Part shown: one piece after another, positions 1 to 64,000 of the stretch
Position numbering within the stretch: position 1 is the stretch's first letter
Layout: the number at the start of each line of letters is the position of its first letter
NCBI GenBank assembly: GCA_027492465.1
Contig: JAPUET010000024.1
Location: forward strand, 124,001 to 188,000
Length of the DNA stretch: 64,000 bases
Origin: Candidatus Saccharimonadota bacterium
Lineage (GTDB): Bacteria > Patescibacteriota > Saccharimonadia > Saccharimonadales > Saccharimonadaceae
Direction of reading: 5' to 3'
Made by a program: the position numbers and the translations under genes
The notes under the pieces: generated by a model
The model's input: the letters and a program-made list of their open reading frames with translations, nothing else
What the model was told of the DNA's origin: nothing
Databases searched by the model: none

Positions 1-1
1 A

Positions 2-271
2 GAACTCACGCGCGACGAAGTGTATGCAAAACTAAGCGTAGGTATGAGCGAATCAGATGCAAAAGAGATCTTAAGCAATGCCAAGTACTCAAAGAATTGT
101 AGTAAAAGTACCGATGCGAACGGCACTATCGAGGACTGCACCTACTGGAGATTCTCATGGCAAGACAACGACCAGATTATCGTTCGATACGTAAATGGTA
201 AGGTATTTGAAATACGCCAATTCAGTTCCGACGATTCAACCAACTATAATCCCTCGATACTTGAGAGCTAA
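2..271 (+). CDS. C-terminal part of a BamE/SmpA-like small-domain protein (5' end outside window)
   Basis: The frame is open to the left edge, so the start lies upstream; a GTG at 20 is only an internal candidate. The visible part has the pattern of a BamE/SmpA-like fold: a helix around '[17 protein letters not shown]', a Cys-containing turn, then beta strands ending in 'VNGKVFEI'. The C-terminal domain of the gene at 29488-30099 has the same layout (GMTKAQVEAATG, two Cys, a closing strand with DDKV), so the two are probably paralogous extracytoplasmic domains. The upstream membrane segment expected by that analogy cannot be seen. Function unknown. Confidence 0.6.
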
Positions 272-281
272 GGCAAAGACT

Positions 282-656
282 ATGGCAACACAACCTCACC
301 CCCCTACTCCACATACCCTACCGACCGATGGTACAAAAAGTTATATGACCGCCACCCTTCTTAGTCTTTTTCTTGGCATGATTGGTGTTGACCGTTTTTA
401 CCTGGGCCAAATTGGCCTAGGTCTTGGAAAACTGTTTACCTTTGGCGGATTGGGCGTATGGTACACCATCGATCTTGTACTCATTGCAACCGGTGCGGCC
501 CGAGACGCCGATGGCAAGACACTTACTGGCTATGAGCGTGACCATAAAAGTGCATGGCTTATTATTATGATCTTGTGGTTACTTAATATCGGCAGTAGCC
601 TTTTGAGCCTTGCCGTAAGTGGCTTAGCTTTGGTATTTGGCGCATCAACTCGTTAA
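282..656 (+). CDS. TM2 domain membrane protein
   Basis: 124 residues. A Pro/Thr-rich N-terminus is followed by two hydrophobic helices joined by the TM2 signature ([13 protein letters not shown], then [14 protein letters not shown]), and a third hydrophobic stretch near the C-terminus. The ATG at 282 lies 10 nt after the preceding stop and puts the short soluble tail directly before the TM2 motif; the longer in-frame extension upstream overlaps the previous gene and is unlikely. TM2 proteins are small bacterial membrane proteins of unclear role. No clear Shine-Dalgarno. Confidence 0.85.
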
Positions 657-795
657 TCAGAGCCTCTACGAAATCACTCGTATAGTACCGCTCTCTGGCA
701 AAAGCAAGCTTTTCCAGAACTTTGCCGCACTCCACCGAACGTACGGCTGCGCTAGCTAAAGCTGTCGCCCGTATGTGCAAATCGTTTGCGGCGCA

Positions 796-838
796 ACCAA
801 TGAAAAAAGAGTAGTGTTACTACTCTTTTTTCATTGGT
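796..838. terminator. Palindromic bidirectional terminator after tRNA-Arg(TCG)
   Basis: Near-perfect 20-bp inverted repeat with a 3-nt loop; A- and T-runs on the two arms let it end transcripts from both sides. The right arm contains the tRNA CCA end, so the CCA is inside the terminator stem. The 139 bp between 657 and 795 hold further imperfect hairpins (for example around 696-719) and no gene. Confidence 0.8.
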
Positions 839-911
839 ACACCCGGTACGATTCGAACGTACGACCCTCTGTTCCGAAGACAGATGCTCTAATCCACTGA
901 GCTACGGGTGC
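835..911 (-). tRNA. tRNA-Arg(TCG)
   Basis: Read on the minus strand: 7-bp acceptor stem with a G1-U72 wobble, D-loop with G18-G19, anticodon loop CTTCGGA giving TCG (reads CGA), T-loop TTCGAAT. CCA is encoded (835-837). Canonical cloverleaf. Confidence 0.95.
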
Positions 912-998
912 ATATGGTAAATTCTCACTTTACAGTAGAAATAACTTTATACCTCTTCATTATACCATGCCTCTATAAGTGTTATACTGATAATTACT

Positions 999-2018
999 AT
1001 GGATATCCACATGAAAATACCCCTTAAAAACTACATCACCATGCATATTGGTGGTGAAGCCCGTTTTATGGCAGATATTCGTACGTCTGATGAAGTAGCA
1101 GAGCTTATTGCTCGCGCAAGAGCCCAGAATGTACCGTTTTATATACTTGGCGGAGGTAGTAATACCCTTGTTCGTGATGAGGGATTTAATGGACTTGTTC
1201 TTCACAACCGCATTCAGGGCTTTGAAATCATAAACGAAACCCCGACTGACGCCACAATAAAAATTGGCGCTGGCGAAAACTGGGATGATATTGTACGAAA
1301 AACCATAGAAAAAGGCCTGAGCGGTATTGAATGCCTCTCGGCAATTCCCGGCACCGCTGGAGCCGCGCCCGTCCAAAATATTGGAGCGTACGGTCAAGAG
1401 GTTTCCGAGACACTCATAAGCCTTGAAGCATACGATACGGTCAGCGAAACCCATGTAACACTGACTAACGAAGAGTGCGGATTCTCGTATCGTCACAGCA
1501 TTTTTCGTGGCGATGCCACGGGACGCTACGTTATTACCTCGATTACTCTCAAGTTATTTAAGGCGACCCCCCAACCCCCTTTTTATCAGGCAGTCCAAGA
1601 TTATCTCGATGCTCACGAGATGAGCCTCGTTACCACCCAAATCTTACGCGATGCAGTTATCGCTATCCGAGCCGATAAGCTCCCCGACCCCAAACAGCAT
1701 CCCAATACTGGCTCGTTCTTCAAGAATGTAATCGTAGAAGAATGGCAGTTGAAAGAGTTACAAAACGAATACCCAGACGCACCTTATTACAAAATGGCCA
1801 ATGGAGGCTTTAAGATACCGACCGGCTGGCTCATTGAACAGGCTGGCTTTAAAGGCAAAATCCTGCACGGCATGCGTGTTCATGATAAAAATGCACTGGT
1901 ACTTATTAATGAGTCCGCGACAGGTTATGGCGATGTTGCAGCTGCCCGTGACGAAATCATTGGTGCTATCCGAGATCGCTTTAGGATCATCATCGAGCAA
2001 GAGCCGCTTGAAATGTAG
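999..2018 (+). CDS. murB: UDP-N-acetylmuramate dehydrogenase MurB
   Basis: 339 residues, a full-length FAD-dependent reductase that turns UDP-GlcNAc-enolpyruvate into UDP-MurNAc in the cytoplasm. The FAD-binding part shows ILGGGSNTLV (about 50-60), a central block with IPGTAGAAPVQNIGAYGQEV, a YRHSIF motif of the type I (E. coli-like) enzyme, and the C-terminal GSFFKN segment carrying the catalytic Ser. The -10 TATACT at 983-988 sits 10 nt before ATG 999, so the transcript has almost no leader; ATG 1011 (MKIPLKN) is the alternative start. Product feeds the ligases; murA lies at 7538. Confidence 0.95.
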   Translation: MDIHMKIPLKNYITMHIGGEARFMADIRTSDEVAELIARARAQNVPFYILGGGSNTLVRDEGFNGLVLHNRIQGFEIINETPTDATIKIGAGENWDDIVRKTIEKGLSGIECLSAIPGTAGAAPVQNIGAYGQEVSETLISLEAYDTVSETHVTLTNEECGFSYRHSIFRGDATGRYVITSITLKLFKATPQPPFYQAVQDYLDAHEMSLVTTQILRDAVIAIRADKLPDPKQHPNTGSFFKNVIVEEWQLKELQNEYPDAPYYKMANGGFKIPTGWLIEQAGFKGKILHGMRVHDKNALVLINESATGYGDVAAARDEIIGAIRDRFRIIIEQEPLEM

Positions 2019-2046
2019 TTAATGTAGCTACGGTGGTAAAAACATC

Positions 2047-2075
2047 TTGCATAGGCATAACCACTTTGCTATAGT
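2047..2075 (+). promoter_or_regulatory. Promoter of the major pilin gene
   Basis: TTGCAT (2047-2052), 17-nt spacer, TATAGT (2070-2075). It yields a leader of about 33 nt with AGGGGG at 2101-2106, nine bases before the pilin ATG. Unlike most genes here, the pilin has a real 5' UTR with a strong ribosome site, as expected for an abundant product. Confidence 0.7.
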
Positions 2076-2115
2076 ACGGATATAACAAACGTTATTAACT
2101 AGGGGGCATCTCTAA

Positions 2116-2571
2116 ATGGCATCACAAACTAAAACACGCGGATTTACGATCGTAGAACTCTTGATCGTTATTATCGTTATCGCGATCCTCGCCGCAATCA
2201 CTATCGTTGCCTACAACGGTATTACAAACAAGGCAAACGCATCCGCCGGTAAGCAAAATGCTACATCAGTTGGACGCGTTGCAAGCGCTTACGCAGCTGA
2301 CGACACGGCAGGTAACGGTGTATTCCCAACGCAGGCACAGCTAATTGCATACACTTCAACGACAAAAATCCCTAGCGGTGTTACAGTGCAAACAGCACTC
2401 GTAACCGCAGCTGAAAAGAATGGCAAGACTATCAGCTACGTTACAAAGGGTACATCTCCAAACTTTACTGGCGCTTGTATCGGTTCATGGGACAATTCCC
2501 TTGGTACACCAGCCATTAATTGGACATACGTTGGCGACGCTTCGGGATATTCTGGTAGCACTTGTAGCTAA
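2116..2571 (+). CDS. Type IV pilin (probable major pilin)
   Basis: 151 residues. Short basic leader ending in RG, then the class III signal: cleavage before F with Glu at mature position 5 (RG-FTIVELL), followed by the ~20-residue hydrophobic helix used for membrane storage and filament packing. The globular part ends with a Cys pair (GACIGSW and GSTCS at the C-terminus), resembling the D-loop disulfide of pilins. Its own promoter, strong ribosome site and dedicated terminator mark it as the highly expressed subunit of this locus; the four following genes are minor pilin-like. Needs a prepilin peptidase, not found in this window. Confidence 0.85.
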   Translation: MASQTKTRGFTIVELLIVIIVIAILAAITIVAYNGITNKANASAGKQNATSVGRVASAYAADDTAGNGVFPTQAQLIAYTSTTKIPSGVTVQTALVTAAEKNGKTISYVTKGTSPNFTGACIGSWDNSLGTPAINWTYVGDASGYSGSTCS

Positions 2572-2592
2572 ATCTGTCAGATAGACCGTCAG

Positions 2593-2626
2593 AACCACTT
2601 CTCTATCCCAGAGAAGTGGTTTTTCT
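2593..2626 (+). terminator. Rho-independent terminator of the pilin gene
   Basis: 11-bp perfect stem (AACCACTTCTC with GAGAAGTGGTT), 7-nt loop, T-run. Separates the pilin transcript from the minor pilin operon. Confidence 0.85.
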
Positions 2627-2667
2627 TATATTGCATAAATCCCTTAAACCGCCTATGCTTAAAGGAG

Positions 2668-3165
2668 ATGTTGCGTAGGCAAGGCTATACTATTGTTGAG
2701 CTACTGGTCGTCGTTGTGGTGATTGTTATTCTGCTTGGCGTAGCAGTCTATCCGTCGCTTGAAGTGCTACCAAAATCACGCGATACCGAGCGCATGAACG
2801 ATACGGCAAGTATTGCTCGACGGCTCGAGCAGGCCTACAGCGCACAAGAAGTCGGCGCCCCCGCCTACCCTACGACGACCAAATTACTATCCGATATTGC
2901 CACAAAAAGTGGAACGGTATCGCGTCTCGATGCTGATGCATTAAATGCACCCGACGCGTCTAGCTCAAGTGTAGTGGCCGCCACATCCAACACAAGCGAG
3001 CCCAGAGGCGCTGGAAGCCCCGTGCTTGGGCAGTACGTTTATCAGCCACTAAATAGTAGTGGAGCACTGTGCACGGGTACCGATACTTGTATACGGTTCT
3101 TTATTTACTATCGAACCGAACACGACAGTACCGTAAAAATAATCAAGAGTTTGCATCAACAATGA
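2668..3165 (+). CDS. Type IV pilin-like protein (minor pilin)
   Basis: 165 residues with the prepilin signal QG-YTIVELL: the residue after Gly is Tyr rather than Phe, Glu5 is present, and a long Val-rich hydrophobic helix follows. The body has a Cys pair (LCTGTDTC) near the C-terminus. The ribosome site AAAGGAG (2661-2667) touches the ATG at 2668 with no spacer, so the TTG at 2671 could be the used start; it removes only one residue. First gene of a tightly coupled five-gene run to 6160. Confidence 0.75.
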   Translation: MLRRQGYTIVELLVVVVVIVILLGVAVYPSLEVLPKSRDTERMNDTASIARRLEQAYSAQEVGAPAYPTTTKLLSDIATKSGTVSRLDADALNAPDASSSSVVAATSNTSEPRGAGSPVLGQYVYQPLNSSGALCTGTDTCIRFFIYYRTEHDSTVKIIKSLHQQ

Positions 3166-3641
3166 AAGCATATGGAATAAAATCAGAAAGAGAGAACGGA
3201 TTCACCGCTATCGAAGCGCTAGTAACAGTCATAGTGGCCGCAATCTTCTTACTTGCCATAAACATGCTCTATATTTCTATTAGCCAGTCTATGAGTCTTG
3301 CCCGATCAAGAGCCGTCTCAAACGACCTTGCCTACTCCTATCTGCGCAAATACGTTGCCGCCGGCTCAACACCCGATTGGTTCGTCTGCGATACCGCAAC
3401 GGGATCGAGCAATACAAACGATTTAACTATAAACAGTTCAGCAACTGGACAAACCCTCGCAAGTGGCACACTCAATGCCTCCGAGGTAGGGCTCCCTGGT
3501 CCCGTTACCTATAGCGTAAAGGCACTAGCAATCTACGGCTGTAGTGGCGTCAACCTTAAGAAGCCGATTAGAGTCGACTCGGTTGTCACTTACGGTCCTA
3601 CATCACAAACGGCTCGTCATTCAACGATTGTGGGGTATTAG
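3162..3641 (+). CDS. Type IV pilin-like protein (PilV/PilI-like minor pilin)
   Basis: 159 residues. N-terminal KSERENGFTAIEALVTVIVAA gives a G-F cleavage site with Glu5 and a hydrophobic helix. ATG overlaps the preceding stop (ATGA at 3162-3165), so translation is coupled. The soluble part carries two Cys (FVCDTA, IYGCSG). Position after a short pilin and before longer ones resembles minor pilin operons that build the pilus tip; the exact homologue is not identifiable by eye. Confidence 0.75.
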   Translation: MKAYGIKSERENGFTAIEALVTVIVAAIFLLAINMLYISISQSMSLARSRAVSNDLAYSYLRKYVAAGSTPDWFVCDTATGSSNTNDLTINSSATGQTLASGTLNASEVGLPGPVTYSVKALAIYGCSGVNLKKPIRVDSVVTYGPTSQTARHSTIVGY

Positions 3642-3642
3642 G

Positions 3643-4458
3643 ATGAAAAGAATTACTCGACTACCGTTTGCAGCGCATCAAGGTTTTACTATTATAGAAT
3701 TTGCGATCGTTATACCAATTCTTATTCTAGTGGCAATTTCAATGTTCAATATTTTACTATCAATCCTCAATACGAATGATTTTGAGCGCGACCGCCTGAA
3801 CGCCATTCATGATAAAGAAGCAGCAATTGACATTATAGAAAGCGACGTTGCGCTTTCGTCGCGCTATCTTACAACGATAGACTCAGGAGTAGAAAACCCC
3901 TACCCGCCAACTTCTAACGGTGGGACCTGGTCGTATAAAGGAGATTCGGCTACGAGTCGGTACTTAATTCTACGAACATACAGTACAACCGAAAATCCAC
4001 TTTCTGGAAACCGACAGCCCGTATTTAAAGGGAGCGGTACAGACTGCGATACAGCCCACCTTTACTTCAATGAGGTACAGCGCTATAACGTCATTTACTT
4101 TGTAAAAAATAATAATTTATACAGAAAACGACTCGTCAATACCAGCGCTCCGACTTGCTCAACTCAATATCAAAAACTTAGCTGTCCATCTAAAGTTGAC
4201 TTAGGCACAAATCAACTTTCATCATGCAAAGCAGATGACGAACTATTGCTCAGCAATGTCAGCTCCTTTACAGTCAACTACTACCCTTCTCGCACATCAA
4301 CCACAGCCTCTGACGTATACGCATCGGGCGCCGATACCGCCCTTGTAACGGGAGCAACCGATGCTGAAGTAATCGTCACCGTCAGCAAAAAGAGTTCCGG
4401 CAAAACGATGACAGTGACAGGAAAACTACGCATGACAAAGCTAAATATGGATTTATAG
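3643..4458 (+). CDS. Prepilin-like protein (PilW-like minor pilin)
   Basis: 271 residues. Start at ATG 3643, one base after the previous stop, giving MKRITRLPF and then HQG-FTIIEFAIVIP, a class III signal with Glu5. After the hydrophobic helix comes a mixed alpha/beta domain with a Cys-rich stretch (four Cys between CSTQ and CKAD). Size and order (third in a minor pilin operon, before a long C-terminal protein) resemble PilW-type minor pilins. Confidence 0.7.
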   Translation: MKRITRLPFAAHQGFTIIEFAIVIPILILVAISMFNILLSILNTNDFERDRLNAIHDKEAAIDIIESDVALSSRYLTTIDSGVENPYPPTSNGGTWSYKGDSATSRYLILRTYSTTENPLSGNRQPVFKGSGTDCDTAHLYFNEVQRYNVIYFVKNNNLYRKRLVNTSAPTCSTQYQKLSCPSKVDLGTNQLSSCKADDELLLSNVSSFTVNYYPSRTSTTASDVYASGADTALVTGATDAEVIVTVSKKSSGKTMTVTGKLRMTKLNMDL

Positions 4459-4459
4459 T

Positions 4460-6160
4460 ATGAGTAAGATAGTAAAACGAATATATAAAAGAGGTCGGCA
4501 AGGATTTACTTTGCCCGTAGTTGTCGTAACAAGCATTGCTATCCTTATTGTAGGCATGTCCTTGATGCAAAATTCATCCTCTATTTACGATAGCCTTAAC
4601 GACCAATACTATGGCCGGCTCGCCGACGAAGCAGCCGAAGCTGGCGTAGCCTACGCAAACTTTTGTCTAAGCGATAACGGATTTTTGCAAACTTGGGGGC
4701 CTGCAAAAAGTAAGCCTAACTTGACACAGAAAACCAACTGTACCGGTTCGTCTATTTCGTCTGCTCCAGGTTATATAGTACAGAATGGTCAACTACGCAC
4801 TTCTTTTTCGGTGGGAGATCTGTCAACTCGTAGCGACGGAGCCATTATTCTATCGGTGACCGGTAAATTAGAGAGAATTGCCGCTGGCAGCGTGCAACGC
4901 ACCTACACCGTTAGTCGTAACGAAGTTGTAAAATGGAAGGAATTTAATCCAACAATATCTTCTAGTGGTACGGCAAAAACCTGCGCCGTTGTCACTAACG
5001 AGTTATATTGTTGGGGTAAAAATAGTAACTCATCAGAAAACTTTACGGGTAATTTGGGCGATGGCACTTCGACGGATTCGCTTGTACCCGTAAAGGTAGC
5101 GCAGCAAACCGGAGCGCTAGAAGGTAAGGTTGTCACCAAGGTTACTTCTGCGCAGTATCATAGCTGCGCCTTAGCCCAAGGCACCGTCTACTGCTGGGGG
5201 ATAAATTCAAACGGCCAGCTTGGCAACAGCACAACAACCAATAGCTCCGTACCTGTGGCAGTTGGGGGAGCCTTAGCGAGCCTTACTGTTACGGATATTG
5301 CGACGACCGGAAACACTTCCTGCGCAATTGCGAACAGTAAAATTTATTGCTGGGGGAACAATAGCAAGGGCACAATGGGCGATGGCACAACCTCACAATC
5401 CAGTACACCCAAGTTAGTCTCTACGACCAATCTGGGTTCGAGCTATGTTGCCACAAAGCTCGCAACCTCAGGTAGTAGGTCGTACAATATGTGTGCAATC
5501 GCCGACAATAAGGCATGGTGCTGGGGTAATAACGAAGCGGGCCAGGTAGGCAACAATACCTCGGGCAGTACAAATGTTTTAGCGCCTACGAAGGTCTACG
5601 ATTCAGGAGCTCTATCGGGTAAAACCGTTACCTCGATTTCTCAAGACGGCTACTTTAACGGCTCATCAGGCGCTTACCCACACGTATGTGTAGTTGCCAG
5701 TGGAGCTGCGTATTGCTGGGGTGAGAATAATGCAGGACAGCTTGGAAGAGCAGTGGGAAACACCACCGACTCGAGTGTTCCAGTTGCCGTGTCTACCACC
5801 GGAGTACTGTCTGGCAAGACTATCACTGATATCGTGGTGGGGCTGCAGCATAGCTGCGCACTCACCAGCGAACAAAAAACCTACTGCTGGGGATATAACG
5901 GAAGTGGTCAGCTCGGCAATGGCAACAACACCACTCAGCGCGTCCCGGTTGCAATTAGTATGACCGGTGACTTAAGCGGCCAAAACATTGTCTCAATTGG
6001 TGGTGGCGCAAACCGCGGTTGTGTCATGACCGACGGGTATCAATCATTTTGTTGGGGGTTAAATGACCTAGGGCAACTTGGTGACGGCACACAAACGAGT
6101 AGCAATGTGCCTGTTGAAGCCCTTTTCCTGCGCCCAAAAGCACCAACCTACATGTTTTAG
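4460..6160 (+). CDS. Prepilin-like protein with a seven-repeat RCC1-type propeller domain
   Basis: 566 residues. N-terminus RQG-FTLPVVVVTS resembles a PilX-type prepilin signal (Pro replaces Glu5), then a helix and an 'ADEAAEAGVAYANFC' segment typical of PilX-like proteins. From about residue 175 to 560 there are seven repeats of the form Cys-Ala-x5-7-Y/F/W-CWG-x-N-x2-GQLG-x-GT-x6-VPV, i.e. RCC1/BNR-like blades; seven is the number that closes an RCC1 propeller. Each blade has two Cys. It starts one base after the previous stop, so it belongs to the same transcript. Likely a pilus-tip or surface adhesin; the ligand cannot be told. Its end overlaps the 3' end of convergent glyA by 4 bp. Confidence 0.85.
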   Translation: MSKIVKRIYKRGRQGFTLPVVVVTSIAILIVGMSLMQNSSSIYDSLNDQYYGRLADEAAEAGVAYANFCLSDNGFLQTWGPAKSKPNLTQKTNCTGSSISSAPGYIVQNGQLRTSFSVGDLSTRSDGAIILSVTGKLERIAAGSVQRTYTVSRNEVVKWKEFNPTISSSGTAKTCAVVTNELYCWGKNSNSSENFTGNLGDGTSTDSLVPVKVAQQTGALEGKVVTKVTSAQYHSCALAQGTVYCWGINSNGQLGNSTTTNSSVPVAVGGALASLTVTDIATTGNTSCAIANSKIYCWGNNSKGTMGDGTTSQSSTPKLVSTTNLGSSYVATKLATSGSRSYNMCAIADNKAWCWGNNEAGQVGNNTSGSTNVLAPTKVYDSGALSGKTVTSISQDGYFNGSSGAYPHVCVVASGAAYCWGENNAGQLGRAVGNTTDSSVPVAVSTTGVLSGKTITDIVVGLQHSCALTSEQKTYCWGYNGSGQLGNGNNTTQRVPVAISMTGDLSGQNIVSIGGGANRGCVMTDGYQSFCWGLNDLGQLGDGTQTSSNVPVEALFLRPKAPTYMF

Positions 6161-7431
6161 CAATACGGCAACGGAAAATTGTGCAGAAAATCTCGTACCT
6201 CGGAACGGATTTGTTCAAGCGCCGAAGGATTAGAGCGCGCTTCAATAGCAAGACGAATCCATTCAGCGATACGCTCCATATCTTCCTCGCCTAAGCCGCG
6301 AGTGGTAGCGGCAGGCGTTCCAAGACGTATGCCACTAGGGCGAAACATTGGCAGCGGATCATCGGGCACAGCATTAGCATTCACCGTAAGCCCAACTGCA
6401 TCGAGAGCGACCTCCGCCTCTTTGCCGTCAATACCAAAACTTTTATGAACGTCAGCTAAAATCAAATGATTGCTGGTACCGTTTGTTACAAGCTCAAAAC
6501 CACGTTTTTGGAGTGCTTTGGCCAGCCGAGCAGCGTTACGCACTACATTTTCTGTATAAGTACGAAACTCTGGCTGCAACGCTTCGTGAAAGGCAACGGC
6601 CTTTGCGGCAATGACGTGCATATGAGGACCACCCTGCATACCAGGAAATACTGCCCGATCAATCAATGTTGGAATATTGTCTAACATCTTTTCGGGCAAC
6701 TTTAGAGGATTACTCACAGTCCCCATACTAAGTATTAGTCCCCCCCGTGGACCACGCAGTGTTTTATGAGTCGTGGTTGTCATTACATGAAAGCCGTACT
6801 CAAGCGGGTTCTTCGCGACACCACCAGCAATTAACCCAGCGATATGCGCCATATCAGCCATCAAAAGTGCACCGACTTCATTGCCAATACTCACGAACTT
6901 TTCGTAGTCGAGCTCGCGTGGGTAAGCGCTAAATCCGGCAAGAATAATCTTTGGTTGATGTTCAATTGCCAGTCGACGCAGTTCATCGTAATCAATTTCT
7001 CCCGTTGCGACATCCTTCATTTTATAGCGCACAAAATTGTACAAATGAGCACTGCGTGTCACGGGCGCACCATGCGTTAGATGGCCGCCATGACTAAGAT
7101 CCATGGCGAGAATTGTATCGCCAGGTTCACACCACGCACTATATACCGCCTCGTTAGCAGGCGCACCGCTATGAGACTGTACATTGGCGTGATCAGCACG
7201 AAAGAGTTGTTTTGCGCGGTCAATTGCCAGCTGCTCTACTTTGTCAGTAAATTCTTGACCGCCGTAATACCGCCTGCCTGGGTAGCCCTCGCTGTATTTA
7301 TTCATAAATACGCTGCCAAGTGCCGTTAACACCGCTTGGCTCACATAGTTTTCACTTGGAATAAGCTCTAAACCATCTTGCTGGCGCCGAGCTTCTGCGG
7401 CTATAAGTTCTGTAACAATATCATCATTCAT
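6157..7431 (-). CDS. glyA: Serine hydroxymethyltransferase
   Basis: 424 residues, full length for this PLP enzyme that interconverts serine and glycine with tetrahydrofolate. Visible motifs: ENYVS near the N-terminus, YPGRRYYGG, the substrate-loop NVQSHSGAPAN, and the PLP lysine block TTTTHKTLRGPRGG. Monocistronic by context: convergent with the pilin operon and divergent from the next gene. Confidence 0.96.
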   Translation of the reverse strand: MNDDIVTELIAAEARRQQDGLELIPSENYVSQAVLTALGSVFMNKYSEGYPGRRYYGGQEFTDKVEQLAIDRAKQLFRADHANVQSHSGAPANEAVYSAWCEPGDTILAMDLSHGGHLTHGAPVTRSAHLYNFVRYKMKDVATGEIDYDELRRLAIEHQPKIILAGFSAYPRELDYEKFVSIGNEVGALLMADMAHIAGLIAGGVAKNPLEYGFHVMTTTTHKTLRGPRGGLILSMGTVSNPLKLPEKMLDNIPTLIDRAVFPGMQGGPHMHVIAAKAVAFHEALQPEFRTYTENVVRNAARLAKALQKRGFELVTNGTSNHLILADVHKSFGIDGKEAEVALDAVGLTVNANAVPDDPLPMFRPSGIRLGTPAATTRGLGEEDMERIAEWIRLAIEARSNPSALEQIRSEVRDFLHNFPLPYC

Positions 7432-7537
7432 AAGTCATTCCTTGTTTAGTGGTTGCGATGGTATGCTACAGTTGCTAAATCATGTTTTCTATTATACCAT
7501 CTTTACCTTATATCACATTTGATATATAATCAAACTT

Positions 7538-9067
7538 ATGAGTACAAAAAAATACTTGCGCAATATTGGAACTCTCATTCAAGAAACACGGCTTGCACGT
7601 GGCATGACTCAAAGCGAACTTGCGATAGCACTCGGCACCAGCCAGAGTGCGATTAATCGGATTGAAAAGGGTGGTCAAAATATAAGTTTAGAAATGATTG
7701 CACGTATTAGCGAGGTGCTTGCGAGCGAGATTGTACGACTGAATAACTCCGGCAAAACTAGCTTCCGCATCAGTGGCGGTAATGAACTCCACGGTAAGAT
7801 TGAGGTAAAAACCAGTAAGAACGCCGCCGTGGGCCTACTCTGCGCGAGCCTACTCAATAAAGGCAAGACAACGTTTCGGCGCGTTGCACGTATCGAAGAA
7901 GTTAACCGCATTATCGAAGTGCTTGAAAGTATTGGGGTGAAATGTCGCTGGCTACCGCATAATGACCTTGAGATTACCCCCCCAAAGAAATTACGTCTTG
8001 AAGACATGGATGTTAATGCCGCTAAACGTACCCGTACGGTGATAATGTTCCTCGGCCCGCTTCTCCACCAATATCATGATTTTAAGCTGCCATTTGCCGG
8101 TGGATGCAATCTTGGAACTCGCACCGTTGAGCCACATATGGTCGGCCTAGAGCCGTTTGGTTTATCGGTAGAAGCCCGAGAAGGTACCGACTACTACCAT
8201 GCAACATCATCGCCCCGTCAAGTGGAACGTTCTATTTTCTTAACCGAACGCGGCGATACCGTCACCGAAAACGTGATTATGGCGGCCGCACTTTATGACG
8301 GTAAAGTCACCATCCGTAATGCCAGCCCGAACTACATGGTGCAAGATGTTTGTTTTTTCCTTGAAAAGCTAGGAGTAAAAATAGAAGGTATTGGCACAAC
8401 GGTACTCACCATTCATGGAGTTGGCTCTATCAATAAGAACGTTGAGTATTTCCCCAGCGAAGACCCTATCGAAGCGATGAGCTTTGTTGCGGCTGGCGTT
8501 GTAACAAATTCTGAAATTACCATTCAACGCGCGCCAATTGAATTCTTAGAGTGGGAGCTTGCCGTGCTTGAAGGCATGGGCCTTGAATTTAATCTTACCG
8601 ATGAGTACATGGCGCGCAACGGCCGTACGCGACTTGTCGATATAGCACTTAAAAAAAGCCGGCTCCACGCACCGAAAGATAAAATCCATGCCCTTCCCTT
8701 TCCTGGTATAAATATGGATAATCTGCCGTTCATGGGACTCTGCGCTACGGTAGCAAAAGGCCGCACACTTATTCACGACTGGAGCTATGAAAACAGAGCT
8801 ATTTACTTTACCGAGCTCACAAAGCTCAATGCTGACATAGAGATGGTCGACCCACATCGCGTCTATATTACCGGCCCTACAAAGTGGAAGCCAGCCGATA
8901 TAACGGCACCTGCCGCCCTGCGTCCAAGCGTGGTCATACTACTCGCTATGCTGGCCGCACCAGGTAATTCAACGCTCCGCGATGTCTATAGTATTAATCG
9001 CGGGTATGAAGATATCGCGGCTCGGCTTAACTCGATTGGTGCAAATATCGAAACCACCTGGGAATAG
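7538..9067 (+). CDS. murA: UDP-N-acetylglucosamine 1-carboxyvinyltransferase fused to an N-terminal Xre-type HTH
   Basis: 509 residues, about 75-90 longer than usual MurA. Residues ~10-65 are a cro/C1-type helix-turn-helix (RLARGMTQSELAIALGTSQ, then SAINRIEKG). The MurA part follows: Lys94-Asn95 in 'KTSKNAAV' match the E. coli Lys22-Asn23 pair, and the catalytic Cys is in AGGC (residue 190). It transfers enolpyruvate from PEP to UDP-GlcNAc. The upstream gap has TATAAT-like boxes shortly before ATG 7538, and the ATG gives the complete HTH. A DNA-binding domain on a wall enzyme suggests autoregulation or wall-precursor sensing; that is inference. Confidence 0.93.
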   Translation: MSTKKYLRNIGTLIQETRLARGMTQSELAIALGTSQSAINRIEKGGQNISLEMIARISEVLASEIVRLNNSGKTSFRISGGNELHGKIEVKTSKNAAVGLLCASLLNKGKTTFRRVARIEEVNRIIEVLESIGVKCRWLPHNDLEITPPKKLRLEDMDVNAAKRTRTVIMFLGPLLHQYHDFKLPFAGGCNLGTRTVEPHMVGLEPFGLSVEAREGTDYYHATSSPRQVERSIFLTERGDTVTENVIMAAALYDGKVTIRNASPNYMVQDVCFFLEKLGVKIEGIGTTVLTIHGVGSINKNVEYFPSEDPIEAMSFVAAGVVTNSEITIQRAPIEFLEWELAVLEGMGLEFNLTDEYMARNGRTRLVDIALKKSRLHAPKDKIHALPFPGINMDNLPFMGLCATVAKGRTLIHDWSYENRAIYFTELTKLNADIEMVDPHRVYITGPTKWKPADITAPAALRPSVVILLAMLAAPGNSTLRDVYSINRGYEDIAARLNSIGANIETTWE

Positions 9068-9128
9068 TGACAAGAGCTTCTGTATCTGTTACAATACGTG
9101 AGACTTCCAAATTTACACAATTATTTTT

Positions 9129-9205
9129 ATGGCGGATGTAGCTTGAGTTACCGTCCAAGCCGAATGGTGAGTGAAGTCATTATAGCGCAGCGCTCTAACC
9201 AACTG
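9129..9205. repeat. Scrambled partial copy of tRNA-His upstream of the gene
   Basis: Bases 9129-9143 repeat the first 13 nt of tRNA-His plus two upstream bases (same as 9243-9257). Bases 9189-9205 are a perfect 17-bp reverse complement of the D-arm at 9258-9274. A broken or rearranged tRNA copy is the simplest reading; if co-transcribed, the second piece could pair with the D-arm of the real tRNA. Confidence 0.7.
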
Positions 9206-9244
9206 GTTAAATAGTTGCGAGTACCTTGCGAGTAAATATAGTAT

Positions 9245-9319
<75 letters not shown>

Positions 9320-9322
<3 letters not shown>

Positions 9323-9361
9323 AAGAAAACACCCAGGTGCATGCCTGGGTGTTTTCTTTGG
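9320..9361. terminator. Palindromic terminator after tRNA-His
   Basis: Inverted repeat of about 18 bp around a 6-nt loop, starting at the encoded CCA and ending with its complement. T-rich right arm. Same style as the terminators after tRNA-Arg(TCG) and tRNA-Pro. Confidence 0.8.
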
Positions 9362-9400
9362 GACTTTATACGGTCTGAACGCGCGCCTTGGGCTGTGGGT

Positions 9401-9486
9401 GAGAACTGCCCGTGGCAGTTCTCAAGGAAACGTCACAGATGAGCTATGCTCATCTGCCTGACTTTCGGGGTCGCGCCTGCGCGACC
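9401..9486 (+). other. Cluster of three consecutive perfect hairpins downstream of tRNA-His
   Basis: Hairpins at 9401-9423 (10-bp stem, CGT loop), 9436-9456 (9-bp stem, TAT loop) and 9469-9486 (7-bp stem, CCTG loop). No T-runs, so not simple terminators. No gene in this stretch. Could be a structured RNA, a palindromic repeat unit, or a scar of an element; nothing decides. Confidence 0.5.
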
Positions 9487-9512
9487 GAGACCCATTAAGT
9501 AAATCATAAACA

Positions 9513-9878
9513 TCACGAATACGGATTATATCCACGCGCACCCGGTTCACGAAAGTTTACAGCCCGATTCGTCGCAGGTCGATCAATGCGGCTTGTCGAT
9601 CGATTAACCACCATCGAATTACGCGGCTTAGGCGAACTATCCGCCTCGGCACTCCTGGCGGTAGGTGTGGCTCGGTCTTCGCGAGCCGCCGCTCGGTAGT
9701 TATGCACAATTCCCGCATGTCGATACCCGTTCACGAGCTGCCTATTTCGCTCGATACTTTTACGACGCTCGAAAGACTCGCCACTGGTCGATCCGATACC
9801 CTCACTCGAAACAATAGAATTAGAGTGAAATGCATCACCCTCGGGAGTAGGCGCAAAGCGTAAGCCTAATGTACTCAT
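9513..9878 (-). CDS. Hypothetical small Ser/Arg-rich protein
   Basis: 121 residues, start ATG at 9878, rich in Ser, Arg and Asn, without membrane segments or recognisable domain; probably largely disordered. It fills the gap between tRNA-His and tRNA-Gly on the opposite strand. Not recognised; the open frame is long for chance and the start lies just downstream of an AT-rich region, but coding is not proven. Confidence 0.5.
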   Translation of the reverse strand: MSTLGLRFAPTPEGDAFHSNSIVSSEGIGSTSGESFERRKSIERNRQLVNGYRHAGIVHNYRAAAREDRATPTARSAEADSSPKPRNSMVVNRSTSRIDRPATNRAVNFREPGARGYNPYS

Positions 9879-9922
9879 GCTTTTATTTTACACCATTTCA
9901 ATGATACAATTACTAAGCACAT

Positions 9923-9997
9923 GCGGGTGTGGTATAACGTTCATTACTCCTGCCTTCCAAGCAGGCAACGCGAGTTAGACTCTCGCCACCCGCACCA
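9923..9997 (+). tRNA. tRNA-Gly(TCC) with U19-A56 elbow
   Basis: Acceptor GCGGGTG/CACCCGC, anticodon loop CTTCCAA (TCC), CCA encoded at 9995-9997. The D-loop reads AACGTTCA, so position 18 is G and 19 is T; the T-loop reads TTAGACT, so position 56 is A. The near-universal G19-C56 tertiary pair is thus replaced by U19-A56, a compensated swap. All stems pair, and acceptor and anticodon arms are regular, so this looks functional rather than decayed. Confidence 0.9.
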
Positions 9998-10053
9998 AGG
10001 CGAAACTCGTACTTAAGGCTTCGTTAAACGGAGTCTTTTGTTATTATAACTGT

Positions 10054-10596
10054 ATGAATCTATTATTCTTGTACGGACCGCCTGCTGCTGGCAAACTAAC
10101 AATTGCAAAAGAACTTGCAAAGATGACTGGCTACAAACTGTACGATAATCACACTATTATCTCACCGTTGGCCGAGTTATTCTCCTATACAGACCCAGTC
10201 CTCAACCCAATTCGTTCGTCGCTTGGCGAAAGAATCAGACTTGATATTTTTAAAACAGCAGCACAAGCGGGCGTTAACCTCATTACCACATCCGGAAGAG
10301 GGGGAGAGAAAGATTTTATATTCTTTCGTGAGATAAAAGAGGCGGTGGAGCAAAATGGAGGAAGCGTATTATTCGTTCAGGTCTCGCCTTCAAAAGAGAC
10401 CCTGCTACAAAGAGTTGACCAGCCTTCGCGCTTAGGTGTTAAGGCTGACACGAGAGAGAGGCTTGAAGAAATACTAGAGGAAAACCCCGGTCTATTCGAA
10501 AAGTTTCCGGATGAGGGTCACCTGTCAATTGATAATACCGAGATATCGGCAATCAATGCATCGGAAATGATTGTTGATTACTATAAATTAACCTAA
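10054..10596 (+). CDS. P-loop kinase-like protein (AAA/shikimate-kinase-like NTPase)
   Basis: 180 residues. Walker A GPPAAGKLT at the N-terminus, a 'DNHT' segment after the first helix, and an RVDQPSR-like lid region near residue 130. Overall plan is that of small P-loop nucleoside or metabolite kinases; the substrate cannot be told. A -10-like TATAAC lies a few bases before the ATG, so the message is probably leaderless. Confidence 0.7.
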   Translation: MNLLFLYGPPAAGKLTIAKELAKMTGYKLYDNHTIISPLAELFSYTDPVLNPIRSSLGERIRLDIFKTAAQAGVNLITTSGRGGEKDFIFFREIKEAVEQNGGSVLFVQVSPSKETLLQRVDQPSRLGVKADTRERLEEILEENPGLFEKFPDEGHLSIDNTEISAINASEMIVDYYKLT

Positions 10597-10782
10597 CAAA
10601 GCTCTAACCTCAACCAAAGTAGTGCATCAAAAAACAAACTTTCCGATATTCGGTCGCTCATTCGGGCGGATTCTTTGGAGATTAAGTCGAAACTGGCCAT
10701 CATCTATAGCGGCTTCTTTTTATGGTATACCCCTACACAACATCTCGGGATAGCATAGCCATCCACGGCTCGTGCTATTTAC

Positions 10783-11952
10783 TTACCGTTTTACTCTCGT
10801 CCACACACCCGCAGGATATTCGGTTTCAAGCCAGTCATCTATTGTGATATACAGTTTCTTGGTGTTATAGCAAGATTGCCTAAATTGTCTTGCTACGTCT
10901 TGTAACTCAATGGTCATCGCCTTAGATGTAAACACATAAGAATTTAGCGGATCTTCTAATATTTCAATACCTGTAGTTGATTTTTCGGCGTTATCAAGCC
11001 AAGATTTAGTGTTTGCGTCTTTTACTAAGCTTATATCTGTATAGCCGATAAAATAATCTGCCTTGCAGTTTTGCATAAAGCTCATTACTTCATCTTTGGT
11101 CTTTCCTGACTGCACGGCATTTACAACTTCGTCCTTAAAATACCATTTGCCATCTTTATACTGCTCGTATGTGCCGTCGTGCCAGAATTGTGGGCCGTCA
11201 CAGGTTTTCTGTACTTCCCGCGCAATGGGCACTAGTTCGGACACAAGTCTGTCGGCTATGCTTATTCTGTAAGGTTCACCATCTACCTTTACCAACACCA
11301 CGCCTGCTGCAGACGCCTCGGCTGAGGGAAACTGCATGCCATTAAGATTTTCCGATTCGGTTTGTTTTGTATAATAAAAACCCTTTAATTTGCAGGCTTT
11401 TAATAATTCAATGGCTTCTTCTTTTGTGATTTCTGGCTTGGCATTTGCGGCTACAAATTGTCTGTCCTCTTCTTCATTGCGTTGCTTAAACTCTTTATTT
11501 AGTTCGTCTACACGATTTGGGACGGCGACGCGCAACTGATAGACACTGTAAGCTCCGCATAAAGCAAGCAATGCAGAGATGACTAGTGACAAAATACCAA
11601 ACACAAGACCTTTGCCAAGAGATTTATGTTTTATCATATAAATCGGCAAGCCGATAAGGTTAATCAACGCTATTATTCCCACAGCAGGTACGAGTGTTAT
11701 GAATAAAAACAAGCCGATAAACTCAGTGCCTGACACTCCTGCCTTTGCTTGTTGAACTGCCCAGAGCATTACCAGGAGAAAAATAGCGACTCCGAGGGCT
11801 TGCAAAATACCTAGAACAATAAAGAAATAACGCCATTTTGATGATTTTTTATGTAGATTGCCGGGCATCGATGCCATTGGCTGAGGAGGCGGTCCGTTTA
11901 GCGTTCCTGCTGGTTGTCGTGGTACTTCTGGTGGTTTTTGATTTTCGTCCAT
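10783..11952 (-). CDS. Multi-pass membrane protein with proline-rich N-terminus and extracytoplasmic C-terminal region
   Basis: 389 residues. The first ~35 are Pro/Gln-rich and cytoplasmic; three or four hydrophobic helices follow up to about residue 160 (including a 'LVFGILSLVISALLALCGAYS' type stretch); the remaining ~220 residues are soluble with several Cys (ACKLKG, KTCDG, QNCKAD, QSCYN) that could form disulfides outside. Same gross design as 29488-30099. Not recognised. The 186 bp to the previous gene hold nothing visible. Confidence 0.7.
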   Translation of the reverse strand: MDENQKPPEVPRQPAGTLNGPPPQPMASMPGNLHKKSSKWRYFFIVLGILQALGVAIFLLVMLWAVQQAKAGVSGTEFIGLFLFITLVPAVGIIALINLIGLPIYMIKHKSLGKGLVFGILSLVISALLALCGAYSVYQLRVAVPNRVDELNKEFKQRNEEEDRQFVAANAKPEITKEEAIELLKACKLKGFYYTKQTESENLNGMQFPSAEASAAGVVLVKVDGEPYRISIADRLVSELVPIAREVQKTCDGPQFWHDGTYEQYKDGKWYFKDEVVNAVQSGKTKDEVMSFMQNCKADYFIGYTDISLVKDANTKSWLDNAEKSTTGIEILEDPLNSYVFTSKAMTIELQDVARQFRQSCYNTKKLYITIDDWLETEYPAGVWTRVKR

Positions 11953-12115
11953 ATCTTTCTACTTTCTTATGCTTAGTATATTTTATCGGCGAAAAATTAA
12001 AAAGCTGCTGCCAGCGATGGCACAATACCACAGTTACACTGCTATTTTTGTTAAACGTAGCAAGCGCACAAGCAGCGTGACTTAGGGCGGAGTTAGGGTA
12101 TACTAGTTATAACTC

Positions 12116-12976
12116 ATGAATACCGCTTCTGTCTCCAAGCCTTCGTCCGATTTACTCCACGGCTTTTTGTGCAGCGACGAGCAGGCGGTGCTTGCGAAGA
12201 TTGCTCGATATAAAGCCGAAGGAGGCCAGCGACTACACTTATTGACAGATTTCGACTTAACACTAACTCAAGGTTTTGTACCCGGACAAAATAGCGGCAC
12301 CTGGGATGTGATTGATGAGCTATTACCTCCAGATGCAGTTGTTCGCCATGCAGAGATCTATGGTTCGCTACGGCCGCTTGAGTTGCAGGGTCTATTAACG
12401 CCCGACATTGCTGTTGAAAAGTGGTCGGCAGTGCTCAATTTAATTTGCAGCCACAACATTAATATCGATGACCTGCGTGACGCCTTTTTGCATGTCGCCC
12501 AGCTGCGCGATGGTACACTGGAGCTGTTTCAGTATTTGGCCGCAGCCGAGGTGCCGCGAGTCGTGCTATCTTCTGGGATTAGCAATGTGATTAATATCAT
12601 GCTAGACCACTACGGCATTCTGGCGACACATATTGTTTCTAATACGCTGCAGTACGATCAGGATAGCAAAAAGGTCACCGGTTGGGATCCGAGCACGCTG
12701 ATACATATACTCAACAAAAACGAAAGGGCGAGCGGTGAACTGCGGCAGCTGCGTACGGCTCGTCCAAATACGATATTGCTTGGCGATGTCCCTGCCGACG
12801 TAAAAATGACTGATAGTGAAGCGCTACGGATTCGCGTGCTCGATCCACGCAAGGGCGAGACGCACGTATTCGATGATGCGGTCGCAGAAAGCTTCGCCGC
12901 CGGGTACGACCTTGTTACCGAACATAGCCTAGAGCCAGTTGCTCGTATCGCGCGATGGATTGTCGAGCACGCGTAA
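12116..12976 (+). CDS. HAD-superfamily pyrimidine 5'-nucleotidase-like protein
   Basis: 286 residues. HAD motif I DFDLTLT (residues ~43-49), motif II in 'VVLSSG' (about 150), and motif IV LLGDVPADVKM (about 222). The cap insertion between motifs I and II and the motif spacing recall the UMPH-1/cytosolic 5'-nucleotidase III family, which dephosphorylates pyrimidine nucleoside monophosphates. TATACT at 12099-12104 is 11 nt before ATG, leaving a very short leader. Confidence 0.75.
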   Translation: MNTASVSKPSSDLLHGFLCSDEQAVLAKIARYKAEGGQRLHLLTDFDLTLTQGFVPGQNSGTWDVIDELLPPDAVVRHAEIYGSLRPLELQGLLTPDIAVEKWSAVLNLICSHNINIDDLRDAFLHVAQLRDGTLELFQYLAAAEVPRVVLSSGISNVINIMLDHYGILATHIVSNTLQYDQDSKKVTGWDPSTLIHILNKNERASGELRQLRTARPNTILLGDVPADVKMTDSEALRIRVLDPRKGETHVFDDAVAESFAAGYDLVTEHSLEPVARIARWIVEHA

Positions 12977-13079
12977 TTGTCATATAGCATCGCTCTTCAT
13001 TTAGTTATTTATACTCTGATCATCATGCTAACCGTGGTTATAATGCATCAAATGTAAAAGAACATCGAATTCGAAGTTT

Positions 13080-14732
13080 TTACTTTGGTATAATTAAATA
13101 CGCGCCCTGATAGCTCAGCTGGATAGAGCAGAGGACTTCTAAGCCTAAGGTCGGTGGTTCGAATCCACCTCGGGGCACCATTTCAGAGAAAAAATCCAAA
13201 TCTTCGCCCGAATGGGCGATTTTTTGGTTCAGATTTCCTAATTTCTGCCACAGGCAAAAACCACTTTCCGCCCCCTTTCGGAAAGTGGTTTTTGGGCTTT
13301 CGCCGTTTGGGGTTTGGGTGAGGGTTTTGCGGTGTAAAAACAGGTTCGAGCCAAAGATTTCAGACAAAACGGCTTTTTGTCCGTTTAAGTCGTCAGTTTC
13401 TCGTAGAGAACAGATAGATTTTGCGGTATTTAGCCAATTTTGCATAGGTTCTATCCATGCATTTTGGTTGGTCGTGAGATTAGCCAAACTTTCCTCTAAA
13501 CTTTTCTTTTCGCTCAAAATCTCCGATTTTTTAGCGAGAAAGGTTTGGCGGTCAATGTCTTGGTCTAAATAACTATCTAGTAAAATCTTTTGCTTAGCGT
13601 TTAGGCGAGCGATTTGCATTCGCAAATCGTCCAGTAAAGACAAGTTGCTGGAACTTTCGGCTTGTTCGTCTTGGGCGATTTTATCGGTCATAAAGTCGTA
13701 AATATCATCGGACATTTCATATTCGCCAAGAAGTGCCGAAAGTTGTGGCAACAAATCTTTTTCTCTTATTGCTGGTTCTACACATTTAACGGCTCGCTTC
13801 TTACGAGAACAGCGATAATAAGTCCAACTATGCGTGTTGCCGTTTTTCTGGGTTTTGGTCTTTGTTTCAGCCGTTATACTCATGCCGCAGTACGCACATT
13901 TCAAAAGCCCTAAAAACGGTATTGTCGGTTTAATCTGTGGTTGCTTGTGTCCACGCTGTTCAATAACAGTTTGCACCTTGTCCCAAAGGGCTTTTGAAAC
14001 TATCGGCGTGTGGCGACCCTCGTGCAATTCGCCGTTATACAGAAAATGTCCGTAATAAAACGGGTTTTGTAAAATGCCTTTTACTTTGTCGTCCTTAAAC
14101 AGTTTCCCGCCACGAGTAATTGCACCATTTTCTTTCAGAAAAACGGCGAGATTCTCCATTGTTTGATCGCCTTTGGCGTATCGGTCAAACATCTCACGCA
14201 CTAATGGTGAATATCTTTTATCTACAACTATGCTTTTATTGCGTATGTCGTTCAGATAGCCAAAAGGTGCGGTACTTGGGAAATCGCCATTTCTTACCCT
14301 TGCTCGTAAACCTCGCTTGGTGTTTTCGGACAAATTATCTACATAGTATTTTGACTGACCAAACATAATAGACAGCATAAACTTGCCCTGCGATGTATTC
14401 TCAAACTGAAATACAGGAAACCGCAAAAAGTTTAGTGATGTTTGGTCTAACAAATAGATGATTTGTCCGCCGTCTACCGAGTTGCGGGCAAGTCGGTCAG
14501 GGTGCCACGCTAAAATGCCATTGGCTTCGCCAGACTGCAAACGAGATAACATTTCATTAAAGATTGGTCGTCCTGGACTTTTGGCGGTGCGTTTTTCTAT
14601 AAGCTCGTCAATAACTGTTAAATTGTTATCTTTCGCATACTTGCGGAGTTCCGCAAGTTGAGCGTCAATACTCAAAACCTGCTTATCTTCCGTATCAGTA
14701 GACTTGCGAGCATACAGAATATACTTTTCCAT
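13080..14732 (-). CDS. Large serine recombinase of island 1, 3' end running antisense through tRNA-Arg
   Basis: 550 residues. N-terminal resolvase domain with catalytic Ser in LYARKS and the LAWHPDRLAR helix; 'recombinase' domain from about 160; zinc ribbon (CAYCGMS ... YYRCSRKKRAVKC) at about 280-320; then a long coiled coil. The last 31 residues, after 'FFSEM', are encoded by the antisense strand of tRNA-Arg and are probably a product of insertion. The start ATG 14732 has AGAGGAGGG upstream. The gene converges on the tRNA, and a 160-bp inverted copy of its 3' end lies upstream of its own promoter. If the segment 13176-15025 were inverted, the tail would become SFYAHARTHFSTKCQK. 59921-61549 is a close relative. 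Confidence 0.93.
   Translation of the reverse strand: MEKYILYARKSTDTEDKQVLSIDAQLAELRKYAKDNNLTVIDELIEKRTAKSPGRPIFNEMLSRLQSGEANGILAWHPDRLARNSVDGGQIIYLLDQTSLNFLRFPVFQFENTSQGKFMLSIMFGQSKYYVDNLSENTKRGLRARVRNGDFPSTAPFGYLNDIRNKSIVVDKRYSPLVREMFDRYAKGDQTMENLAVFLKENGAITRGGKLFKDDKVKGILQNPFYYGHFLYNGELHEGRHTPIVSKALWDKVQTVIEQRGHKQPQIKPTIPFLGLLKCAYCGMSITAETKTKTQKNGNTHSWTYYRCSRKKRAVKCVEPAIREKDLLPQLSALLGEYEMSDDIYDFMTDKIAQDEQAESSSNLSLLDDLRMQIARLNAKQKILLDSYLDQDIDRQTFLAKKSEILSEKKSLEESLANLTTNQNAWIEPMQNWLNTAKSICSLRETDDLNGQKAVLSEIFGSNLFLHRKTLTQTPNGESPKTTFRKGAESGFCLWQKLGNLNQKIAHSGEDLDFFSEMVPRGGFEPPTLGLEVLCSIQLSYQGAYLIIPK
13104..13180 (+). tRNA. tRNA-Arg(TCT), anchor of island 1
   Basis: Acceptor GCCCTGA/TCGGGGC, anticodon loop CTTCTAA (TCT), G18-G19 and TTCGAAT normal, CCA encoded (13178-13180). 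TATAAT at 13089-13094. The anticodon stem has two purine mismatches at its ends (G27-A43 and A31-G39), leaving three Watson-Crick pairs. The gene's 3' end is intact after insertion. A hairpin with T6 at 13204-13224, inside the element, now serves as its terminator. Confidence 0.93.
13175..13180 (+). other. Left attachment core of island 1 (tRNA 3' end)
   Basis: GCACCA, the last six bases of tRNA-Arg(TCT). The same six bases in direct orientation at 18370-18375 precede what looks like the tRNA's original terminator, so the pair brackets the island as a short direct repeat. Confidence 0.65.
13176..13335. repeat. Inverted repeat 1, left arm (recombinase 3' end)
   Basis: 160 bp, identical by eye to the reverse complement of 14866-15025. 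Starts at C72 of tRNA-Arg and contains two internal hairpins (13206-13219 and around 13257-13294) and the recombinase codons up to about residue 480. Confidence 0.9.
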
Positions 14733-14733
14733 T

Positions 14734-14863
14734 TTTTGCCCTCCTCTTTAACTTAAAAAGCCGACTTGGTGCAACACAATTCAGATAAACTAAACTGTTC
14801 CAAGTCGGCTATTTAAGCCAAAAAATAAAGTTTATCTATAAATTGTGTTGCTCTTTCATTATA
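14734..14863 (-). promoter_or_regulatory. Recombinase 1 leader: promoter plus H-type pseudoknot before the ribosome site
   Basis: On the minus strand: TATAAT (14858-14863), then a leader in which 14841-14851 plus 14829-14836 pair with 14771-14781 plus 14784-14791 (stem B), and 14800-14810 pair with 14759-14769 (stem A, 11 bp). The halves interleave in the order B, A, B, A, so they form a pseudoknot. A CTTAAA/TTTAAG pair extends stem A. The ribosome site AGAGGAGGG follows within 10 nt, so folding could gate translation. The leader of the second recombinase folds the same way. Confidence 0.75.
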
Positions 14864-14865
14864 CA

Positions 14866-15025
14866 ACACCGCAAAACCCTCACCCAAACCCCAAACGGCG
14901 AAAGCCCAAAAACCACTTTCCGAAAGGGGGCGGAAAGTGGTTTTTGCCTGTGGCAGAAATTAGGAAATCTGAACCAAAAAATCGCCCATTCGGGCGAAGA
15001 TTTGGATTTTTTCTCTGAAATGGTG
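14866..15025. repeat. Inverted repeat 1, right arm
   Basis: Reverse complement of 13176-13335, 160 bp. Ends with TGGTG (15021-15025), the inverted copy of the last five tRNA bases. On the plus strand the recombinase frame continues through the core to a stop at 15076, adding SFYAHARTHFSTKCQK. Confidence 0.9.
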
Positions 15026-15152
15026 AGTTTTTACGCCCACGCTAGAACCCATTTTAGCACCAAATGCCAGAAATGAGATTTTCGGCGGGTCACCCCCGAC
15101 CCGACCCGCCGAACTGCTCCGCAGGGGTTGTCTGAGCCGATGTCCTCGCCGT
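15021..15152. repeat. Inverted repeat 2, left end of cassette A
   Basis: 132 bp, identical by eye to the reverse complement of 16484-16615. Begins with core TGGTG, then the shared half-site S (15026-15055; TTTTTACGCCCACGC then TAGAACCCATTT), then a GC-rich hairpin region around 15083-15112. Noncoding between 15077 and 15222. Confidence 0.9.
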
Positions 15153-15222
15153 GACTCGGAGTGGCACAGTCACCAGCTTCGCTATTAGTGATAGAATTGA
15201 AGGAGAAACATTGGAGGTAAAA

Positions 15223-15606
15223 ATGCCAAAACAATTAACGTTTGAAGAAGCATCTGCGATTGTTATGCAACATATCAAGGCTCGTAAATGGGATAAAACA
15301 AATTCAACAAGGGGTATTGCCGTATCACTATCGCTGGAGGCAAATGAGTTGCTGGAATACTTTCAGTGGCACGATGAATCGTTTGGTAGCAAAGAAGATA
15401 TGGCAAGTGAACTTGCTGATATTCTCATTTATGCAATTCAGTTCGCCGACAGATATGAGATAGACATTCCATCGGCAATTGCAAAGAAAATTGAAAAACA
15501 AAATAAAAAATACCCTGTTGAAATATTTGAGATTGAAGATGAGAAAGAGCGCAACAAAGCGTGGCTTGAGGCAAAAAAGAACTACAAAAAGGATACAACT
15601 CTGTAA
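15223..15606 (+). CDS. MazG-like nucleotide pyrophosphohydrolase (cassette A)
   Basis: 127 residues. An all-alpha MazG/dCTPase-like fold: N-terminal helix, 'LEANELLEYFQW' with the EL.E..QW motif, then 'ELADILIYAIQFAD' carrying the metal-binding ExxD pattern. Family enzymes hydrolyse (d)NTPs to monophosphates and pyrophosphate. ATG 15223 has TTGGAGG seven bases upstream; an in-frame extension upstream lies partly inside the inverted repeat and is rejected. 18 bp before the next gene, so likely co-transcribed. A chromosomal relative lies at 36138-36485. Confidence 0.85.
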   Translation: MPKQLTFEEASAIVMQHIKARKWDKTNSTRGIAVSLSLEANELLEYFQWHDESFGSKEDMASELADILIYAIQFADRYEIDIPSAIAKKIEKQNKKYPVEIFEIEDEKERNKAWLEAKKNYKKDTTL

Positions 15607-15624
15607 CCTAGATTTCTTGGTAAT

Positions 15625-16473
15625 ATGAATAGTCTAGTTATTATTGCACGACCTATATCTGAGCCGGCAGACCCATATCTGCTTATTGATAACAATGGCA
15701 TATTAGATAAGTTTTTTCTTGAAAAAGACAAAATAATTACACTATCGGTCGATAAAGGCACGAGATACTGCACTGGGTGGTATGACATAGAATCACACAC
15801 AAACCATTTATGCGAAACAAGTGCTGTTGTTGATGTAAAATATGAATCTTGCTTTGCGTGTCGCAAGAAAACCGATTTTAACCCTGCGTTTTATAACACG
15901 TCAGATATATCAACCAAACAGGCACAGTACAACAATGCCCCACACTCGGTATATGTCGCATATTTTGGCAACGGTTTGGCAAAAGCAGGTATTATGTCCA
16001 ATTCTCGCGGCTTGGAGCGACTTTATGAGCAAGGCGCATTGCTCTATTCAATAGTTGCTTCTTGCCCTAATGCAACAATCGTACATAACTTGGAAAGCAA
16101 ACTTATACAAAAAGGGCTAAAGAATAGTATTACAAAGAAGCAAAAGGGCGATGCATTATCCAAATTATTTGATGTCTCTCTTGAAAAGCAGGTTTTCAAG
16201 AGCATGCTAAGCGATTTGGGCTACCCTGAAAATAAAGTTGTGAGCAACATCGATATGTTTTTCTTTGGAGAATACCCAAAAGCCCCAGTGCACGATTTTG
16301 ACAACCATGCTATATCGGGGCAAGTTAGGGGCGTTGTTGGACGATATCTAATACTCGAAAATAATGAGCGGCTCTATGGATACTGGCTTACTAATCTGTG
16401 CGGATATAAAGCCTCGTTCGGCGATAAGATAGATTTGATTAAACGGGAGCCACAACAGATTAGTTTTTTGTAG
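15625..16473 (+). CDS. DUF2797-like protein (cassette A)
   Basis: 282 residues. N-terminal region with Cys/His positions (YCTGWYD, HLCET, SCFACRKK) that could bind zinc, then 'HSVYVAYFGNGLAKAGIMS' and 'RLYEQGA', the pattern I associate with DUF2797, whose core recalls a GIY-YIG nuclease fold (Y..Y.G....K.G). The role is unknown; family assignment is by eye. Follows the MazG-like gene in the same direction with 18 bp between. Confidence 0.65.
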   Translation: MNSLVIIARPISEPADPYLLIDNNGILDKFFLEKDKIITLSVDKGTRYCTGWYDIESHTNHLCETSAVVDVKYESCFACRKKTDFNPAFYNTSDISTKQAQYNNAPHSVYVAYFGNGLAKAGIMSNSRGLERLYEQGALLYSIVASCPNATIVHNLESKLIQKGLKNSITKKQKGDALSKLFDVSLEKQVFKSMLSDLGYPENKVVSNIDMFFFGEYPKAPVHDFDNHAISGQVRGVVGRYLILENNERLYGYWLTNLCGYKASFGDKIDLIKREPQQISFL

Positions 16474-16483
16474 CCAGAAAATT

Positions 16484-16615
16484 ACGGCGAGGACATCGGC
16501 TCAGACAACCCCTGCGGAGCAGTTCGGCGGGTCGGGTCGGGGGTGACCCGCCGAAAATCTCATTTCTGGCATTTGGTGCTAAAATGGGTTCTAGCGTGGG
16601 CGTAAAAACTCACCA
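16484..16615. repeat. Inverted repeat 2, right end of cassette A
   Basis: Reverse complement of 15021-15152, 132 bp. Ends with half-site S (inverted) and core CACCA at 16611-16615, which is also the first base pairs of the palindrome that follows. Confidence 0.9.
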
Positions 16616-16682
16616 AAATCGGATTTTCTGAGAAATTTTCGCCCGAACGGGCGATTTTTTCTCAGAAAATCCGATTTTGGTG
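16611..16682. repeat. 72-bp perfect palindrome between cassettes A and B
   Basis: Outer stem of 25 bp from CACCA to TGGTG, inner hairpin with TCGCCCG/CGGGCGA. Its inner part (TTCGCCCGAA, then GGGCGATTTTTT) matches the hairpin just downstream of tRNA-Arg at 13203-13224, so it may be a copy of a tRNA terminator. It separates two cassettes, carries an inverted core at each edge, and can terminate transcription in both directions. Confidence 0.85.
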
Positions 16683-16717
16683 CATTTTTATGCTCAAGCC
16701 CGAACCCATTTCCAGCG
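16678..16717. repeat. Inverted repeat 3, left end of cassette B
   Basis: 40 bp, matches the reverse complement of 18336-18375 with two mismatches. Core TGGTG, then half-site S (TTTTTATGCTCAAGC, then CCGAACCCATTT). Another hairpin (GTCGGC/GCCGAC) lies inward at 16727-16741. Confidence 0.85.
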
Positions 16718-16787
16718 CGGCTTTAGTCGGCAGAGCCGACGCGTTACGCGCAACCCGAAACAGATGAAAATCTGCTATAGTACATAT

Positions 16788-17528
16788 ATGAATTTTGAAA
16801 ACAAAATCGCTCTAGTAACAGGCTCAACACAAGGAATTGGCTTGGCAATAGCACGCAGGCTCTTTGATGATGGCGCAACAGTAATTCTCAATTCACCACA
16901 CCAAGCAAATGTGTCTATACTAGATGAGTTTAGCGATAAAGCGAGGGTTCGCTTTTTTACTGCTGATATTTCTAGCAAATCATCTATTGAAGAAATGAAG
17001 GAATTTGTCCGTAACGAATTTGGACGACTTGATTTGCTGGTTGCCAATGCTGGAGTGCTACCACTTCCGGCAGGCATAGACGATATTACTGACGAGAATA
17101 TAAATCGCACCATAGATGTAAATTTAAAAGGCACGTTCAACACCCTACAAATACTAGGCAAACTTACGCAAGAAACGGCTAAAGACGGCGCGATCGTTAC
17201 GCTTACATCAGTAGATGGAATTATTGGCGAACCCTACGGAGTAATCTACTCGTCTACTAAAGCTGGTATCATCTCACTTACAAAGTCATTTGCTCGTAAA
17301 TACAAAGACCCTCTAGTTCGTGTAAATGCGGTTGCACCAGGCTTGATTGACACTCCGCTCACCGCGAATACAGGCGAAGACCCAGACTGGACAACTGATT
17401 TGTCAATAATTCAACGTATGGGTAAGCCTAATGAGATAGCGGCGGCAGCGGCTTTTCTTCTATCAGATGACGCTTCTTTTATTACAGGGCAAGTTTTGGC
17501 TGTTGATGGAGGGTTTACATTAAAATGA
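16788..17528 (+). CDS. Short-chain dehydrogenase/reductase (cassette B)
   Basis: 246 residues, classical SDR: cofactor motif TGSTQGIG (residues ~12-19), NAG at about 85, catalytic Ser-Tyr-Lys in 'TLTSVDG' and 'YSSTK', and the VAPGLIDTP stretch near 190. Resembles the FabG/3-oxoacyl reductase branch, but substrate is not predictable. ATG 16788 follows TATAGT (about 16774-16779) closely; the longer frame upstream begins in the cassette end and is rejected. Overlaps the next gene by four bases (ATGA). Confidence 0.88.
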   Translation: MNFENKIALVTGSTQGIGLAIARRLFDDGATVILNSPHQANVSILDEFSDKARVRFFTADISSKSSIEEMKEFVRNEFGRLDLLVANAGVLPLPAGIDDITDENINRTIDVNLKGTFNTLQILGKLTQETAKDGAIVTLTSVDGIIGEPYGVIYSSTKAGIISLTKSFARKYKDPLVRVNAVAPGLIDTPLTANTGEDPDWTTDLSIIQRMGKPNEIAAAAAFLLSDDASFITGQVLAVDGGFTLK

Positions 17529-18178
17529 ACAGGCAGATAAGATTATATTTATCATCTTATGGGCTGGGCAATAAGCCGCAGGAGTTAACTCCTCTTGTTG
17601 GAGAGAATAAGCGTACGGCAGTTATTGTGAACGCGCAAGACGCCAAAGCACCCGAAACTAGGTCTGAACGCCTACAGCGTGAGATTGACGCCCTCTCTGG
17701 ACTTGGCTTACAGCCAGAAGAGCTAGACTTGCGCCAGTACTTTGGCAAGTCTGGTGAGCTAAAAGAGTTTATCAAAAACTTCGGGCTTGTGTGGGTGCGC
17801 GGCGGTAATGTATTTGTCCTCAGAAAAGCATTCAAACAAAGCGGTTTTGACGAAATCATTACCGACTTACTCAAAAATGACCAAATCGCCTACGGCGGTT
17901 ATTCTGCTGGTGTTTGTGTGCTTGCTCCGTCATTATATGGCGTTGAGCTTGTAGACCCGAAAGACGAAGCCGCCGAGGGCTACGACGCAGAGACTGTTTG
18001 GGATGGACTTGGAATACTTGGCTATGCTGTCGCTCCGCATTATAAGTCTGACCACCCAGAGAGCGATGATGTGAACAAATATGTTGAATACCTCGCTGAC
18101 AATCATATGTTATTCAAGACACTTCGGGACGGTGAAGTTATTGTCATAAAAGGCCACAACGAAAAGATTGTATCCTAA
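17525..18178 (+). CDS. Peptidase S51 family protein (dipeptidase E / cyanophycinase type, cassette B)
   Basis: 217 residues. Nucleophile motif GGYSAG (about 123-128) preceded by 'VRGGN', the two hallmarks of the S51 fold; PepE members cleave Asp-X dipeptides. Translationally coupled to the SDR gene by an ATGA overlap, so the two travel as one cassette. No signal peptide. Confidence 0.85.
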   Translation: MNRQIRLYLSSYGLGNKPQELTPLVGENKRTAVIVNAQDAKAPETRSERLQREIDALSGLGLQPEELDLRQYFGKSGELKEFIKNFGLVWVRGGNVFVLRKAFKQSGFDEIITDLLKNDQIAYGGYSAGVCVLAPSLYGVELVDPKDEAAEGYDAETVWDGLGILGYAVAPHYKSDHPESDDVNKYVEYLADNHMLFKTLRDGEVIVIKGHNEKIVS

Positions 18179-18202
18179 ACCGCCAATGTCGCTAAAGCGA
18201 CA

Positions 18203-18288
18203 GCGCACCCACCAGCCAACCCCTTTTCAGCTAGAAAGGAAATTGGGGGGAATCTCAGAAAAAGACAAAGGGGTGGCTGGTAGGGCGC
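18203..18288 (+). ncRNA. Structured motif at the end of cassette B (shared with island 2)
   Basis: Stem of CCAGCCA and CCCCTTT with AAAGGGG and TGGCTGG (18212-18226 / 18267-18280), extended by a GCGC/GCGC clamp, enclosing a 40-nt loop with TCAGCTAGAAAGGAAATT then GGGGGGAATCTCAGAAA. The minus strand at 61885-61970 has the same plan and loop (TCAACTAAAAAG..., GGGGGGAAATTCA) with a different clamp. Both read outward, 80-95 nt from the cassette core. Could be an RNA or a folded-DNA recombination signal. A smaller hairpin lies at 18188-18201. Confidence 0.55.
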
Positions 18289-18335
18289 ATGTCGGCTTGC
18301 CCGCACAGACGGCGCAGCTCACTCACTCGCAGCTA

Positions 18336-18375
18336 CGCTGGAAATGGGTTCGGGCTTGGGCGTAAAAATGCACCA
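18336..18375. repeat. Inverted repeat 3, right end of cassette B
   Basis: Partner of 16678-16717 with two mismatches. Ends with core CACCA, preceded by G, matching the tRNA-Arg 3' end in direct orientation; this is the right edge of the island. Confidence 0.85.
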
Positions 18376-18409
18376 CAAAAAAGAGATTCGATGAATCTCT
18401 TTTTTGTGG
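18373..18409. terminator. Palindromic terminator, presumed original tRNA-Arg(TCT) terminator
   Basis: 17-bp stem around GAT with T6/A6 runs; starts inside the CACCA. It has the form seen after the other tRNA genes and is probably the tRNA's native terminator displaced 5.2 kb by the insertion. From 18410 to 18566 nothing recognisable is visible. Confidence 0.7.
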
Positions 18410-18578
18410 CCTGAATAACCAATCCAAACTCTCATCACGAACAAAGTGAATCAGATGAAAATTCGAAAACAAGGAGCAAGCCGAAACAATTACTTTATGA
18501 ATGTGAGGCGTTCCCTTCACCTACACTATCAAGCTATTTCTCCTATAACCGTTCCTAAAAAGAACGTATACTAAAATT

Positions 18579-19460
18579 ATGCGTAAAAACATGTATACCG
18601 CCACGGGCGCTGAAGCACTTCTTCTAGCCGCTTTCTTTTACGCCGGAACAAATGCACTCGTTAGGTATATGTCACCAATGTGGGGTGATCAAGCGCAAGT
18701 GTTCGCACGCTTTGCTATTGCGGCACTTATCCTTGTTGCTATTAATTATTTTAGAAAAAAACAAGTAAGAAATACTCTACGAGGCAGGGTTGCCACGGTT
18801 GTTATAATGAGCATTCTTCAGGCGGTGACGATTTTATTTTATACGCTCGCCGTTCAGCAAACAACGATAGCAAATATGTTGTTTGTATCTTACGCGACAA
18901 TTTTGATTACCCAGTTCCTTTTAGGAATTTTTATATTAAGAGAGAAAATTAATAAAAACAAGATAATTGCGATCGTTTTGTCACTGATTGGCCTAGCTCT
19001 TTACTCCCACTCGTTTATTAGCGCTGTAGATATCGGTATTGTATATAGTATGCTTGCGGGCGTCATAGGAGCAGTGGTGAATCTTTTGTACAAAAAACTT
19101 GCAACGATAGATAGAGGAATTGTTCTTGAGGTTCAGTATGGAATTGGTGCTATATTATTGCTAGCTCTTACTTTTGCATTCGGCGGTGACTTTATAAGAA
19201 CAGTAAGTCTCGAAGGTATTCTCATAACGATTGGTTACGCCCTAACTATCCTTATTGCGTCTTATTTATTACTTTATGGATACAAGAAAGTAGAAGTTAG
19301 TATTGGCGGCGTTTTGTCATCAACCGAGCTTGCCTTTGGTGTTCTCATTGGACTTATACTATTTGGTGAGTTTCCATATGCATGGGAGCTAGCTAGCGGA
19401 GTGCTTATAGCTTTCGCAGCTTGTATTGGGGCGTACGGGCAACAGAAAGAACATTCTTAG
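18579..19460 (+). CDS. EamA/DMT-family transporter
   Basis: 293 residues with ten hydrophobic helices in two repeated halves of five, the drug/metabolite transporter plan. Motifs such as 'FARFAIAALIL' in the first half and 'SSTELAFGVLIGLILFGE' near the C-terminus fit EamA. Substrate unknown. TATACT (18567-18572) ends six bases before ATG 18579, so the mRNA is probably leaderless. First chromosomal gene after island 1. Confidence 0.85.
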   Translation: MRKNMYTATGAEALLLAAFFYAGTNALVRYMSPMWGDQAQVFARFAIAALILVAINYFRKKQVRNTLRGRVATVVIMSILQAVTILFYTLAVQQTTIANMLFVSYATILITQFLLGIFILREKINKNKIIAIVLSLIGLALYSHSFISAVDIGIVYSMLAGVIGAVVNLLYKKLATIDRGIVLEVQYGIGAILLLALTFAFGGDFIRTVSLEGILITIGYALTILIASYLLLYGYKKVEVSIGGVLSSTELAFGVLIGLILFGEFPYAWELASGVLIAFAACIGAYGQQKEHS

Positions 19461-19505
19461 TTGTTTAGTTATATTCTAACTTCAGAGAGTGCTGCACCAA
19501 ATAAA

Positions 19506-19533
19506 ATATCCGTCCTTGCGACGGGTATTTTTT
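19506..19533 (+). terminator. Terminator of the EamA transporter gene
   Basis: 9-bp stem (ATATCCGTC with GACGGGTAT, one G-U), 5-nt loop, T-run to 19533. Confidence 0.7.
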
Positions 19534-19554
19534 GGTTTCTGTTATACTTATCCT

Positions 19555-20208
19555 ATGAAAAAAACAGATCTTGAGCGCAGGCTAGAAGCCTACGACTTAG
19601 CGGGGGTATCGTTTTACAAGGCAAAAAAATCGCTTCTTAAAGAAGGCTTTAGCGAACAAGAGATCACTATCGCCAGTGCAAGCCATCCATTCGACGGTAA
19701 GAAGAATGAGCCAAAACCACCACACCCTCATACGACGTTATATGCGAAGAACCCCGAGCTAGCGCAAGAGAGTGCACAAGTGTTTCTGGAGGAAGACCGC
19801 GCAAAAAGGAGGCAAGAGGCAGTAAGGGCTTCGTTAACGCTGTACGCCGGCAGTAGGCACCCGCTCGGCAGCCTCAACCCAATTTCAGCCCAAGGCATCG
19901 CTCAAAGTACCTATTTATTAGGCATTCCACTTTTCAAGCTAGTATTCCTCGGAATCTTTATCACCGCAATATTGTATGGCATGTCCTATACGTTTCATCT
20001 TTTTTCGTTACTCTACGTTGGCGTCTTTATACGTTGCTACGCAGCACTAATCGTTTTATTATTTTTAATAATGATGGTTATAGAGGGCTATAAAGAGATA
20101 GTCCGCCAAAAAAATAGTAATCGGAAAAAACGTATACTCTCTATTGTCTCTACCCTCTTTCTTATAGGAGTTTCGACTTACGCTCTTGTTAGAATTATCG
20201 GGTTATAA
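19555..20208 (+). CDS. Membrane protein with soluble helical N-terminus
   Basis: 217 residues. First ~110 residues are soluble, charged and helical (LERRLEAYDLAGVSFYKAKKSLL; looks like a small DNA- or protein-binding helical repeat), followed by three hydrophobic segments (about 118-140, 143-168, 192-212). The ATG 19555 follows TATACT at short distance (leaderless type); the upstream extension crosses the preceding terminator and is rejected. Not recognised. Confidence 0.7.
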   Translation: MKKTDLERRLEAYDLAGVSFYKAKKSLLKEGFSEQEITIASASHPFDGKKNEPKPPHPHTTLYAKNPELAQESAQVFLEEDRAKRRQEAVRASLTLYAGSRHPLGSLNPISAQGIAQSTYLLGIPLFKLVFLGIFITAILYGMSYTFHLFSLLYVGVFIRCYAALIVLLFLIMMVIEGYKEIVRQKNSNRKKRILSIVSTLFLIGVSTYALVRIIGL

Positions 20209-20307
20209 TCGGCCGCAGCAGTTCAGCCGCCCACGAAGCCACATTCACCACCCCACAAAAACGGCAGTGATGTGAACGCATAATCACATAAATGATACAC
20301 TTATACT

Positions 20308-20886
20308 ATGACATCTTCCTCTGAACCTATACCCGCTTTTAAAATGCCGACAAACCAAGAACTGCTTGAGGATAACGCAAGAAAGTTTATCGTTAAATCG
20401 TTTGATAATTCGATACTAGAAGAAGGCGTCACAAAAAGCTATTCGCTTGAAACCGATTGGCTTGAAATGGACGACGCTACTGAGAAAAAACTTGCGTATA
20501 AAAAATACCCAAACGGTGCTATCGATATTTTGCTTATCTCTAAAGCAACAGGTCCAAACGGAAGAGTTTCTCAAAAAGAAAAAATTACTGACGAGGAGTA
20601 CAACCGTTTATTACCAGGTTCCGTTCGTCATGTAGTAAAGGTTCGCCATGAATTTACCCATATCCAGGGCGACATACAGTTTGAAATGAAATACGATATC
20701 TTTGAAGGTTCTAAACTCCAGATTCTAGAAGTTGACGCTAAAACCGATGCGGAGAGGAATGGCTTTAATAACAATACTTTTCCCGGCAAGATCGTAGAGG
20801 TAACAGGAGATCTGCGCTATTACGGCTATCGGATTTTCGATATGCTGAACGACGAAACTAACTCCGGTTTCGGCAACGCCTCATAA
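20308..20886 (+). CDS. CYTH-domain-like protein
   Basis: 192 residues. The second half has the CYTH/triphosphate-tunnel order: basic strand 'HVVKVRHEF', acidic strand 'FEMKYDIFEG', 'LQILEVDA', then 'GKIVEVTGDLRYYGYRIF', like the EVTgd.rY end of adenylate-cyclase-IV/thiamine-triphosphatase relatives. The first strand lacks a clear ExExK, so activity is uncertain. TATACT touches the ATG at 20308; the transcript may therefore start inside and use ATG 20344. The 99 bp upstream show nothing. Confidence 0.6.
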   Translation: MTSSSEPIPAFKMPTNQELLEDNARKFIVKSFDNSILEEGVTKSYSLETDWLEMDDATEKKLAYKKYPNGAIDILLISKATGPNGRVSQKEKITDEEYNRLLPGSVRHVVKVRHEFTHIQGDIQFEMKYDIFEGSKLQILEVDAKTDAERNGFNNNTFPGKIVEVTGDLRYYGYRIFDMLNDETNSGFGNAS

Positions 20887-20941
20887 CTATAACACCTCTT
20901 TTGCCTTTATTTAACAACCCGACGTGGCAGCGTATAATAAA

Positions 20942-22330
20942 ATGTATATGCTTAATCAGCCAGCAGTGTTTGTGGATATCGAAACCAACGGCAAAGTGGG
21001 AGCCGAGGGGAAGATTATTGAGATTGGTGTTTTGCGAGTAGAAGACGGCGTGATTGTTGAAGAGTTTCAATCGCTTATTAACCCGAATGAACGCATACCC
21101 TTTTGGATAGAGCGATTAACGGGTATTTCTAACGGTGATTTAGTAGGCGCGCCCTATTTCGATGAAGTTGCACAAACACTAAAACGACTATTCGACGGGG
21201 CCTTATTCGTCGCCCACAATGTGCGATTTGATTACTCGTTTCTGCGATCGCACTTTAAAGCGCTTGGGTTTGATTACAAGCCAAAATTATTTTGCACCGT
21301 GCGCATGTCGCGAGCGCTCTACCCAGAACACCGCGGCCATAGCCTAGAAAAAATTATCGCTCGCCACAACCTCCACACCATAAATCGCCACCGCGCATTC
21401 GACGACGCAAAGGTTATGTATGAGTTTGTTCAGCTTGCTATTGCCGAAAAAGGAACGGCTGTGTTTCTTGCCAATGTTGCCCTGCAATTACGCACAAAAA
21501 CGTTACCGCCTCATGTTGACGAGACACTCATTGCCGCCCTTCCCGAAAAGCCGGGCGTCTATATTTTCCGCGATGAGTCTGGCTCGCCGCTCTATGTCGG
21601 TAAAAGTGTGAACATTCGCGACCGTGTACGCTCGCATTTTACCCAAAACACAACAATCGTGAAAGAAATGAAATTGTCTCAACGCAGCTACAGTATCGAT
21701 CATATTGAAACCGATACCGAGATTGAGGCTCTTTTACTGGAATCAGCGAAAGTAAAAGAACTACAGCCGCTCTTAAATCGCCGTTTACGCCGCGTCGCCA
21801 AACAGTCGGTGTTAATGAGTCATACGACCGAACTCGGCTACACTGGCATTACAATCGAAAGTAAAGACTTAAACGAACTCACCGACACCGATAACATGTA
21901 TGGAGTCTTTACTTCTCGCATGAAGGCAAAGTCCGCTTTAGAAAATATAGTGAGAAGCTATCAGCTTTGCACTAAATTAGTATCACTCGAAAAAACCTCT
22001 GGTGCCTGCTTTCGCTATCAGCTGGGCTTATGTAAAGGTGCGTGCATTGGCAAAGAGTCACCCGATGCCTACAATGCCAGGGTACAGATCGCCCTGTCAA
22101 GCTCCAGAATTGAGTCGTGGCCATTTCGGTCAAAAATTGCTATTAAAATTAGCGAGGTAAAATCACTCATCGTCGACCAATGGATTATCGAAGGCATTAT
22201 GCACTACGAATTTGAACCAACGCTCGAAAAAATCACGAATGGATTCGACCTCGATACGTATAAAATACTTCGAAGTTACATACGGCTGCATAAAGAAAGC
22301 ATCAGTCGCCTTGACGGCATAACACTTTAG
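20942..22330 (+). CDS. DnaQ-type 3'-5' exonuclease fused to a UvrC/Cho-like GIY-YIG domain
   Basis: 463 residues from ATG 20942. N-terminal DEDD exonuclease: 'VFVDIETNG' (ExoI), 'HNVRFDYSFL' (ExoII), 'HRAFDDAK' (ExoIII). From about 200 a GIY-YIG domain: 'KPGVYIFRDESG' then 'LYVGKSVNIRDRVRSHF'. A Cys-containing segment (CFRYQLGLCKGACIG) matches the UvrC middle region. Domain order is as in actinobacterial DnaQ-Cho fusions; role in DNA repair or proofreading. A GTG at 20924 lies upstream of the TATAAT (20933-20938) and cannot be translated from that promoter, so ATG 20942 or 20948 is used. Confidence 0.88.
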   Translation: MYMLNQPAVFVDIETNGKVGAEGKIIEIGVLRVEDGVIVEEFQSLINPNERIPFWIERLTGISNGDLVGAPYFDEVAQTLKRLFDGALFVAHNVRFDYSFLRSHFKALGFDYKPKLFCTVRMSRALYPEHRGHSLEKIIARHNLHTINRHRAFDDAKVMYEFVQLAIAEKGTAVFLANVALQLRTKTLPPHVDETLIAALPEKPGVYIFRDESGSPLYVGKSVNIRDRVRSHFTQNTTIVKEMKLSQRSYSIDHIETDTEIEALLLESAKVKELQPLLNRRLRRVAKQSVLMSHTTELGYTGITIESKDLNELTDTDNMYGVFTSRMKAKSALENIVRSYQLCTKLVSLEKTSGACFRYQLGLCKGACIGKESPDAYNARVQIALSSSRIESWPFRSKIAIKISEVKSLIVDQWIIEGIMHYEFEPTLEKITNGFDLDTYKILRSYIRLHKESISRLDGITL

Positions 22331-22723
22331 CTATCCATACAAATCATTCAACACATCAGCGGGCATAAATCTTGCTTCGGTTATACCCTCGCCAAGCACT
22401 ATAGTAAGTTCACCTTCAACCACTACATCAAAATACATCGACATCTTCCAAAAATCGAGCTGTTTATCTGGCCGCGATGGCATGTACTGGGTTTCGACTT
22501 TGCTAAACTGCTCGGTAAAAGCATTTGTCATACCCAGTTCTTCGCGCAGCTCCCTTTCCAAACAATCGTGCACGCTCTCGCCGTGGTCCAGGCCGCCACC
22601 GGGTAATTCCCATTTGTCTTGATGTTCTTTTATTACCAATACTTCACCAGCCGTATTACGAATAACCGCCTTGGCCGAGACTCTATAAAACGTATTGGGA
22701 TATTGACCGTTATGTGCATCCAT
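22331..22723 (-). CDS. Nudix hydrolase
   Basis: 130 residues. Full Nudix box (GX5EX7REUXEEXGU) at about 42-64, starting GGGLDHGE and ending REELG. Hydrolyses a nucleoside diphosphate linked to another group; substrate unknown. Convergent with and directly abutting the DnaQ-GIY gene. Confidence 0.9.
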   Translation of the reverse strand: MDAHNGQYPNTFYRVSAKAVIRNTAGEVLVIKEHQDKWELPGGGLDHGESVHDCLERELREELGMTNAFTEQFSKVETQYMPSRPDKQLDFWKMSMYFDVVVEGELTIVLGEGITEARFMPADVLNDLYG

Positions 22724-22755
22724 GTGCTTTATTATACGGTATACTAGGCGTAAGC

Positions 22756-23607
22756 ATGACTTGGCAACTCTTTACTCTCATTAGTGTACTGGGGCTTTCG
22801 GTTTCGGTGCTACTGCAACGTACACTGCTACACAAGCACAAGACCGACCCGTTTGCGTATGCGATTATATTTCAAGCAATTGTAGGTGTACTACTACTCA
22901 TACCGGCACTCGTATATGGCTTTACACTTGCTGGGCTAGAAAACTATTTGCTCCCTAGCGTTATTGCGGTACTTTGTTTTGGTATTGGCCACATATTTTA
23001 TGCTAAAACGCTTCAGCGAGTAGAGGCATCCAGTTTTTCGATACTATTTGCCACTCAAGCCGTATGGACAATGGCGCTGGGTATGTTACTACTGCACGAA
23101 TCGATGACATGGGTACAAGTAGCGGGTACCGCGCTAATATTCGCTAGCGTTGCCATGCTCGCCAAGAATCTGCGGAAGCTATTCGCCGACCGCGGTGTGG
23201 TGTACGGACTAATTACCGGCTTGCTATTTGGTGTTGCCGTATATTTTTGGTCGTATGTTGGCCGGTATGTAGACGGAATGTCGTGGGCAGCAATTAGCTT
23301 TATTGTGACATCACTTGTGGTGCTACTGGTAAGACCGCGTACGTTGTTGCAGCTACGCCCGCTGCTGCGCCCTGCCGTATTTAGCAAGCTAGCCTTGCTA
23401 GGTATATTCTACGGGCTCGGTAGCCTAGCGATGATGTTTGCCTACCAGCTAGGTACGTTCGCCATTGTATCGCCACTGCGCCAAACCAGCATTATCGTGA
23501 CGGTGCTGTTAGCCCTTACCTTTTTACCGGCAGAGCGCAATCATATCGCTAAGAAGCTGCTTGCCGCCGCCATCTGTACGGCAGGGGTTATCCTGATCAT
23601 TGTGTAG
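22756..23607 (+). CDS. EamA/DMT-family transporter
   Basis: 283 residues, ten predicted helices in two halves ('VEASSFSILFATQAVWTMA' ends the first EamA unit, 'AIVSPLRQTSIIVTVLLA' the second). ATG 22756 chosen because the upstream in-frame part overlaps the divergent Nudix start and the -10 TATACT (22739-22745). Substrate unknown. Confidence 0.82.
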   Translation: MTWQLFTLISVLGLSVSVLLQRTLLHKHKTDPFAYAIIFQAIVGVLLLIPALVYGFTLAGLENYLLPSVIAVLCFGIGHIFYAKTLQRVEASSFSILFATQAVWTMALGMLLLHESMTWVQVAGTALIFASVAMLAKNLRKLFADRGVVYGLITGLLFGVAVYFWSYVGRYVDGMSWAAISFIVTSLVVLLVRPRTLLQLRPLLRPAVFSKLALLGIFYGLGSLAMMFAYQLGTFAIVSPLRQTSIIVTVLLALTFLPAERNHIAKKLLAAAICTAGVILIIV

Positions 23608-23641
23608 TGAAAAAGTACCCAAGGTATGCTATATTGAGCTT

Positions 23642-24244
23642 ATGGTAAAGAAGAAAACTTCACGCACACACAAAGCGAAGCACGTCACTGTTTCGCCCAC
23701 TCACTTTATGATCAAACGTAGCATCATAAGCTATGCAGTCCTCGTATTCATCTTTTTTGCGACCGTATCGATGAGCATCTACCTAATTGATCGTATCGTT
23801 GTTGCTCGCGAGCATCAAGTGCGCTACGACCGAATTAGTAAAATTTATTCCGACCTTCAGCTGGGTGATTCGTACCGTATCGCCAAGGTTGATATATTTG
23901 GGGATCAACGCGTCTACAGTTGGGACAAAGATCGTACCTACTCATCGAGTATCGAATATGGCCACAATGATGACGTATCTAGTACATTTGCCGACCTCAA
24001 AACCAAGATCGAGGCTGCTGGCTTCAAGCAATTTGACACCCCTTACGACAACAGCGTCGCAAAGCAGTATCACTTCAAGAACGATGCCGGCGAGTACGTT
24101 CGCGTTAGTGTTGTACCAAGCATCTATCAAAATATGGTAGTTTACGGAACGCCAAGCTTAGAAGACTGGTTAACGATTACAGATAGAAATACTGGCCCAA
24201 GCTACGTGACGATCAAAGTCAACCTCGACGACAACAACGAGTAG
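23642..24244 (+). CDS. Single-pass membrane protein, extracytoplasmic domain of unknown function
   Basis: 200 residues. Basic N-terminus (VKKKTSRTHKAK), one transmembrane helix at about 28-50, then a ~150-residue external domain rich in Tyr and Asp. No recognised motif. ATG 23642 lies eight bases after a TATATT-like box. Followed by a terminator. Confidence 0.7.
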   Translation: MVKKKTSRTHKAKHVTVSPTHFMIKRSIISYAVLVFIFFATVSMSIYLIDRIVVAREHQVRYDRISKIYSDLQLGDSYRIAKVDIFGDQRVYSWDKDRTYSSSIEYGHNDDVSSTFADLKTKIEAAGFKQFDTPYDNSVAKQYHFKNDAGEYVRVSVVPSIYQNMVVYGTPSLEDWLTITDRNTGPSYVTIKVNLDDNNE

Positions 24245-24267
24245 CTCCTAGCGAGACCAAATAAAAA

Positions 24268-24295
24268 ATCCACTCTTCTTAAAGAGCGGATTTTT
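24268..24295. terminator. Bidirectional terminator between converging genes
   Basis: 10-bp stem with one mismatch, flanked by A6 on the left and T5 on the right, so it can serve both the gene ending at 24244 and the small minus-strand gene ending at 24303. Confidence 0.75.
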
Positions 24296-24302
24296 GTTTA
24301 AT

Positions 24303-24395
24303 TTAGAGAAGCTGTTTTTTCTTCTTTTCAGCTTGCAATTTCTTCTTGCGAGCACGCTTGATATCGGCGCCGTGCCAAGCTCGGTGTTTAGCCAT
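24303..24395 (-). CDS. Very small basic protein (30 residues)
   Basis: 30 residues, start ATG at 24395 with AAAGGAG nine bases upstream, stop at 24303. Begins MAKHRAWHGADIKRARKKK and is Lys/Arg-rich throughout, like small ribosome- or RNA-associated proteins. It has a ribosome site, a -10-like TACTAT upstream and a terminator downstream, so it is a well-formed gene. Not recognised; not bTHX or bL36 by eye. Confidence 0.65.
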   Translation of the reverse strand: MAKHRAWHGADIKRARKKKLQAEKKKKQLL

Positions 24396-24497
24396 GTACT
24401 ATTCTCCTTTTGTAGCTTTGCTCTATAGTAGCATAAATTTTGCTCTCTGTCACCTTGGGTGGTTGCTTTTTTATAATATTTATGCTATAATTAAATT

Positions 24498-26957
24498 TTA
24501 GACCTTTTCACCTTCTTGCCCGGCTGCTATTGCCCCAGCCTGCTCGGCCACTCCAAAGATGGCTGCTACCTGTTCGGCGCTAATACGAATAGTATCGCCA
24601 GGATTAACACTTCCCGAGAGCATTTGTTTTGCCACCGTATTTTCAACTGCTTTTTGTACTACACGACGCATTGGACGCGCACCAAGGCGCGGATCGTACC
24701 CTTTTTCCACTAAAATCTGCTTCGCGTCGTCGTCCACCTGAACCGACACTTTTTGTGGTTCGAGGGTTGCATTAACATTGGCAAGAATAAGATCAAGCAC
24801 CTGAATAAGTTCTTCTTTTTTGAACGGCCGAAATACAACAATTTCATCGAAACGGTTCAAAAACTCAGGACGAAACTGATTAGTATTGATTAGTTCATCG
24901 ACAAATTGCTGCTCAAACTGCGCCACGTCGTAACCGCGCTCAATATACTCGCGGATTCTGTCTGCACCAGCGTTACTGGTGGCAATCACGATTGCATCGC
25001 GGAAACTCACTTCGCGGTTCTTTATATCTCGCAAAATACCTTCATCGAGCATTTGAAGCAGGGTCGAAAGTACTTCTGGTGCGGCTTTTTCTATTTCATC
25101 AAGCAATATGACACTAAACGGTTGTTTCATAACCTGTGCCGTGAGACTCGACGCATCTTGGGCGCCATCGGCGATCAAGCGCGAAACATCGTCGGGGCGG
25201 ACATACTCATTTAAATCGATACGAATCATTCGTCCCTCGCCCCCAAAATATACGTCGGCAAGCGCCTTCGAGAGTTCGGTTTTTCCCACACCGGTTGGCC
25301 CTAGAAATAAGAATGTACCGATGGGTCGATTTTGGTTGCGTACACCGGCTCGAGCCCGACGAAGCGCATCGCTTACCACGCTTACCGCACGTGTCTGATT
25401 TACCATTCTTTTATGAATCAAATCCTCCATGTTCAGGAGCTTTTCTCGATCGGATGCCTCGCTTGCAACGCTAATTTTGACATCAAGCGTTTTCTCAATT
25501 GCGGCTTGTACGGAATTCATCGTGACAAGCCCCGACTCATCAAACCCGGCGGCACTCTCGAGCAATTTTACGGCTTTGCCGGGTTGTGCCACATCATGCA
25601 TGTAGCGCTCACTCAAACGATACGCCTCTTTCAACGCCTGGTACATATACGTCACTTTCCGGCGCACTTCCGTCATAATCAGCTGCTCTTGCATGACGAT
25701 CAACGTTTCTTCACTTGAGGCAGGCGCAACATTAATACGATTAAGTGCATTTGTAAGCCCAGGACTACGCGCATTAATCTCAAGATACTTTTGCTCATCC
25801 ATCGCTAAAATAACACGAAGGTTACCCGCCTCTAAAATAGGCTGGAGTACATTTGAAAGATCGACCGACCCAACACCTTCTTCGAAAAAGAGTTGAGCAT
25901 TTTCAAGACAAACAATAATATTTTTTGCTCGATACGCTTCGTTAAGTACCTGCATAACAAGGTTTTCAAGCTCACCACGGCCCGGCGCTACACTAATGAG
26001 CGCCGCCGAATCAAGAATAAACACCTGACGAAACTTTAGACTTTCGGGAATTGGCGCCGAGGCGTCAAGCAGGCGCTCGGCAAATGCGTGAATGATCGTG
26101 CTTTTACCAACCCCCGTCTTACCTACCAAGACAGCATTTTGCGGACCCGCATTACCAAACGTATCAATCAGCTGATCAATTGCCGCCTCGTGCGACACCA
26201 CATCAACCGTAAGCAAACGATTGCCGCGACCAATTTGCTCGCTAATATTTTGCCCAAATCGCTCTAAGAGCGGGATCCAACCAAACGACCAGTCGCGCGC
26301 AATACCCCCGGTTCTCAAAGGCACGCTATGTTCCGAAACAAGGTCCATGATATGCTGTTGCCACTTAATCCCTTCGTCGAGATCGGCGTTATCTAGATGC
26401 ATGCTGGCAAGCACTGTTTCAAAACCGGTAAAGCTGCGGACAATCGCTACCGCCAAGACACTTCCGGTGATTTGCGAAAGACCATTCTTCTCACGAATAT
26501 CGCCTGCGAGCTTCCAAAGTTGCTGCGTCGCTGACGAATCGTTACTTGCAAGTGAAGTAAGTAACGAAGGAGTAAGACCAAACCGCGCCGCCATAAACAA
26601 TCCACTGCCCGAAGCCCCTGCCGCAGCCGCAATATCGACGGGCGTCGGATTATCGGGAAGGTTGCCTAGAATATCACCGGCGATAATTGCATCAATGGTT
26701 TTGTCTTTAGAGCTTGGTAGTTCCGAAATGTGCCATTTATAATACCGAAATATCATATAGGGCACGACCGCAACAGCAAAGAATAGCCACCCGATTGCAG
26801 CCCCTAATAGAGTGACGAGCCCAACACCTAAAGCTAACAAAAGAAAAATCACCCACGGTAGGGCCACCACAACCGGCTTACTCAGTAAGGTACCGAAACG
26901 CGCCTCATGCGCTCGTAGCGAACGATGATTATAGGTTATATCGTCCATGGCACCCAT
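24498..26957 (-). CDS. Membrane-anchored ClpC/ClpB-like AAA+ ATPase (two AAA modules)
   Basis: About 819 residues from M at 26957 (26948 is an alternative). Two hydrophobic helices near the N-terminus (about 30-75), a region resembling a Clp N-domain repeat, AAA-1 with Walker A GKTGVGKST but a degenerate Walker B (VCLENA instead of a D-E pair), AAA-2 with GPTGVGKTE, LLDEIEKA and a sensor region FRPEFLNRFDEIV, then a Clp C-terminal D2-small domain. AAA-2 should hydrolyse ATP; AAA-1 may be weakened. A membrane unfoldase, perhaps for a ClpP-like partner, is inferred. The start overlaps the preceding gene's end. Confidence 0.88.
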   Translation of the reverse strand: MGAMDDITYNHRSLRAHEARFGTLLSKPVVVALPWVIFLLLALGVGLVTLLGAAIGWLFFAVAVVPYMIFRYYKWHISELPSSKDKTIDAIIAGDILGNLPDNPTPVDIAAAAGASGSGLFMAARFGLTPSLLTSLASNDSSATQQLWKLAGDIREKNGLSQITGSVLAVAIVRSFTGFETVLASMHLDNADLDEGIKWQQHIMDLVSEHSVPLRTGGIARDWSFGWIPLLERFGQNISEQIGRGNRLLTVDVVSHEAAIDQLIDTFGNAGPQNAVLVGKTGVGKSTIIHAFAERLLDASAPIPESLKFRQVFILDSAALISVAPGRGELENLVMQVLNEAYRAKNIIVCLENAQLFFEEGVGSVDLSNVLQPILEAGNLRVILAMDEQKYLEINARSPGLTNALNRINVAPASSEETLIVMQEQLIMTEVRRKVTYMYQALKEAYRLSERYMHDVAQPGKAVKLLESAAGFDESGLVTMNSVQAAIEKTLDVKISVASEASDREKLLNMEDLIHKRMVNQTRAVSVVSDALRRARAGVRNQNRPIGTFLFLGPTGVGKTELSKALADVYFGGEGRMIRIDLNEYVRPDDVSRLIADGAQDASSLTAQVMKQPFSVILLDEIEKAAPEVLSTLLQMLDEGILRDIKNREVSFRDAIVIATSNAGADRIREYIERGYDVAQFEQQFVDELINTNQFRPEFLNRFDEIVVFRPFKKEELIQVLDLILANVNATLEPQKVSVQVDDDAKQILVEKGYDPRLGARPMRRVVQKAVENTVAKQMLSGSVNPGDTIRISAEQVAAIFGVAEQAGAIAAGQEGEKV

Positions 26958-27319
26958 CCGGCTACAACAAACGAAAGAAATACAAGCGGCAACACTGGAA
27001 CAAACGGCCAAAGTGCAATCCGGAGCAGCCCTACTATCGCTACCAAAGACAGTGTGAGTATACCGATAGCGAGCACTACCGTACGAATAGCCGCGCCAAT
27101 TGTACGCGAAATGATATTATCAACAAAAGCTCGTAGCTGTACGCCAAGTGGTCCGCGCACTGATCCCGCAGATATCTGGCGAAAAGGCGAAAAAAGGGTT
27201 CGCAGTAAAAGATCAAGCGAAAAATAATCGTAAACAGCAAGAAGCCCCTGCTTCACTACCGCAATACAGCGCTCCCAGCCAGCTCCATACCACCACGAGA
27301 ATAAGCCCACAATAACCAT
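26936..27319 (-). CDS. Membrane protein upstream of the Clp-like gene
   Basis: 127 residues with two or three hydrophobic segments (N-terminal MVIVGLFSWWYGAGW, then a long C-terminal pair). ATG 27319 selected because TATAAT (27326-27331) ends six bases before it on the minus strand. Its stop overlaps the Clp-like start, so they form an operon; may be a membrane partner. Not recognised. Confidence 0.72.
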   Translation of the reverse strand: MVIVGLFSWWYGAGWERCIAVVKQGLLAVYDYFSLDLLLRTLFSPFRQISAGSVRGPLGVQLRAFVDNIISRTIGAAIRTVVLAIGILTLSLVAIVGLLRIALWPFVPVLPLVFLSFVVAGWVPWTI

Positions 27320-27409
27320 GAGTGTATTATAGCTTAGTAGAGGAAGAATGCCCAAACTTTTCGCGCTTGATCACCCCTTCATAAGAATCATAATGCTATA
27401 ATGAAAAGA

Positions 27410-28693
27410 ATGCAGCAGAGCTTCACGACCATCATCGGCAAAGCCGTCCGAGCCCTCGCTCAAGCACGCGGTGGTGGTTCGGCGCTCCCTGGGCTTTTTG
27501 TCGAAAAAATCGACCCTGACTTTATTAAAAGAACACTCGCAAACTTACCTCACGGCGTCGTACTCGTTAGCGGCACTAATGGTAAGACCACCACTACCAA
27601 AATGGTAGTGGAGCTGCTCGAAGGCCAAGGACTGCGGGTATTTACCAACCGCACCGGTAGTAATTTTACGCGGGGGGTCGCCGCTGCCCTCCTTGGCGAG
27701 ATCGATATTCATGGTACGCTTGCTGCGGATATAGCCGTACTTGAACTCGACGAAGCTCACGCCGTACACTTTGTACGTACAATTCAGCCACGCTATAGCC
27801 TCTTACTGAATGTAATGCGCGATCAGCTTGACCGATTTGGCGAGATAGACAAAACCGCTGCACTCCTTCATACAATCGCAAGCCGCACTACCGATGGAAT
27901 CGTCATTAACCGTGATGACCCACGCCTTTTTACGCCTACCTTCACGGATGATCTTACCGCCCAACTTGCTACATACAGTGTAGCGCCAAAATTGCGCACA
28001 CTGTTTCCGTCGGACGACGAAATGCGCGGGCCAAGCACTAAAAAAGACACGGCAAATTCTCCCCAACTAGATAACACCTGTCTTGAATCCGTCGAAGGCG
28101 CTCATGCGACAATTCGTTTTAGTGGAAAAAATCATACCGTAAGCCTACAGCTGAAAGGAATCTATAACGTGCAGAATGCCGTTGGCGCCGTCGCGTTAAC
28201 GCGCATGATTATGGGGGAGTCACTCGATACAACTCGCATGCTAGCAAGCCTCAGTAATGTAACTCCAGCATTCGGACGTGGCGAAACCTTGATTATCAAT
28301 GATTTACCATGCGAATTGGTGCTTGTTAAAAACCCCAGCGGCTTTCGACTTAGCCTAAAAAGTTTTGACCCCTCCGGCTACGCAACCATGATTGCCATCA
28401 ACGACAATTACGCCGATGGACGCGACATGAGCTGGCTTTGGGATGTGGATTTTGATGCATTGCAGCCAGAAGGTGTCGCAGTGGTGGCGGGGGTACGTGC
28501 GTACGATATGGCATTACGCCTGCAATACGATGAAGTGGAAATGCTCCAGGTAGAGCCCGATCTCACCAAGGCATTACACCAGTTTATTACCGGCAATCCC
28601 ACAAAGCCAAAGCGTATTTATTGCACTTACACAGCTATGCTAGGGTTACGCAAGCTGCTTGCTAAACACACGTCAGTTGAGGCGGTACGATGA
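27410..28693 (+). CDS. murT: Lipid II isoglutaminyl synthase, Mur ligase-like subunit MurT
   Basis: 427 residues. Mur-ligase P-loop SGTNGKTTTTK (about 50-60), 'LLNVMRDQLDRFGEID' and the C-terminal DUF1727 domain. With GatD it amidates the D-Glu carboxylate of lipid II. The Cys4 zinc ribbon of staphylococcal MurT is missing: the middle domain has a single Cys there. ATG 27401 overlaps the -10 TATAAT (27397-27402), so ATG 27410, seven bases after the box, is the better start (leaderless). Overlaps gatD by four bases. Confidence 0.93.
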   Translation: MQQSFTTIIGKAVRALAQARGGGSALPGLFVEKIDPDFIKRTLANLPHGVVLVSGTNGKTTTTKMVVELLEGQGLRVFTNRTGSNFTRGVAAALLGEIDIHGTLAADIAVLELDEAHAVHFVRTIQPRYSLLLNVMRDQLDRFGEIDKTAALLHTIASRTTDGIVINRDDPRLFTPTFTDDLTAQLATYSVAPKLRTLFPSDDEMRGPSTKKDTANSPQLDNTCLESVEGAHATIRFSGKNHTVSLQLKGIYNVQNAVGAVALTRMIMGESLDTTRMLASLSNVTPAFGRGETLIINDLPCELVLVKNPSGFRLSLKSFDPSGYATMIAINDNYADGRDMSWLWDVDFDALQPEGVAVVAGVRAYDMALRLQYDEVEMLQVEPDLTKALHQFITGNPTKPKRIYCTYTAMLGLRKLLAKHTSVEAVR

Positions 28694-29412
28694 ACGAAAA
28701 AGTGATTAATCTTCTACAACTATACCCTCGCGACATGAATATCTATGGTGACTGGGGCAACACCCTCGTCTTAAAACAACGCCTAGAGTGGCATGGCTAC
28801 AAAGTTAATCTCATGGCCTACAACCCTGGCGACGAGTTTCCTAAGCAGGTTGATCTTATCGTAGGTGGCGGCGGACAAGACAGCGGACAATCGAAGATTG
28901 GCGACGATTTACTGACCATTGGTCCGACTCTTAAACAGCTCGCCGAGGATAACGTACCGATGCTCATGATCTGTGGCTTGTATCAACAATTTGGCCACTT
29001 CTTCAAAACCAAAGACGGCGAAGTTATTAAAGGAATCGGTTTGCTCGATATTGAAACAGTTGGTGGTGACGAACGGATGATTGGCAATATCGTTACGAGT
29101 TCGGATGATTTTGGACTGATTGTAGGATACGAAAATCATTCTGGGCAAACAAGTCTTAGGGCGGGCGCTCAGCCGCTAGGCAAGGTTATTCGTGGTGCTG
29201 GCAATAACGGTAAAGATGAATCGGAAGGCGCACGGTATAAAAATGTTATTGGCACCTACCTACACGGTTCGCTGCTACCTAAAAATCCGGCACTAGCTGA
29301 CTGGCTAATAGAGCAAGCAGTAGTACGTAAGTACGCCGAGTTTAATCCAACCGTTATCGAAGATCGCTTTGCTGAAAAAGCTCGCGAGATTGCGCTTGCC
29401 CGCCCTCGATAA
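28690..29412 (+). CDS. gatD: Lipid II isoglutaminyl synthase, glutaminase subunit GatD
   Basis: 240 residues, class I glutamine amidotransferase of the CobQ/CobB type: glycine-rich 'VGGGGQDSGQ', nucleophile Cys in 'LMICGLYQQFG' (about 98), catalytic His in 'TYLHGSLL'. Supplies ammonia to MurT. ATGA overlap with murT. Confidence 0.94.
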   Translation: MNEKVINLLQLYPRDMNIYGDWGNTLVLKQRLEWHGYKVNLMAYNPGDEFPKQVDLIVGGGGQDSGQSKIGDDLLTIGPTLKQLAEDNVPMLMICGLYQQFGHFFKTKDGEVIKGIGLLDIETVGGDERMIGNIVTSSDDFGLIVGYENHSGQTSLRAGAQPLGKVIRGAGNNGKDESEGARYKNVIGTYLHGSLLPKNPALADWLIEQAVVRKYAEFNPTVIEDRFAEKAREIALARPR

Positions 29413-29487
29413 AATTACTGATTGTATACTGAAAATATTTTTGCTATTCTATGCACATAACTACGCTTAAGTTTTAGGAGACCCTCT

Positions 29488-30099
29488 ATGGACCAACCAG
29501 ACCCAGTGCCAACTCCGCCACAGGCACCGCTACCGCAGCAACCAACCGTACCAAGCGCGCCCGCGCCAGCTACGGCAGCCAAAGGCCTTGCCATAACGGC
29601 CCTCATACTTGGTATTGTCGCCTTCCTCTTTGGCTGGCTTGGTCTCTTCTCTATTTTTGGCGCTGGCAACATCCTAACGGGTATTGCCGCAGTCATTTTT
29701 GGTATCATTGCTCTGGTAAAACGACAGCCTAAAAGCCTCGCCCTTACCGGAACCATTCTCGGAGGCGTAGGACTTCTTACTACGGTAGTGTTGATCATAG
29801 TATCAACCATTGGATATGCATCACTTTCCGAAAAGGCAAAGGAAAACGCACACAACCCAGCAAACAGCTCAACTTCAACCGGAGGCACATGGGACGTCGA
29901 CGCCGCTTATGACAAAGTCACCAATGGGATGACAAAAGCTCAAGTAGAAGCTGCAACCGGGAAGAGCTCGGAGAGTTGTTCGGAATCTACGACAAGCTAC
30001 GGAAAGTATGAAACTTGCAATTATGGAGATTACCTCGATGGAGGTGTTCTCAGCGTTAGCTACACTGACGACAAAGTATCGAGCAAATCGAAATACTAA
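29488..30099 (+). CDS. DUF4190-like membrane protein with C-terminal BamE-like domain
   Basis: 203 residues. Pro/Gln-rich start, two helices in the DUF4190 pattern ('ALILGIVAFLFGWLG', then 'GIAAVIFGIIAL', 'LALTGTILGGVGLL'), then an external domain from about 130 with 'YDKVTNGMTKAQVEAATG', two Cys and a final 'SYTDDKVSSKSKY'. The last part matches the fragment at 2-271 in plan. AGGAG at 29477-29481 precedes the ATG. Role unknown. Confidence 0.78.
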   Translation: MDQPDPVPTPPQAPLPQQPTVPSAPAPATAAKGLAITALILGIVAFLFGWLGLFSIFGAGNILTGIAAVIFGIIALVKRQPKSLALTGTILGGVGLLTTVVLIIVSTIGYASLSEKAKENAHNPANSSTSTGGTWDVDAAYDKVTNGMTKAQVEAATGKSSESCSESTTSYGKYETCNYGDYLDGGVLSVSYTDDKVSSKSKY

Positions 30100-30114
30100 A
30101 TTATCACACTCACA

Positions 30115-30147
30115 GCAAAAGCTACCCATGCAATGGGTAGCTTTTGC
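30115..30147. terminator. Bidirectional terminator
   Basis: 15-bp perfect stem GCAAAAGCTACCCAT with its complement around GCA. Lies between two converging genes and serves both. Confidence 0.8.
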
Positions 30148-30153
30148 TTTTCT

Positions 30154-30624
30154 CTAAGCAAGTTTTTGCAAGCGCCTCAACTCATCAATCACTTGGTCGC
30201 CATGACCCAGAGGCGTCACACGACCGTAAACCTTCACCACTTGGCCGTTTGGGTTAATAATAAATGTTTTACGTAAGATTCCCTCTTTACCAAACATTTT
30301 CTTACCCCACGCACCGTAAGCTTCAATGACCTTTTTCTTGGGATCAGAAAGGAGCGTGAAGTTAAGATGATGTTTTGTAATAAATTTTTCGTGACTTTTT
30401 GCATCATCGGCGCTAATTCCAACTACCTCAGCTTCAATTGCATCTAGTTCTGTCGCTACATCTCGCAAACTACACGCTTCGGTCGTACAGCCAGGAGTAT
30501 CGTCTTTTGGGTAAAAATACAGCACAAGCCATTTACCACGATAATCCGCCAGAGTGCGTTCTTTGCCGGCTTGATCAATGAGCGCGAAGTTGGGTGCGGT
30601 GTATGGGATAGCTTGTTGTGTCAT
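30154..30624 (-). CDS. bcp: Peroxiredoxin, Bcp/PrxQ type
   Basis: 156 residues. Peroxidatic Cys in 'DDTPGCTTEACSLRD' with the resolving Cys five residues later, the PrxQ arrangement; thioredoxin-fold strands on both sides. Reduces peroxides in the cytoplasm. Monocistronic. Confidence 0.93.
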   Translation of the reverse strand: MTQQAIPYTAPNFALIDQAGKERTLADYRGKWLVLYFYPKDDTPGCTTEACSLRDVATELDAIEAEVVGISADDAKSHEKFITKHHLNFTLLSDPKKKVIEAYGAWGKKMFGKEGILRKTFIINPNGQVVKVYGRVTPLGHGDQVIDELRRLQKLA

Positions 30625-30722
30625 ATAGTTATTATAGCGCTAAAAACCATTTAACTTGTTAGTTACATCTTTTCGATCTTTTCAGAGAATACTCAGATAC
30701 GACCATGTATAATAAGATAACA

Positions 30723-31793
30723 ATGGGTAAGGCTGAAAAAAAACAATCGGCGCGCCTTTTAGCGCTTGACTACCTCCGCGGTTTTTTTATTGTGGTTATT
30801 ATTATCGACCACTTATATCGCTTCCCGAACGTCTTTACATTGCTCTCGGGTGAGGCGCGACTTTGGATGACAGCTGCCGAAGGTTTCATTATGATCTCAG
30901 GCTTGCTAATTGGGTATATCCGTGGATATAAAGGTTTAAAGCGCTCATTTTCGACTATCGCTCGCACACTTTTTCAGCGCTCATTATTGCTCTATATATG
31001 GATGATCATTGGGTCAATCGTGTATCTTGGGGTTGCATCATGGATACTAAATATACCCGGCACGCCTTCTGCGGCTGTTCCTGTGGGAGATTGGGGTGCG
31101 TTGGTGTGGAATATCATAACAATGCAACATCCGGCTGTATGGGTGCACTTTCTCTATCTTTACGCGATTTTTTTGCTTCTTTCAATTGGGGCGGTATGGC
31201 TATACCGAACCCACAAGACATGGCTCATTCCCGCCATTGCAGTTCCTGTGTATATCATCGGCTGGGCATACAATATCGAGTGGATGAAATGGCAACTACT
31301 ATTTTTTGGCGCCGCGACGGTGGGCTTTTATCTAGAATCAATCCGTATCTGGTGGCGTAGCATCACGCAGCGACGACTGCTAGAGTGGTTGCTTTACGGT
31401 ATTACTTTTATTACTCTGACGCTCTCAATTATTAGTGGCTTTTCCCCGCAACTTCTTTCATCGTCACTGGCGGAAACGCTCAGTACAGTGTTTTTCATCG
31501 ATACCTTTGGGCCGGCTCGAGTAGTCATTTCGGCTGTGTGGTTTACGGCCCTTTGCCTGGTCTTTGAACGCATCTATCCACTGCTCAAGAAATTCACTTA
31601 TGGGATACTTGAATATTTTGGCACCCACTCACTCACGGCCTACATAGCCCATGGGGCTGTCATTTGCCTTGTGAACGCGTTTATACCCAGAGGTGATTCG
31701 GTGGTAATTAATAGCCTCGTAGTATTTGCAGGCATTATGGCTGTATACGGCCTCATCCGGATACCGTTCGTTCGCAATATCTTACCGCGCTAA
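30723..31793 (+). CDS. OpgC/acyltransferase-family membrane protein
   Basis: 356 residues, ten or so hydrophobic helices. N-terminal 'LLALDYLRGFFIVVIIIDHL' and 'TAAEGFIMISG' are the OpgC/Acyltransferase-3-type start with the conserved Arg and His. In other bacteria such enzymes acylate surface glycans; substrate here unknown. ATG 30723 lies nine bases after TATAAT (leaderless type). Converges on the next gene with a 4-bp overlap. Confidence 0.78.
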   Translation: MGKAEKKQSARLLALDYLRGFFIVVIIIDHLYRFPNVFTLLSGEARLWMTAAEGFIMISGLLIGYIRGYKGLKRSFSTIARTLFQRSLLLYIWMIIGSIVYLGVASWILNIPGTPSAAVPVGDWGALVWNIITMQHPAVWVHFLYLYAIFLLLSIGAVWLYRTHKTWLIPAIAVPVYIIGWAYNIEWMKWQLLFFGAATVGFYLESIRIWWRSITQRRLLEWLLYGITFITLTLSIISGFSPQLLSSSLAETLSTVFFIDTFGPARVVISAVWFTALCLVFERIYPLLKKFTYGILEYFGTHSLTAYIAHGAVICLVNAFIPRGDSVVINSLVVFAGIMAVYGLIRIPFVRNILPR

Positions 31794-33355
31794 AATGTTT
31801 TATATAAAACGGCATGGTATGCTGGCTTGCCAGTATAGGGATCCGCAAGACTGATAGTCTTGACCGGTTGCCAGGCAGCGACAGGCGAAGGCGCAGCATC
31901 GCCTTTCGTAAGATCAATATACCAAACAAACTGGTGCATCTTTTCAAACGCTGATAAGTCTTTGATCTTGAACATATCGCTTGTACGCAACATTTCAAGT
32001 GAGCCATAGCGATATTCTGTCGTAGCATTTATAAAATAAACTTGGTGTTGATCGGTAGCATAGTGTACCGTATCGTAAAAAAGCCACGGGGTATCTGCAA
32101 TAATTGGCTCGTTACCGCTAGAAGCGGCGTCAACTTTCGCGATAAGTTCCTTTGCATTACTTTTTCCGCCTGTTGATTTATTGAAATTACCAAAATAATA
32201 AACATTACTCACGCCAATAGTCATACCACCTATCAGCAATACGGCCAATACCGCCACAAGTCGACGTGTTATCGTATCTTTTGGCACATGCACCACCATA
32301 ACTCCTGTCATCATGACCAATACGACACTCGCCGCCAGTAAGTAGCGATCTACGAATGAAGATTGGAGCGGCGGCAAAGAGCCAAAAATCAACAATACAA
32401 CAGGAACCACTGCCATGCTTATAAGCAAAATAATCCACCGTCGATGAGTCGCCATCAGCGGACGATACGCCCGTCGTGCGACGACAATCCAAGCGATCGT
32501 GGTAATTAGAAACAAAACCGTCAGCCACGGCGACGTCTCGCCTGAAGTAAGGTAATACAGAACGGTTGTGAGATAGCTAGGTATGGTGCTAGGGTCAATC
32601 GGCGGAATCCAAAATCCTCGAGACTGAACGATTACAAGTTGATATACGAGCAGCGGCAACCATGCAACAAACAGACCAAGAGCAATACCATGCGCCACAA
32701 TCCATTGCCGCGTGAAGAAATCCTTCATAAATTGTGTAAAGCGCATCTTTGGCTTATAGATATCAATACCGCGCCAAACCCAGTGCGCTAGCCAAATAAG
32801 TGCTGTAAAATAATGCGTCCACATACCAAGCGCCACCAAAACGCCATATACAATCCACCACTTCCACTTCTTTTCTGTGACTGCGAAAGCAAGGACGTAC
32901 GTCGCCGCCAAGGCGATTGCGACAACGAGCGTATACATACGTGCTTCTTGAGCATATCGTATGAAAAACGGCATTACTGCAAGGAACGGCAGCGTCCAGA
33001 GCGCCGCTTTCTGCGAAAACAGTTTACGTATAAGTAAGTACGCGAATACTAAAGCTACCAATCCGAACAGAACGCTCATCGATCGCAGAGCTACGTCGGA
33101 GTTGCCAAACACCAAGCTCCATAGCTTTAGGAGCCAGTAGTAGAGCGGTGGGTGCACATCGAGTGCGGTAAAATGAAAAATCTCCGCAAAATTAAAACGA
33201 ATCATGTACGCACCAAATGACTCATCGAACCAAATCGACGAGTTCCCGATTGTTGCGAGAGTTATTGCACTAAACACACCGAGGAAGCCCGCAACCAGGC
33301 CTAGTTCAACCGGGCGCGCAACCTCTTTGGACGTAAAGAAAAAGAATCGTTTCAT
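31790..33355 (-). CDS. GT-C glycosyltransferase (PMT/ArnT-like)
   Basis: 521 residues, about twelve membrane helices. The first loop has 'WFDESFGAYM' and 'LDVHPPLYYWLLKLW', the acidic catalytic loop of GT39/GT83-like enzymes that use polyprenyl-phosphate sugars. The C-terminal ~130 residues form an external domain. ATG 33355 follows TATAAT by eight bases; the TTG six bases earlier is rejected. Likely modifies proteins or wall glycans. Confidence 0.85.
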   Translation of the reverse strand: MKRFFFFTSKEVARPVELGLVAGFLGVFSAITLATIGNSSIWFDESFGAYMIRFNFAEIFHFTALDVHPPLYYWLLKLWSLVFGNSDVALRSMSVLFGLVALVFAYLLIRKLFSQKAALWTLPFLAVMPFFIRYAQEARMYTLVVAIALAATYVLAFAVTEKKWKWWIVYGVLVALGMWTHYFTALIWLAHWVWRGIDIYKPKMRFTQFMKDFFTRQWIVAHGIALGLFVAWLPLLVYQLVIVQSRGFWIPPIDPSTIPSYLTTVLYYLTSGETSPWLTVLFLITTIAWIVVARRAYRPLMATHRRWIILLISMAVVPVVLLIFGSLPPLQSSFVDRYLLAASVVLVMMTGVMVVHVPKDTITRRLVAVLAVLLIGGMTIGVSNVYYFGNFNKSTGGKSNAKELIAKVDAASSGNEPIIADTPWLFYDTVHYATDQHQVYFINATTEYRYGSLEMLRTSDMFKIKDLSAFEKMHQFVWYIDLTKGDAAPSPVAAWQPVKTISLADPYTGKPAYHAVLYKTF

Positions 33356-33427
33356 TACCAATTATTATACATCAACACTAGTATTTCAGCTGTAAATACG
33401 CTATAATACCTTTTGAATTAACACCAT

Positions 33428-33503
33428 CGGGGTGTGGCGCAGTTGATAGCGCGCGCGGTTTGGGACCGTGAGGTCGAAGGTTTGAGTCCTTTCACCCCGA
33501 CCA
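33428..33503 (+). tRNA. tRNA-Pro(TGG) with A19-U56 elbow
   Basis: C1-G72 acceptor pair as usual for bacterial tRNA-Pro, anticodon loop TTTGGGA (TGG), CCA encoded (33501-33503). D-loop AGTTGATA gives G18, A19; T-loop TTTGAGT gives U56. The universal G19-C56 is replaced by A19-U56, compensated. D-stem GCGC/GCGC and T-stem pair fully, so the gene looks functional. Confidence 0.92.
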
Positions 33504-33546
33504 TAGAAAAACGACCGTCCTTCGATGGTCGTTTTTCTATGGTCGG
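33497..33546. terminator. Palindromic terminator embedding the tRNA-Pro 3' end
   Basis: About 22-bp inverted repeat with loop CTTCG region; the left arm starts in the acceptor stem and contains GACCA, the right arm contains its complement. Runs of A5/T5 flank the inner stem. Confidence 0.8.
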
Positions 33547-33555
33547 AATGGCCCG

Positions 33556-33671
33556 AACCTTCGACTTTTTGCGAAGCAAAAATAGTCGAAGGTTTGGCGT
33601 AGCGAATGATATAAAACAAAGCAGCGCAGCTATTTTGTTTTATGAATGAGAGGAGGAGGCCGCCAGCGGCC
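33556..33671 (+). other. Hairpin cluster downstream of tRNA-Pro
   Basis: Hairpins at 33556-33594 (AACCTTCGACT/AGTCGAAGGTT with inner TTTTTGC/GCAAAAA), 33611-33643 (ATAAAACAAA stem) and 33658-33671 (GGCCGC/GCGGCC). No convincing gene. Near 33550 a GCCCGAACC recalls the cassette half-site, which might make this a worn element end. Confidence 0.45.
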
Positions 33672-33707
33672 GATGTCCTTCCGTACACCTCCCTTACAGC
33701 ACAGAAA

Positions 33708-34154
33708 TCATATATCTCGACGAATATCTTGATAGAACCCGTCACTTTCTCTACCATCATTAACTTGAATGGTGACAGCCCGTGCCCGGTATAGCCGAGT
33801 AGGCGCAATGCCCGTAGTATTCTCATGATTGAGCTTGAACTGCCGTGTTGTCGTGTTATAGCATTCGATGGCCGCATCAAGCCTGTCGTCTGGAATTTGC
33901 TCAGCCACGGCTCGTATATACAACCCTAGTCCGTCGCCCTCAGGAGCAGTGGAATCAAAGATTGTGATATAGACATCACTACTTCGCGCTATATTGCGCG
34001 AGTGCTGAGAATCAACCGACGACCACCAATAGAGAATAATGTCATTCGTCTTTTCAAAAGCATACCACACGGGCGCAGCCCATGCCCGACCGCCCTCATC
34101 AACAGTCGAGAGAGTAGCATACCGTATCCGCGAAAGTATAGTTTCAGGTTGCAT
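33708..34154 (-). CDS. Pyridoxamine 5'-phosphate oxidase-family protein
   Basis: 148 residues. Split-barrel flavin-binding plan: 'YATLSTVDEGGRAWAAPVWYAFE' at the start, 'DSQHSRNIARSSDVYITIFD' in the middle. Probably binds FMN or F420-like flavin; substrate unknown. Confidence 0.8.
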   Translation of the reverse strand: MQPETILSRIRYATLSTVDEGGRAWAAPVWYAFEKTNDIILYWWSSVDSQHSRNIARSSDVYITIFDSTAPEGDGLGLYIRAVAEQIPDDRLDAAIECYNTTTRQFKLNHENTTGIAPTRLYRARAVTIQVNDGRESDGFYQDIRRDI

Positions 34155-34254
34155 GAATATATTGTAGCACCGAGGCTTGAACTTTCAGCCCTTTACTACC
34201 AGGTGAAGGAGCGCAGTAATATCCTTTCACTTTCCCGCCTGATACAATAAACGT

Positions 34255-34932
34255 ATGTCCGTCACAAAGATTATTCTCTACTCCCACGGGTTTGGCGTCG
34301 AAAAAGATGACAGAGGTCTATTCACCGACATAGCAAACTCTCTTGGTGATTTTCGACACATCATGTTTGATTACAATCAAATCGATGAACAGGCCAATAC
34401 GTTAACAGTGACGTCTCTTCATAAGCAAGCCGACATGCTCAAAACACAGTACGATATTTTACAGAATAGTTATCCAGATGCAACGATTGATCTTATCTGC
34501 CATTCTCAGGGTAGTATAGCGGCAGGATTAGCAAACCTCCACGGCATTAGTAAAATCGTCTTGCTCGCGCCGCCGACACGCTTTCTTGATAGTGAAACGA
34601 AGCTCGAACAAATGTCAAAGCGTCAAGGAACCCAAGTGCAGGATGATGGTACTGTTAGTTACCCAAGGCGTGATAGCAGTACGACCATCATCAAACAAGA
34701 TTATTGGCACAGCAGAGATGCGATTGCAGACCCTATCGCGCTATACAACCAACTCGCGCAAAACACCGAAGTAGTCATTATTAATGCATTGAACGACGAG
34801 GTTCTCGGCGAGACCAACTACTCCATGCTGTCAGATAAAATCAGTTTGATGCATCTGGAGGCAAATCACGACTTTAAGGACAATGAACGCCCTGTGCTGC
34901 TAAAAACAATGAAAGAAATATTCAATCAATAG
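34255..34932 (+). CDS. Alpha/beta hydrolase
   Basis: 225 residues. 'SHGFGVEKDDRG' oxyanion region, nucleophile elbow CHSQGS (about 82-87), Asp in 'INALNDEVLGE' and His in 'EANHDF' near the C-terminus complete the triad. Esterase- or lipase-like; substrate unknown. TACAAT ends six bases before the ATG. Confidence 0.82.
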   Translation: MSVTKIILYSHGFGVEKDDRGLFTDIANSLGDFRHIMFDYNQIDEQANTLTVTSLHKQADMLKTQYDILQNSYPDATIDLICHSQGSIAAGLANLHGISKIVLLAPPTRFLDSETKLEQMSKRQGTQVQDDGTVSYPRRDSSTTIIKQDYWHSRDAIADPIALYNQLAQNTEVVIINALNDEVLGETNYSMLSDKISLMHLEANHDFKDNERPVLLKTMKEIFNQ

Positions 34933-35038
34933 TAAGGTTTGCCAAAGTTAGTAAAGTGGGGCAGATCAAGGCCAAATCCAAAAATGGTTGTCCTCTACCT
35001 CTGTGCTTCAGCAAATAAACTTCGTGGCATTTTAGTTT

Positions 35039-35149
35039 TTAAAGTTCGAGAGATTCTTGTGGATCATTAGACCAGAACTTACGGTCGATAATTTCCAGGT
35101 ATGAATACTGACATCTCGATCGTAACGGGTTCTTTTTCTTGATTGTCAT
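35039..35149 (-). CDS. Possible small protein after the HNH gene
   Basis: 36 residues, ATG 35149, three bases after the HNH stop, so it could be translated by coupling. Begins MTIKKKNPLRSRC; contains no known motif. May be a remnant. The rest of 34933-35038 shows nothing. Confidence 0.35.
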   Translation of the reverse strand: MTIKKKNPLRSRCQYSYLEIIDRKFWSNDPQESLEL

Positions 35150-35152
35150 TAC

Positions 35153-36136
35153 TTATCTCGCATTTAATTCGTAGACTACACCGTCCTGACGATAACTCGT
35201 GTTGCCAATAGCCTCGATCGCCCCTCTATCTAGCATCTTGTGATGGTTCGCACAAAGTATCCAAATATTATCAGGACTATCTACGCCATTTGTTGCATCA
35301 GATATAGGAATAATATGTGCCGCTTCTGAATAGAATGTACCTCTATTCGTCTTAAATGTGAAACCACAGATCTGACATTTGTTTTGATATTTCTCTTTTA
35401 GTATCTTCACCATACTGACATTACGACGATAGGACTTCGTAAGCTTCTCAATCTGCTCAGGTGTTTTATTCTGTTGGCGTTTCGCATAAGTCTGTATAAG
35501 TCGCTCTATTTCTTCAGAGGATCGGTCTCGGGTTAGGTTGTCGAGTTTTGCCTTATCCTCGGTTGTAATATCACCTAAAGGTTTTGATGCAATCGTAACC
35601 ACTTCACTCAGAGCTCGATCATCCATACCCAAAGTTAGTGAAGCTACGAAACCATCAGTTGACCCATACTTACTCACTATTCTTGCGATCGCATCCTCAC
35701 TGCTGATCTGCATAAAGCCCTGTAATGCCTTCAGCGAATATCCAGTTATGTCGTTAAATTCCAAAAGCGGAAGGTTAATATCTTGAACATCCTCGACAAA
35801 AAACACGCAAGACCATGGTTCACCCGATTCGGTACTTTTCGACCATAGACTTAGAGCTAGGTCCTCGCTGTACTTTTTAAAACGCAACCTGCCAACAGAA
35901 ATAAATCGGCCTTGTGCATAAAAGAAGACATAGTCACCACGCCCCATCTTCTCCCATCGTGAATGAAGGCTTGGCTGCGTACCCCAAACAAAATATCGAT
36001 CGCTACCTTTTAGGTCGTTGATTTCACTAGAACTAAGATAGGGAAGAAAATCATCGAGCGGTTTACCTTGCATCGAGGACATATAGTTCTTGTACGCCGT
36101 CTCGTTGCTTCGTGGCACAAGAAAGATTCTGTGCAT
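35153..36136 (-). CDS. HNH endonuclease with N-terminal PUA/EVE-like domain
   Basis: 327 residues. The N-terminal half has an EVE/PUA-like layout ('DRYFVWGTQPSLHSRWEKM', 'GDYVFFYAQGRFISVGRLRF'), a fold that reads modified bases. The C-terminal ~70 residues are an HNH nuclease: CQICGF zinc knuckle, 'EAAHIIPIS', 'NIWILCANHHKMLD'. Such fusions are typical of type IV, modification-dependent restriction. The start follows the MazG-like stop by one base, so the two form an operon. Restriction role inferred. Confidence 0.8.
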   Translation of the reverse strand: MHRIFLVPRSNETAYKNYMSSMQGKPLDDFLPYLSSSEINDLKGSDRYFVWGTQPSLHSRWEKMGRGDYVFFYAQGRFISVGRLRFKKYSEDLALSLWSKSTESGEPWSCVFFVEDVQDINLPLLEFNDITGYSLKALQGFMQISSEDAIARIVSKYGSTDGFVASLTLGMDDRALSEVVTIASKPLGDITTEDKAKLDNLTRDRSSEEIERLIQTYAKRQQNKTPEQIEKLTKSYRRNVSMVKILKEKYQNKCQICGFTFKTNRGTFYSEAAHIIPISDATNGVDSPDNIWILCANHHKMLDRGAIEAIGNTSYRQDGVVYELNAR

Positions 36137-36137
36137 C

Positions 36138-36485
36138 TTATAGCTCCGTATATTTCTTGTGATTACCTTTTGATTTCTCTATAGGGTATTTTTTAGCATT
36201 CCTTTCAAGCTTTCGCTCGCTTGCCGCAACAACATCAATATCCATATTGTTCGCCATCAGTAAAACCCAGTACAAAACATCTGCCAGCTCGTCTGCAACT
36301 TCATCTTTATTTTCCTTTATGTACTCAGTCATCTCCCGCTCATTCTTCCACTGGAAATGCTCGAGCACCTCAGATGCCTCAAGGTTTAGCGATATCGCAA
36401 GATCTTTTAGATTATGAAACTGGCCCCAGTCACGGTCTGCAACAAACTGTGCAATTTTTTCTTGTAGACTTTTTAGATCACTCAT
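36138..36485 (-). CDS. MazG-like nucleotide pyrophosphohydrolase
   Basis: 115 residues, all-alpha: 'DWGQFHNLKDLAISLNLEASEVLEHFQW' with the EVLE..QW motif, and 'EVADELADVLYWVLLMAN' with ExxD. Belongs to the small dCTPase/iMazG group. One base upstream of the HNH gene; may supply nucleotide-pool control in the same defence context. Same family as the island-1 gene at 15223 but only moderately similar. Confidence 0.85.
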   Translation of the reverse strand: MSDLKSLQEKIAQFVADRDWGQFHNLKDLAISLNLEASEVLEHFQWKNEREMTEYIKENKDEVADELADVLYWVLLMANNMDIDVVAASERKLERNAKKYPIEKSKGNHKKYTEL

Positions 36486-36613
36486 TTGTCTTAATTATAT
36501 ATGAACGGATCTAGATTTTTACCGATCTCGTTGTATGGCTTGCGAAAGTTCTTCAGAACAGCCCTTACGAAGCCCAGCTGGTACACAAGCAAAAATCTGT
36601 TACCATAAAGACT

Positions 36614-37198
36614 ATGGAGAAACCGCGCCGACTTGTTTCCTTTGCCAATGCCTTTGGGGCGCTTGGGTATGTTTCGGTATTTTTCCAATGGACGTGGGCG
36701 CTTTTGCTTATTCTCTACCCTATTCTCCTTGCTAATCCTGATTTTTTAACCCCGCAGCCGAGCAAAGAGATGGTCGTGCAACCACTGAAAATTGATCCTG
36801 GCTTTACACCTATTGTGACGGGCGTCGCAATCGCTGTCACGGTTATTGTGCTCGTAGCTGCCGTAATCGCTATCATCCGCATGCCGCGAGCAATTGGGAA
36901 AAAAGCCAGCGCACTCACTCAGGCAACCACTAATAGACTAATTCCGATAGTGACTCATCATAAAAAAGTTACCAAAAAGAAGCGCCTTAAGCTCTCGAAG
37001 AGAGTGGCCATTACCATAAAATTACTCGTCATGTTCATTCCGCTAGCAATGCTCTTGGTGGTACCGTCCAGCGACCAGCTGAGTCGCCCCGCTATATGGA
37101 TGGTGGGACTCTTTGCCGTCGCCTGTTCGCTCTTTTATTTTAGCGTCCAGGCGCTCATCGCATGGGCTGGAAAAATTGCTCACACGGAGCTGTGGTAG
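36614..37198 (+). CDS. Four-helix membrane protein of unknown function
   Basis: 194 residues with hydrophobic segments at about 12-40, 70-95, 132-150 and 160-185, and a Lys-rich cytoplasmic loop (HHKKVTKKKRLKLSKR). Not recognised. Directly upstream of the sortase gene and in the same direction, 28 bp apart, but the sortase has its own -10. Confidence 0.7.
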   Translation: MEKPRRLVSFANAFGALGYVSVFFQWTWALLLILYPILLANPDFLTPQPSKEMVVQPLKIDPGFTPIVTGVAIAVTVIVLVAAVIAIIRMPRAIGKKASALTQATTNRLIPIVTHHKKVTKKKRLKLSKRVAITIKLLVMFIPLAMLLVVPSSDQLSRPAIWMVGLFAVACSLFYFSVQALIAWAGKIAHTELW

Positions 37199-37226
37199 CC
37201 CTTATGGTATAATAAGTGCAAGAATT

Positions 37227-37835
37227 ATGCTTATGCTTTCCAAAAAATCAAAAGGTCCGTTCGTTTCTCTTGCGCTCACCGCTACAGCGATAGTGATGAT
37301 TGGAGGTGGCCTTTATACTCTTTCACTTGTTGCCTCACCGTCGCTTGCACCACTGTTAGTGCAAAAGCCCATTACAGTGAGTGCCTTACCGGCCCCTGAA
37401 AAAACAGAAGATCGGATCATTATTCCAAAACTTGGTATTAACATTGTCTATGCTCCAGGCGAAGCCTCATTAGATCGTGGCGCACAGTGGCGATACCCCG
37501 AACGCGGTAATCCGGAGAATGGCGGCAATTTTATTATTGCCGCACATCGTTTTAGCATACAACCTACACCGCTCGGCACGATTGAAAAGTCACCGTTTTA
37601 TAGTATAGATAAACTAGCAGTTGGCGATAAGATTATTGTAGACTACCGAGGCACGCGTTACGCCTATAAAATCGATAAGATTTTCGATGTCAAACCAAGC
37701 CAAACAGAAATCGAAGCTCAATCAGATACACCCAAACTAACACTCTATAGCTGTGAACTTGGCGGTTCAGAAGCTGGTCGAGTTGTAGTTACGGCAACGC
37801 CAATGGGAAAAGTTGAAGTAGGCGATAAAAACTAA
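37227..37835 (+). CDS. Sortase
   Basis: 202 residues. N-terminal anchor helix, then the sortase barrel: catalytic His in 'IIAAHRFS', Cys in 'LTLYSCEL', Arg in 'AGRVVVTATP'. Cleaves sorting signals on the outer face and links proteins to the wall or pilins. TATAAT at 37208-37213. ATG 37227 or 37233. Four bases overlap the convergent Nudix gene. Confidence 0.88.
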   Translation: MLMLSKKSKGPFVSLALTATAIVMIGGGLYTLSLVASPSLAPLLVQKPITVSALPAPEKTEDRIIIPKLGINIVYAPGEASLDRGAQWRYPERGNPENGGNFIIAAHRFSIQPTPLGTIEKSPFYSIDKLAVGDKIIVDYRGTRYAYKIDKIFDVKPSQTEIEAQSDTPKLTLYSCELGGSEAGRVVVTATPMGKVEVGDKN

Positions 37836-38290
37836 CCCTCTCGTTCGATGCTAAACTCATGCTCCAGATAGCCTTTTTCGCCTTTTGCCCACGCAATAAT
37901 ACTTTCCGAATAGCGATTATCGCCCGCAATAATATCCTCACGCGTCACTAACGCATACGTCTCAATTTCACTATGATCAATCGCGGCTGCATCAAGTTTC
38001 CCGCCCTCAATTTCATGCTCAAAAATAAACTGATAGGTTTGGGCAATAGTGCTAAAGCGATACACTACCATGCAAAATTCAAGCCTTGCAGAATCGACTG
38101 CTATACCGATTTCCTCAAGCGTTTCTCGTGCCGCTGCCGTACGGGGCGTTTCTCCTAAATCAACCACTCCGCCTGGAAACGACCAGTAGTCTTTATACGA
38201 CGCCTTAACAACAAGCACGCGGCCAGCTGAATCAAAGAGGGCCACCACCGCACTCGACATGCGCTTCTCAAATTCAGGCAAGGGAAACAT
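37832..38290 (-). CDS. Nudix hydrolase
   Basis: 152 residues with a full Nudix box beginning GGVVDLGE and ending LEEIG at about 40-62. Start overlaps the rny stop (TAATG), so it is translated from the rny transcript. Substrate unknown. Confidence 0.9.
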   Translation of the reverse strand: MFPLPEFEKRMSSAVVALFDSAGRVLVVKASYKDYWSFPGGVVDLGETPRTAAARETLEEIGIAVDSARLEFCMVVYRFSTIAQTYQFIFEHEIEGGKLDAAAIDHSEIETYALVTREDIIAGDNRYSESIIAWAKGEKGYLEHEFSIEREG

Positions 38291-39780
38291 TACTTCGCAA
38301 ATTCAATCGCACGAGTTTCGCGAATCACGTTAACCTTAATGGTGCCCGGATACTGCATCGTACTCTCAATTTTCGTCGCGATATCTCGGGCAAGTTTGAT
38401 CGCCGATAAATCATCAATACTCTCGGGGCGTACAATCACACGAACTTCACGTCCTGCGCTAATTGCGTATGCTCTATCAATACCATTAAACCCTAAAGCA
38501 ATATTTTCGAGGTCGCGCATACGTTCTGCAAAGTTTTCGGCGCTAATATTACGCGCGCCTGGTCGAGCGGCACTAATTGCATCACATACACGCACTACCA
38601 AGGCTTCAGGCGTCGTTGCTTCAATATCATCATGATGAGCTTCAATTGCGTGCACAATCGCCTCAGACATACCGGCCTTTCGGGCCAATTCCGCACCAAT
38701 ATGATGATGCTTGCCTTCAACTTTATGAGTCACAGCTTTACCGATATCATGCAGTAGCGTGGCGGTTTTTGTGACACGGACATTGGCGCCAATTTCTTCG
38801 GCAATCAACCCAGCCATGTGCGCCATTTCGGTGCTATGCATGAGAACATTCTGGCCATAACTTGTGCGGAATTTCAGCTCACCAAGCAGGCTCAGCATCT
38901 CTTTTGGAATACCGGTCACACCCACTTCACGCGCCGCGTCTTCGCCGGCACGAATCACTTCTTTTTCGATCTGCTTTTCGGCTTTTGCGAATACTTCCTC
39001 AATACGGCCAGGGTGAATACGGCCATCTTTCATGAGCATTTCTAGACCAAGGCGTGCAACTTGGCGACGGATTGGATCAAAGCTCGAAAGCACGACCATA
39101 CCAGGCGTATCGTCAACCAAGAAATCAACACCAGTTGCGCGTTGCATTGCTTGAATATTGCGACCTTCTTTTCCGATGATTCTACCCTTCATTTCATCGT
39201 CAGTCAATTTGACTGCCGTCACTGTTCGCTCAGCCGTTACCTCGCTCGCCATACGTTCCATTGCGCTCAAAATAACGAGCTGCGCTCGTTCTTCGGCATC
39301 ATCAACAGCTTCTTTTTGCAGCTTTGCAACAAGACCGGTAAGATCATCTTTTATATCGCGCTCGGTCATTTGCAGCAATTTATCTGCTGCATCTTTCTTC
39401 TTTAAGCCAGCAATTTTTTCAAGTTTTTCTTGCTGCTTAGTACGAATATCTCGTACCTCACCTTTTAGCGATTCAACTTCGTCTTCTTCTTTGCGAAGTT
39501 TTTCAGCCCGCTTATCAAGCTCATCGAGCTTGCGGTCGAGACTTGATTCACGATCAGCAAGCCGAGTTTCAACTTTCTGCATTTCGCGACGACGCTCTTG
39601 CTCAAGCTTTATTGCTTCATCTTTTGCCTTTAGTACGATGTCGCTCGCCTTCGTTTCGGCCCTCGCGACGATTTTTTCGGCATCATGCTGACTTTTGGCG
39701 ACACGCTGCTTGTCGTAGGCGAATTTTCCGCCAATACCAAGAGCAATACCAACCACTGCGGCAATCAGTTCTACTATCAT
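38290..39780 (-). CDS. rny: Ribonuclease Y
   Basis: 496 residues, typical length. N-terminal membrane helix, a long coiled coil (about 25-180), KH domain with GRIIGKEGRNIQ, then the HD domain with 'LLHDIGKAV' and 'HHDDIE'. Membrane-bound endonuclease that starts mRNA decay in many Gram-positives. The 160 bp upstream (39781-39940) contain no gene. Confidence 0.96.
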   Translation of the reverse strand: MIVELIAAVVGIALGIGGKFAYDKQRVAKSQHDAEKIVARAETKASDIVLKAKDEAIKLEQERRREMQKVETRLADRESSLDRKLDELDKRAEKLRKEEDEVESLKGEVRDIRTKQQEKLEKIAGLKKKDAADKLLQMTERDIKDDLTGLVAKLQKEAVDDAEERAQLVILSAMERMASEVTAERTVTAVKLTDDEMKGRIIGKEGRNIQAMQRATGVDFLVDDTPGMVVLSSFDPIRRQVARLGLEMLMKDGRIHPGRIEEVFAKAEKQIEKEVIRAGEDAAREVGVTGIPKEMLSLLGELKFRTSYGQNVLMHSTEMAHMAGLIAEEIGANVRVTKTATLLHDIGKAVTHKVEGKHHHIGAELARKAGMSEAIVHAIEAHHDDIEATTPEALVVRVCDAISAARPGARNISAENFAERMRDLENIALGFNGIDRAYAISAGREVRVIVRPESIDDLSAIKLARDIATKIESTMQYPGTIKVNVIRETRAIEFAK

Positions 39781-39940
39781 ATTGTTTCCTTTCTCGGCAT
39801 CCCCAAAGCGTGTTCATCACTTTGTAAGAAGTATCAAAGGAGCCGAAGATTGATTCAGGTTTAGTATCAAAAGTCCTCTTAGACACAAAGGTCAGGACTT
39901 ACTCCTATTGTATCGTCAGTATACCCTAGCTGCAAGCGCA

Positions 39941-40330
39941 CTATTTTTTAGGCGCTGTAGTATGAGCGTCGCCACCATATTCGGGTAGTACTACTTGATC
40001 ATTTGCGCCCTGAGCCAAGCGTTCGAGACACACCGCTTGCCAAGCCTCATCGCTTGACCCAACAATAGGAATAGCTTGGGCCGAAGCGAGTGTATTAAGC
40101 ACTGTCATCCCGATGCGCAGCCCAGTATAACTACCAGGACCTTGGAACACACCAATGCCACTTATAGTTGAAAAATCACCACCCTGATCTGCGAGTCGAT
40201 CACGTAAGTACGCAAGCATCTCGCGCGCAAGTGACCGCCCAGCCTCCCAAGTATACTCTCTACGCGAGCCGTCACCCGACACCAGTGCAAGGTGAACGAC
40301 CATTTCAGCGCTATTCCACAAAATAATCAT
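39941..40330 (-). CDS. tsaB: TsaB-like protein for tRNA t6A modification
   Basis: 129 residues, short for TsaB (usually ~200+), so only the N-terminal ASKHA half is present. 'GVFQGPGSYTGLRIGMTVLN' is the TsaB signature. Partner of TsaE and TsaD in making threonylcarbamoyl-adenosine at tRNA position 37. Overlaps tsaE by four bases. The Lys/Pro-rich end is not conserved-looking. Confidence 0.82.
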   Translation of the reverse strand: MIILWNSAEMVVHLALVSGDGSRREYTWEAGRSLAREMLAYLRDRLADQGGDFSTISGIGVFQGPGSYTGLRIGMTVLNTLASAQAIPIVGSSDEAWQAVCLERLAQGANDQVVLPEYGGDAHTTAPKK

Positions 40331-40782
40331 GCGAGTTGCTCCATAACTTTTTGACTCTGCCGCCCACCAGAAACAAGCTCTATTATGCGCGAATCATCAG
40401 CTTGAGTACGGATGAGTATTCGTAGCGTATCGGTAGGCAACACGTCTGCTACTACCTCGGCCCACTCAATCACTGTAATTGTATTTGGGTCATTGACGGA
40501 TTCGGAAAGCTCAGCACGCAAGATCCCCGCATCATTAAGGCGATAAAAGTCGTAATGAGAAAGCGTGAGACCGTGAGCCGTACTATAGGTACGATTAATC
40601 GTAAATGTGGGACTTTGCACGTCCTCATCGATCTCGAGCCCAACTGCCAGGCCTTTTGTGAAGGTCGTTTTGCCAGCACCAATGTCACCCACGAGTTCAA
40701 TCACTTCGCCACCACTCAGGAATACCCCTACTCGAGCACCAAAGTCTCGCATTTCAGCATCAGAAAAAACCACAACTTGCAT
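40327..40782 (-). CDS. tsaE: tRNA t6A biosynthesis ATPase TsaE
   Basis: 151 residues. Walker A GDIGAGKTTF (about 32-41), 'SPTFTINRTY' and the 'HYDFYRL' motif, all diagnostic of TsaE. ATPase of the TsaBDE complex. Divergent from the pilB gene. Confidence 0.94.
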   Translation of the reverse strand: MQVVVFSDAEMRDFGARVGVFLSGGEVIELVGDIGAGKTTFTKGLAVGLEIDEDVQSPTFTINRTYSTAHGLTLSHYDFYRLNDAGILRAELSESVNDPNTITVIEWAEVVADVLPTDTLRILIRTQADDSRIIELVSGGRQSQKVMEQLA

Positions 40783-40850
40783 ACTGCAATTATATCATAA
40801 TTTACCCCTGGCGCTGACGTGTTCTATCGAGTACAATAGGCGTAAGCATT

Positions 40851-42632
40851 ATGCGTATTTTAGATAGCACCGTTGAAAAGCTCTTACTGGAGAATAACGT
40901 CACCACCAAAGAGCAGCTGGCTCCCATAATAGAAGAGGCAGCTCATTCGTCGCGCCCGCTACAAGACCTCGTACTTGAAGGCAAACTCATCGACGAAGTA
41001 GGCCTTACGAAACTGTTTGCTACCTACGCAGGCATTCCCTACATTGAAATTGATCCAAAAGATATTTCCCCCGAGGCACTGAGCCGGATTCCAGAACGGA
41101 TCGCCCGTCAGTATAATGCCGTTATCTTTAAAATTGATACTGATGGCACCATACATATCGCCATGGACGACCCAGACGATGTACAAGCAACGAGCTTTAT
41201 TGAAAAAGAAATAGGCTCAAATACCAAAGTGTATATCGCCCCCCATTCAAATATTTTGCTATGCCTTGAAAACTATCGAGGCGACGTCAACGAAGAACTA
41301 AACGAAGTTATTGATATCCAGCGCGAAGACGACGGTTCGAATCAGCAAGTAACCGAGGCAGATGTCGCTGAAGACTCACCAATTGCCCAAACGGTAAATC
41401 TTTTGCTCGAATACGCCATCAGATCGCAAGCGTCCGATATCCATATTGAGCCACGAGAAAATCTTGTGCAAATTCGGTATCGTATTGATGGTGTCTTAAA
41501 AGAAGTAAATCAGCTACCACGCAACGTCCTTGGCGCACTCGTAAGCCGTATCAAAATTCTTTCGAATCTAAAAATTGACGAACGTCGCGTACCGCAGGAT
41601 GGCCGTTTCAAAATTAAAATCGCTGGCAAACAATATGCTCTACGCGTTTCGACACTCCCCGTTGCAGACGGCGAAAAAGTTGTAATGCGTATTTTGGACG
41701 AATCGAACCAGGCAATCACCTTGCCGCAGCTCGGCTATTGGGGATATTCATTAAATACTATAAATGAAGCCATTACCGAGCCAAACGGCATGATCCTTAT
41801 CACTGGACCAACAGGAAGTGGTAAGTCCACCTCGCTCTTTTCAGCGCTCACTATGCTGAATACCCCAGATGTTAATATTTCAACAATCGAAGACCCGGTA
41901 GAATATAAGATTCCAGGCGTTAATCAAACCCAAACGAATGCAAAGGCGGGTATGACCTTCGCGAACGGTCTTCGAGCGCTGCTACGCCAGGATCCAAATA
42001 TCATCATGGTGGGAGAAATTCGCGACGGTGAAACTGCTAACCTTGGCGTGCAAGCGGCACTTACTGGCCACCTTGTGTTTAGCACACTTCACACCAACAA
42101 CGCGGCTACGTGCTTGCCACGTTTGCTCGACATGGGTATTGAGCCATTCTTGATCGCCAGCACCGTTAAGGCCGTTGTGGGACAGCGACTAGTGCGGCGC
42201 TTGTGCGTGACCTGTCGACATTCTTATACTCCTGAAGCAGCCGAAATCGACGAGATCGTCAAACTCTTTAATCTTCACGAAGGCCAAACATTTGCCCACA
42301 TTCATGAGCTTGAAAACCAAGCGATCGAACAAAAAGTCGGTGGCGACACGCCTCCCGGCACAACCGCCGAAACCATTACTCAACTATGGAAACCAAACCC
42401 TGAGGGTTGCGACGAATGTGGCCATACAGGCTACAAAGGCCGTATTGGTATCTATGAAGTGCTGGGCATTGATTCAGCCGTACAAAAGCTCATTACCGCA
42501 AGTGCAACAAGTGAGCAAATTCAAGACCAGGCAATTCTTTCAGGAATGATCACAATGCAGGCCGACGGACTCGTAAAAACCCTGCGCGGCAACACCACAC
42601 TTGATGAAGTGCTCCGTGTCACAAGAGAGTAA
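40851..42632 (+). CDS. pilB: Type IV pilus assembly ATPase PilB
   Basis: 593 residues. N-terminal GSPII_E domain, Walker A GPTGSGKSTS (about 318), 'DPNIIMVGEIRDGET' (Asp box and Walker B), His box 'LVFSTLHTNNA'. A four-Cys zinc element: CVTC near 452 and CDEC near 519, with an insertion between. Powers pilus extension. TACAAT and ATG are about ten bases apart. First gene of a pil operon to 47047; pilT is not in this window. Confidence 0.96.
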   Translation: MRILDSTVEKLLLENNVTTKEQLAPIIEEAAHSSRPLQDLVLEGKLIDEVGLTKLFATYAGIPYIEIDPKDISPEALSRIPERIARQYNAVIFKIDTDGTIHIAMDDPDDVQATSFIEKEIGSNTKVYIAPHSNILLCLENYRGDVNEELNEVIDIQREDDGSNQQVTEADVAEDSPIAQTVNLLLEYAIRSQASDIHIEPRENLVQIRYRIDGVLKEVNQLPRNVLGALVSRIKILSNLKIDERRVPQDGRFKIKIAGKQYALRVSTLPVADGEKVVMRILDESNQAITLPQLGYWGYSLNTINEAITEPNGMILITGPTGSGKSTSLFSALTMLNTPDVNISTIEDPVEYKIPGVNQTQTNAKAGMTFANGLRALLRQDPNIIMVGEIRDGETANLGVQAALTGHLVFSTLHTNNAATCLPRLLDMGIEPFLIASTVKAVVGQRLVRRLCVTCRHSYTPEAAEIDEIVKLFNLHEGQTFAHIHELENQAIEQKVGGDTPPGTTAETITQLWKPNPEGCDECGHTGYKGRIGIYEVLGIDSAVQKLITASATSEQIQDQAILSGMITMQADGLVKTLRGNTTLDEVLRVTRE

Positions 42633-42635
42633 TTG

Positions 42636-43865
42636 ATGGCAAAGTTTTTATATATTGCGACCAATTCACAGAACAAAGTCCTAAGCGGCTCTGTTGAAGG
42701 TAACGACCGCGAAAGTATACTGACGGCACTTACGAGGCAGGGACTTCGCCCGATTAATATAGCCGAAGCAGGGGCAAAGCCTGCAGCATTCGGCGGTTTT
42801 AGCTTTCTGAACGCCAACAAGATTAAAAGCGATGACATTGTTATGTTTACCCGCCAACTCAGCGCAATGGTTTCGGCTGGCGTGCCAATTTTACGCGCTC
42901 TTAGCTCTCAACAGGAACATACGGACAGCAAGGCGCTAAAAAGTGTTCTAGGAGGCATCATTAAAAGCGTGGAAGGTGGCACACCTCTCGCCGACGCGCT
43001 TGCAAAATACCCAAATACATTCAACGATGTATATGTCAACATGGTACGGGCGGGCGAAGCAGCGGGAATTCTAGAAGATATTTTAAAGCGTCTTGCTACC
43101 CAGCAAGAAAAAAGCGCTACCATGCGCAAGAAAATTAAAAGTGCAATGACGTATCCGATGGTACTGCTCGCTATTACTATACTTGCCTTTTTTGGCCTTA
43201 TGATGTTCGTCATTCCGCAGATTGGTAAAATCCTCCTCGACCTTGGTGGCCCCGATGCAAAGTTACCAGCCCTTACTCAAGGAATGCTTGCGATTAGCGA
43301 CTTTCTTCTGAAATATGGGCTTTTCTTGCTGCCAGTTGTCGTAGGGGGAATTATTTTTCTACGGCGATGGCTCAAAACGCCTCCAGGTAAAAAAGTTTTC
43401 CATACCCTTGTATTAAAAATTCCAATGATCCGACCGATGATCCAAAAAGTGGCGATTGCGCGATTCGCCCGGACGTTCTCGGCCCTCATGGGCGCGGGCG
43501 TGGCGGTACTCGAGTCATTGAATGTCACTGCTCGAGCTGTGGGCAACGTCGTATACGAAAAAGCATTAACTGAGGCCGCCGAGCAAGTCAAAAACGGCAA
43601 GACTCTCTCCAGTGTAATTGACAGCAACCCCCTCTTTCCCTCGATTGTTGGGCAAATGCTCGCCGTAGGAGAAGAAACGGGTCAAACCGACACCGTGCTT
43701 GTTAAGGTAGCCGACTTTTACGAAGAAGAGGTGGATGTAGCCATCGACGGCATGAGCTCGATTATTGAACCAGTCATGATCGTCATAATGGGTTCAATGG
43801 TTGGCCTTATTGCCGCCAGCGTTATGGGTCCGATTGCAGGATTGGCACAAAACGTCCAAGGCTAG
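42636..43865 (+). CDS. pilC: Type IV pilus inner-membrane platform protein PilC
   Basis: 409 residues. Two T2SSF domains, each with the 'RQLSAMVSAGVPILRAL' / 'RTFSALMGAGVAVLESL' signature, and three membrane helices. ATG 42636 is three bases after the pilB stop; the TTG before it is rejected. Confidence 0.95.
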   Translation: MAKFLYIATNSQNKVLSGSVEGNDRESILTALTRQGLRPINIAEAGAKPAAFGGFSFLNANKIKSDDIVMFTRQLSAMVSAGVPILRALSSQQEHTDSKALKSVLGGIIKSVEGGTPLADALAKYPNTFNDVYVNMVRAGEAAGILEDILKRLATQQEKSATMRKKIKSAMTYPMVLLAITILAFFGLMMFVIPQIGKILLDLGGPDAKLPALTQGMLAISDFLLKYGLFLLPVVVGGIIFLRRWLKTPPGKKVFHTLVLKIPMIRPMIQKVAIARFARTFSALMGAGVAVLESLNVTARAVGNVVYEKALTEAAEQVKNGKTLSSVIDSNPLFPSIVGQMLAVGEETGQTDTVLVKVADFYEEEVDVAIDGMSSIIEPVMIVIMGSMVGLIAASVMGPIAGLAQNVQG

Positions 43866-43922
43866 CACCTTTCATATTGCTCATGCTATACTGTATAAGA
43901 GATACTTCTCGAGTGGGCACAG

Positions 43923-44981
43923 ATGTCAAAATTATTTTATAAGCATAAAAGTCTCATCGGACTCGATATTAGCCAGACGGGCGTAAAAGTCATGGCGATC
44001 GACCCAAAACGTTGGCTCGTTTTAGGGTATGGTTCACTAGACCTTGACCCGGTAAAGGTGCAGGCTTCACTTGACGATGTCAAAAATACTTATCTTCGCG
44101 ACAATATCAAAACACTTCTTGAAAAAAATATCGTTGGTAAGCTCGAATCAGATCATGTAATTATCGGTTTGCCTACCGGAAAGACATTTTCGCGAACATT
44201 CAGCCTCCCCGCAAGCCAAGAGCGGCACATTGCAAGTGCGGTAGAGATCGAAGTTGATCAATATATCCCCATTCCTATCGGTTCACTCTATCTTGATTTT
44301 GATATTATTGAGCGCTCAAAAGAATCGCTCACAGTGATTATGTCGGCGGTACCTCGCCCCCTGGTTGACACTTGCATCGACGCGGTACGCCAGGCTGGTC
44401 TTACGCCACTACTTGCAGAGCCCAGTATTAATGCCATTGGCCGCGTACTTGAGGCAACCGAGGAAGGTCATCTCTCAACATTAATCGTTGACATTGGCGC
44501 AGCCAGCACCGATGTGGCCGTTTTGGACGGGGGTGTTATTCGCGTGACTGGCAGTGTTGGCGTTGGAGGCAATACCTTTACCCTGGATATCGCTAAAAAG
44601 CTCGGTGTCGCGCTTGAAAATGCCCATCAATACAAAGTCCTCAACGGTCTCGCACCCGGGCCGAGACAGGCGAAAATAACCACCGCATTAACACCAAGTC
44701 TCACGCGAATTGCGGGCGAAGTTCGGAAAGTTATTCGTTATTATAATGAACGTTTAGCAACCGATCGAAAAATCGAACAGCTACTTGTTGTTGGCGGCGG
44801 CGCCAATGTTCCTGGTATTGGCGAGTTCTTTACCAACGAACTCGTCATGCCGGCACGCGTGGCTATTCCGTGGCAAAAACTTGATTTTGGTGAGCTTAAT
44901 GAGCCAAATAAACAGTTCCGCCCTCGCTATATCGCCGTTGCAGGTCTTGCAAGTACCGCTCCAGAAGAGGTGTGGAAGTGA
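43923..44981 (+). CDS. pilM: Pilus assembly protein PilM
   Basis: 352 residues, actin-like ASKHA fold: 'IGLDISQTGVKVMAID' phosphate-1, 'LIVDIGAASTDVAVLDGG' phosphate-2, 'LLVVGGGANVPGIGEF' adenosine motif. Cytoplasmic ring component that binds the PilN N-terminus. Confidence 0.94.
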   Translation: MSKLFYKHKSLIGLDISQTGVKVMAIDPKRWLVLGYGSLDLDPVKVQASLDDVKNTYLRDNIKTLLEKNIVGKLESDHVIIGLPTGKTFSRTFSLPASQERHIASAVEIEVDQYIPIPIGSLYLDFDIIERSKESLTVIMSAVPRPLVDTCIDAVRQAGLTPLLAEPSINAIGRVLEATEEGHLSTLIVDIGAASTDVAVLDGGVIRVTGSVGVGGNTFTLDIAKKLGVALENAHQYKVLNGLAPGPRQAKITTALTPSLTRIAGEVRKVIRYYNERLATDRKIEQLLVVGGGANVPGIGEFFTNELVMPARVAIPWQKLDFGELNEPNKQFRPRYIAVAGLASTAPEEVWK

Positions 44982-45565
44982 TCAACTTACTACCGCCCGA
45001 GGAAAAGCGCGAACTTGCCGCTTCGCGCACCAATACTCTTTTATTACGCTACTCCGTTCTCACGCTAGGAGTTGTCATACTTTTGGTACTAGAAGTAATT
45101 GGGATGAACCTTGTGGTAGACCTCGGTTCGGCACAAAACCAAGCAATAATCCAAGAAAATGAACGACAAACCGCTAGTTATAGCGACATAAAAAAAGAAG
45201 CCGACCAATTTACATCTGATCTAAAAATTGCTAAAACCATTCTTAGTAAGCAATTCTCCTATACAACACTCATGTTTACCGTTGCAAATAGCCTGCCAGA
45301 GGGTTCAGTACTCGAATCGCTTTCAATTGACCCATCGTCATTTGGAACCAAGACTTCACTGATTGTACGCACAGACAGTGCTCAGAAAGCCATTAGTGTA
45401 AAAACCGCCTTGCAGGAAGCTAAGGTTAACAAAACTGTTCCACTCTTTACTTCTGTCAGCTTTCAGTCCGTTACCGATACAAGAGAAGAAGACAGCCCTC
45501 CACCAAAGTACCCTTTTACCGCCCAATATAATGTCATTTACTCGAAGGATGCATTAACGCAATGA
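44978..45565 (+). CDS. pilN: Pilus assembly protein PilN
   Basis: 195 residues. GTG 44978 overlaps the pilM stop (GTGA) and gives MINLLPPEEK, the conserved PilM-binding tail; an in-frame GTG six bases earlier is less likely. One membrane helix, coiled coil, then a ferredoxin-like periplasmic-face domain. Confidence 0.88.
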   Translation: MINLLPPEEKRELAASRTNTLLLRYSVLTLGVVILLVLEVIGMNLVVDLGSAQNQAIIQENERQTASYSDIKKEADQFTSDLKIAKTILSKQFSYTTLMFTVANSLPEGSVLESLSIDPSSFGTKTSLIVRTDSAQKAISVKTALQEAKVNKTVPLFTSVSFQSVTDTREEDSPPPKYPFTAQYNVIYSKDALTQ

Positions 45566-46179
45566 ATCTAAAGAAACTCAGTGCCGTTCAGCTCCGCACG
45601 GTTCTTTCCGTAGCCCTGCTCATTCTAGTGGCCCTTGGAGCGGGCGTATTTGCGTATGGATACCAACAACTGGGCGACCATGCAGTAGCAGCTCAAGGGA
45701 TCGCTACTCAAGCTCAGGTAAGTCAAACGAGCCTACAGACATTGGTTGCTCAGCAAGAAGAGCTAGCCAAATACAGCAGCGTGGTAAGCCGTGCGCATCA
45801 ATTGGTCGCCAATAGCAAGGAGTACGAGTATCAAGATCAGATTATTAGTGATATCAATACCTACGCCGTTCGAGCTGGCATAGAGGTATCCAGCTTTACT
45901 TTTGAAGACAATAACGCAAAGGCCTCAAAGGGAGCGACAGCAGCAACTCCAAAGGTAACTCCTACGCCAGCCGGTGTTAAATCGACCAGTGTAAGCGTAT
46001 CAATAAAGAATCCGACAAGTTATGACGCCGTCCTCCGATTCGTCAACCTTCTTCAACAGAGCCTCTTTAGAATGCAAATTTCAGGAGTCGGGCTTGCTAT
46101 GACTGAGGAGTCGACCGTAGCTAAGGTTCCTGATCCCGTTAATACTGAACAGTTTACTATAGAGGTATACATACGCTAA
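45562..46179 (+). CDS. pilO: Pilus assembly protein PilO-like
   Basis: 205 residues. N-terminal helix, coiled coil (about 40-85) and an alpha/beta domain with a 'SYDAVLRFVNLLQQSLFRM' segment typical for PilO. Low-complexity Thr/Pro/Lys insertion near 130. ATGA overlap with pilN; pairs with PilN in the alignment complex. Confidence 0.85.
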   Translation: MNLKKLSAVQLRTVLSVALLILVALGAGVFAYGYQQLGDHAVAAQGIATQAQVSQTSLQTLVAQQEELAKYSSVVSRAHQLVANSKEYEYQDQIISDINTYAVRAGIEVSSFTFEDNNAKASKGATAATPKVTPTPAGVKSTSVSVSIKNPTSYDAVLRFVNLLQQSLFRMQISGVGLAMTEESTVAKVPDPVNTEQFTIEVYIR

Positions 46180-46460
46180 TGCAAACCGATCTTAACCCTA
46201 AAGAACTCCTTGTTGCTGTATCGCACTTTTTACATAGGTATCATGTGCTCATTTTCGTTCTTGTTGTGTTAGGCGGCCTTTCGGGAGCGACATTCCTGCT
46301 ATACCAAACCGTTATCTCTGCCCAAACCTCAGAGGAGACACCCGCCAGTACTACCTTTGATAAACAGACGATTAAAAAACTAAATGACCTCAACGACGCA
46401 ACAACGGTGGATCCTACTCCAGTATCGCCAGAAGGTCGCACTAATCCATTTAAGGAATAG
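46179..46460 (+). CDS. Small single-pass pilus-operon protein (PilP-like motif)
   Basis: 93 residues. One helix at about 24-46, then a Thr/Pro-rich tail ending 'PEGRTNPFKE', close to the 'GRRDPF' motif of PilP. The beta-domain of PilP is missing. Overlaps pilO by one base (TAATG). Probably an envelope part of the pilus machine; inference. Confidence 0.72.
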   Translation: MQTDLNPKELLVAVSHFLHRYHVLIFVLVVLGGLSGATFLLYQTVISAQTSEETPASTTFDKQTIKKLNDLNDATTVDPTPVSPEGRTNPFKE

Positions 46461-46462
46461 CC

Positions 46463-47047
46463 ATGATATTGCTTGGATCTTCATTAAAAAGCGCTCCCGT
46501 CATGGGTATCCAGAGCGGCGGTGAAATTGCTCGAACCGGCAATGCTATCATTGACCCCGCAAATCTAACCGTGCAGGCGTACGAGGTTCATTCTCCGCTT
46601 CTTGCCGAATCGCCACTACTTCTTCGTGTGGCGGATATCCGTGAGCTAAGCGATATTGGTATGATTGTTGATTCTGAAGATGAATTCATTAGTCCAGAAG
46701 ATGTAATAAAACTCAACGAAATCTACGAGAAACACTTTCATTTACTTGGTATCGCAGTCGTCGACGAAAAGCGTCATAAGCTTGGGAAAGTTGTAGACTT
46801 TACTCTTGAAACGGGAGGCTTCGTCATTCAGCAGCTGACCGTTCGCCGACCCCTCCTCCGTAGCCTTAACGATACAGAATTACTGATTCACCGTTCACAG
46901 ATTATCGAAATAAATAATGATGCTATTGTTGTCCATAGCCAGGCAAAAGTCCCAGAGCCTGAACTACACGAAGTTGTTGGTAGCTATGTTAATCCGTTTC
47001 GTAAGTCAAAGCCTGCACAAGAATCAATTACACCAAAATCCAAATAG
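46463..47047 (+). CDS. PRC-barrel domain protein
   Basis: 194 residues, two PRC-barrel-like units: 'RVADIRELSDIGMIVDSEDEF' and 'HLLGIAVVDEKRHKLGKVVDF'. Last gene of the pil operon, two bases after the previous stop. PRC barrels occur in RimM and photosystem H subunits; here the role is open. Confidence 0.75.
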   Translation: MILLGSSLKSAPVMGIQSGGEIARTGNAIIDPANLTVQAYEVHSPLLAESPLLLRVADIRELSDIGMIVDSEDEFISPEDVIKLNEIYEKHFHLLGIAVVDEKRHKLGKVVDFTLETGGFVIQQLTVRRPLLRSLNDTELLIHRSQIIEINNDAIVVHSQAKVPEPELHEVVGSYVNPFRKSKPAQESITPKSK

Positions 47048-47066
47048 CACGCCTAAGGGCTACTCT

Positions 47067-47720
47067 TTACCCTTCGTCCTCCGCCGCTAGTGCCACTTTT
47101 ATATCATCATAGCTAAAGCCCTGGCGAGCTAAATAGGCGATCAGCTTTTGCTCGTCAGAATACTTTGCACGCTTTTTTGCAATGATTTTTGCTAATTCGT
47201 CTTTGTCACTACGATCTGAAGCTGCCAGCACTGTTTCGATAATTTCCATATCGACTCCTTTTGCTCGTAGTTCAACCGATAATTTACGTAGGGAAGTGCC
47301 TTTTATTTGATTGCGACTTTCTACCCACCAGCGGGCAAATTTTTCGTCATCAACATACCCTTTATGTTGTAATTTTTCCAACACGCGCGTCGTAAGGGTA
47401 GGGGAGTAGCCAGGTTTTTCCCTCACTTCGCCTTTTTTCGTCCGGAATTTTGTTGTAAGAGTTTTACGATACAAATAATCGCGCAGTTCGCGAACCGAAT
47501 GTGGCCTGCTAAAGCTATAGACGAGCGCGAGAGAATAGAGCTTACCAAATAGACCCTCTGTTTCTAAAAACGCCAGTTCTTCTTCGCTCACTTCCCTCCC
47601 CACTTTCACACCAAGCTCGGTAATCTGCGATATATCGAGGCTAAATTTATATTTACCATCAATCGAAACATTTACCCGATCAGGGTTACGGATTTGTGAC
47701 GATAATGCTGTTATCTTCAC
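47067..47720 (-). CDS. recX: Regulatory protein RecX
   Basis: 217 residues, three RecX three-helix repeats ('YSFSRPHSVRELRDYLYRK', 'LQHKGYVDDEKFARWWVESR', 'LARQGFSYDDIKVAL'). Inhibits RecA filaments. Overlaps the Nudix gene upstream by four bases. Confidence 0.9.
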   Translation of the reverse strand: MKITALSSQIRNPDRVNVSIDGKYKFSLDISQITELGVKVGREVSEEELAFLETEGLFGKLYSLALVYSFSRPHSVRELRDYLYRKTLTTKFRTKKGEVREKPGYSPTLTTRVLEKLQHKGYVDDEKFARWWVESRNQIKGTSLRKLSVELRAKGVDMEIIETVLAASDRSDKDELAKIIAKKRAKYSDEQKLIAYLARQGFSYDDIKVALAAEDEG

Positions 47721-48265
47721 CCTCTTTCGCCCTGAGCAATCTCAAGCCTTTCAAATAGTAGAGTAAAGTAGCCTTTACCATGGTTGGAAAAATTATGTGC
47801 TTCCGGCTCGTGCAACATCCCTTTCAGCTCATCAATCGGGAACCAGCTAACTGCCTCTACTTCTCCGTCGTCGAACGTGGGTTCAAATGAATGCCCTACT
47901 TCATAAAGATAGACCGTTGCTATACAATTGGCTACATTCGTTTTACGCAAGCGAAATGCAAATTCAATCTCATCTTCCTGCATTGTGAGGCCAATTTCCT
48001 CTTTCGTTTCTCGAATCGCCGCACTAAGCGCAGACTCACCCGTGTCAATATGTCCGGCAGCCGAAATATCAAGCATACCCGGCTTGACAGTTTTATGCGA
48101 CGAACGTTTCTGCACAAACACCTCTGCACCACTAACTCCTCTACGCCACACCCATACATGTACAGTTCCTACAAGAAAATCCGGGTGGTCAATAAGGTCG
48201 CGACGTTCAAATGCAACATTTACCACTACTTCGCCATTAGCCAAGAACGCTTGTTCCTTCGCCAT
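47717..48265 (-). CDS. Nudix hydrolase in the recA-recX operon
   Basis: 182 residues. N-terminal beta strands and a Nudix box with GHIDTGESALS and 'RETKEEIGL'; the 'FVQKRSSHKTVKPGMLDISAAGH' segment resembles the IPP-isomerase-like/YfcD branch. Lies between recA and recX with 2-4 base spacing, so all three are one operon. Substrate unknown. Confidence 0.9.
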   Translation of the reverse strand: MAKEQAFLANGEVVVNVAFERRDLIDHPDFLVGTVHVWVWRRGVSGAEVFVQKRSSHKTVKPGMLDISAAGHIDTGESALSAAIRETKEEIGLTMQEDEIEFAFRLRKTNVANCIATVYLYEVGHSFEPTFDDGEVEAVSWFPIDELKGMLHEPEAHNFSNHGKGYFTLLFERLEIAQGERG

Positions 48266-48267
48266 GA

Positions 48268-49305
48268 CTATTCGTCCTCGGCGGCTACTTTTTCGCGAAC
48301 TTTCTGCTCAACTTCTGCGAGCACTTCGGGGTTTTCCTTCAAATATTTTTTAGTAGCTTCGCGGCCTTGACCAATTTTGGCGTCGTTATAATCAAACCAC
48401 GCACCAGCCTTACCGACAATACCGTGCTGTACAGCCAGATCCAGTACATCACCCGTCTTGGAGATACCTTCGTTATACATAATATCGAACTCAGCCGTGC
48501 GGAACGGTGCAGCAATCTTGTTTTTGACCACCTTTACCTTGGTGCGATTACCAATGATATCCTCACCCTCTTTAATCTGCCCAGTGCGGCGAATATCCAT
48601 ACGAACGCTGGCGTAAAACTTGAGAGCATTACCACCAGTCGTCGTTTCTGGGTTGCCAAACATCACGCCTATCTTCATGCGGATCTGGTTAATGAACACC
48701 ACCGTCGCTTTAGACTTGTTAATGATACCTGTCAGCTTACGAAGTGCCTGACTCATTAATCGCGCCTGAAGTCCCATGTGGCTGTCGCCCATGTCGCCAT
48801 CGATTTCAGCCTGTGGTACCAGCGCTGCAACAGAATCAACAACAATCAGATCAACAGCATTCGAGCGAACAAGTGTTTCAACAATTTCGAGTGCTTGCTC
48901 ACCGTTATCTGGCTGGCTTACCAGCAGGTTGTCGGTATCCACGCCAAGACGTTTTGCATACGCTGGGTCAAGCGCGTGCTCAGCATCGATAAACGCTGCA
49001 GTGCCGCCTTGTTTTTGAATCTCGGCAATCGCGTGTAGCGTCAGCGTTGTTTTACCAGAACTTTCTGGACCATAAATCTCTAAAATACGGCCTTTTGGGT
49101 ACCCGCCGCCCAGTGCAATATCAAGGCTTAAGCTACCACTCGGCAACAGTTCAACATCGACTTTTTTCGCTTCGCCCAACTTCATAATTGAGCCATCACC
49201 AAATTGTTTGGTGATTTGATCCATCGCAAGACCAAGCGCCTTTAGTTTTCCTTCGTCGGCAGTTGGTTTTGCGGCCATTGTCTTACTCTCGGTCTTTTTT
49301 GCCAT
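48268..49305 (-). CDS. recA: Recombinase RecA
   Basis: 345 residues, full length. Walker [10 protein letters not shown] (about 78), '[10 protein letters not shown]' Walker B, L2 '[19 protein letters not shown]'. Strand exchange and LexA-type coprotease. An unusual length of leader is not needed: AAGGGGG lies nine or so bases before ATG 49305. Confidence 0.98.
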
Positions 49306-49375
49306 CGGTGACTTCCCCCTTACTTACTATGGTATTAATTATAGCAAACCTATCGCTATAGGGTATAATAGCAAC

Positions 49376-49774
49376 ATGAAACGACGTGGGTTTACTGTGA
49401 TTGAACTTTTGGTGGTGATTGTTATTTTAGCAGTTGGAGGGTGGTTATTTTTTAGCGAAAAAGCCCGAATTGACTCTGTTGAACGCGACAACACGCGTAA
49501 AGTTACTATCAATGCCATGTACTACACTATCGAAGAGGTGTTTTACCCAGCGAATGGCTATTATCCCTCAAAGATCGATAGTAAAACCCTTCGAGCAATG
49601 GACCCAGACCTCTTTACCGATCCTTTTGGCAACACATTAGGGACATCAGGATCAAACTATCGCTACGACGCAACCGACTGTACGACGGATGGTAAATGTA
49701 AAGGCTACACTCTTCGTGCCATTATGGAACGCGAAGACGATTACATCAAAACCAATCGCAATAACGCCTCGTAG
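49376..49774 (+). CDS. Type IV pilin/pseudopilin-like protein
   Basis: 132 residues. RRG-FTVIELLVVIVIL signal with Glu5. Body has a Cys pair (DCTTDGKC). GspG-like proportions. TATAAT ends six bases before the ATG, so leaderless. Stands alone next to the pil operon on the far side of recA. Confidence 0.85.
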   Translation: MKRRGFTVIELLVVIVILAVGGWLFFSEKARIDSVERDNTRKVTINAMYYTIEEVFYPANGYYPSKIDSKTLRAMDPDLFTDPFGNTLGTSGSNYRYDATDCTTDGKCKGYTLRAIMEREDDYIKTNRNNAS

Positions 49775-49785
49775 CGCTACCGCTA

Positions 49786-50526
49786 CTAATCTTCTTCATT
49801 TGAAATAGGGCGGCCATTCTTAAATGCTTCGACAGCATTGTTAAGAATAGCGATCTCTTGTTTGGGGTGAGCAACATATGAAAAGCGATAGGTTGTTTCG
49901 TCACCCTCAGTACTCAGACGAATCGATCCGTAATTCAGCAACGTTTGTAGAATACCAGTTTGGGTATAGCTTGCATCTTCGATATTTGAAAGACTTACCG
50001 TCTGCTCGTTACGCACAAATAAACTTACCTGAATTTCCTGAATAACACTCTCGTTAGTAAGATAAAACGTGTTGCTTAAATACACCCAGACCGCAATATA
50101 ACCCCCGGCAAGTACAAGCAGTATCATTAACACGCCAACTAAAAGGGCAGGGCCGTAATCAGGCAATATTGAGATGCCAAGAATAGTAACAATTGCTTCG
50201 TAGTTTGCAAGACCACTCACAATCAGAGCAAGTAGAAGGGCTGTAATCAAAACAGGTGTAACCAGCCCAATTGGATGACGACGCACGGCGCTAATGACAT
50301 ACTCACCTTCGCTAAGGTTCAGATTCGGAAAACGTCGCACCGACTCTTCATGCCTTTTCTGAACCGCAGGGCTAATATCGGGGCGGACAGGCTCAACATC
50401 CCTCGTAAAGTGAACCACCTGTCGCTCTGGCTCTTGCTGGAGTTGCGGAGCCGCATACAGGGGCCTGCCGTTTGCGTCATAGGCAACTGGCTGGTCCGGA
50501 GCTGGCTGATTGGGGTCGGTATTCAT
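49786..50526 (-). CDS. PH-domain (bPH2/YdbS-like) membrane protein
   Basis: 246 residues. Pro/Gln-rich N-terminus, two membrane helices (about 90-150), then a bPH2-type domain with 'FYLTNESVIQEIQVSLFVRNEQTVSLSNIEDASY'. Function unknown, possibly envelope stress. Confidence 0.82.
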   Translation of the reverse strand: MNTDPNQPAPDQPVAYDANGRPLYAAPQLQQEPERQVVHFTRDVEPVRPDISPAVQKRHEESVRRFPNLNLSEGEYVISAVRRHPIGLVTPVLITALLLALIVSGLANYEAIVTILGISILPDYGPALLVGVLMILLVLAGGYIAVWVYLSNTFYLTNESVIQEIQVSLFVRNEQTVSLSNIEDASYTQTGILQTLLNYGSIRLSTEGDETTYRFSYVAHPKQEIAILNNAVEAFKNGRPISNEED

Positions 50527-50541
50527 AGTGCCATTATAACA

Positions 50542-51546
50542 CTATGATTCGCTCTTAAGGTGGCGCTTAGCCTTTGGCGTTACCTGGCGCCCGCGCGGGG
50601 TGCGTTCGATAAAGCCAATTTGTATAAGGTATGGTTCGTAAAAATCTTCAATTGTCGTCATTTCGTCACCGGTAAGCGCAGCGATCGTATTGAGTCCTAC
50701 GGGCCGATCGCCATAATGCTCGAGTATGCTCGCAAGCAGGTTACGATCTGCCGGGTCGAGGCCTAATTCGTCAATTTCCATCATTTCTAGCGCGCCTTCG
50801 GTCATGACGGTGTCGATAATGCCGTCGCCATTCACATCTGCAAAGTCACGTACACGCTTAAATAACCGGTTGGCAATGCGAGGAGTCAGGCGGGCACGCG
50901 TCGAGAGTAGTGCGGCAGAAGCCTCATCAATTTGAGATTCCAGAATTTTTGCCGAGCGCTTAATAATTTTGCCAATTTCATCGTGCGTATAAAATTCTAA
51001 ACGGTAAATATGGCCAAATCGATCACGAAGCGGTGCTGCTAGGCTGCCGGTACGTGTTGTTGCGCCAATAACGGTAAACTTCGGTAGGTCTAAACGAATA
51101 CTGCGAGCCGCCGGACCTTTTCCTATCACGATATCGAGTTTAAAATCTTCCATAGCGCTATATAGCACCTCTTCTACGGCCCTGCTTAACCGGTGGATTT
51201 CGTCAATGAACAAAATGTCGCCGTCTTGCAGGTTCGTGAGAATACTTGCAAGGTCACCAGCCCGCTCGATTGCAGGACCGCTAGTAATGCGTAGTCCTAC
51301 GCCCATTTCGTTGGCAATCACGCTTGCCATCGTGGTTTTACCGAGCCCTGGCGGGCCGTAGAGTAGTACATGATCAATCGGTTCGCCGCGCTTTTTCGCC
51401 GCCTCAATCGCAAGCTTCAAATTTTTCTTCAGCCGCTCTTGACCAATATACTCGCCAAAATTCTGTGGCCTGAGAGTCACTTCAATAATCTGTTCGTCAT
51501 TGTCGTCATCATGCGTGCTAGTATCAACAATCCGCTCAATCGCCAT
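50542..51546 (-). CDS. ruvB: Holliday junction branch-migration ATPase RuvB
   Basis: 334 residues. Walker [10 protein letters not shown], '[10 protein letters not shown]' Walker B, '[17 protein letters not shown]', C-terminal winged helix. ATG 51546 has AAAGGA nine bases upstream. Overlaps the HIT gene by 11 bases. Confidence 0.97.
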
Positions 51547-52024
51547 ATAATTCATCCTTTAGTTTGCCTGATATGCGTGCAAATAATGTATCATCGACAA
51601 TATGCTTACCACCTTCTCGGTGTCGCGGCCATTTATCATCTGGGAACACCTCGCCATCAAACGATACACCACCAACATATCGCGGATAGACCTTCCAATG
51701 CACGTGTGTTGGTTGTCTCCGCATCACAGCATTATTCATCAAGCACTCCCAATTCACCACATCGGCACCAAAAGCTCGTTTAATCGCGCCCTCAAGCAAT
51801 CTCACAACTTCATGTAAATCACTCCAATCAATGTCGTCAAGGTCAGAAAGTGTCTCCCTATGCTCGCGGAGCGTCACAAAGGATTTCCCCAAGTAATCTT
51901 GGTTTTTGTCGAGCACCACAACCCAGCGGTCTGTCTGCAGCAGCACTTCCATGTCATTAGCTGTCTGATCAACAAGAAACGGGCAGATCTCGCAGTCACT
52001 CACCATACTCACACTACTCATACC
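51536..52024 (-). CDS. HIT-family protein
   Basis: 162 residues from M at 52024 (52072 or 52009 also possible). 'DCEICPF' near the start and '[11 protein letters not shown]' carry the His-x-His triad of histidine-triad nucleotide hydrolases. Sits in the ruv operon between ruvB and the NADAR gene. Substrate unknown. Confidence 0.75.
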
Positions 52025-52049
52025 CCCATTATCGCACACTTCCCCTTGC

Positions 52050-52625
52050 TCAAGGACTGTCTCCTTGAGCATTATTTAGTTTGAGCTTTCCGCGAATCTC
52101 CATGAGCAGCAAGCCTAGTGTATTTTCACCTTCACCGTCCAAAGTTTTGCCCCAGAAAGTATCGCCCCACCAATTGGTTTCTTCGATGTATTTGTCACCG
52201 GTCGCAAGCAGCCTTGCGTGGTTTTCGGGGTTGAGCCCGGCGTCAAACTTTTGCACCAATAACCCTGCCATAATATCAACCTTGATCGCATCCCAGCCTT
52301 CTGGGCTGTAGCCGGTCGGCGGATGTGCTCTGTTAAAAGCAATCGATTCTAAATTAGTACAGGCAACAAAATACCCGCGTTTTTCCGGTGGCCACTTAGC
52401 CGCCTGGTAGGCGCACTCCACGCTATCGTACTCGACACCGTCTAAAACCACCTTTGCCTTGCCAAAATTACTCGCCCAACGAAACTCGCCAAAAAACCCT
52501 TTGATATTGTGTTCGTCATGCACAATTTGCGGCAGCCTTTTCCAGTCACCGGGTTTGTACGGTTGATCGGCAATCGCCGACACCTCAGTGTAAAGACGAA
52601 TCTGTTTTTCATGTGGGTCTACCAA
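52050..52625 (-). CDS. NADAR (YbiA-like) domain protein
   Basis: 191 residues. 'FFGEFRWASNF', 'VECAYQAAKWP' and 'WWGDTFWGKTLDGEGENTLG' match the NADAR/YbiA signature. Family members are N-glycosidases on riboflavin intermediates or ADP-ribose-type substrates. Between ruvA (3 bp) and the HIT gene. Confidence 0.88.
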   Translation of the reverse strand: MVDPHEKQIRLYTEVSAIADQPYKPGDWKRLPQIVHDEHNIKGFFGEFRWASNFGKAKVVLDGVEYDSVECAYQAAKWPPEKRGYFVACTNLESIAFNRAHPPTGYSPEGWDAIKVDIMAGLLVQKFDAGLNPENHARLLATGDKYIEETNWWGDTFWGKTLDGEGENTLGLLLMEIRGKLKLNNAQGDSP

Positions 52626-52628
52626 AAT

Positions 52629-53204
52629 TTACCCCTTTAGAGCTTCGCGAACACGTTCGCTTGTCGTGAGGCCCGTACCTACGCCTTCGAGTGCCTTTGT
52701 TGCATCAGCCAAAGTATAGCCAAGTGCAATCAGCGCTTCAAGCGCTTCGTCGCTCGTATTGAGTTCGGTTTGAATCGGCGCTCCTTGCTTGCGGTAGACG
52801 ATTGGCATACCGACTTTATCGGATAAATCTACTGCTATGCGCTCGGCGGTTTTTTTACCAACACCGCTCGCTTTCGCAAGGTATGCGCTATCGGCATTGG
52901 CAATGGCATTACGCACTGTCTCGGCTGCATCCAAACTCAAAATTGCGAGTGCCGCCTTTGGCCCCACCCCCTGCACCGTTATGAGCATTTCAAACAGTTT
53001 TTTGCCCGCAAGACTCGAAAATCCAAATAATTCTTGACTCTGTTCGCGGATATGATGGTAGGTGTAGAACTTTACTTTTTGTTCTAAGGCTACCGTATCG
53101 TAGTCACCCGCTGCGACATTGATTTCGTAGCCCACACCTGCCACATCTACAATGACTGCCCCACCAAATTTTTCTGCCACTATTCCGAATATATGCGCGA
53201 TCAT
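52629..53204 (-). CDS. ruvA: Holliday junction DNA-binding protein RuvA
   Basis: 191 residues. 'MIAHIFGIVAEKF' beta-barrel start, two HhH motifs ('LITVQGVGPKAALAIL', 'KASGVGKKTAERIAVDL'), acidic-to-C-terminal domain III. TATACT ends about six bases before the ATG, so leaderless. Confidence 0.96.
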   Translation of the reverse strand: MIAHIFGIVAEKFGGAVIVDVAGVGYEINVAAGDYDTVALEQKVKFYTYHHIREQSQELFGFSSLAGKKLFEMLITVQGVGPKAALAILSLDAAETVRNAIANADSAYLAKASGVGKKTAERIAVDLSDKVGMPIVYRKQGAPIQTELNTSDEALEALIALGYTLADATKALEGVGTGLTTSERVREALKG

Positions 53205-53222
53205 ATATATAGTATAACAGGG

Positions 53223-55550
53223 CTACCGCGTCGGTGTAATGGGTAGTGTTATTCCGCCCCCAGAGCCAGTGCCGGCGCCACTCGATGCGGTACAATGTTC
53301 GGTATCTTTTGAATACTTCGTGCTATCGTAGTCTTCTTCGTCGATCGTTATCACTTTACCGGTTGCCAGTTCGCAGACTTCAATCGTAGGAGGCTTACAG
53401 CTGGCCGTATCTTTGGACTGTTTCGATTCATCATAGGTTGTTTCATCAATAGAAATCACCTTACCGCTCGATTTTTCGCATACGCTAATCATGGTAGGTT
53501 CTGTCTGGCAACTTGTAGTCGGCAAGGCACCCGCCATGAAGTATTCGCTATAGGTATTTGAGCCCGATTTCGTTGCAAGACCGCCGTTAGCCTTACAGAC
53601 ATCGCGCTGCACAATACTACTTGGAACAGGGAACTGCTGATTGGCTTTTCCTGAAAGTAATTTCGTCATTGTATTGCGCCAAATTGGTCCCGCCATATCA
53701 CTACCACCGCTTCTCATGGCAGTATTGTCGTTATTGCCTACCCACACGCCGACAGCATACTGTGGCGTATAACCAATTGTCCAAGCATCGCGACTATCGT
53801 TAGTGGTACCCGTTTTTACTGCCACCGTTTTTCCGCCGACCGTAAGCGAAGAGCCAAAAATCGCGGCACGTGCCGAGTTATCGCTTAATATACTCGAGAT
53901 CAAGAATGCTCCTTCTTTACTAATTGCCTGCTTGCTTTTTGAGTTACCCGTGAAGATTTTCTTGCCGAATTTATCGTCAATTTGTTTTATTGTCAGCAGA
54001 TCCTGCTGCACTCCTTGATTAGCAAATGCGGCATAGGCATTAGTCATTTCTTTCAGCGACACTTCAGCGGAACCGAGCGCAAGCGAGAGTCCATAGTTTT
54101 TCGATGCATCGACAGAAGTAATACCAAGGTTCTTCGCGGCGGTAATTGATTTATCAATTCCGTAATCTTGCATAACATGTACACTTGGAATATTCAGCGA
54201 CATACTAATTGCCTTACGAACCGGTTCTTGACCACGACTTGCCTCGCTACGATCAGCATCACGCGGGACATATCCTCCACCAAAATCAATCACTTTGTCG
54301 GGCAAAATCGTCGCAGGAGTAATGACGCCATCGGCGAGCGCATAAGAGTAATAAATTGGCTTAAAACTTGACCCTGGTTGCCGAGCGGTTGTTACCATAT
54401 TAACTTTACCCCATTGGTCATTATTGTAGTCGGCACTACCGACCAATGCCCTTACTTCACCCGCTGCAGGGTCAATCACAAGTCCACTTGCATTACTACC
54501 ACCCATTGCATTAATGTGTGCCATGCCCGCCGCCACACTATCATTCAGCGCCTGTTGCGCCGTTATATCGAGTGTTGTTTTAACGCGGTAGCCAGAACGC
54601 ATCACCTTTTCATACCCGTATTTCTCGCTTAGCTCGTTAATAACCATCTCGGCAAAGTGTGGAGCAATAGAGTTCTGAGAAGTGCCGTCCGATGCATACG
54701 TGAGCTGCTCGGCAAGAGCGGCTTGCTTTTGGTCGTCAGTTATATACTTATTCGTCACCATCCGAGAAAGTACCGTCGTTTGGCGCTGTTTGGCATATGT
54801 AACATTGCCTGTAATAGGCGAGTAAACGTTTGGCGCTGGTAACAGCCCTACAAGCATCGCACTCTCAGCCAGTGTCAGATCTTTTGGTGCTTTACCAAAA
54901 TATACTCTCGCTGCCTCTTCAATCCCAAAGGCATTACCGCCGTAGTATACGGAATTAAGGTACATCTCTAGAATCTCATCTTTTGAGTAATTCTGCTCTA
55001 CGGCAATCGACATAAACAGCTCCTGGTACTTTCGCAGGTAATTATGCTCATCGGTGAGGAGGGTATTCTTAACTAATTGCTGCGTAAGTGTAGAGCCGCC
55101 GCCAACTCCCGTAAATGCGGCTCTTAGGTAGCCGGCTAAGCTAAATCCGCCGTGCTTATAAAAGTCTTTATCTTCACTCGCGATGAGAGCATTCTTCATG
55201 TCTTTCGAAATATCGGCAAGCTTTACCTGATCGCGAGGCTCTGCCTTGCCAATGCTATAGAAAGAATTGCCGTTAATATCCTCCAACACAATTCCCGTAT
55301 TGTTACGGTTCATCAAGCGCTCTGGATCTTTAATGTCATTAGCGAGCACAATATACGTAATAATAGGCGTTAAAATCAAGAAGGCAAGGACTGGCGCCGT
55401 AATAATCAGTATTTTCTTCTTGCGAGAAAGATTACGGAACCACGCGAAACGACCAGTTTTTTTAGCTGGCTTACGTTTTACTTTTTTGGGTGAATGATTC
55501 GCAAGGTTAGTGTAGCGATTCATTCGCGCCGGCTGGGAGCGTTTTGCCAT
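53223..55550 (-). CDS. Class A penicillin-binding protein (PBP1A-like)
   Basis: 775 residues. Basic cytoplasmic tail, one membrane helix, GT51 transglycosylase ('EDKDFYKHGG', 'GGSTLTQQLVKN'), then transpeptidase with catalytic Ser in GSSFK, 'SLN' and 'KTGTT'. The C-terminus has repeated 'SGKVISIDETTYD' / 'TGKVITIDEEDYD' units with Cys, ending Gly/Ser-rich. Builds peptidoglycan outside the membrane. Lies between ruvA and ruvC. Confidence 0.95.
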   Translation of the reverse strand: MAKRSQPARMNRYTNLANHSPKKVKRKPAKKTGRFAWFRNLSRKKKILIITAPVLAFLILTPIITYIVLANDIKDPERLMNRNNTGIVLEDINGNSFYSIGKAEPRDQVKLADISKDMKNALIASEDKDFYKHGGFSLAGYLRAAFTGVGGGSTLTQQLVKNTLLTDEHNYLRKYQELFMSIAVEQNYSKDEILEMYLNSVYYGGNAFGIEEAARVYFGKAPKDLTLAESAMLVGLLPAPNVYSPITGNVTYAKQRQTTVLSRMVTNKYITDDQKQAALAEQLTYASDGTSQNSIAPHFAEMVINELSEKYGYEKVMRSGYRVKTTLDITAQQALNDSVAAGMAHINAMGGSNASGLVIDPAAGEVRALVGSADYNNDQWGKVNMVTTARQPGSSFKPIYYSYALADGVITPATILPDKVIDFGGGYVPRDADRSEASRGQEPVRKAISMSLNIPSVHVMQDYGIDKSITAAKNLGITSVDASKNYGLSLALGSAEVSLKEMTNAYAAFANQGVQQDLLTIKQIDDKFGKKIFTGNSKSKQAISKEGAFLISSILSDNSARAAIFGSSLTVGGKTVAVKTGTTNDSRDAWTIGYTPQYAVGVWVGNNDNTAMRSGGSDMAGPIWRNTMTKLLSGKANQQFPVPSSIVQRDVCKANGGLATKSGSNTYSEYFMAGALPTTSCQTEPTMISVCEKSSGKVISIDETTYDESKQSKDTASCKPPTIEVCELATGKVITIDEEDYDSTKYSKDTEHCTASSGAGTGSGGGITLPITPTR

Positions 55551-55568
55551 AGATCTATTCTACCATTT

Positions 55569-56042
55569 TTACGCGCGCAGCATAAAGGCGCACATAATCG
55601 CAGCAGCAAGCGCATCGGCACAGTCATCGGGTTTTGGGACCTCTTTTAAACCAAGCTGCAGACGCACCATTTCTTGAACCTGTTTTTTATCGGCCTTACC
55701 ATAGCCAGTGAGCGACTGCTTAATCTGCAGCGGTGTATACTCTTCAATCTGAAGATTCGCCTGCTTACCCGTCAACATTGCCACTCCACGTGCATGCGAA
55801 ACACTCATGGCAGTTGTCACGTTACGTGCAAAGAATAGCTTTTCAATCGCCATAACTTTCGGATTTGTTTCGGCAATGATTTCTGTTAAGCCATCGTAAA
55901 TTTCACTCAAGCGATCGGGCAGGGGAGTGTGAGCAGGGGTTTTTATTACCCCAGCCGTTACCAGCGCTGCCCTACTCCCCTTCACTTCTATAACACCAAA
56001 TCCCAAGATTCCCGTGCCAGGGTCAATACCGATGATTCTCAT
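55569..56042 (-). CDS. ruvC: Holliday junction resolvase RuvC
   Basis: 157 residues. 'GIDPGTGILGFGVIE' (catalytic Asp), 'AIEKLFFARN' (Glu) and 'PDDCADALAAAI' (acidic pair). Resolves junctions with RuvAB. 26 bp upstream of the PBP gene start on the same strand. Confidence 0.96.
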   Translation of the reverse strand: MRIIGIDPGTGILGFGVIEVKGSRAALVTAGVIKTPAHTPLPDRLSEIYDGLTEIIAETNPKVMAIEKLFFARNVTTAMSVSHARGVAMLTGKQANLQIEEYTPLQIKQSLTGYGKADKKQVQEMVRLQLGLKEVPKPDDCADALAAAIMCAFMLRA

Positions 56043-56058
56043 ACCCTTTTAGTATAGG

Positions 56059-57570
56059 TTACTTAGAGCTTGTTGTCACAAGAGCGAGAATTTTCGCGAA
56101 ACCTGCCCCGATTTCGCGACGCCACTCCCATGCCCCATAGCCAAGTGCGAACACTCCAATGCTACCAATCACCCACCATGTTGTTGCTCCTGAAGCAGTT
56201 TGGTCATACGGCTCTACGGGATACGCAGCACTAGGTACTTGCCCACTTTGTACTTTACGGCAGCGATTAGTAGCGGGATTTCGTTCGTAGCCTTCGTCGC
56301 AAGGAATTAGCTCGGCAACTGCACTGGCAATAGAACGGCAACGATTAGTTTCGGGGTTACGCTCTTGCCCCTCCTTGCATGGCGTCAAGCTCGCAGTTGT
56401 AGCGGTTGCAGTTTTGCGGCAACGGTTTGTAGTTGGGTTGCGTTCATAGCCCTCCTCGCAGGCGGCAAGTGCATTAATGGTTTCCTCAAGTGTCCGGCAA
56501 CGCCCTGTGTCGGGATTGCGATACTTCCCTTCCTCACACGCAATGAGAGTTGGCACAGTAATTTCATTGGCAGCCCCAGGTTTTGGCGTGGAGGTCCACT
56601 GCCAATTACCGAGCACATCTTGTGCATACGCATACCCTTGCTGGCTACTGCTGGCTGATTCGTAGTGCGCAAGCGTTGACTGGTACTGCACCGTTCCATA
56701 CGCGTCTTCAAGCCAAATATAGCCACCACTGTTCGTCAATGAAATTCGTGCTCCCGCATCGGTTTGCCAAATCGTATAATATTCACCCGGCAATAGCTGG
56801 CCGGCAAGTGTAAATGTATTGCTACTCGTTCGGCTGCTCGAACTACTATTAGTACGAAGGGCAAGGTCGGTAAGGTCCACAGCTGAATCACTGGGGTTAT
56901 AGAGTTTAATATAATCACCGCAAAGAACCGAGGTATCAAACGGCGAACAATCACTCGAGTAAGGATAAATTTCCACAATTTTTAGGCCAGGTTCCGCCGG
57001 CGCTGCATATAGCCCATCGTCAAACAACAGGGGCTGCGGAGCCATCCGATAGTTCTGCACAAACGGTGAGCTGGCTGTTGAGTAGCTTTCGGAGTTGTAG
57101 ACCCGCGTCATCATTTTATCGCGGTCATCCGTCTTTGAAGAAAAGTTTGCGTCAAGTGTCCGATACCCACTGCGCATAATTTGCAGCGAGGTCATGACAG
57201 CACCACTGCCGGCAGCGCTCCAGCCAGTAATTGTAAAGGTTGCGCCCGGCACGATTTCGGCACGTGCTGCCACAATGTGCTTTCCTGGTTCAAGCCAGCC
57301 ACTGTAGGTACTTGTTACTTGCAAATCACGGTTATTTGCGGCGTCATGGAAGGTCCAGTCCTGAAGCCTGGCCATAGTGTTGCCTGCGTTGTATAGCTCA
57401 ACGTATTGGAGATCTTTACCGGCATCTTTTGTTTGATACGCAGTAACGAGTAGCTGGGGTAACGGCAACACTGTCGTATCACCTGATTCAATCGCCTGCA
57501 CGTGCGGGCCGGTCATCATCCCAATCCAAATCATGCATACACAGACAATTCGTAGTACCCTCATTCTCAT
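56059..57570 (-). CDS. Surface protein with two lamin-tail domains and four Cys-repeat units
   Basis: 503 residues. ATG 57570 (or 57564) follows AAAGAGGG and starts a signal peptide (RVLRIVCVCMIWIGM... VQA). Two LTD-like units (about 40-140 with 'YVELYNAG', 'LQDWTFHD'; about 230-330 with 'YIKLYNPSDSAVDLTDLAL'). Then four tandem units of the form Cys-x-Glu-Gly-x2-Arg-Asn-Pro-x-Thr-x-Arg-Cys-Arg (about 343-455), a spacer and one membrane helix, leaving a short cytoplasmic end. Membrane-anchored surface protein; role unknown. Confidence 0.82.
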   Translation of the reverse strand: MRMRVLRIVCVCMIWIGMMTGPHVQAIESGDTTVLPLPQLLVTAYQTKDAGKDLQYVELYNAGNTMARLQDWTFHDAANNRDLQVTSTYSGWLEPGKHIVAARAEIVPGATFTITGWSAAGSGAVMTSLQIMRSGYRTLDANFSSKTDDRDKMMTRVYNSESYSTASSPFVQNYRMAPQPLLFDDGLYAAPAEPGLKIVEIYPYSSDCSPFDTSVLCGDYIKLYNPSDSAVDLTDLALRTNSSSSSRTSSNTFTLAGQLLPGEYYTIWQTDAGARISLTNSGGYIWLEDAYGTVQYQSTLAHYESASSSQQGYAYAQDVLGNWQWTSTPKPGAANEITVPTLIACEEGKYRNPDTGRCRTLEETINALAACEEGYERNPTTNRCRKTATATTASLTPCKEGQERNPETNRCRSIASAVAELIPCDEGYERNPATNRCRKVQSGQVPSAAYPVEPYDQTASGATTWWVIGSIGVFALGYGAWEWRREIGAGFAKILALVTTSSK

Positions 57571-57610
57571 CCCTCTTTCAGTGAATAGTAGACTTAGGTA
57601 TACACTACAC

Positions 57611-57646
57611 AAAAACTCTTTCGCAAACATAAGCGAAAGAGTTTTT
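57611..57646 (-). terminator. Terminator of yebC
   Basis: 14-bp perfect stem (AAAAACTCTTTCGC), 8-nt loop. On the minus strand it follows the yebC stop and ends in T5. Confidence 0.8.
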
Positions 57647-57661
57647 ACTTTTTTACAACAA

Positions 57662-58387
57662 TTAGTCGTCGAGTTCGATAGTAATATCGGCGTTCGTGTG
57701 AACATTCACTACGTCTGCCACGTCATCGAGCGCATCGAGCACTTTCATGAGCTTGCGCGCGGTTTCTGCGTCGTCAACCGGCACGTCGTTATTAGCAACG
57801 TATTGCAATTCGGCATCCTCAACCATTAGGCCAGCCTCAATCAACGCCGCGCGTACTTTTGCAAGTTCTTTCATATCGGTATAGACAACGATTTCACCAT
57901 CTTCTTCAATCGCGTCTTCGGCGCCAGCGTCCAAAATCGTCAGCAATGCATCTTCACCCGTTGCCGCAACGCGAATTACGCCTTTTCGGGTAAACTGAAA
58001 CACCACACTGCCGGCATCAGCCATAGTGCCACCGTTTTTCGTGAGCGCAGTGCGAACTTCTGGGTAAGTACGGTTTTTGTTGTCAGTTGCGGTTTCAATA
58101 ATAATGCCTACGCCGCCCGGCCCATAGCCTTCGTAGGTAATTTCTTCAAGTGCAGCGGCGCTCTTGTCAGCTACACGATCAATCGCGCGCTGAATATTGG
58201 CCACTGGCATGTTTGCCGCCTTGGCTTTTTCGATAGCCAACGCTAACGCTGAATTCATGCTTGGGTCAACGCCACCGCGAGCCGCAATGGCGATCATATT
58301 ACCAATACGGGTAAATATAGCACCTCGCTTGGCATCGTTAGCGCCCTTATCGCGCTTAATTTTACTCCACTTACTGTGTCCTGACAT
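57662..58387 (-). CDS. yebC: YebC/TACO1-family protein
   Basis: 241 residues, full length. 'MSGHSKWSKIKRDKGANDAKRG' start shortened to its key HSKW, 'ITYEGYGPGGVGIIIE' and 'EDGEIVVYTD'. Family acts as DNA-binding regulator or translation factor for proline-rich proteins. In other bacteria often next to ruvC, as here with one gene between. Confidence 0.96.
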   Translation of the reverse strand: MSGHSKWSKIKRDKGANDAKRGAIFTRIGNMIAIAARGGVDPSMNSALALAIEKAKAANMPVANIQRAIDRVADKSAAALEEITYEGYGPGGVGIIIETATDNKNRTYPEVRTALTKNGGTMADAGSVVFQFTRKGVIRVAATGEDALLTILDAGAEDAIEEDGEIVVYTDMKELAKVRAALIEAGLMVEDAELQYVANNDVPVDDAETARKLMKVLDALDDVADVVNVHTNADITIELDD

Positions 58388-58451
58388 AACAAAAGCTCCA
58401 AAAGTTAGCTTGGTTTATAATCTGTCGCTCATTATACCATTTTTGTATCTG

Positions 58452-59888
58452 TTATTCTACCAGCGAGGCGCTACGAAGCAAGTAGCCAGAACGGATTTTC
58501 ATATACCACACCGCAAGCGCAACAACCACAATATACCCTACCACACCCCACCATTGCCACGATGGCTCTTGCAAAGCCCAGGGAATATCGGCGCACCAGC
58601 GCACTACCGCAGTTTGCAGCCGCAACAGTTGCTCGGCCGGCCAACCTATAAACCCTGCTGTTGCCGGAATAAGCCACACACTAAACCCGGCGATCGCAAC
58701 CAGAAGCATAATAAATGGAATGAGCGGTAAAATTAAAAGGTTTGCTAGCGGCGCAATCACACTCAATTGGCCAAAGGCCATAATCATAATAGGCAGCGTC
58801 GCTATTTGAGCAGCGATTGTTTCGATAAGTATCTGAGCGACAAACGGCACCGTTTCTTTGCCGTAAAAATACGCCGTTGCAATCGGCGCAATAATCATCA
58901 CGCCAGCAAACGCCGCAAAACTTAACAGCCAGCCAAGATCACCCCACACATAACTCGGGTTAACCGCCACTGTCACTGCTGCCGCAACACCAAGCAGCGT
59001 TACCGGGTGGAAGGTACGACCGTAATACCAGGCCCAAAGCCCTAGAGCAGCCACCAACCCAGCGCGAGTCATGCTTGGGCTTAGGCCGGTCATTGCAACA
59101 AATCCCACTATTAGCGTAGCACCGCTAAGCATAGCAAGATATTTAGAAATTTTTGCAAACAATCGTCGCCCAAGGCGCACAAGTATCGTCAAATTATACC
59201 CACTCGCCACCACAATATGCGTGAGGCCGGTAATTTTTAGCGCATCCGAAAGCTCCGCCGGCAAAGCGCTTTTTTGCCCAAGCAAATAGCCAATGCCGAG
59301 GCTCGCTTCTGGCTCGTCGATGGCACTCCGTATATTCGCCGCAAACCTATCGCGTACCTCAAGTGCTACATCCCCTGGTACAGGTCGTTTCATATGGACT
59401 GCATGGCCTGTCACTGTAGCAGCAAAACTCCCAAAGCCATGGCTCATTTTTCCTTCAACCGTCACTATATCACTACGGCGAGCTGGCTCGGCACCTGTAG
59501 CGGTGACGAATACCTGACCCGGCAGCGAGCGATTGTTTATCACAATGGTATCTAATTTAAGCCGCGTGCCGCGAGGTGCCGTGTCGGTATCGTCTGTCAC
59601 GCGGCCCGTGAGCGTTACATGTTTATCGTAAAGAGACAAATAAGCACCTAGTTCGCTCATCGAACCCGATCCGCGCGCTAAACCAAGCAGTACACCGCCA
59701 ATAAAAGCTACGGCAAGCAACATACGGCGATGGCGCCATAGCGCGAAAATGATCAGACTCGTACCGGCACTATAGCCTAGCCAAGGCGGTATTTGCCACG
59801 CCAACACGAGGGCCACACCAGCCACAAACCCAAGCACTGCTGCCGTAAAATGCCAGGTCGGGTGAATTCGTGCCCTCAGCCAATACAT
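58452..59888 (-). CDS. comEC: ComEC/Rec2 DNA-uptake channel, nuclease domain absent
   Basis: 478 residues. DUF4131-like start, OB-like region, then the Competence domain ('IGYLLGQKSALP', 'HIVVASGYNLTILV', 'MTGLSPSMTRAGLVAAL'). Ends after the membrane part: the beta-lactamase-like nuclease of long ComEC is missing. With type IV pili this suggests DNA uptake. ATG 59888 follows an extended -10 (TGCTACTAT) by six bases. Confidence 0.92.
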   Translation of the reverse strand: MYWLRARIHPTWHFTAAVLGFVAGVALVLAWQIPPWLGYSAGTSLIIFALWRHRRMLLAVAFIGGVLLGLARGSGSMSELGAYLSLYDKHVTLTGRVTDDTDTAPRGTRLKLDTIVINNRSLPGQVFVTATGAEPARRSDIVTVEGKMSHGFGSFAATVTGHAVHMKRPVPGDVALEVRDRFAANIRSAIDEPEASLGIGYLLGQKSALPAELSDALKITGLTHIVVASGYNLTILVRLGRRLFAKISKYLAMLSGATLIVGFVAMTGLSPSMTRAGLVAALGLWAWYYGRTFHPVTLLGVAAAVTVAVNPSYVWGDLGWLLSFAAFAGVMIIAPIATAYFYGKETVPFVAQILIETIAAQIATLPIMIMAFGQLSVIAPLANLLILPLIPFIMLLVAIAGFSVWLIPATAGFIGWPAEQLLRLQTAVVRWCADIPWALQEPSWQWWGVVGYIVVVALAVWYMKIRSGYLLRSASLVE

Positions 59889-59920
59889 GAATCGATAGTA
59901 GCACATCTTGACTGTATCTG

Positions 59921-61549
59921 TTATTTAGTAGTATAATCACTCGGTAACCGCACTACGGGCCCGTAGCTCAGCCGGTTAGAGCACCTGCCTTTTAAGCAGG
60001 GTGTCATGAGTTCAAGCCTCATCGGGCCCTCCACAAACGAAATTCCGCGCCGCGAAGCAGGCGCAGCCAGGGCAGCCCGCAGGGCTGTCCATTGGTTTTT
60101 TAAGGGGGGAGAAAGAAATTTGTCGTCATTTATGACGACTTTTTTGTCTTTCAAAAAGAGGTTCGAGCCGAAGATTTCGGCGAGAACGCACTTTTTGGCA
60201 ACTAAGTCGCCGGACTCGGCGATTTTACGGATAGAAACGGCTTTCGCTATCCATTTTCGCATAGGTTCGACCCAGGCATTTTGACCGCTCAAAGTTCGCT
60301 CCAGTTTTTCCTCCAACGTTTTCTTTCGGCTCATGATTTCCGCTTTCTTGGCGGTAAAGATGTCGCGGTCGATGTCTTGGTTCAAGTAGCTATCAAGCAA
60401 AATACTTTGCTTGCCGGCGAGCTGCGCGATTTCCGCCCGCAAGCTTGCGCTTGCTTTGCTGGTCTGCGCCTCCTCGGCTTTCTCGTCTTTGCCGATTAGT
60501 TCGCATAGGCCTGCCGCCAGCGAAGCGGGCATTTGGTATTCTTTCAAAACCGCCGACAACTGCGCGTCCAGCGCCTCGGAGCGCACCGGCGCTTCCATGC
60601 ACCGGACGGCTTTGCTCTTTTTCGTGCAGTGGTAGTACGTCCATGCGTGGGTATTGCCGTTTTGCTGCCGTTTGACCTTTGTTGTGGCGGTAACGCTCAT
60701 GCTGCACGAACATTTAAGCAATCCGCAAAACGGCTTCGGCTGCTTGATAATCGCCTTGGTGTTGTTGCTGCGTTTGTCCATGACCGCTTGAACTTTGTCG
60801 AACAGCCGTTTTGAGATAATCGCTTTGTGCTTGCCCTCGTATACTTCGCCGCCGTAGGCAAAATGGCCGTAGTAAAACACGTTTGTCAGAATATTTTTGA
60901 CTCTCGTCCAGTAAAACGTCCGGCCATTTTTCTTTTTTATGCCGTTCTCGGCCAAAAAATCGGCGATGGCGGCAATTTTATAATTGCCGGTTGCAAACAT
61001 CTCGTATGCTTTGACGATTATCGGCGCGGTTTTCTTGTCGATTTTAATCGTCTTGGTGCGCAGGTCGTTATAGTAGCCAATCGGCGCTTTGCCCGGATAC
61101 TCGCCGCGCCGGAGCTTTTGGCGCAAACCGCGCTTGACGTTTTCGCTCAAATTATCGACGTAATATTTGCTTTGGCTGAACATAATCGACAATACGAATT
61201 TGCCTTGCGATGTATTCTCAAACCGGAACATCGGAAAGCGTAAATATTGCAGGATATTTTGGTCGAGCAGATAGATTATCTGCCCGCCGTCTATCGAGTT
61301 TCTGGCCAGCCGGTCGGGGTGCCACGCCAAAATGCCGTTAGCTTCGCCGTTTTGTATGCGCTCCAGCATTTTGTTAAACTTCGGCCGGCCCGGCGACTTC
61401 GCCGAGCGCTTTTCGATAATAGTGTCCACTATCTCGAAACCGTTATCTTTTGCGTATTTGCGCAACTCGACTATCTGCGCCTCGATAGACAAGACTTGCT
61501 TGTCCTCGACATCTGTTGATTTTCTTGGATAGAGAAAATATTTTTCCAC
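59921..61549 (-). CDS. Large serine recombinase of island 2, 3' end antisense through tRNA-Lys
   Basis: 542 residues, close relative of 13080-14732. Resolvase domain with Ser in LYPRKS, 'LAWHPDRLAR', recombinase domain, zinc ribbon changed to a C-x-C form (KCSCSMS ... YYHC ... RC), coiled coil. Start is GTG 61549 with AAGGAGGG six bases before it. The last ~35 residues after 'SFVE' come from antisense tRNA-Lys. The inverted copy on the other side would give instead RFYHEARTYFEG, in the same position as SFYAHARTHF in recombinase 1. Confidence 0.93.
   Translation of the reverse strand: MEKYFLYPRKSTDVEDKQVLSIEAQIVELRKYAKDNGFEIVDTIIEKRSAKSPGRPKFNKMLERIQNGEANGILAWHPDRLARNSIDGGQIIYLLDQNILQYLRFPMFRFENTSQGKFVLSIMFSQSKYYVDNLSENVKRGLRQKLRRGEYPGKAPIGYYNDLRTKTIKIDKKTAPIIVKAYEMFATGNYKIAAIADFLAENGIKKKNGRTFYWTRVKNILTNVFYYGHFAYGGEVYEGKHKAIISKRLFDKVQAVMDKRSNNTKAIIKQPKPFCGLLKCSCSMSVTATTKVKRQQNGNTHAWTYYHCTKKSKAVRCMEAPVRSEALDAQLSAVLKEYQMPASLAAGLCELIGKDEKAEEAQTSKASASLRAEIAQLAGKQSILLDSYLNQDIDRDIFTAKKAEIMSRKKTLEEKLERTLSGQNAWVEPMRKWIAKAVSIRKIAESGDLVAKKCVLAEIFGSNLFLKDKKVVINDDKFLSPPLKNQWTALRAALAAPASRRGISFVEGPMRLELMTPCLKGRCSNRLSYGPVVRLPSDYTTK
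59957..60033 (+). tRNA. tRNA-Lys(TTT), anchor of island 2
   Basis: Acceptor GGGCCCG/CGGGCCC, anticodon loop CTTTTAA (TTT), G18-G19 and TTCAAGC normal, T73, CCA encoded (60031-60033). Its terminal CTCCA is the core of the island's inverted repeat. Confidence 0.96.
60029..60122. repeat. Inverted repeat 4, left arm
   Basis: 94 bp, identical by eye to the reverse complement of 61703-61796; begins at C72 of tRNA-Lys (CTCCA). Confidence 0.9.
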
Positions 61550-61680
61550 CTCGCTCCCTCCTTGAACTTAAAAGGCCGCCTTGGCGGAACCAATCCAAAA
61601 CAAGTCTGAATTGACCAAGACGGCCGTTTAAGCCAAAGAAAAACTTGTTTTGATAGATTGGTTCCGTTTTTATTGTAGCA
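61550..61680 (-). promoter_or_regulatory. Recombinase 2 leader: promoter plus H-type pseudoknot
   Basis: On the minus strand: TACAAT (61672-61677), stem B (61643-61666 with 61585-61605, a 4-nt bulge), stem A (61615-61625 with 61574-61584, one G-U in RNA), then AAGGAGGG and GTG. Same interleaved order as the leader of recombinase 1. Stem A is similar in sequence; stem B is different yet pairs, which is compensatory evidence. Confidence 0.75.
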
Positions 61681-61702
61681 AAAATGCGCCGTTTACGGCG
61701 CG

Positions 61703-61796
61703 CAAATTTCTTTCTCCCCCCTTAAAAAACCAATGGACAGCCCTGCGGGCTGCCCTGGCTGCGCCTGCTTCGCGGCGCGGAATTTCGTTTGTGGAG
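61703..61796. repeat. Inverted repeat 4, right arm
   Basis: Reverse complement of 60029-60122. Ends with TGGAG (61792-61796), the inverted last five bases of tRNA-Lys. Confidence 0.9.
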
Positions 61797-61884
61797 CGGT
61801 TTTACCACGAAGCTAGAACCTATTTCGAGGGCTGAAGCGTAAGCTCAGCCCCGGCGCCTAGCGGGCAAGTCTGCCCGCTGCGCC
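61797..61884. other. Cassette left end of island 2: half-site S and hairpin
   Basis: Half-site S at 61797-61831 (GGTTTTACCACGAAGC then TAGAACCTATTT), aligned with the ends of cassettes A and B. A hairpin with TAGCGGGCA/TGCCCGCTG lies at 61859-61880. Noncoding. Confidence 0.65.
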
Positions 61885-61970
61885 CCGCCAGAAATCCAGC
61901 CTTTGATTCATTTTTGAATTTCCCCCCGCCGAATTTTTCTTTTTAGTTGAAAAGGCTGGTTTTCTGGCGG
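61885..61970 (-). ncRNA. Structured motif of island 2 (relative of 18203-18288)
   Basis: Long stem: CCGCCAGAAA and CCAGCCTTT pair with AAAGGCTGG and TTTCTGGCGG, with one internal mismatch. Read on the minus strand the 46-nt loop shares TCA-R-CTA-R-AAAG and GGGGGGAA with the cassette-B motif. 93 nt from the core. From 61971 to 62132: AT-rich with TATAAT at 62085-62090 and GGAGGG just before the methyltransferase. Confidence 0.55.
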
Positions 61971-62132
61971 TTATTACAACAATTAAAAAAGCCGATTAAG
62001 ATTTTTCTATTGAGGTTGTATAAAATGTAAATGTTTTATAGTCAATAGCGGCCAAAATGTTGCGGCTTTTTACAACAATCTATTCTATAATGAATATAGA
62101 GCTTACAAACATAAGCGCCATGGAGGGTAACA

Positions 62133-63218
62133 ATGACTAAGCAAAGTAAGAAACCAAAACTAATATCATTATTCTCCGGCTGCGGAGGCCTTGATTGGGG
62201 CTTCAAAGAGGCCGGCTACGACGTCATCTGGGCTAATGATTTCGATCACTCGTCATGCCAGACATATGCAAAAAACTTCGGCCCGCACATTGTCGAAGGC
62301 AGCATTGTCGATATCGACTTTGAAAAAGTACCGGACGCAGACATTATTACCGGCGGTTTTCCGTGCCAAGATTTCTCCATGGTCTACAAGCGCGGCGGAC
62401 TCGAAACCGACCGGGGCAATCTTTACAAACAATTTGTTCGCGCCGTTGAAACAAAGAAGCCGAAAGTTTTTGTCGCTGAAAATGTCAAAGGCTTGCTTAC
62501 TGCTAACCGCGGGCGCGCAATCCAGCAGATATCAGAGGACTTTGCAAAGCTTGGCTACCGCCTTGATATCAATCTCTACAACTTTGCAGAATACGGCGCT
62601 CCGCAACTCCGCGAGCGAGTATTGATTGTCGGCGTGCGCCATGATATCGACTTTCATTTTGAGAAGCCGAAACCGCTATACAATCCCGCAACTTATAAAA
62701 CTGCCGGCGAAGCGCTGAAAGACGTTGAGAAAGTTCCGTTCAACAACGAACACCAGAACATCAAAGACAAAACGCGCCAAATGCTTAAACTCATACCCGA
62801 GGGCGGCAACTTTACCTCGATTCCAAAAGACAGCCCGTATTACGTAAAAGGCATGATTAGCCACGTTTACCGAAAACTCGACCGCAACAAACCGTCTACA
62901 ACTATTATTGCCGGAGGCGGAGGCGGTACTTGGGGCTATCACTTTAAGGAGCCGCGCCCGCTGACAAACCGCGAACGCGCGAGACTGTTCGGCTACCCCG
63001 ACAACTTTATTTTTGAAGGCACAATTACGCAGGTACGCAAGCAAATTGGCAACTCGGTTCCGCCTGTTGCCGCAAAAGTTGTCGCTAAGCATTTGCTTCC
63101 AGCATTTGAGGCAGACACGATTCTTGCAATCAATCCAAAGGTTGAGTTTGACGATTACCGAGAACATATAACAAGCGAACTGGTGGGGGTCAAAAAGCTG
63201 GTACTGGCGGCGAATTAG
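62133..63218 (+). CDS. DNA (cytosine-5) methyltransferase
   Basis: 361 residues. SAM motif I 'LFSGCGGLDWGF', motif IV 'GGFPCQDFS' (catalytic Cys), motif VI 'VAENVKG', motif VIII 'RERVLIVGV', motif X 'QIGNSVPP'. ATG 62133 has GGAGGG seven bases upstream. One base before the nuclease gene, so a type II restriction-modification pair is likely; recognition site not predictable. Confidence 0.95.
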   Translation: MTKQSKKPKLISLFSGCGGLDWGFKEAGYDVIWANDFDHSSCQTYAKNFGPHIVEGSIVDIDFEKVPDADIITGGFPCQDFSMVYKRGGLETDRGNLYKQFVRAVETKKPKVFVAENVKGLLTANRGRAIQQISEDFAKLGYRLDINLYNFAEYGAPQLRERVLIVGVRHDIDFHFEKPKPLYNPATYKTAGEALKDVEKVPFNNEHQNIKDKTRQMLKLIPEGGNFTSIPKDSPYYVKGMISHVYRKLDRNKPSTTIIAGGGGGTWGYHFKEPRPLTNRERARLFGYPDNFIFEGTITQVRKQIGNSVPPVAAKVVAKHLLPAFEADTILAINPKVEFDDYREHITSELVGVKKLVLAAN

Positions 63219-63219
63219 T

Positions 63220-64000
63220 ATGGCGTCGCTTCTTTTTTCAAACTTGTCGCCTCTTAGGACGGACACTCAAAAATATGCCGATGTTTTCAAGGATTACTTA
63301 AAGCAATCTGATAATGTTCAAATTGCGAGCGGTTATATTTCGACCGATTCAGCGGTAGACCTCAAAAATATTATTGAAGCGAACGGCGGACCGAAACTTA
63401 ACCTTTGCGTCGGTATGCACTATTTTGAAGGCTTAAGTCCTGTCCAGCTTGATGCCTTGCAGTCGCTTGATATTGTTCTGCGAGAGCGCAGCCTCGGAAG
63501 CGTTTCTATGGTTACGACATTTCCGTTTCATGGCAAGCTCGTTAGTTTTGGCAAAGACGAGGCTATTCTCGGCTCAATCCTCGGTTCGTCGAATCTAACG
63601 AACATTGTCGAAGGCCAAAGGCAATACGAAGCAGATTGCCTGTTTGCCGGGGATAATCAAGCAGTCGAAATAAATGATTTTATTAACCGGTTGATCGAAA
63701 CCGCCGCTAAACCGCTCGACACGCTTACGATAACGCCGGTTATACCTGAAAATAATCTGCTCAAAGACCAGCTGGGCGTCGTTAAACTGCAAGACAGTGA
63801 AACAAGAAATGCCAAAGCGCAGCTTGGCGAAGTACAGTTTGATATTCCGCTTAAAGGCGATGTTTCGCAGCGCAGCGGACTTAATGCTTCTTTCGGTGAA
63901 GGCAGGCGCAACCAGCAAGGATTTGTACAGCCCCGTTCATGGTACGAGGTCGAATTGATAGTGCCAAAAGAGATTACCGATAATCCAGAATATCCAAAAG
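63220..64000 (+). CDS. PLD-fold restriction endonuclease (NgoFVII-like), 3' end outside window
   Basis: At least 260 residues, open at the right edge. Starts at ATG 63220, one base after the methyltransferase stop. 'FPFHGKLVSF' (His-x-Lys) and 'ILGSSNLT' form the phospholipase-D type active site half seen in NgoFVII/BfiI-like nucleases. The pairing with a cytosine methyltransferase supports a restriction role. Confidence 0.85.
   Translation, partial: MASLLFSNLSPLRTDTQKYADVFKDYLKQSDNVQIASGYISTDSAVDLKNIIEANGGPKLNLCVGMHYFEGLSPVQLDALQSLDIVLRERSLGSVSMVTTFPFHGKLVSFGKDEAILGSILGSSNLTNIVEGQRQYEADCLFAGDNQAVEINDFINRLIETAAKPLDTLTITPVIPENNLLKDQLGVVKLQDSETRNAKAQLGEVQFDIPLKGDVSQRSGLNASFGEGRRNQQGFVQPRSWYEVELIVPKEITDNPEYPK

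Follow-up and report, generated by a model that had tools for sequence, protein, structure and literature searches.

Two tandem integrative elements downstream of tRNA-Arg

The stretch of DNA analyzed here (the window) comprises 64,000 nucleotides from a Candidatus Saccharimonadota bacterium. It contains a tRNA-Arg(tct) gene, identified with ARAGORN at 13104–13180 (+ strand), the 3′ end of which, GCACCA, is the target (attB core) of two integrative elements that lie in tandem over the next 5.2 kb. Each element has two modules that share a 5-bp core: a large serine recombinase (LSR) module, enclosed by one inverted repeat (Y) and located next to the tRNA, and a cargo module enclosed by another inverted repeat (X). 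The core occurs at five junctions in alternating orientation, namely CACCA at 13176, TGGTG at 15021, CACCA at 16611, TGGTG at 16678, and CACCA at 18371. The pattern GTAAAAAYKCACCA occurs 4 times in the window, against 0.15 expected, and never occurred 4 times in 100 shuffles. The chain of core-sharing, inverted repeat-bounded segments described in the initial annotation is thus real.

Element A (13176–16615) is intact. The first junction, J1 (attL; 13176–13180, +), has the order tRNA | CACCA | Y, and the same offset, with the tRNA end 3 to 7 nt inside the repeat, is found in most relatives. The Y arm on the tRNA side (13176–13335, +) encodes the C-terminal part of the LSR on the − strand and carries a terminator-like hairpin after the tRNA; its inverted copy, Y′ (14866–15025, −), is 100% identical over 160 bp. 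Between these arms lies most of the LSR gene (13080–14732, −), which encodes Resolvase, Recombinase, and Zn ribbon domains (PF00239, PF07508, and PF13408, all above cut-off) in one protein of about 500 aa. The gene has no stop before the core and reads into antisense tRNA, giving a tail starting with PRGGFEPPTLGLEVLCSIQLSYQG. The second junction, J2 (15021–15025, −), is an intact inverted attP copy (Y′ | TGGTG | X′), and a spare native LSR C terminus in inverted orientation (VSFYAHARTHFSTKCQK followed by a stop) is encoded at 15021–15076 (+). The cargo module is bounded by X′ (15021–15152, +) and X (16484–16615, −), which are 100% identical over 132 bp, and encodes a MazG-like pyrophosphohydrolase (15151–15606, +) and a DUF2797 protein (15625–16473, +), both assigned using Pfam.

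Element B is older and begins at junction J3 (16611–16615, +), which separates it from element A. Its LSR module has collapsed to 72 bp (16611–16682), forming a near-palindrome (Y3/Y3′) with a short asymmetric center that still encodes LSR C-terminal codons (EKIARSGENFSENPILV). The cargo module (16678–18375) has an inverted repeat of about 40 to 43 bp at 93% identity (X4′ and X4), of which X4′ still encodes VHFYAQARTHF. The cargo genes encode a short-chain dehydrogenase (16788–17528, +) and a peptidase of family S51 (17525–18178, +), again assigned using Pfam. Junction J5 (attR; 18371–18375, +) has the order X4 | CACCA | original tRNA terminator, the latter being a hairpin at 18373–18409.

The core is thus directly repeated at both outer borders (13176 and 18371), the tRNA is intact, and removal of the elements restores a tRNA–terminator order. 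In relatives, the tRNA is followed directly by such a hairpin. The downstream EamA gene is not syntenic in the genus, so the inferred empty site rests on this tRNA–terminator order.

A second element of the same kind is located at tRNA-Lys(ttt) (59957–60033, +), with the core CTCCA. Its LSR module spans 60029–61796, with Y arms of 94 bp (100% identity), and its cargo module starts at 61792 and runs to the window end at 64000 (+), with the X′ arm at 61792–61972 and a C5-methyltransferase gene at 62133–63218. The other X arm lies past the window end (contig position 190854), and the X arms are 181 bp long and 100% identical. A third copy is located on another contig of this genome.

The LSR leader contains an H-type pseudoknot (14752–14851, −), supported by covariation and situated between a −10 box (14858–14863) and the Shine–Dalgarno sequence. 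Comparison with Rfam gave no known family for this leader, and the only scores at the palindrome were chance microRNA-like hairpins. A guide-RNA role for the pseudoknot is no more than an idea, and its conserved parts do not follow the tRNA target.

Recurrence of the two-module architecture

To assess how common this layout is, we collected 129 LSR loci, nearly all from Patescibacteria and two from Verrucomicrobiota. Of these, 108 have the Y repeat and 53 have both Y and X, with median arm lengths of 124 and 153 bp, respectively, and about 99% identity. Among 380 sampled Patescibacteria genomes, 77 (about 20%) carry the LSR. All Y-repeat elements fall in one LSR clade (SH-aLRT 99) that spans Patescibacteria and Verrucomicrobiota, whereas two other LSR groups at Patescibacteria tRNA genes have no such repeats.

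The modules occur in a fixed order (tRNA, LSR module, cargo module). The LSR points at the tRNA in 105 loci and away from it in one doubtful locus (L157), which ends in the repeat and may reflect an assembly path. In contrast, the orientation of the cargo relative to the LSR varies (19 away, 10 toward, and 9 mixed), and a comparison of two loci, L056 and L090, shows that the cargo module has been inverted as a block while the LSR modules remain colinear. Arms are nearly identical within an element but only 60 to 85% identical between elements whose LSRs are 76 to 95% identical, with exceptions such as the window and locus L053, at 97%. Elements accrete at one tRNA, as in the window and in L053, which has two complete elements in tandem.

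The attP core lies inside the LSR gene

The core does not only mark segment borders but lies inside the recombinase gene, 9 to 10 codons before a conserved C-terminal motif, (F/L)YxxARTYF. In 74 of 74 loci, there was no stop before the core in the last 15 codons of Y. The conserved tail was absent at the integrated junction J1 (0/75) and present at the inverted internal copy J2 (66/75); nine J2 copies lacked the motif at the threshold used. In a first sample, the corresponding numbers were 1/55 and 47/55, with 4 and 0 occurrences in the other frames.

The tail is under protein-level constraint. Synonymous changes are enriched in frame (1768:1913, versus 1417:2343 and 471:2178 in the shifted frames), with AGA/CGA used for Arg, ACN for Thr, and TTT/TTC for Phe. 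Differences between Y and Y′ comprised 31 synonymous and 55 nonsynonymous changes and 0 stops, against a neutral 3.1:1. The same motif is continuous in LSRs without repeats (DVRTFFQ, ELARTDSQQ), so it is an old part of the LSR that the core now cuts off.

A possible lock and release

Based on these observations, we propose that each element is a circle-derived unit with the layout tRNA-[core]-Y-LSR-Y′-[core′]-X′-cargo-X-[core]-terminator. Its free circle would carry two identical attP sites (X-core-Y) in inverted orientation, separating the LSR from the cargo. Integration through the attP at the end of the LSR gene replaces the native end with a tRNA-antisense tail, which would act as a lock. 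Inversion of the LSR module, by RecA across the long perfect Y arms or by an LSR acting at the cores, would rejoin the gene to its native end in place (release); the LSR would then excise the element, and reintegration would lock it again. In this view, the opposite orientation is rare because there the LSR is complete and the insertion unstable.

The architecture, the severance of the gene, the conservation of the native end at the inverted internal copy, the fixed LSR orientation, the inversion of cargo, and the concerted evolution of the arms are all evident from sequence. By contrast, that the severed LSR is less active or inactive, and that inversion of its module releases it, are inferences from sequence alone, with neither a circle nor an inverted LSR module having been observed directly. 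Only 12 to 16 residues are lost, and two AlphaFold2 models, made to see where the native end docks, were uninformative, with the C terminus below pLDDT 50. Moreover, the distal LSR of a tandem (L053/L028) regains a native-type tail from its neighbor yet remains in place, and the model explains the Y repeat better than the equally perfect X repeat. We estimate the probability of this reading at about 0.5. The broader view, that these elements form a phylum-wide class whose serine integrase disables itself by integrating inside its own gene and is revived in place by flipping against an inverted spare copy of its end, a reversible lock that needs no directionality factor, is not excluded but seems somewhat less likely than not.

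If correct, this view would be of interest because integrases that disrupt their own gene have been described as exclusively archaeal, and because how such elements stay mobile is treated as a paradox (PMC8371274). The present elements provide a bacterial case with a serine recombinase that carries its own possible solution and moves variable cargo, such as restriction-modification genes; they also make the long-standing excision question directly testable in a laboratory strain. The layout suggests a directionality control built into the gene arrangement, which could be useful for understanding gene flow in ultra-small symbiotic bacteria and for designing lockable integration tools. Literature searches, which did not cover most subscription papers and preprints, revealed no description of this architecture.

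Alternative explanations

An unlikely but viable alternative is simple inheritance of an ancestral inverted duplication of the attP region, kept identical by gene conversion and without function in itself, with the LSR orientation fixed by convergent transcription or other selection. The concerted evolution of the arms fits gene conversion, and there is a single origin in one LSR clade. However, persistence across a phylum with highly diverged LSRs, protein-level conservation of the spare tail, and open reading frames in Y′ argue for use.

About equally unlikely is isomerization or amplification of the kind found in the yeast 2-μm plasmid. In this scenario, the inverted attP pair serves the free circle, LSR-driven attP × attP inversion during replication amplifies the element before integration, and severance of the C terminus is a by-product. 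The topology is the same, with two perfect inverted repeats that carry recombinase sites and divide a circle (PMC3147054), and the variable cargo orientation, block inversion of cargo, and concerted arms are in line with this idea. The circular layout is inferred from integrated copies; no free circle was found in plasmid or phage collections, and viral contigs gave almost only non-repeat or truncated LSRs. On the other hand, no replication gene or origin was found in the cargo, as judged from the top 25 of 109 families matched by 72 cargo proteins. With two equivalent attP sites, the LSR should face either way after integration, which is at odds with the 105:1 ratio, and LSRs normally do not recombine attP with attP.

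Strand-specific uptake of single-stranded DNA seems more doubtful still. Here, the two inverted copies would pair within one strand to give a double-stranded attP stem with LSR and cargo loops, letting an incoming single strand be integrated. By inference from the layout, a single strand would fold into one X-core-Y stem of about 290 bp; one fixed strand would give one fixed LSR orientation, and the idea explains why both X and Y arms are kept perfect. However, no serine recombinase is known to work in this way, no strand-specific transfer gene was found among the same top 25 families of cargo matches, and an extra resolution step would be needed after replication.

The initial annotation interpreted the locus as a cassette system in which any segment can invert or be added at a core, driven by the serine recombinase, and this interpretation is only partly supported. 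Neighboring segments do share a tRNA-derived core, a serine recombinase belongs to the system, elements accrete at one tRNA, and a cargo segment can invert. Free addition or inversion of any segment is not supported and very unlikely, being contradicted by the fixed module order and LSR orientation, and the 72-bp palindrome is not a cassette but an LSR-module remnant.

Although many short-read contigs end in these repeats, an assembly artifact is refuted for the architecture by the occurrence of the same double-repeat layout in seven genomes assembled as one contig, in the second and third copies in this genome, and in about 100 independent assemblies with different sequences, and remains possible only for the single opposite-orientation locus, L157.

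Comparison with known systems

The elements resemble those with archaeal suicidal (SSV-type) tyrosine integrases, such as SSV1, pTN3, and pT26-2 (PMC8371274), in that attP lies inside the integrase gene, integration separates the gene from one end, and the elements nevertheless persist. They differ in that the enzyme is a serine recombinase, the hosts are bacterial, only a short C-terminal piece is lost, and a complete inverted spare copy of the lost end plus attP is carried next to the gene. In the integration-dependent immunity systems of mycobacteriophages such as BPs (PMC9262239), attP also lies within a coding gene, integration at a tRNA swaps a protein C terminus and so sets a switch, and no directionality factor is evident. 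There, however, the repressor is truncated and activated, whereas here the recombinase itself is altered and the end is stored inverted.

The yeast 2-μm plasmid (PMC3147054) uses Flp, a tyrosine recombinase, replicates by itself, and is not integrated at tRNA genes. Integrons and invertible switches (shufflon, Hin/Gin) share cassettes and inversions at short cores but use different recombinases or site types; here, there is one two-module unit with a fixed order, and the serine recombinase and alternating cores do not match the tyrosine integrase IntI and one-way attC array of integrons. Finally, ordinary tRNA-integrated LSR elements of Patescibacteria (loci L093–L098, L107–L109, and L112 in our collection) have the same enzyme family, an LSR that points at the tRNA, and a reading frame that runs into the tRNA, but they have no inverted repeats, and their conserved RT motif lies before the core and is kept after integration.

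Organization of the tRNA-Arg locus

The initial annotation had placed five copies of the core, CACCA/TGGTG in alternating orientation, at 13176, 15021, 16611, 16678, and 18371, with an inverted repeat in each of the segments between them (160 bp, 132 bp, a 72-bp palindrome, and 40 bp). This observation holds, as both the cores and the inverted repeats were found at these places. The gene for tRNA-Arg(tct), at 13104–13180, ends in GCACCA. When the junctions are read with CACCA as the reference direction, J1 is tRNA–CACCA–TTTCAGAG, J2 (on the − strand) is GGGCGTAAAAACT–CACCA–TTTCAGAG, J3 is GGGCGTAAAAACT–CACCA–AAATCGG, J4 (also on the − strand) is GAGCATAAAAATG–CACCA–AAATCGG, and J5 is GGGCGTAAAAATG–CACCA–CAAAAAAGAGATTC, where the last sequence is a terminator hairpin. 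Hence, there are two kinds of arm, referred to here as X, on the tRNA-like side of the core, and Y, on the other side. J2, J3, and J4 all have the order X–core–Y, that is, what a free attP would be.

The locus consists of two tandem elements. The segments J1–J2 and J2–J3 together form one element, in which the large serine recombinase (LSR) module lies in the Y repeat and the cargo, encoding a MazG-like protein and a DUF2797 protein, lies in the X repeat. The 72-bp near-palindrome (J3–J4) and the following segment (J4–J5) together form an older element whose LSR module has collapsed. The remnant still reads EKIARSGENFSENPILV on the − strand and continues through J4 as ILVHFYAQARTHF, which matches intact LSR ends. 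The cargo of this older element is a short-chain dehydrogenase and a family S51 peptidase. Among the other LSR loci collected (designated by L numbers), L053 shows two complete elements in tandem, whereas L077 shows a collapsed X′X stub. A further near-palindrome in the window, at 33473–33565, joins the 3′ end of tRNA-Pro to an inverted, diverged copy of its T-arm region and could be a remnant of another tRNA-directed element.

Occurrence of the element in other genomes

The same layout lies at tRNA-Lys in this window (Y arms of 94 bp and X arms of 181 bp, both 100% identical). This second complete element (L018; window 59957–64000, extending to position 190854 of contig C24 of this genome, G000) carries a C5-methyltransferase and further genes, probably a restriction-modification cargo. 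A third element of the same kind (L066), with the core TACCA, lies in this genome at another tRNA-Arg, near 1432–1507 of contig C30.

Searches with the LSR showed that it occurs across the order (69 of 393 genomes at E ≤ 1e-60, a number that includes other LSR groups) and across the phylum (77 of 380 genomes at E ≤ 1e-100). These loci were fetched, and 129 LSR loci were annotated, of which 108 have the Y repeat and 53 have both repeats, with median Y and X arms of 124 and 153 bp at about 99% identity. The targets include most tRNA families, and the layout is also seen in genomes assembled as one contig. In four variants (L147, L150, L152, and L153), the Y-type repeat spans several kilobases, meaning that cargo may also lie inside the LSR module. 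All repeat-bearing LSRs form one clade (SH-aLRT 99), which includes two loci from Verrucomicrobiota (L033 and L034, related LSR elements with Y repeats outside Patescibacteria), and the tree does not follow host taxonomy. Two other LSR groups at tRNA genes of the same hosts lack the repeats.

Position of the core within the recombinase gene

The core lies inside the recombinase gene. In 74 of 74 elements, the LSR frame has no stop in the last 15 codons before the core. In the integrated state, the frame runs into the tRNA gene and picks up an antisense tail that differs with each tRNA (for example, RGGFEPPTLGLEVLCSIQLSYQG). Read through the inverted internal junction J2, which has the sequence that a free attP would have, the frame ends in a short conserved peptide, examples being SFYAHARTHFSTKC, RFYHEARTYFEG, EFYNSARTYFSTKC, and CLFEKVRTHFAENPQE, and, in Verrucomicrobiota, HLYDCTRTFFQGQGS. 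In the pooled data, the motif is found at J1 in 0 of 75 cases and at J2 in 66 of 75 cases, and codon usage shows selection on the protein. LSR relatives without repeats carry the same motif uninterrupted. In the repeat-bearing clade, the core has moved ahead of the motif, so that integration cuts it off. In a tandem (L053 6807–8682/L028 6676–8265), the distal LSR regains a native-type tail from the X arm of the neighboring element.

Orientation of the modules and evolution of the arms

The LSR reads toward the tRNA in 105 loci and away from it in one, L157 (contig C10 of genome G588). In this locus, the Y arm, with LSR C-terminal codons, abuts tRNA-Tyr and the LSR reads away, but the contig ends in the repeat, so that a real inversion cannot be told apart from an assembly path. 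The cargo reads away in 19 cases, toward in 10, and is mixed in 9. L056 and L090, which both lie at tRNA-Lys and have LSRs that are 88% identical, have colinear LSR modules and mirror-image cargo modules, with both ends swapped, which provides natural evidence for block inversion.

Within an element, the arms are nearly identical, whereas between elements with LSRs that are 76 to 95% identical, they usually agree at 60 to 85%, the comparison of the window with L053 being an exception at 97%. Where the arms differ, both keep the LSR frame, with 31 synonymous changes, 55 nonsynonymous changes, and no stops, against a neutral ratio of 3.1. The inverted copy therefore looks used rather than dead.

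A possible lock-and-release mechanism

The economical reading of these data is a lock and release. In this view, integration through the attP at the end of the LSR gene replaces the native C terminus, while a complete spare end plus attP sits inverted behind the gene. Inversion of the LSR module, either at the Y arms by homologous recombination or at the cores by an LSR, would restore the gene in place; the element could then excise, and reintegration would lock it again. The opposite orientation would leave the LSR whole and so would be short-lived, which fits the ratio of 105:1. The layout, the severance of the gene, the conservation of the spare end, the fixed orientation, the inversion of cargo, and the homogenization of the arms are all shown by the sequences, whereas we infer that the severed enzyme is weak and that inversion revives it. 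Rival readings are passive inheritance, a 2-μm-like use of the two attP sites in the circle, and single-strand uptake.

Archaeal suicidal integrases split their own gene on integration, and a 2021 review describes them as exclusively archaeal and their persistence as paradoxical (PMC8371274). Integration-dependent immunity in mycobacteriophages places attP in the repressor gene (PMC9262239), and the 2-μm plasmid has the two-repeat circle (PMC3147054). In literature searches that covered an incomplete collection, no text was found that combines these features with a serine recombinase.

A pseudoknot in the LSR leader

The leader of the LSR gene, between the promoter and the ribosome-binding site (window 14752–14851, − strand), forms a strongly covarying H-type pseudoknot, which matches no Rfam family and is present in about 38 related loci; the Verrucomicrobiota elements L033 and L034 lack it. 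In an alignment of 16 sequences, 94.6% of cells pair and 14 of 28 pairs change on both sides. There are 63 compensatory cells, compared with 20.9 in shuffles, and 0 of 500 shuffles scored as high. Judged from sequence alone, this structure is likely a cis-regulator of LSR expression.
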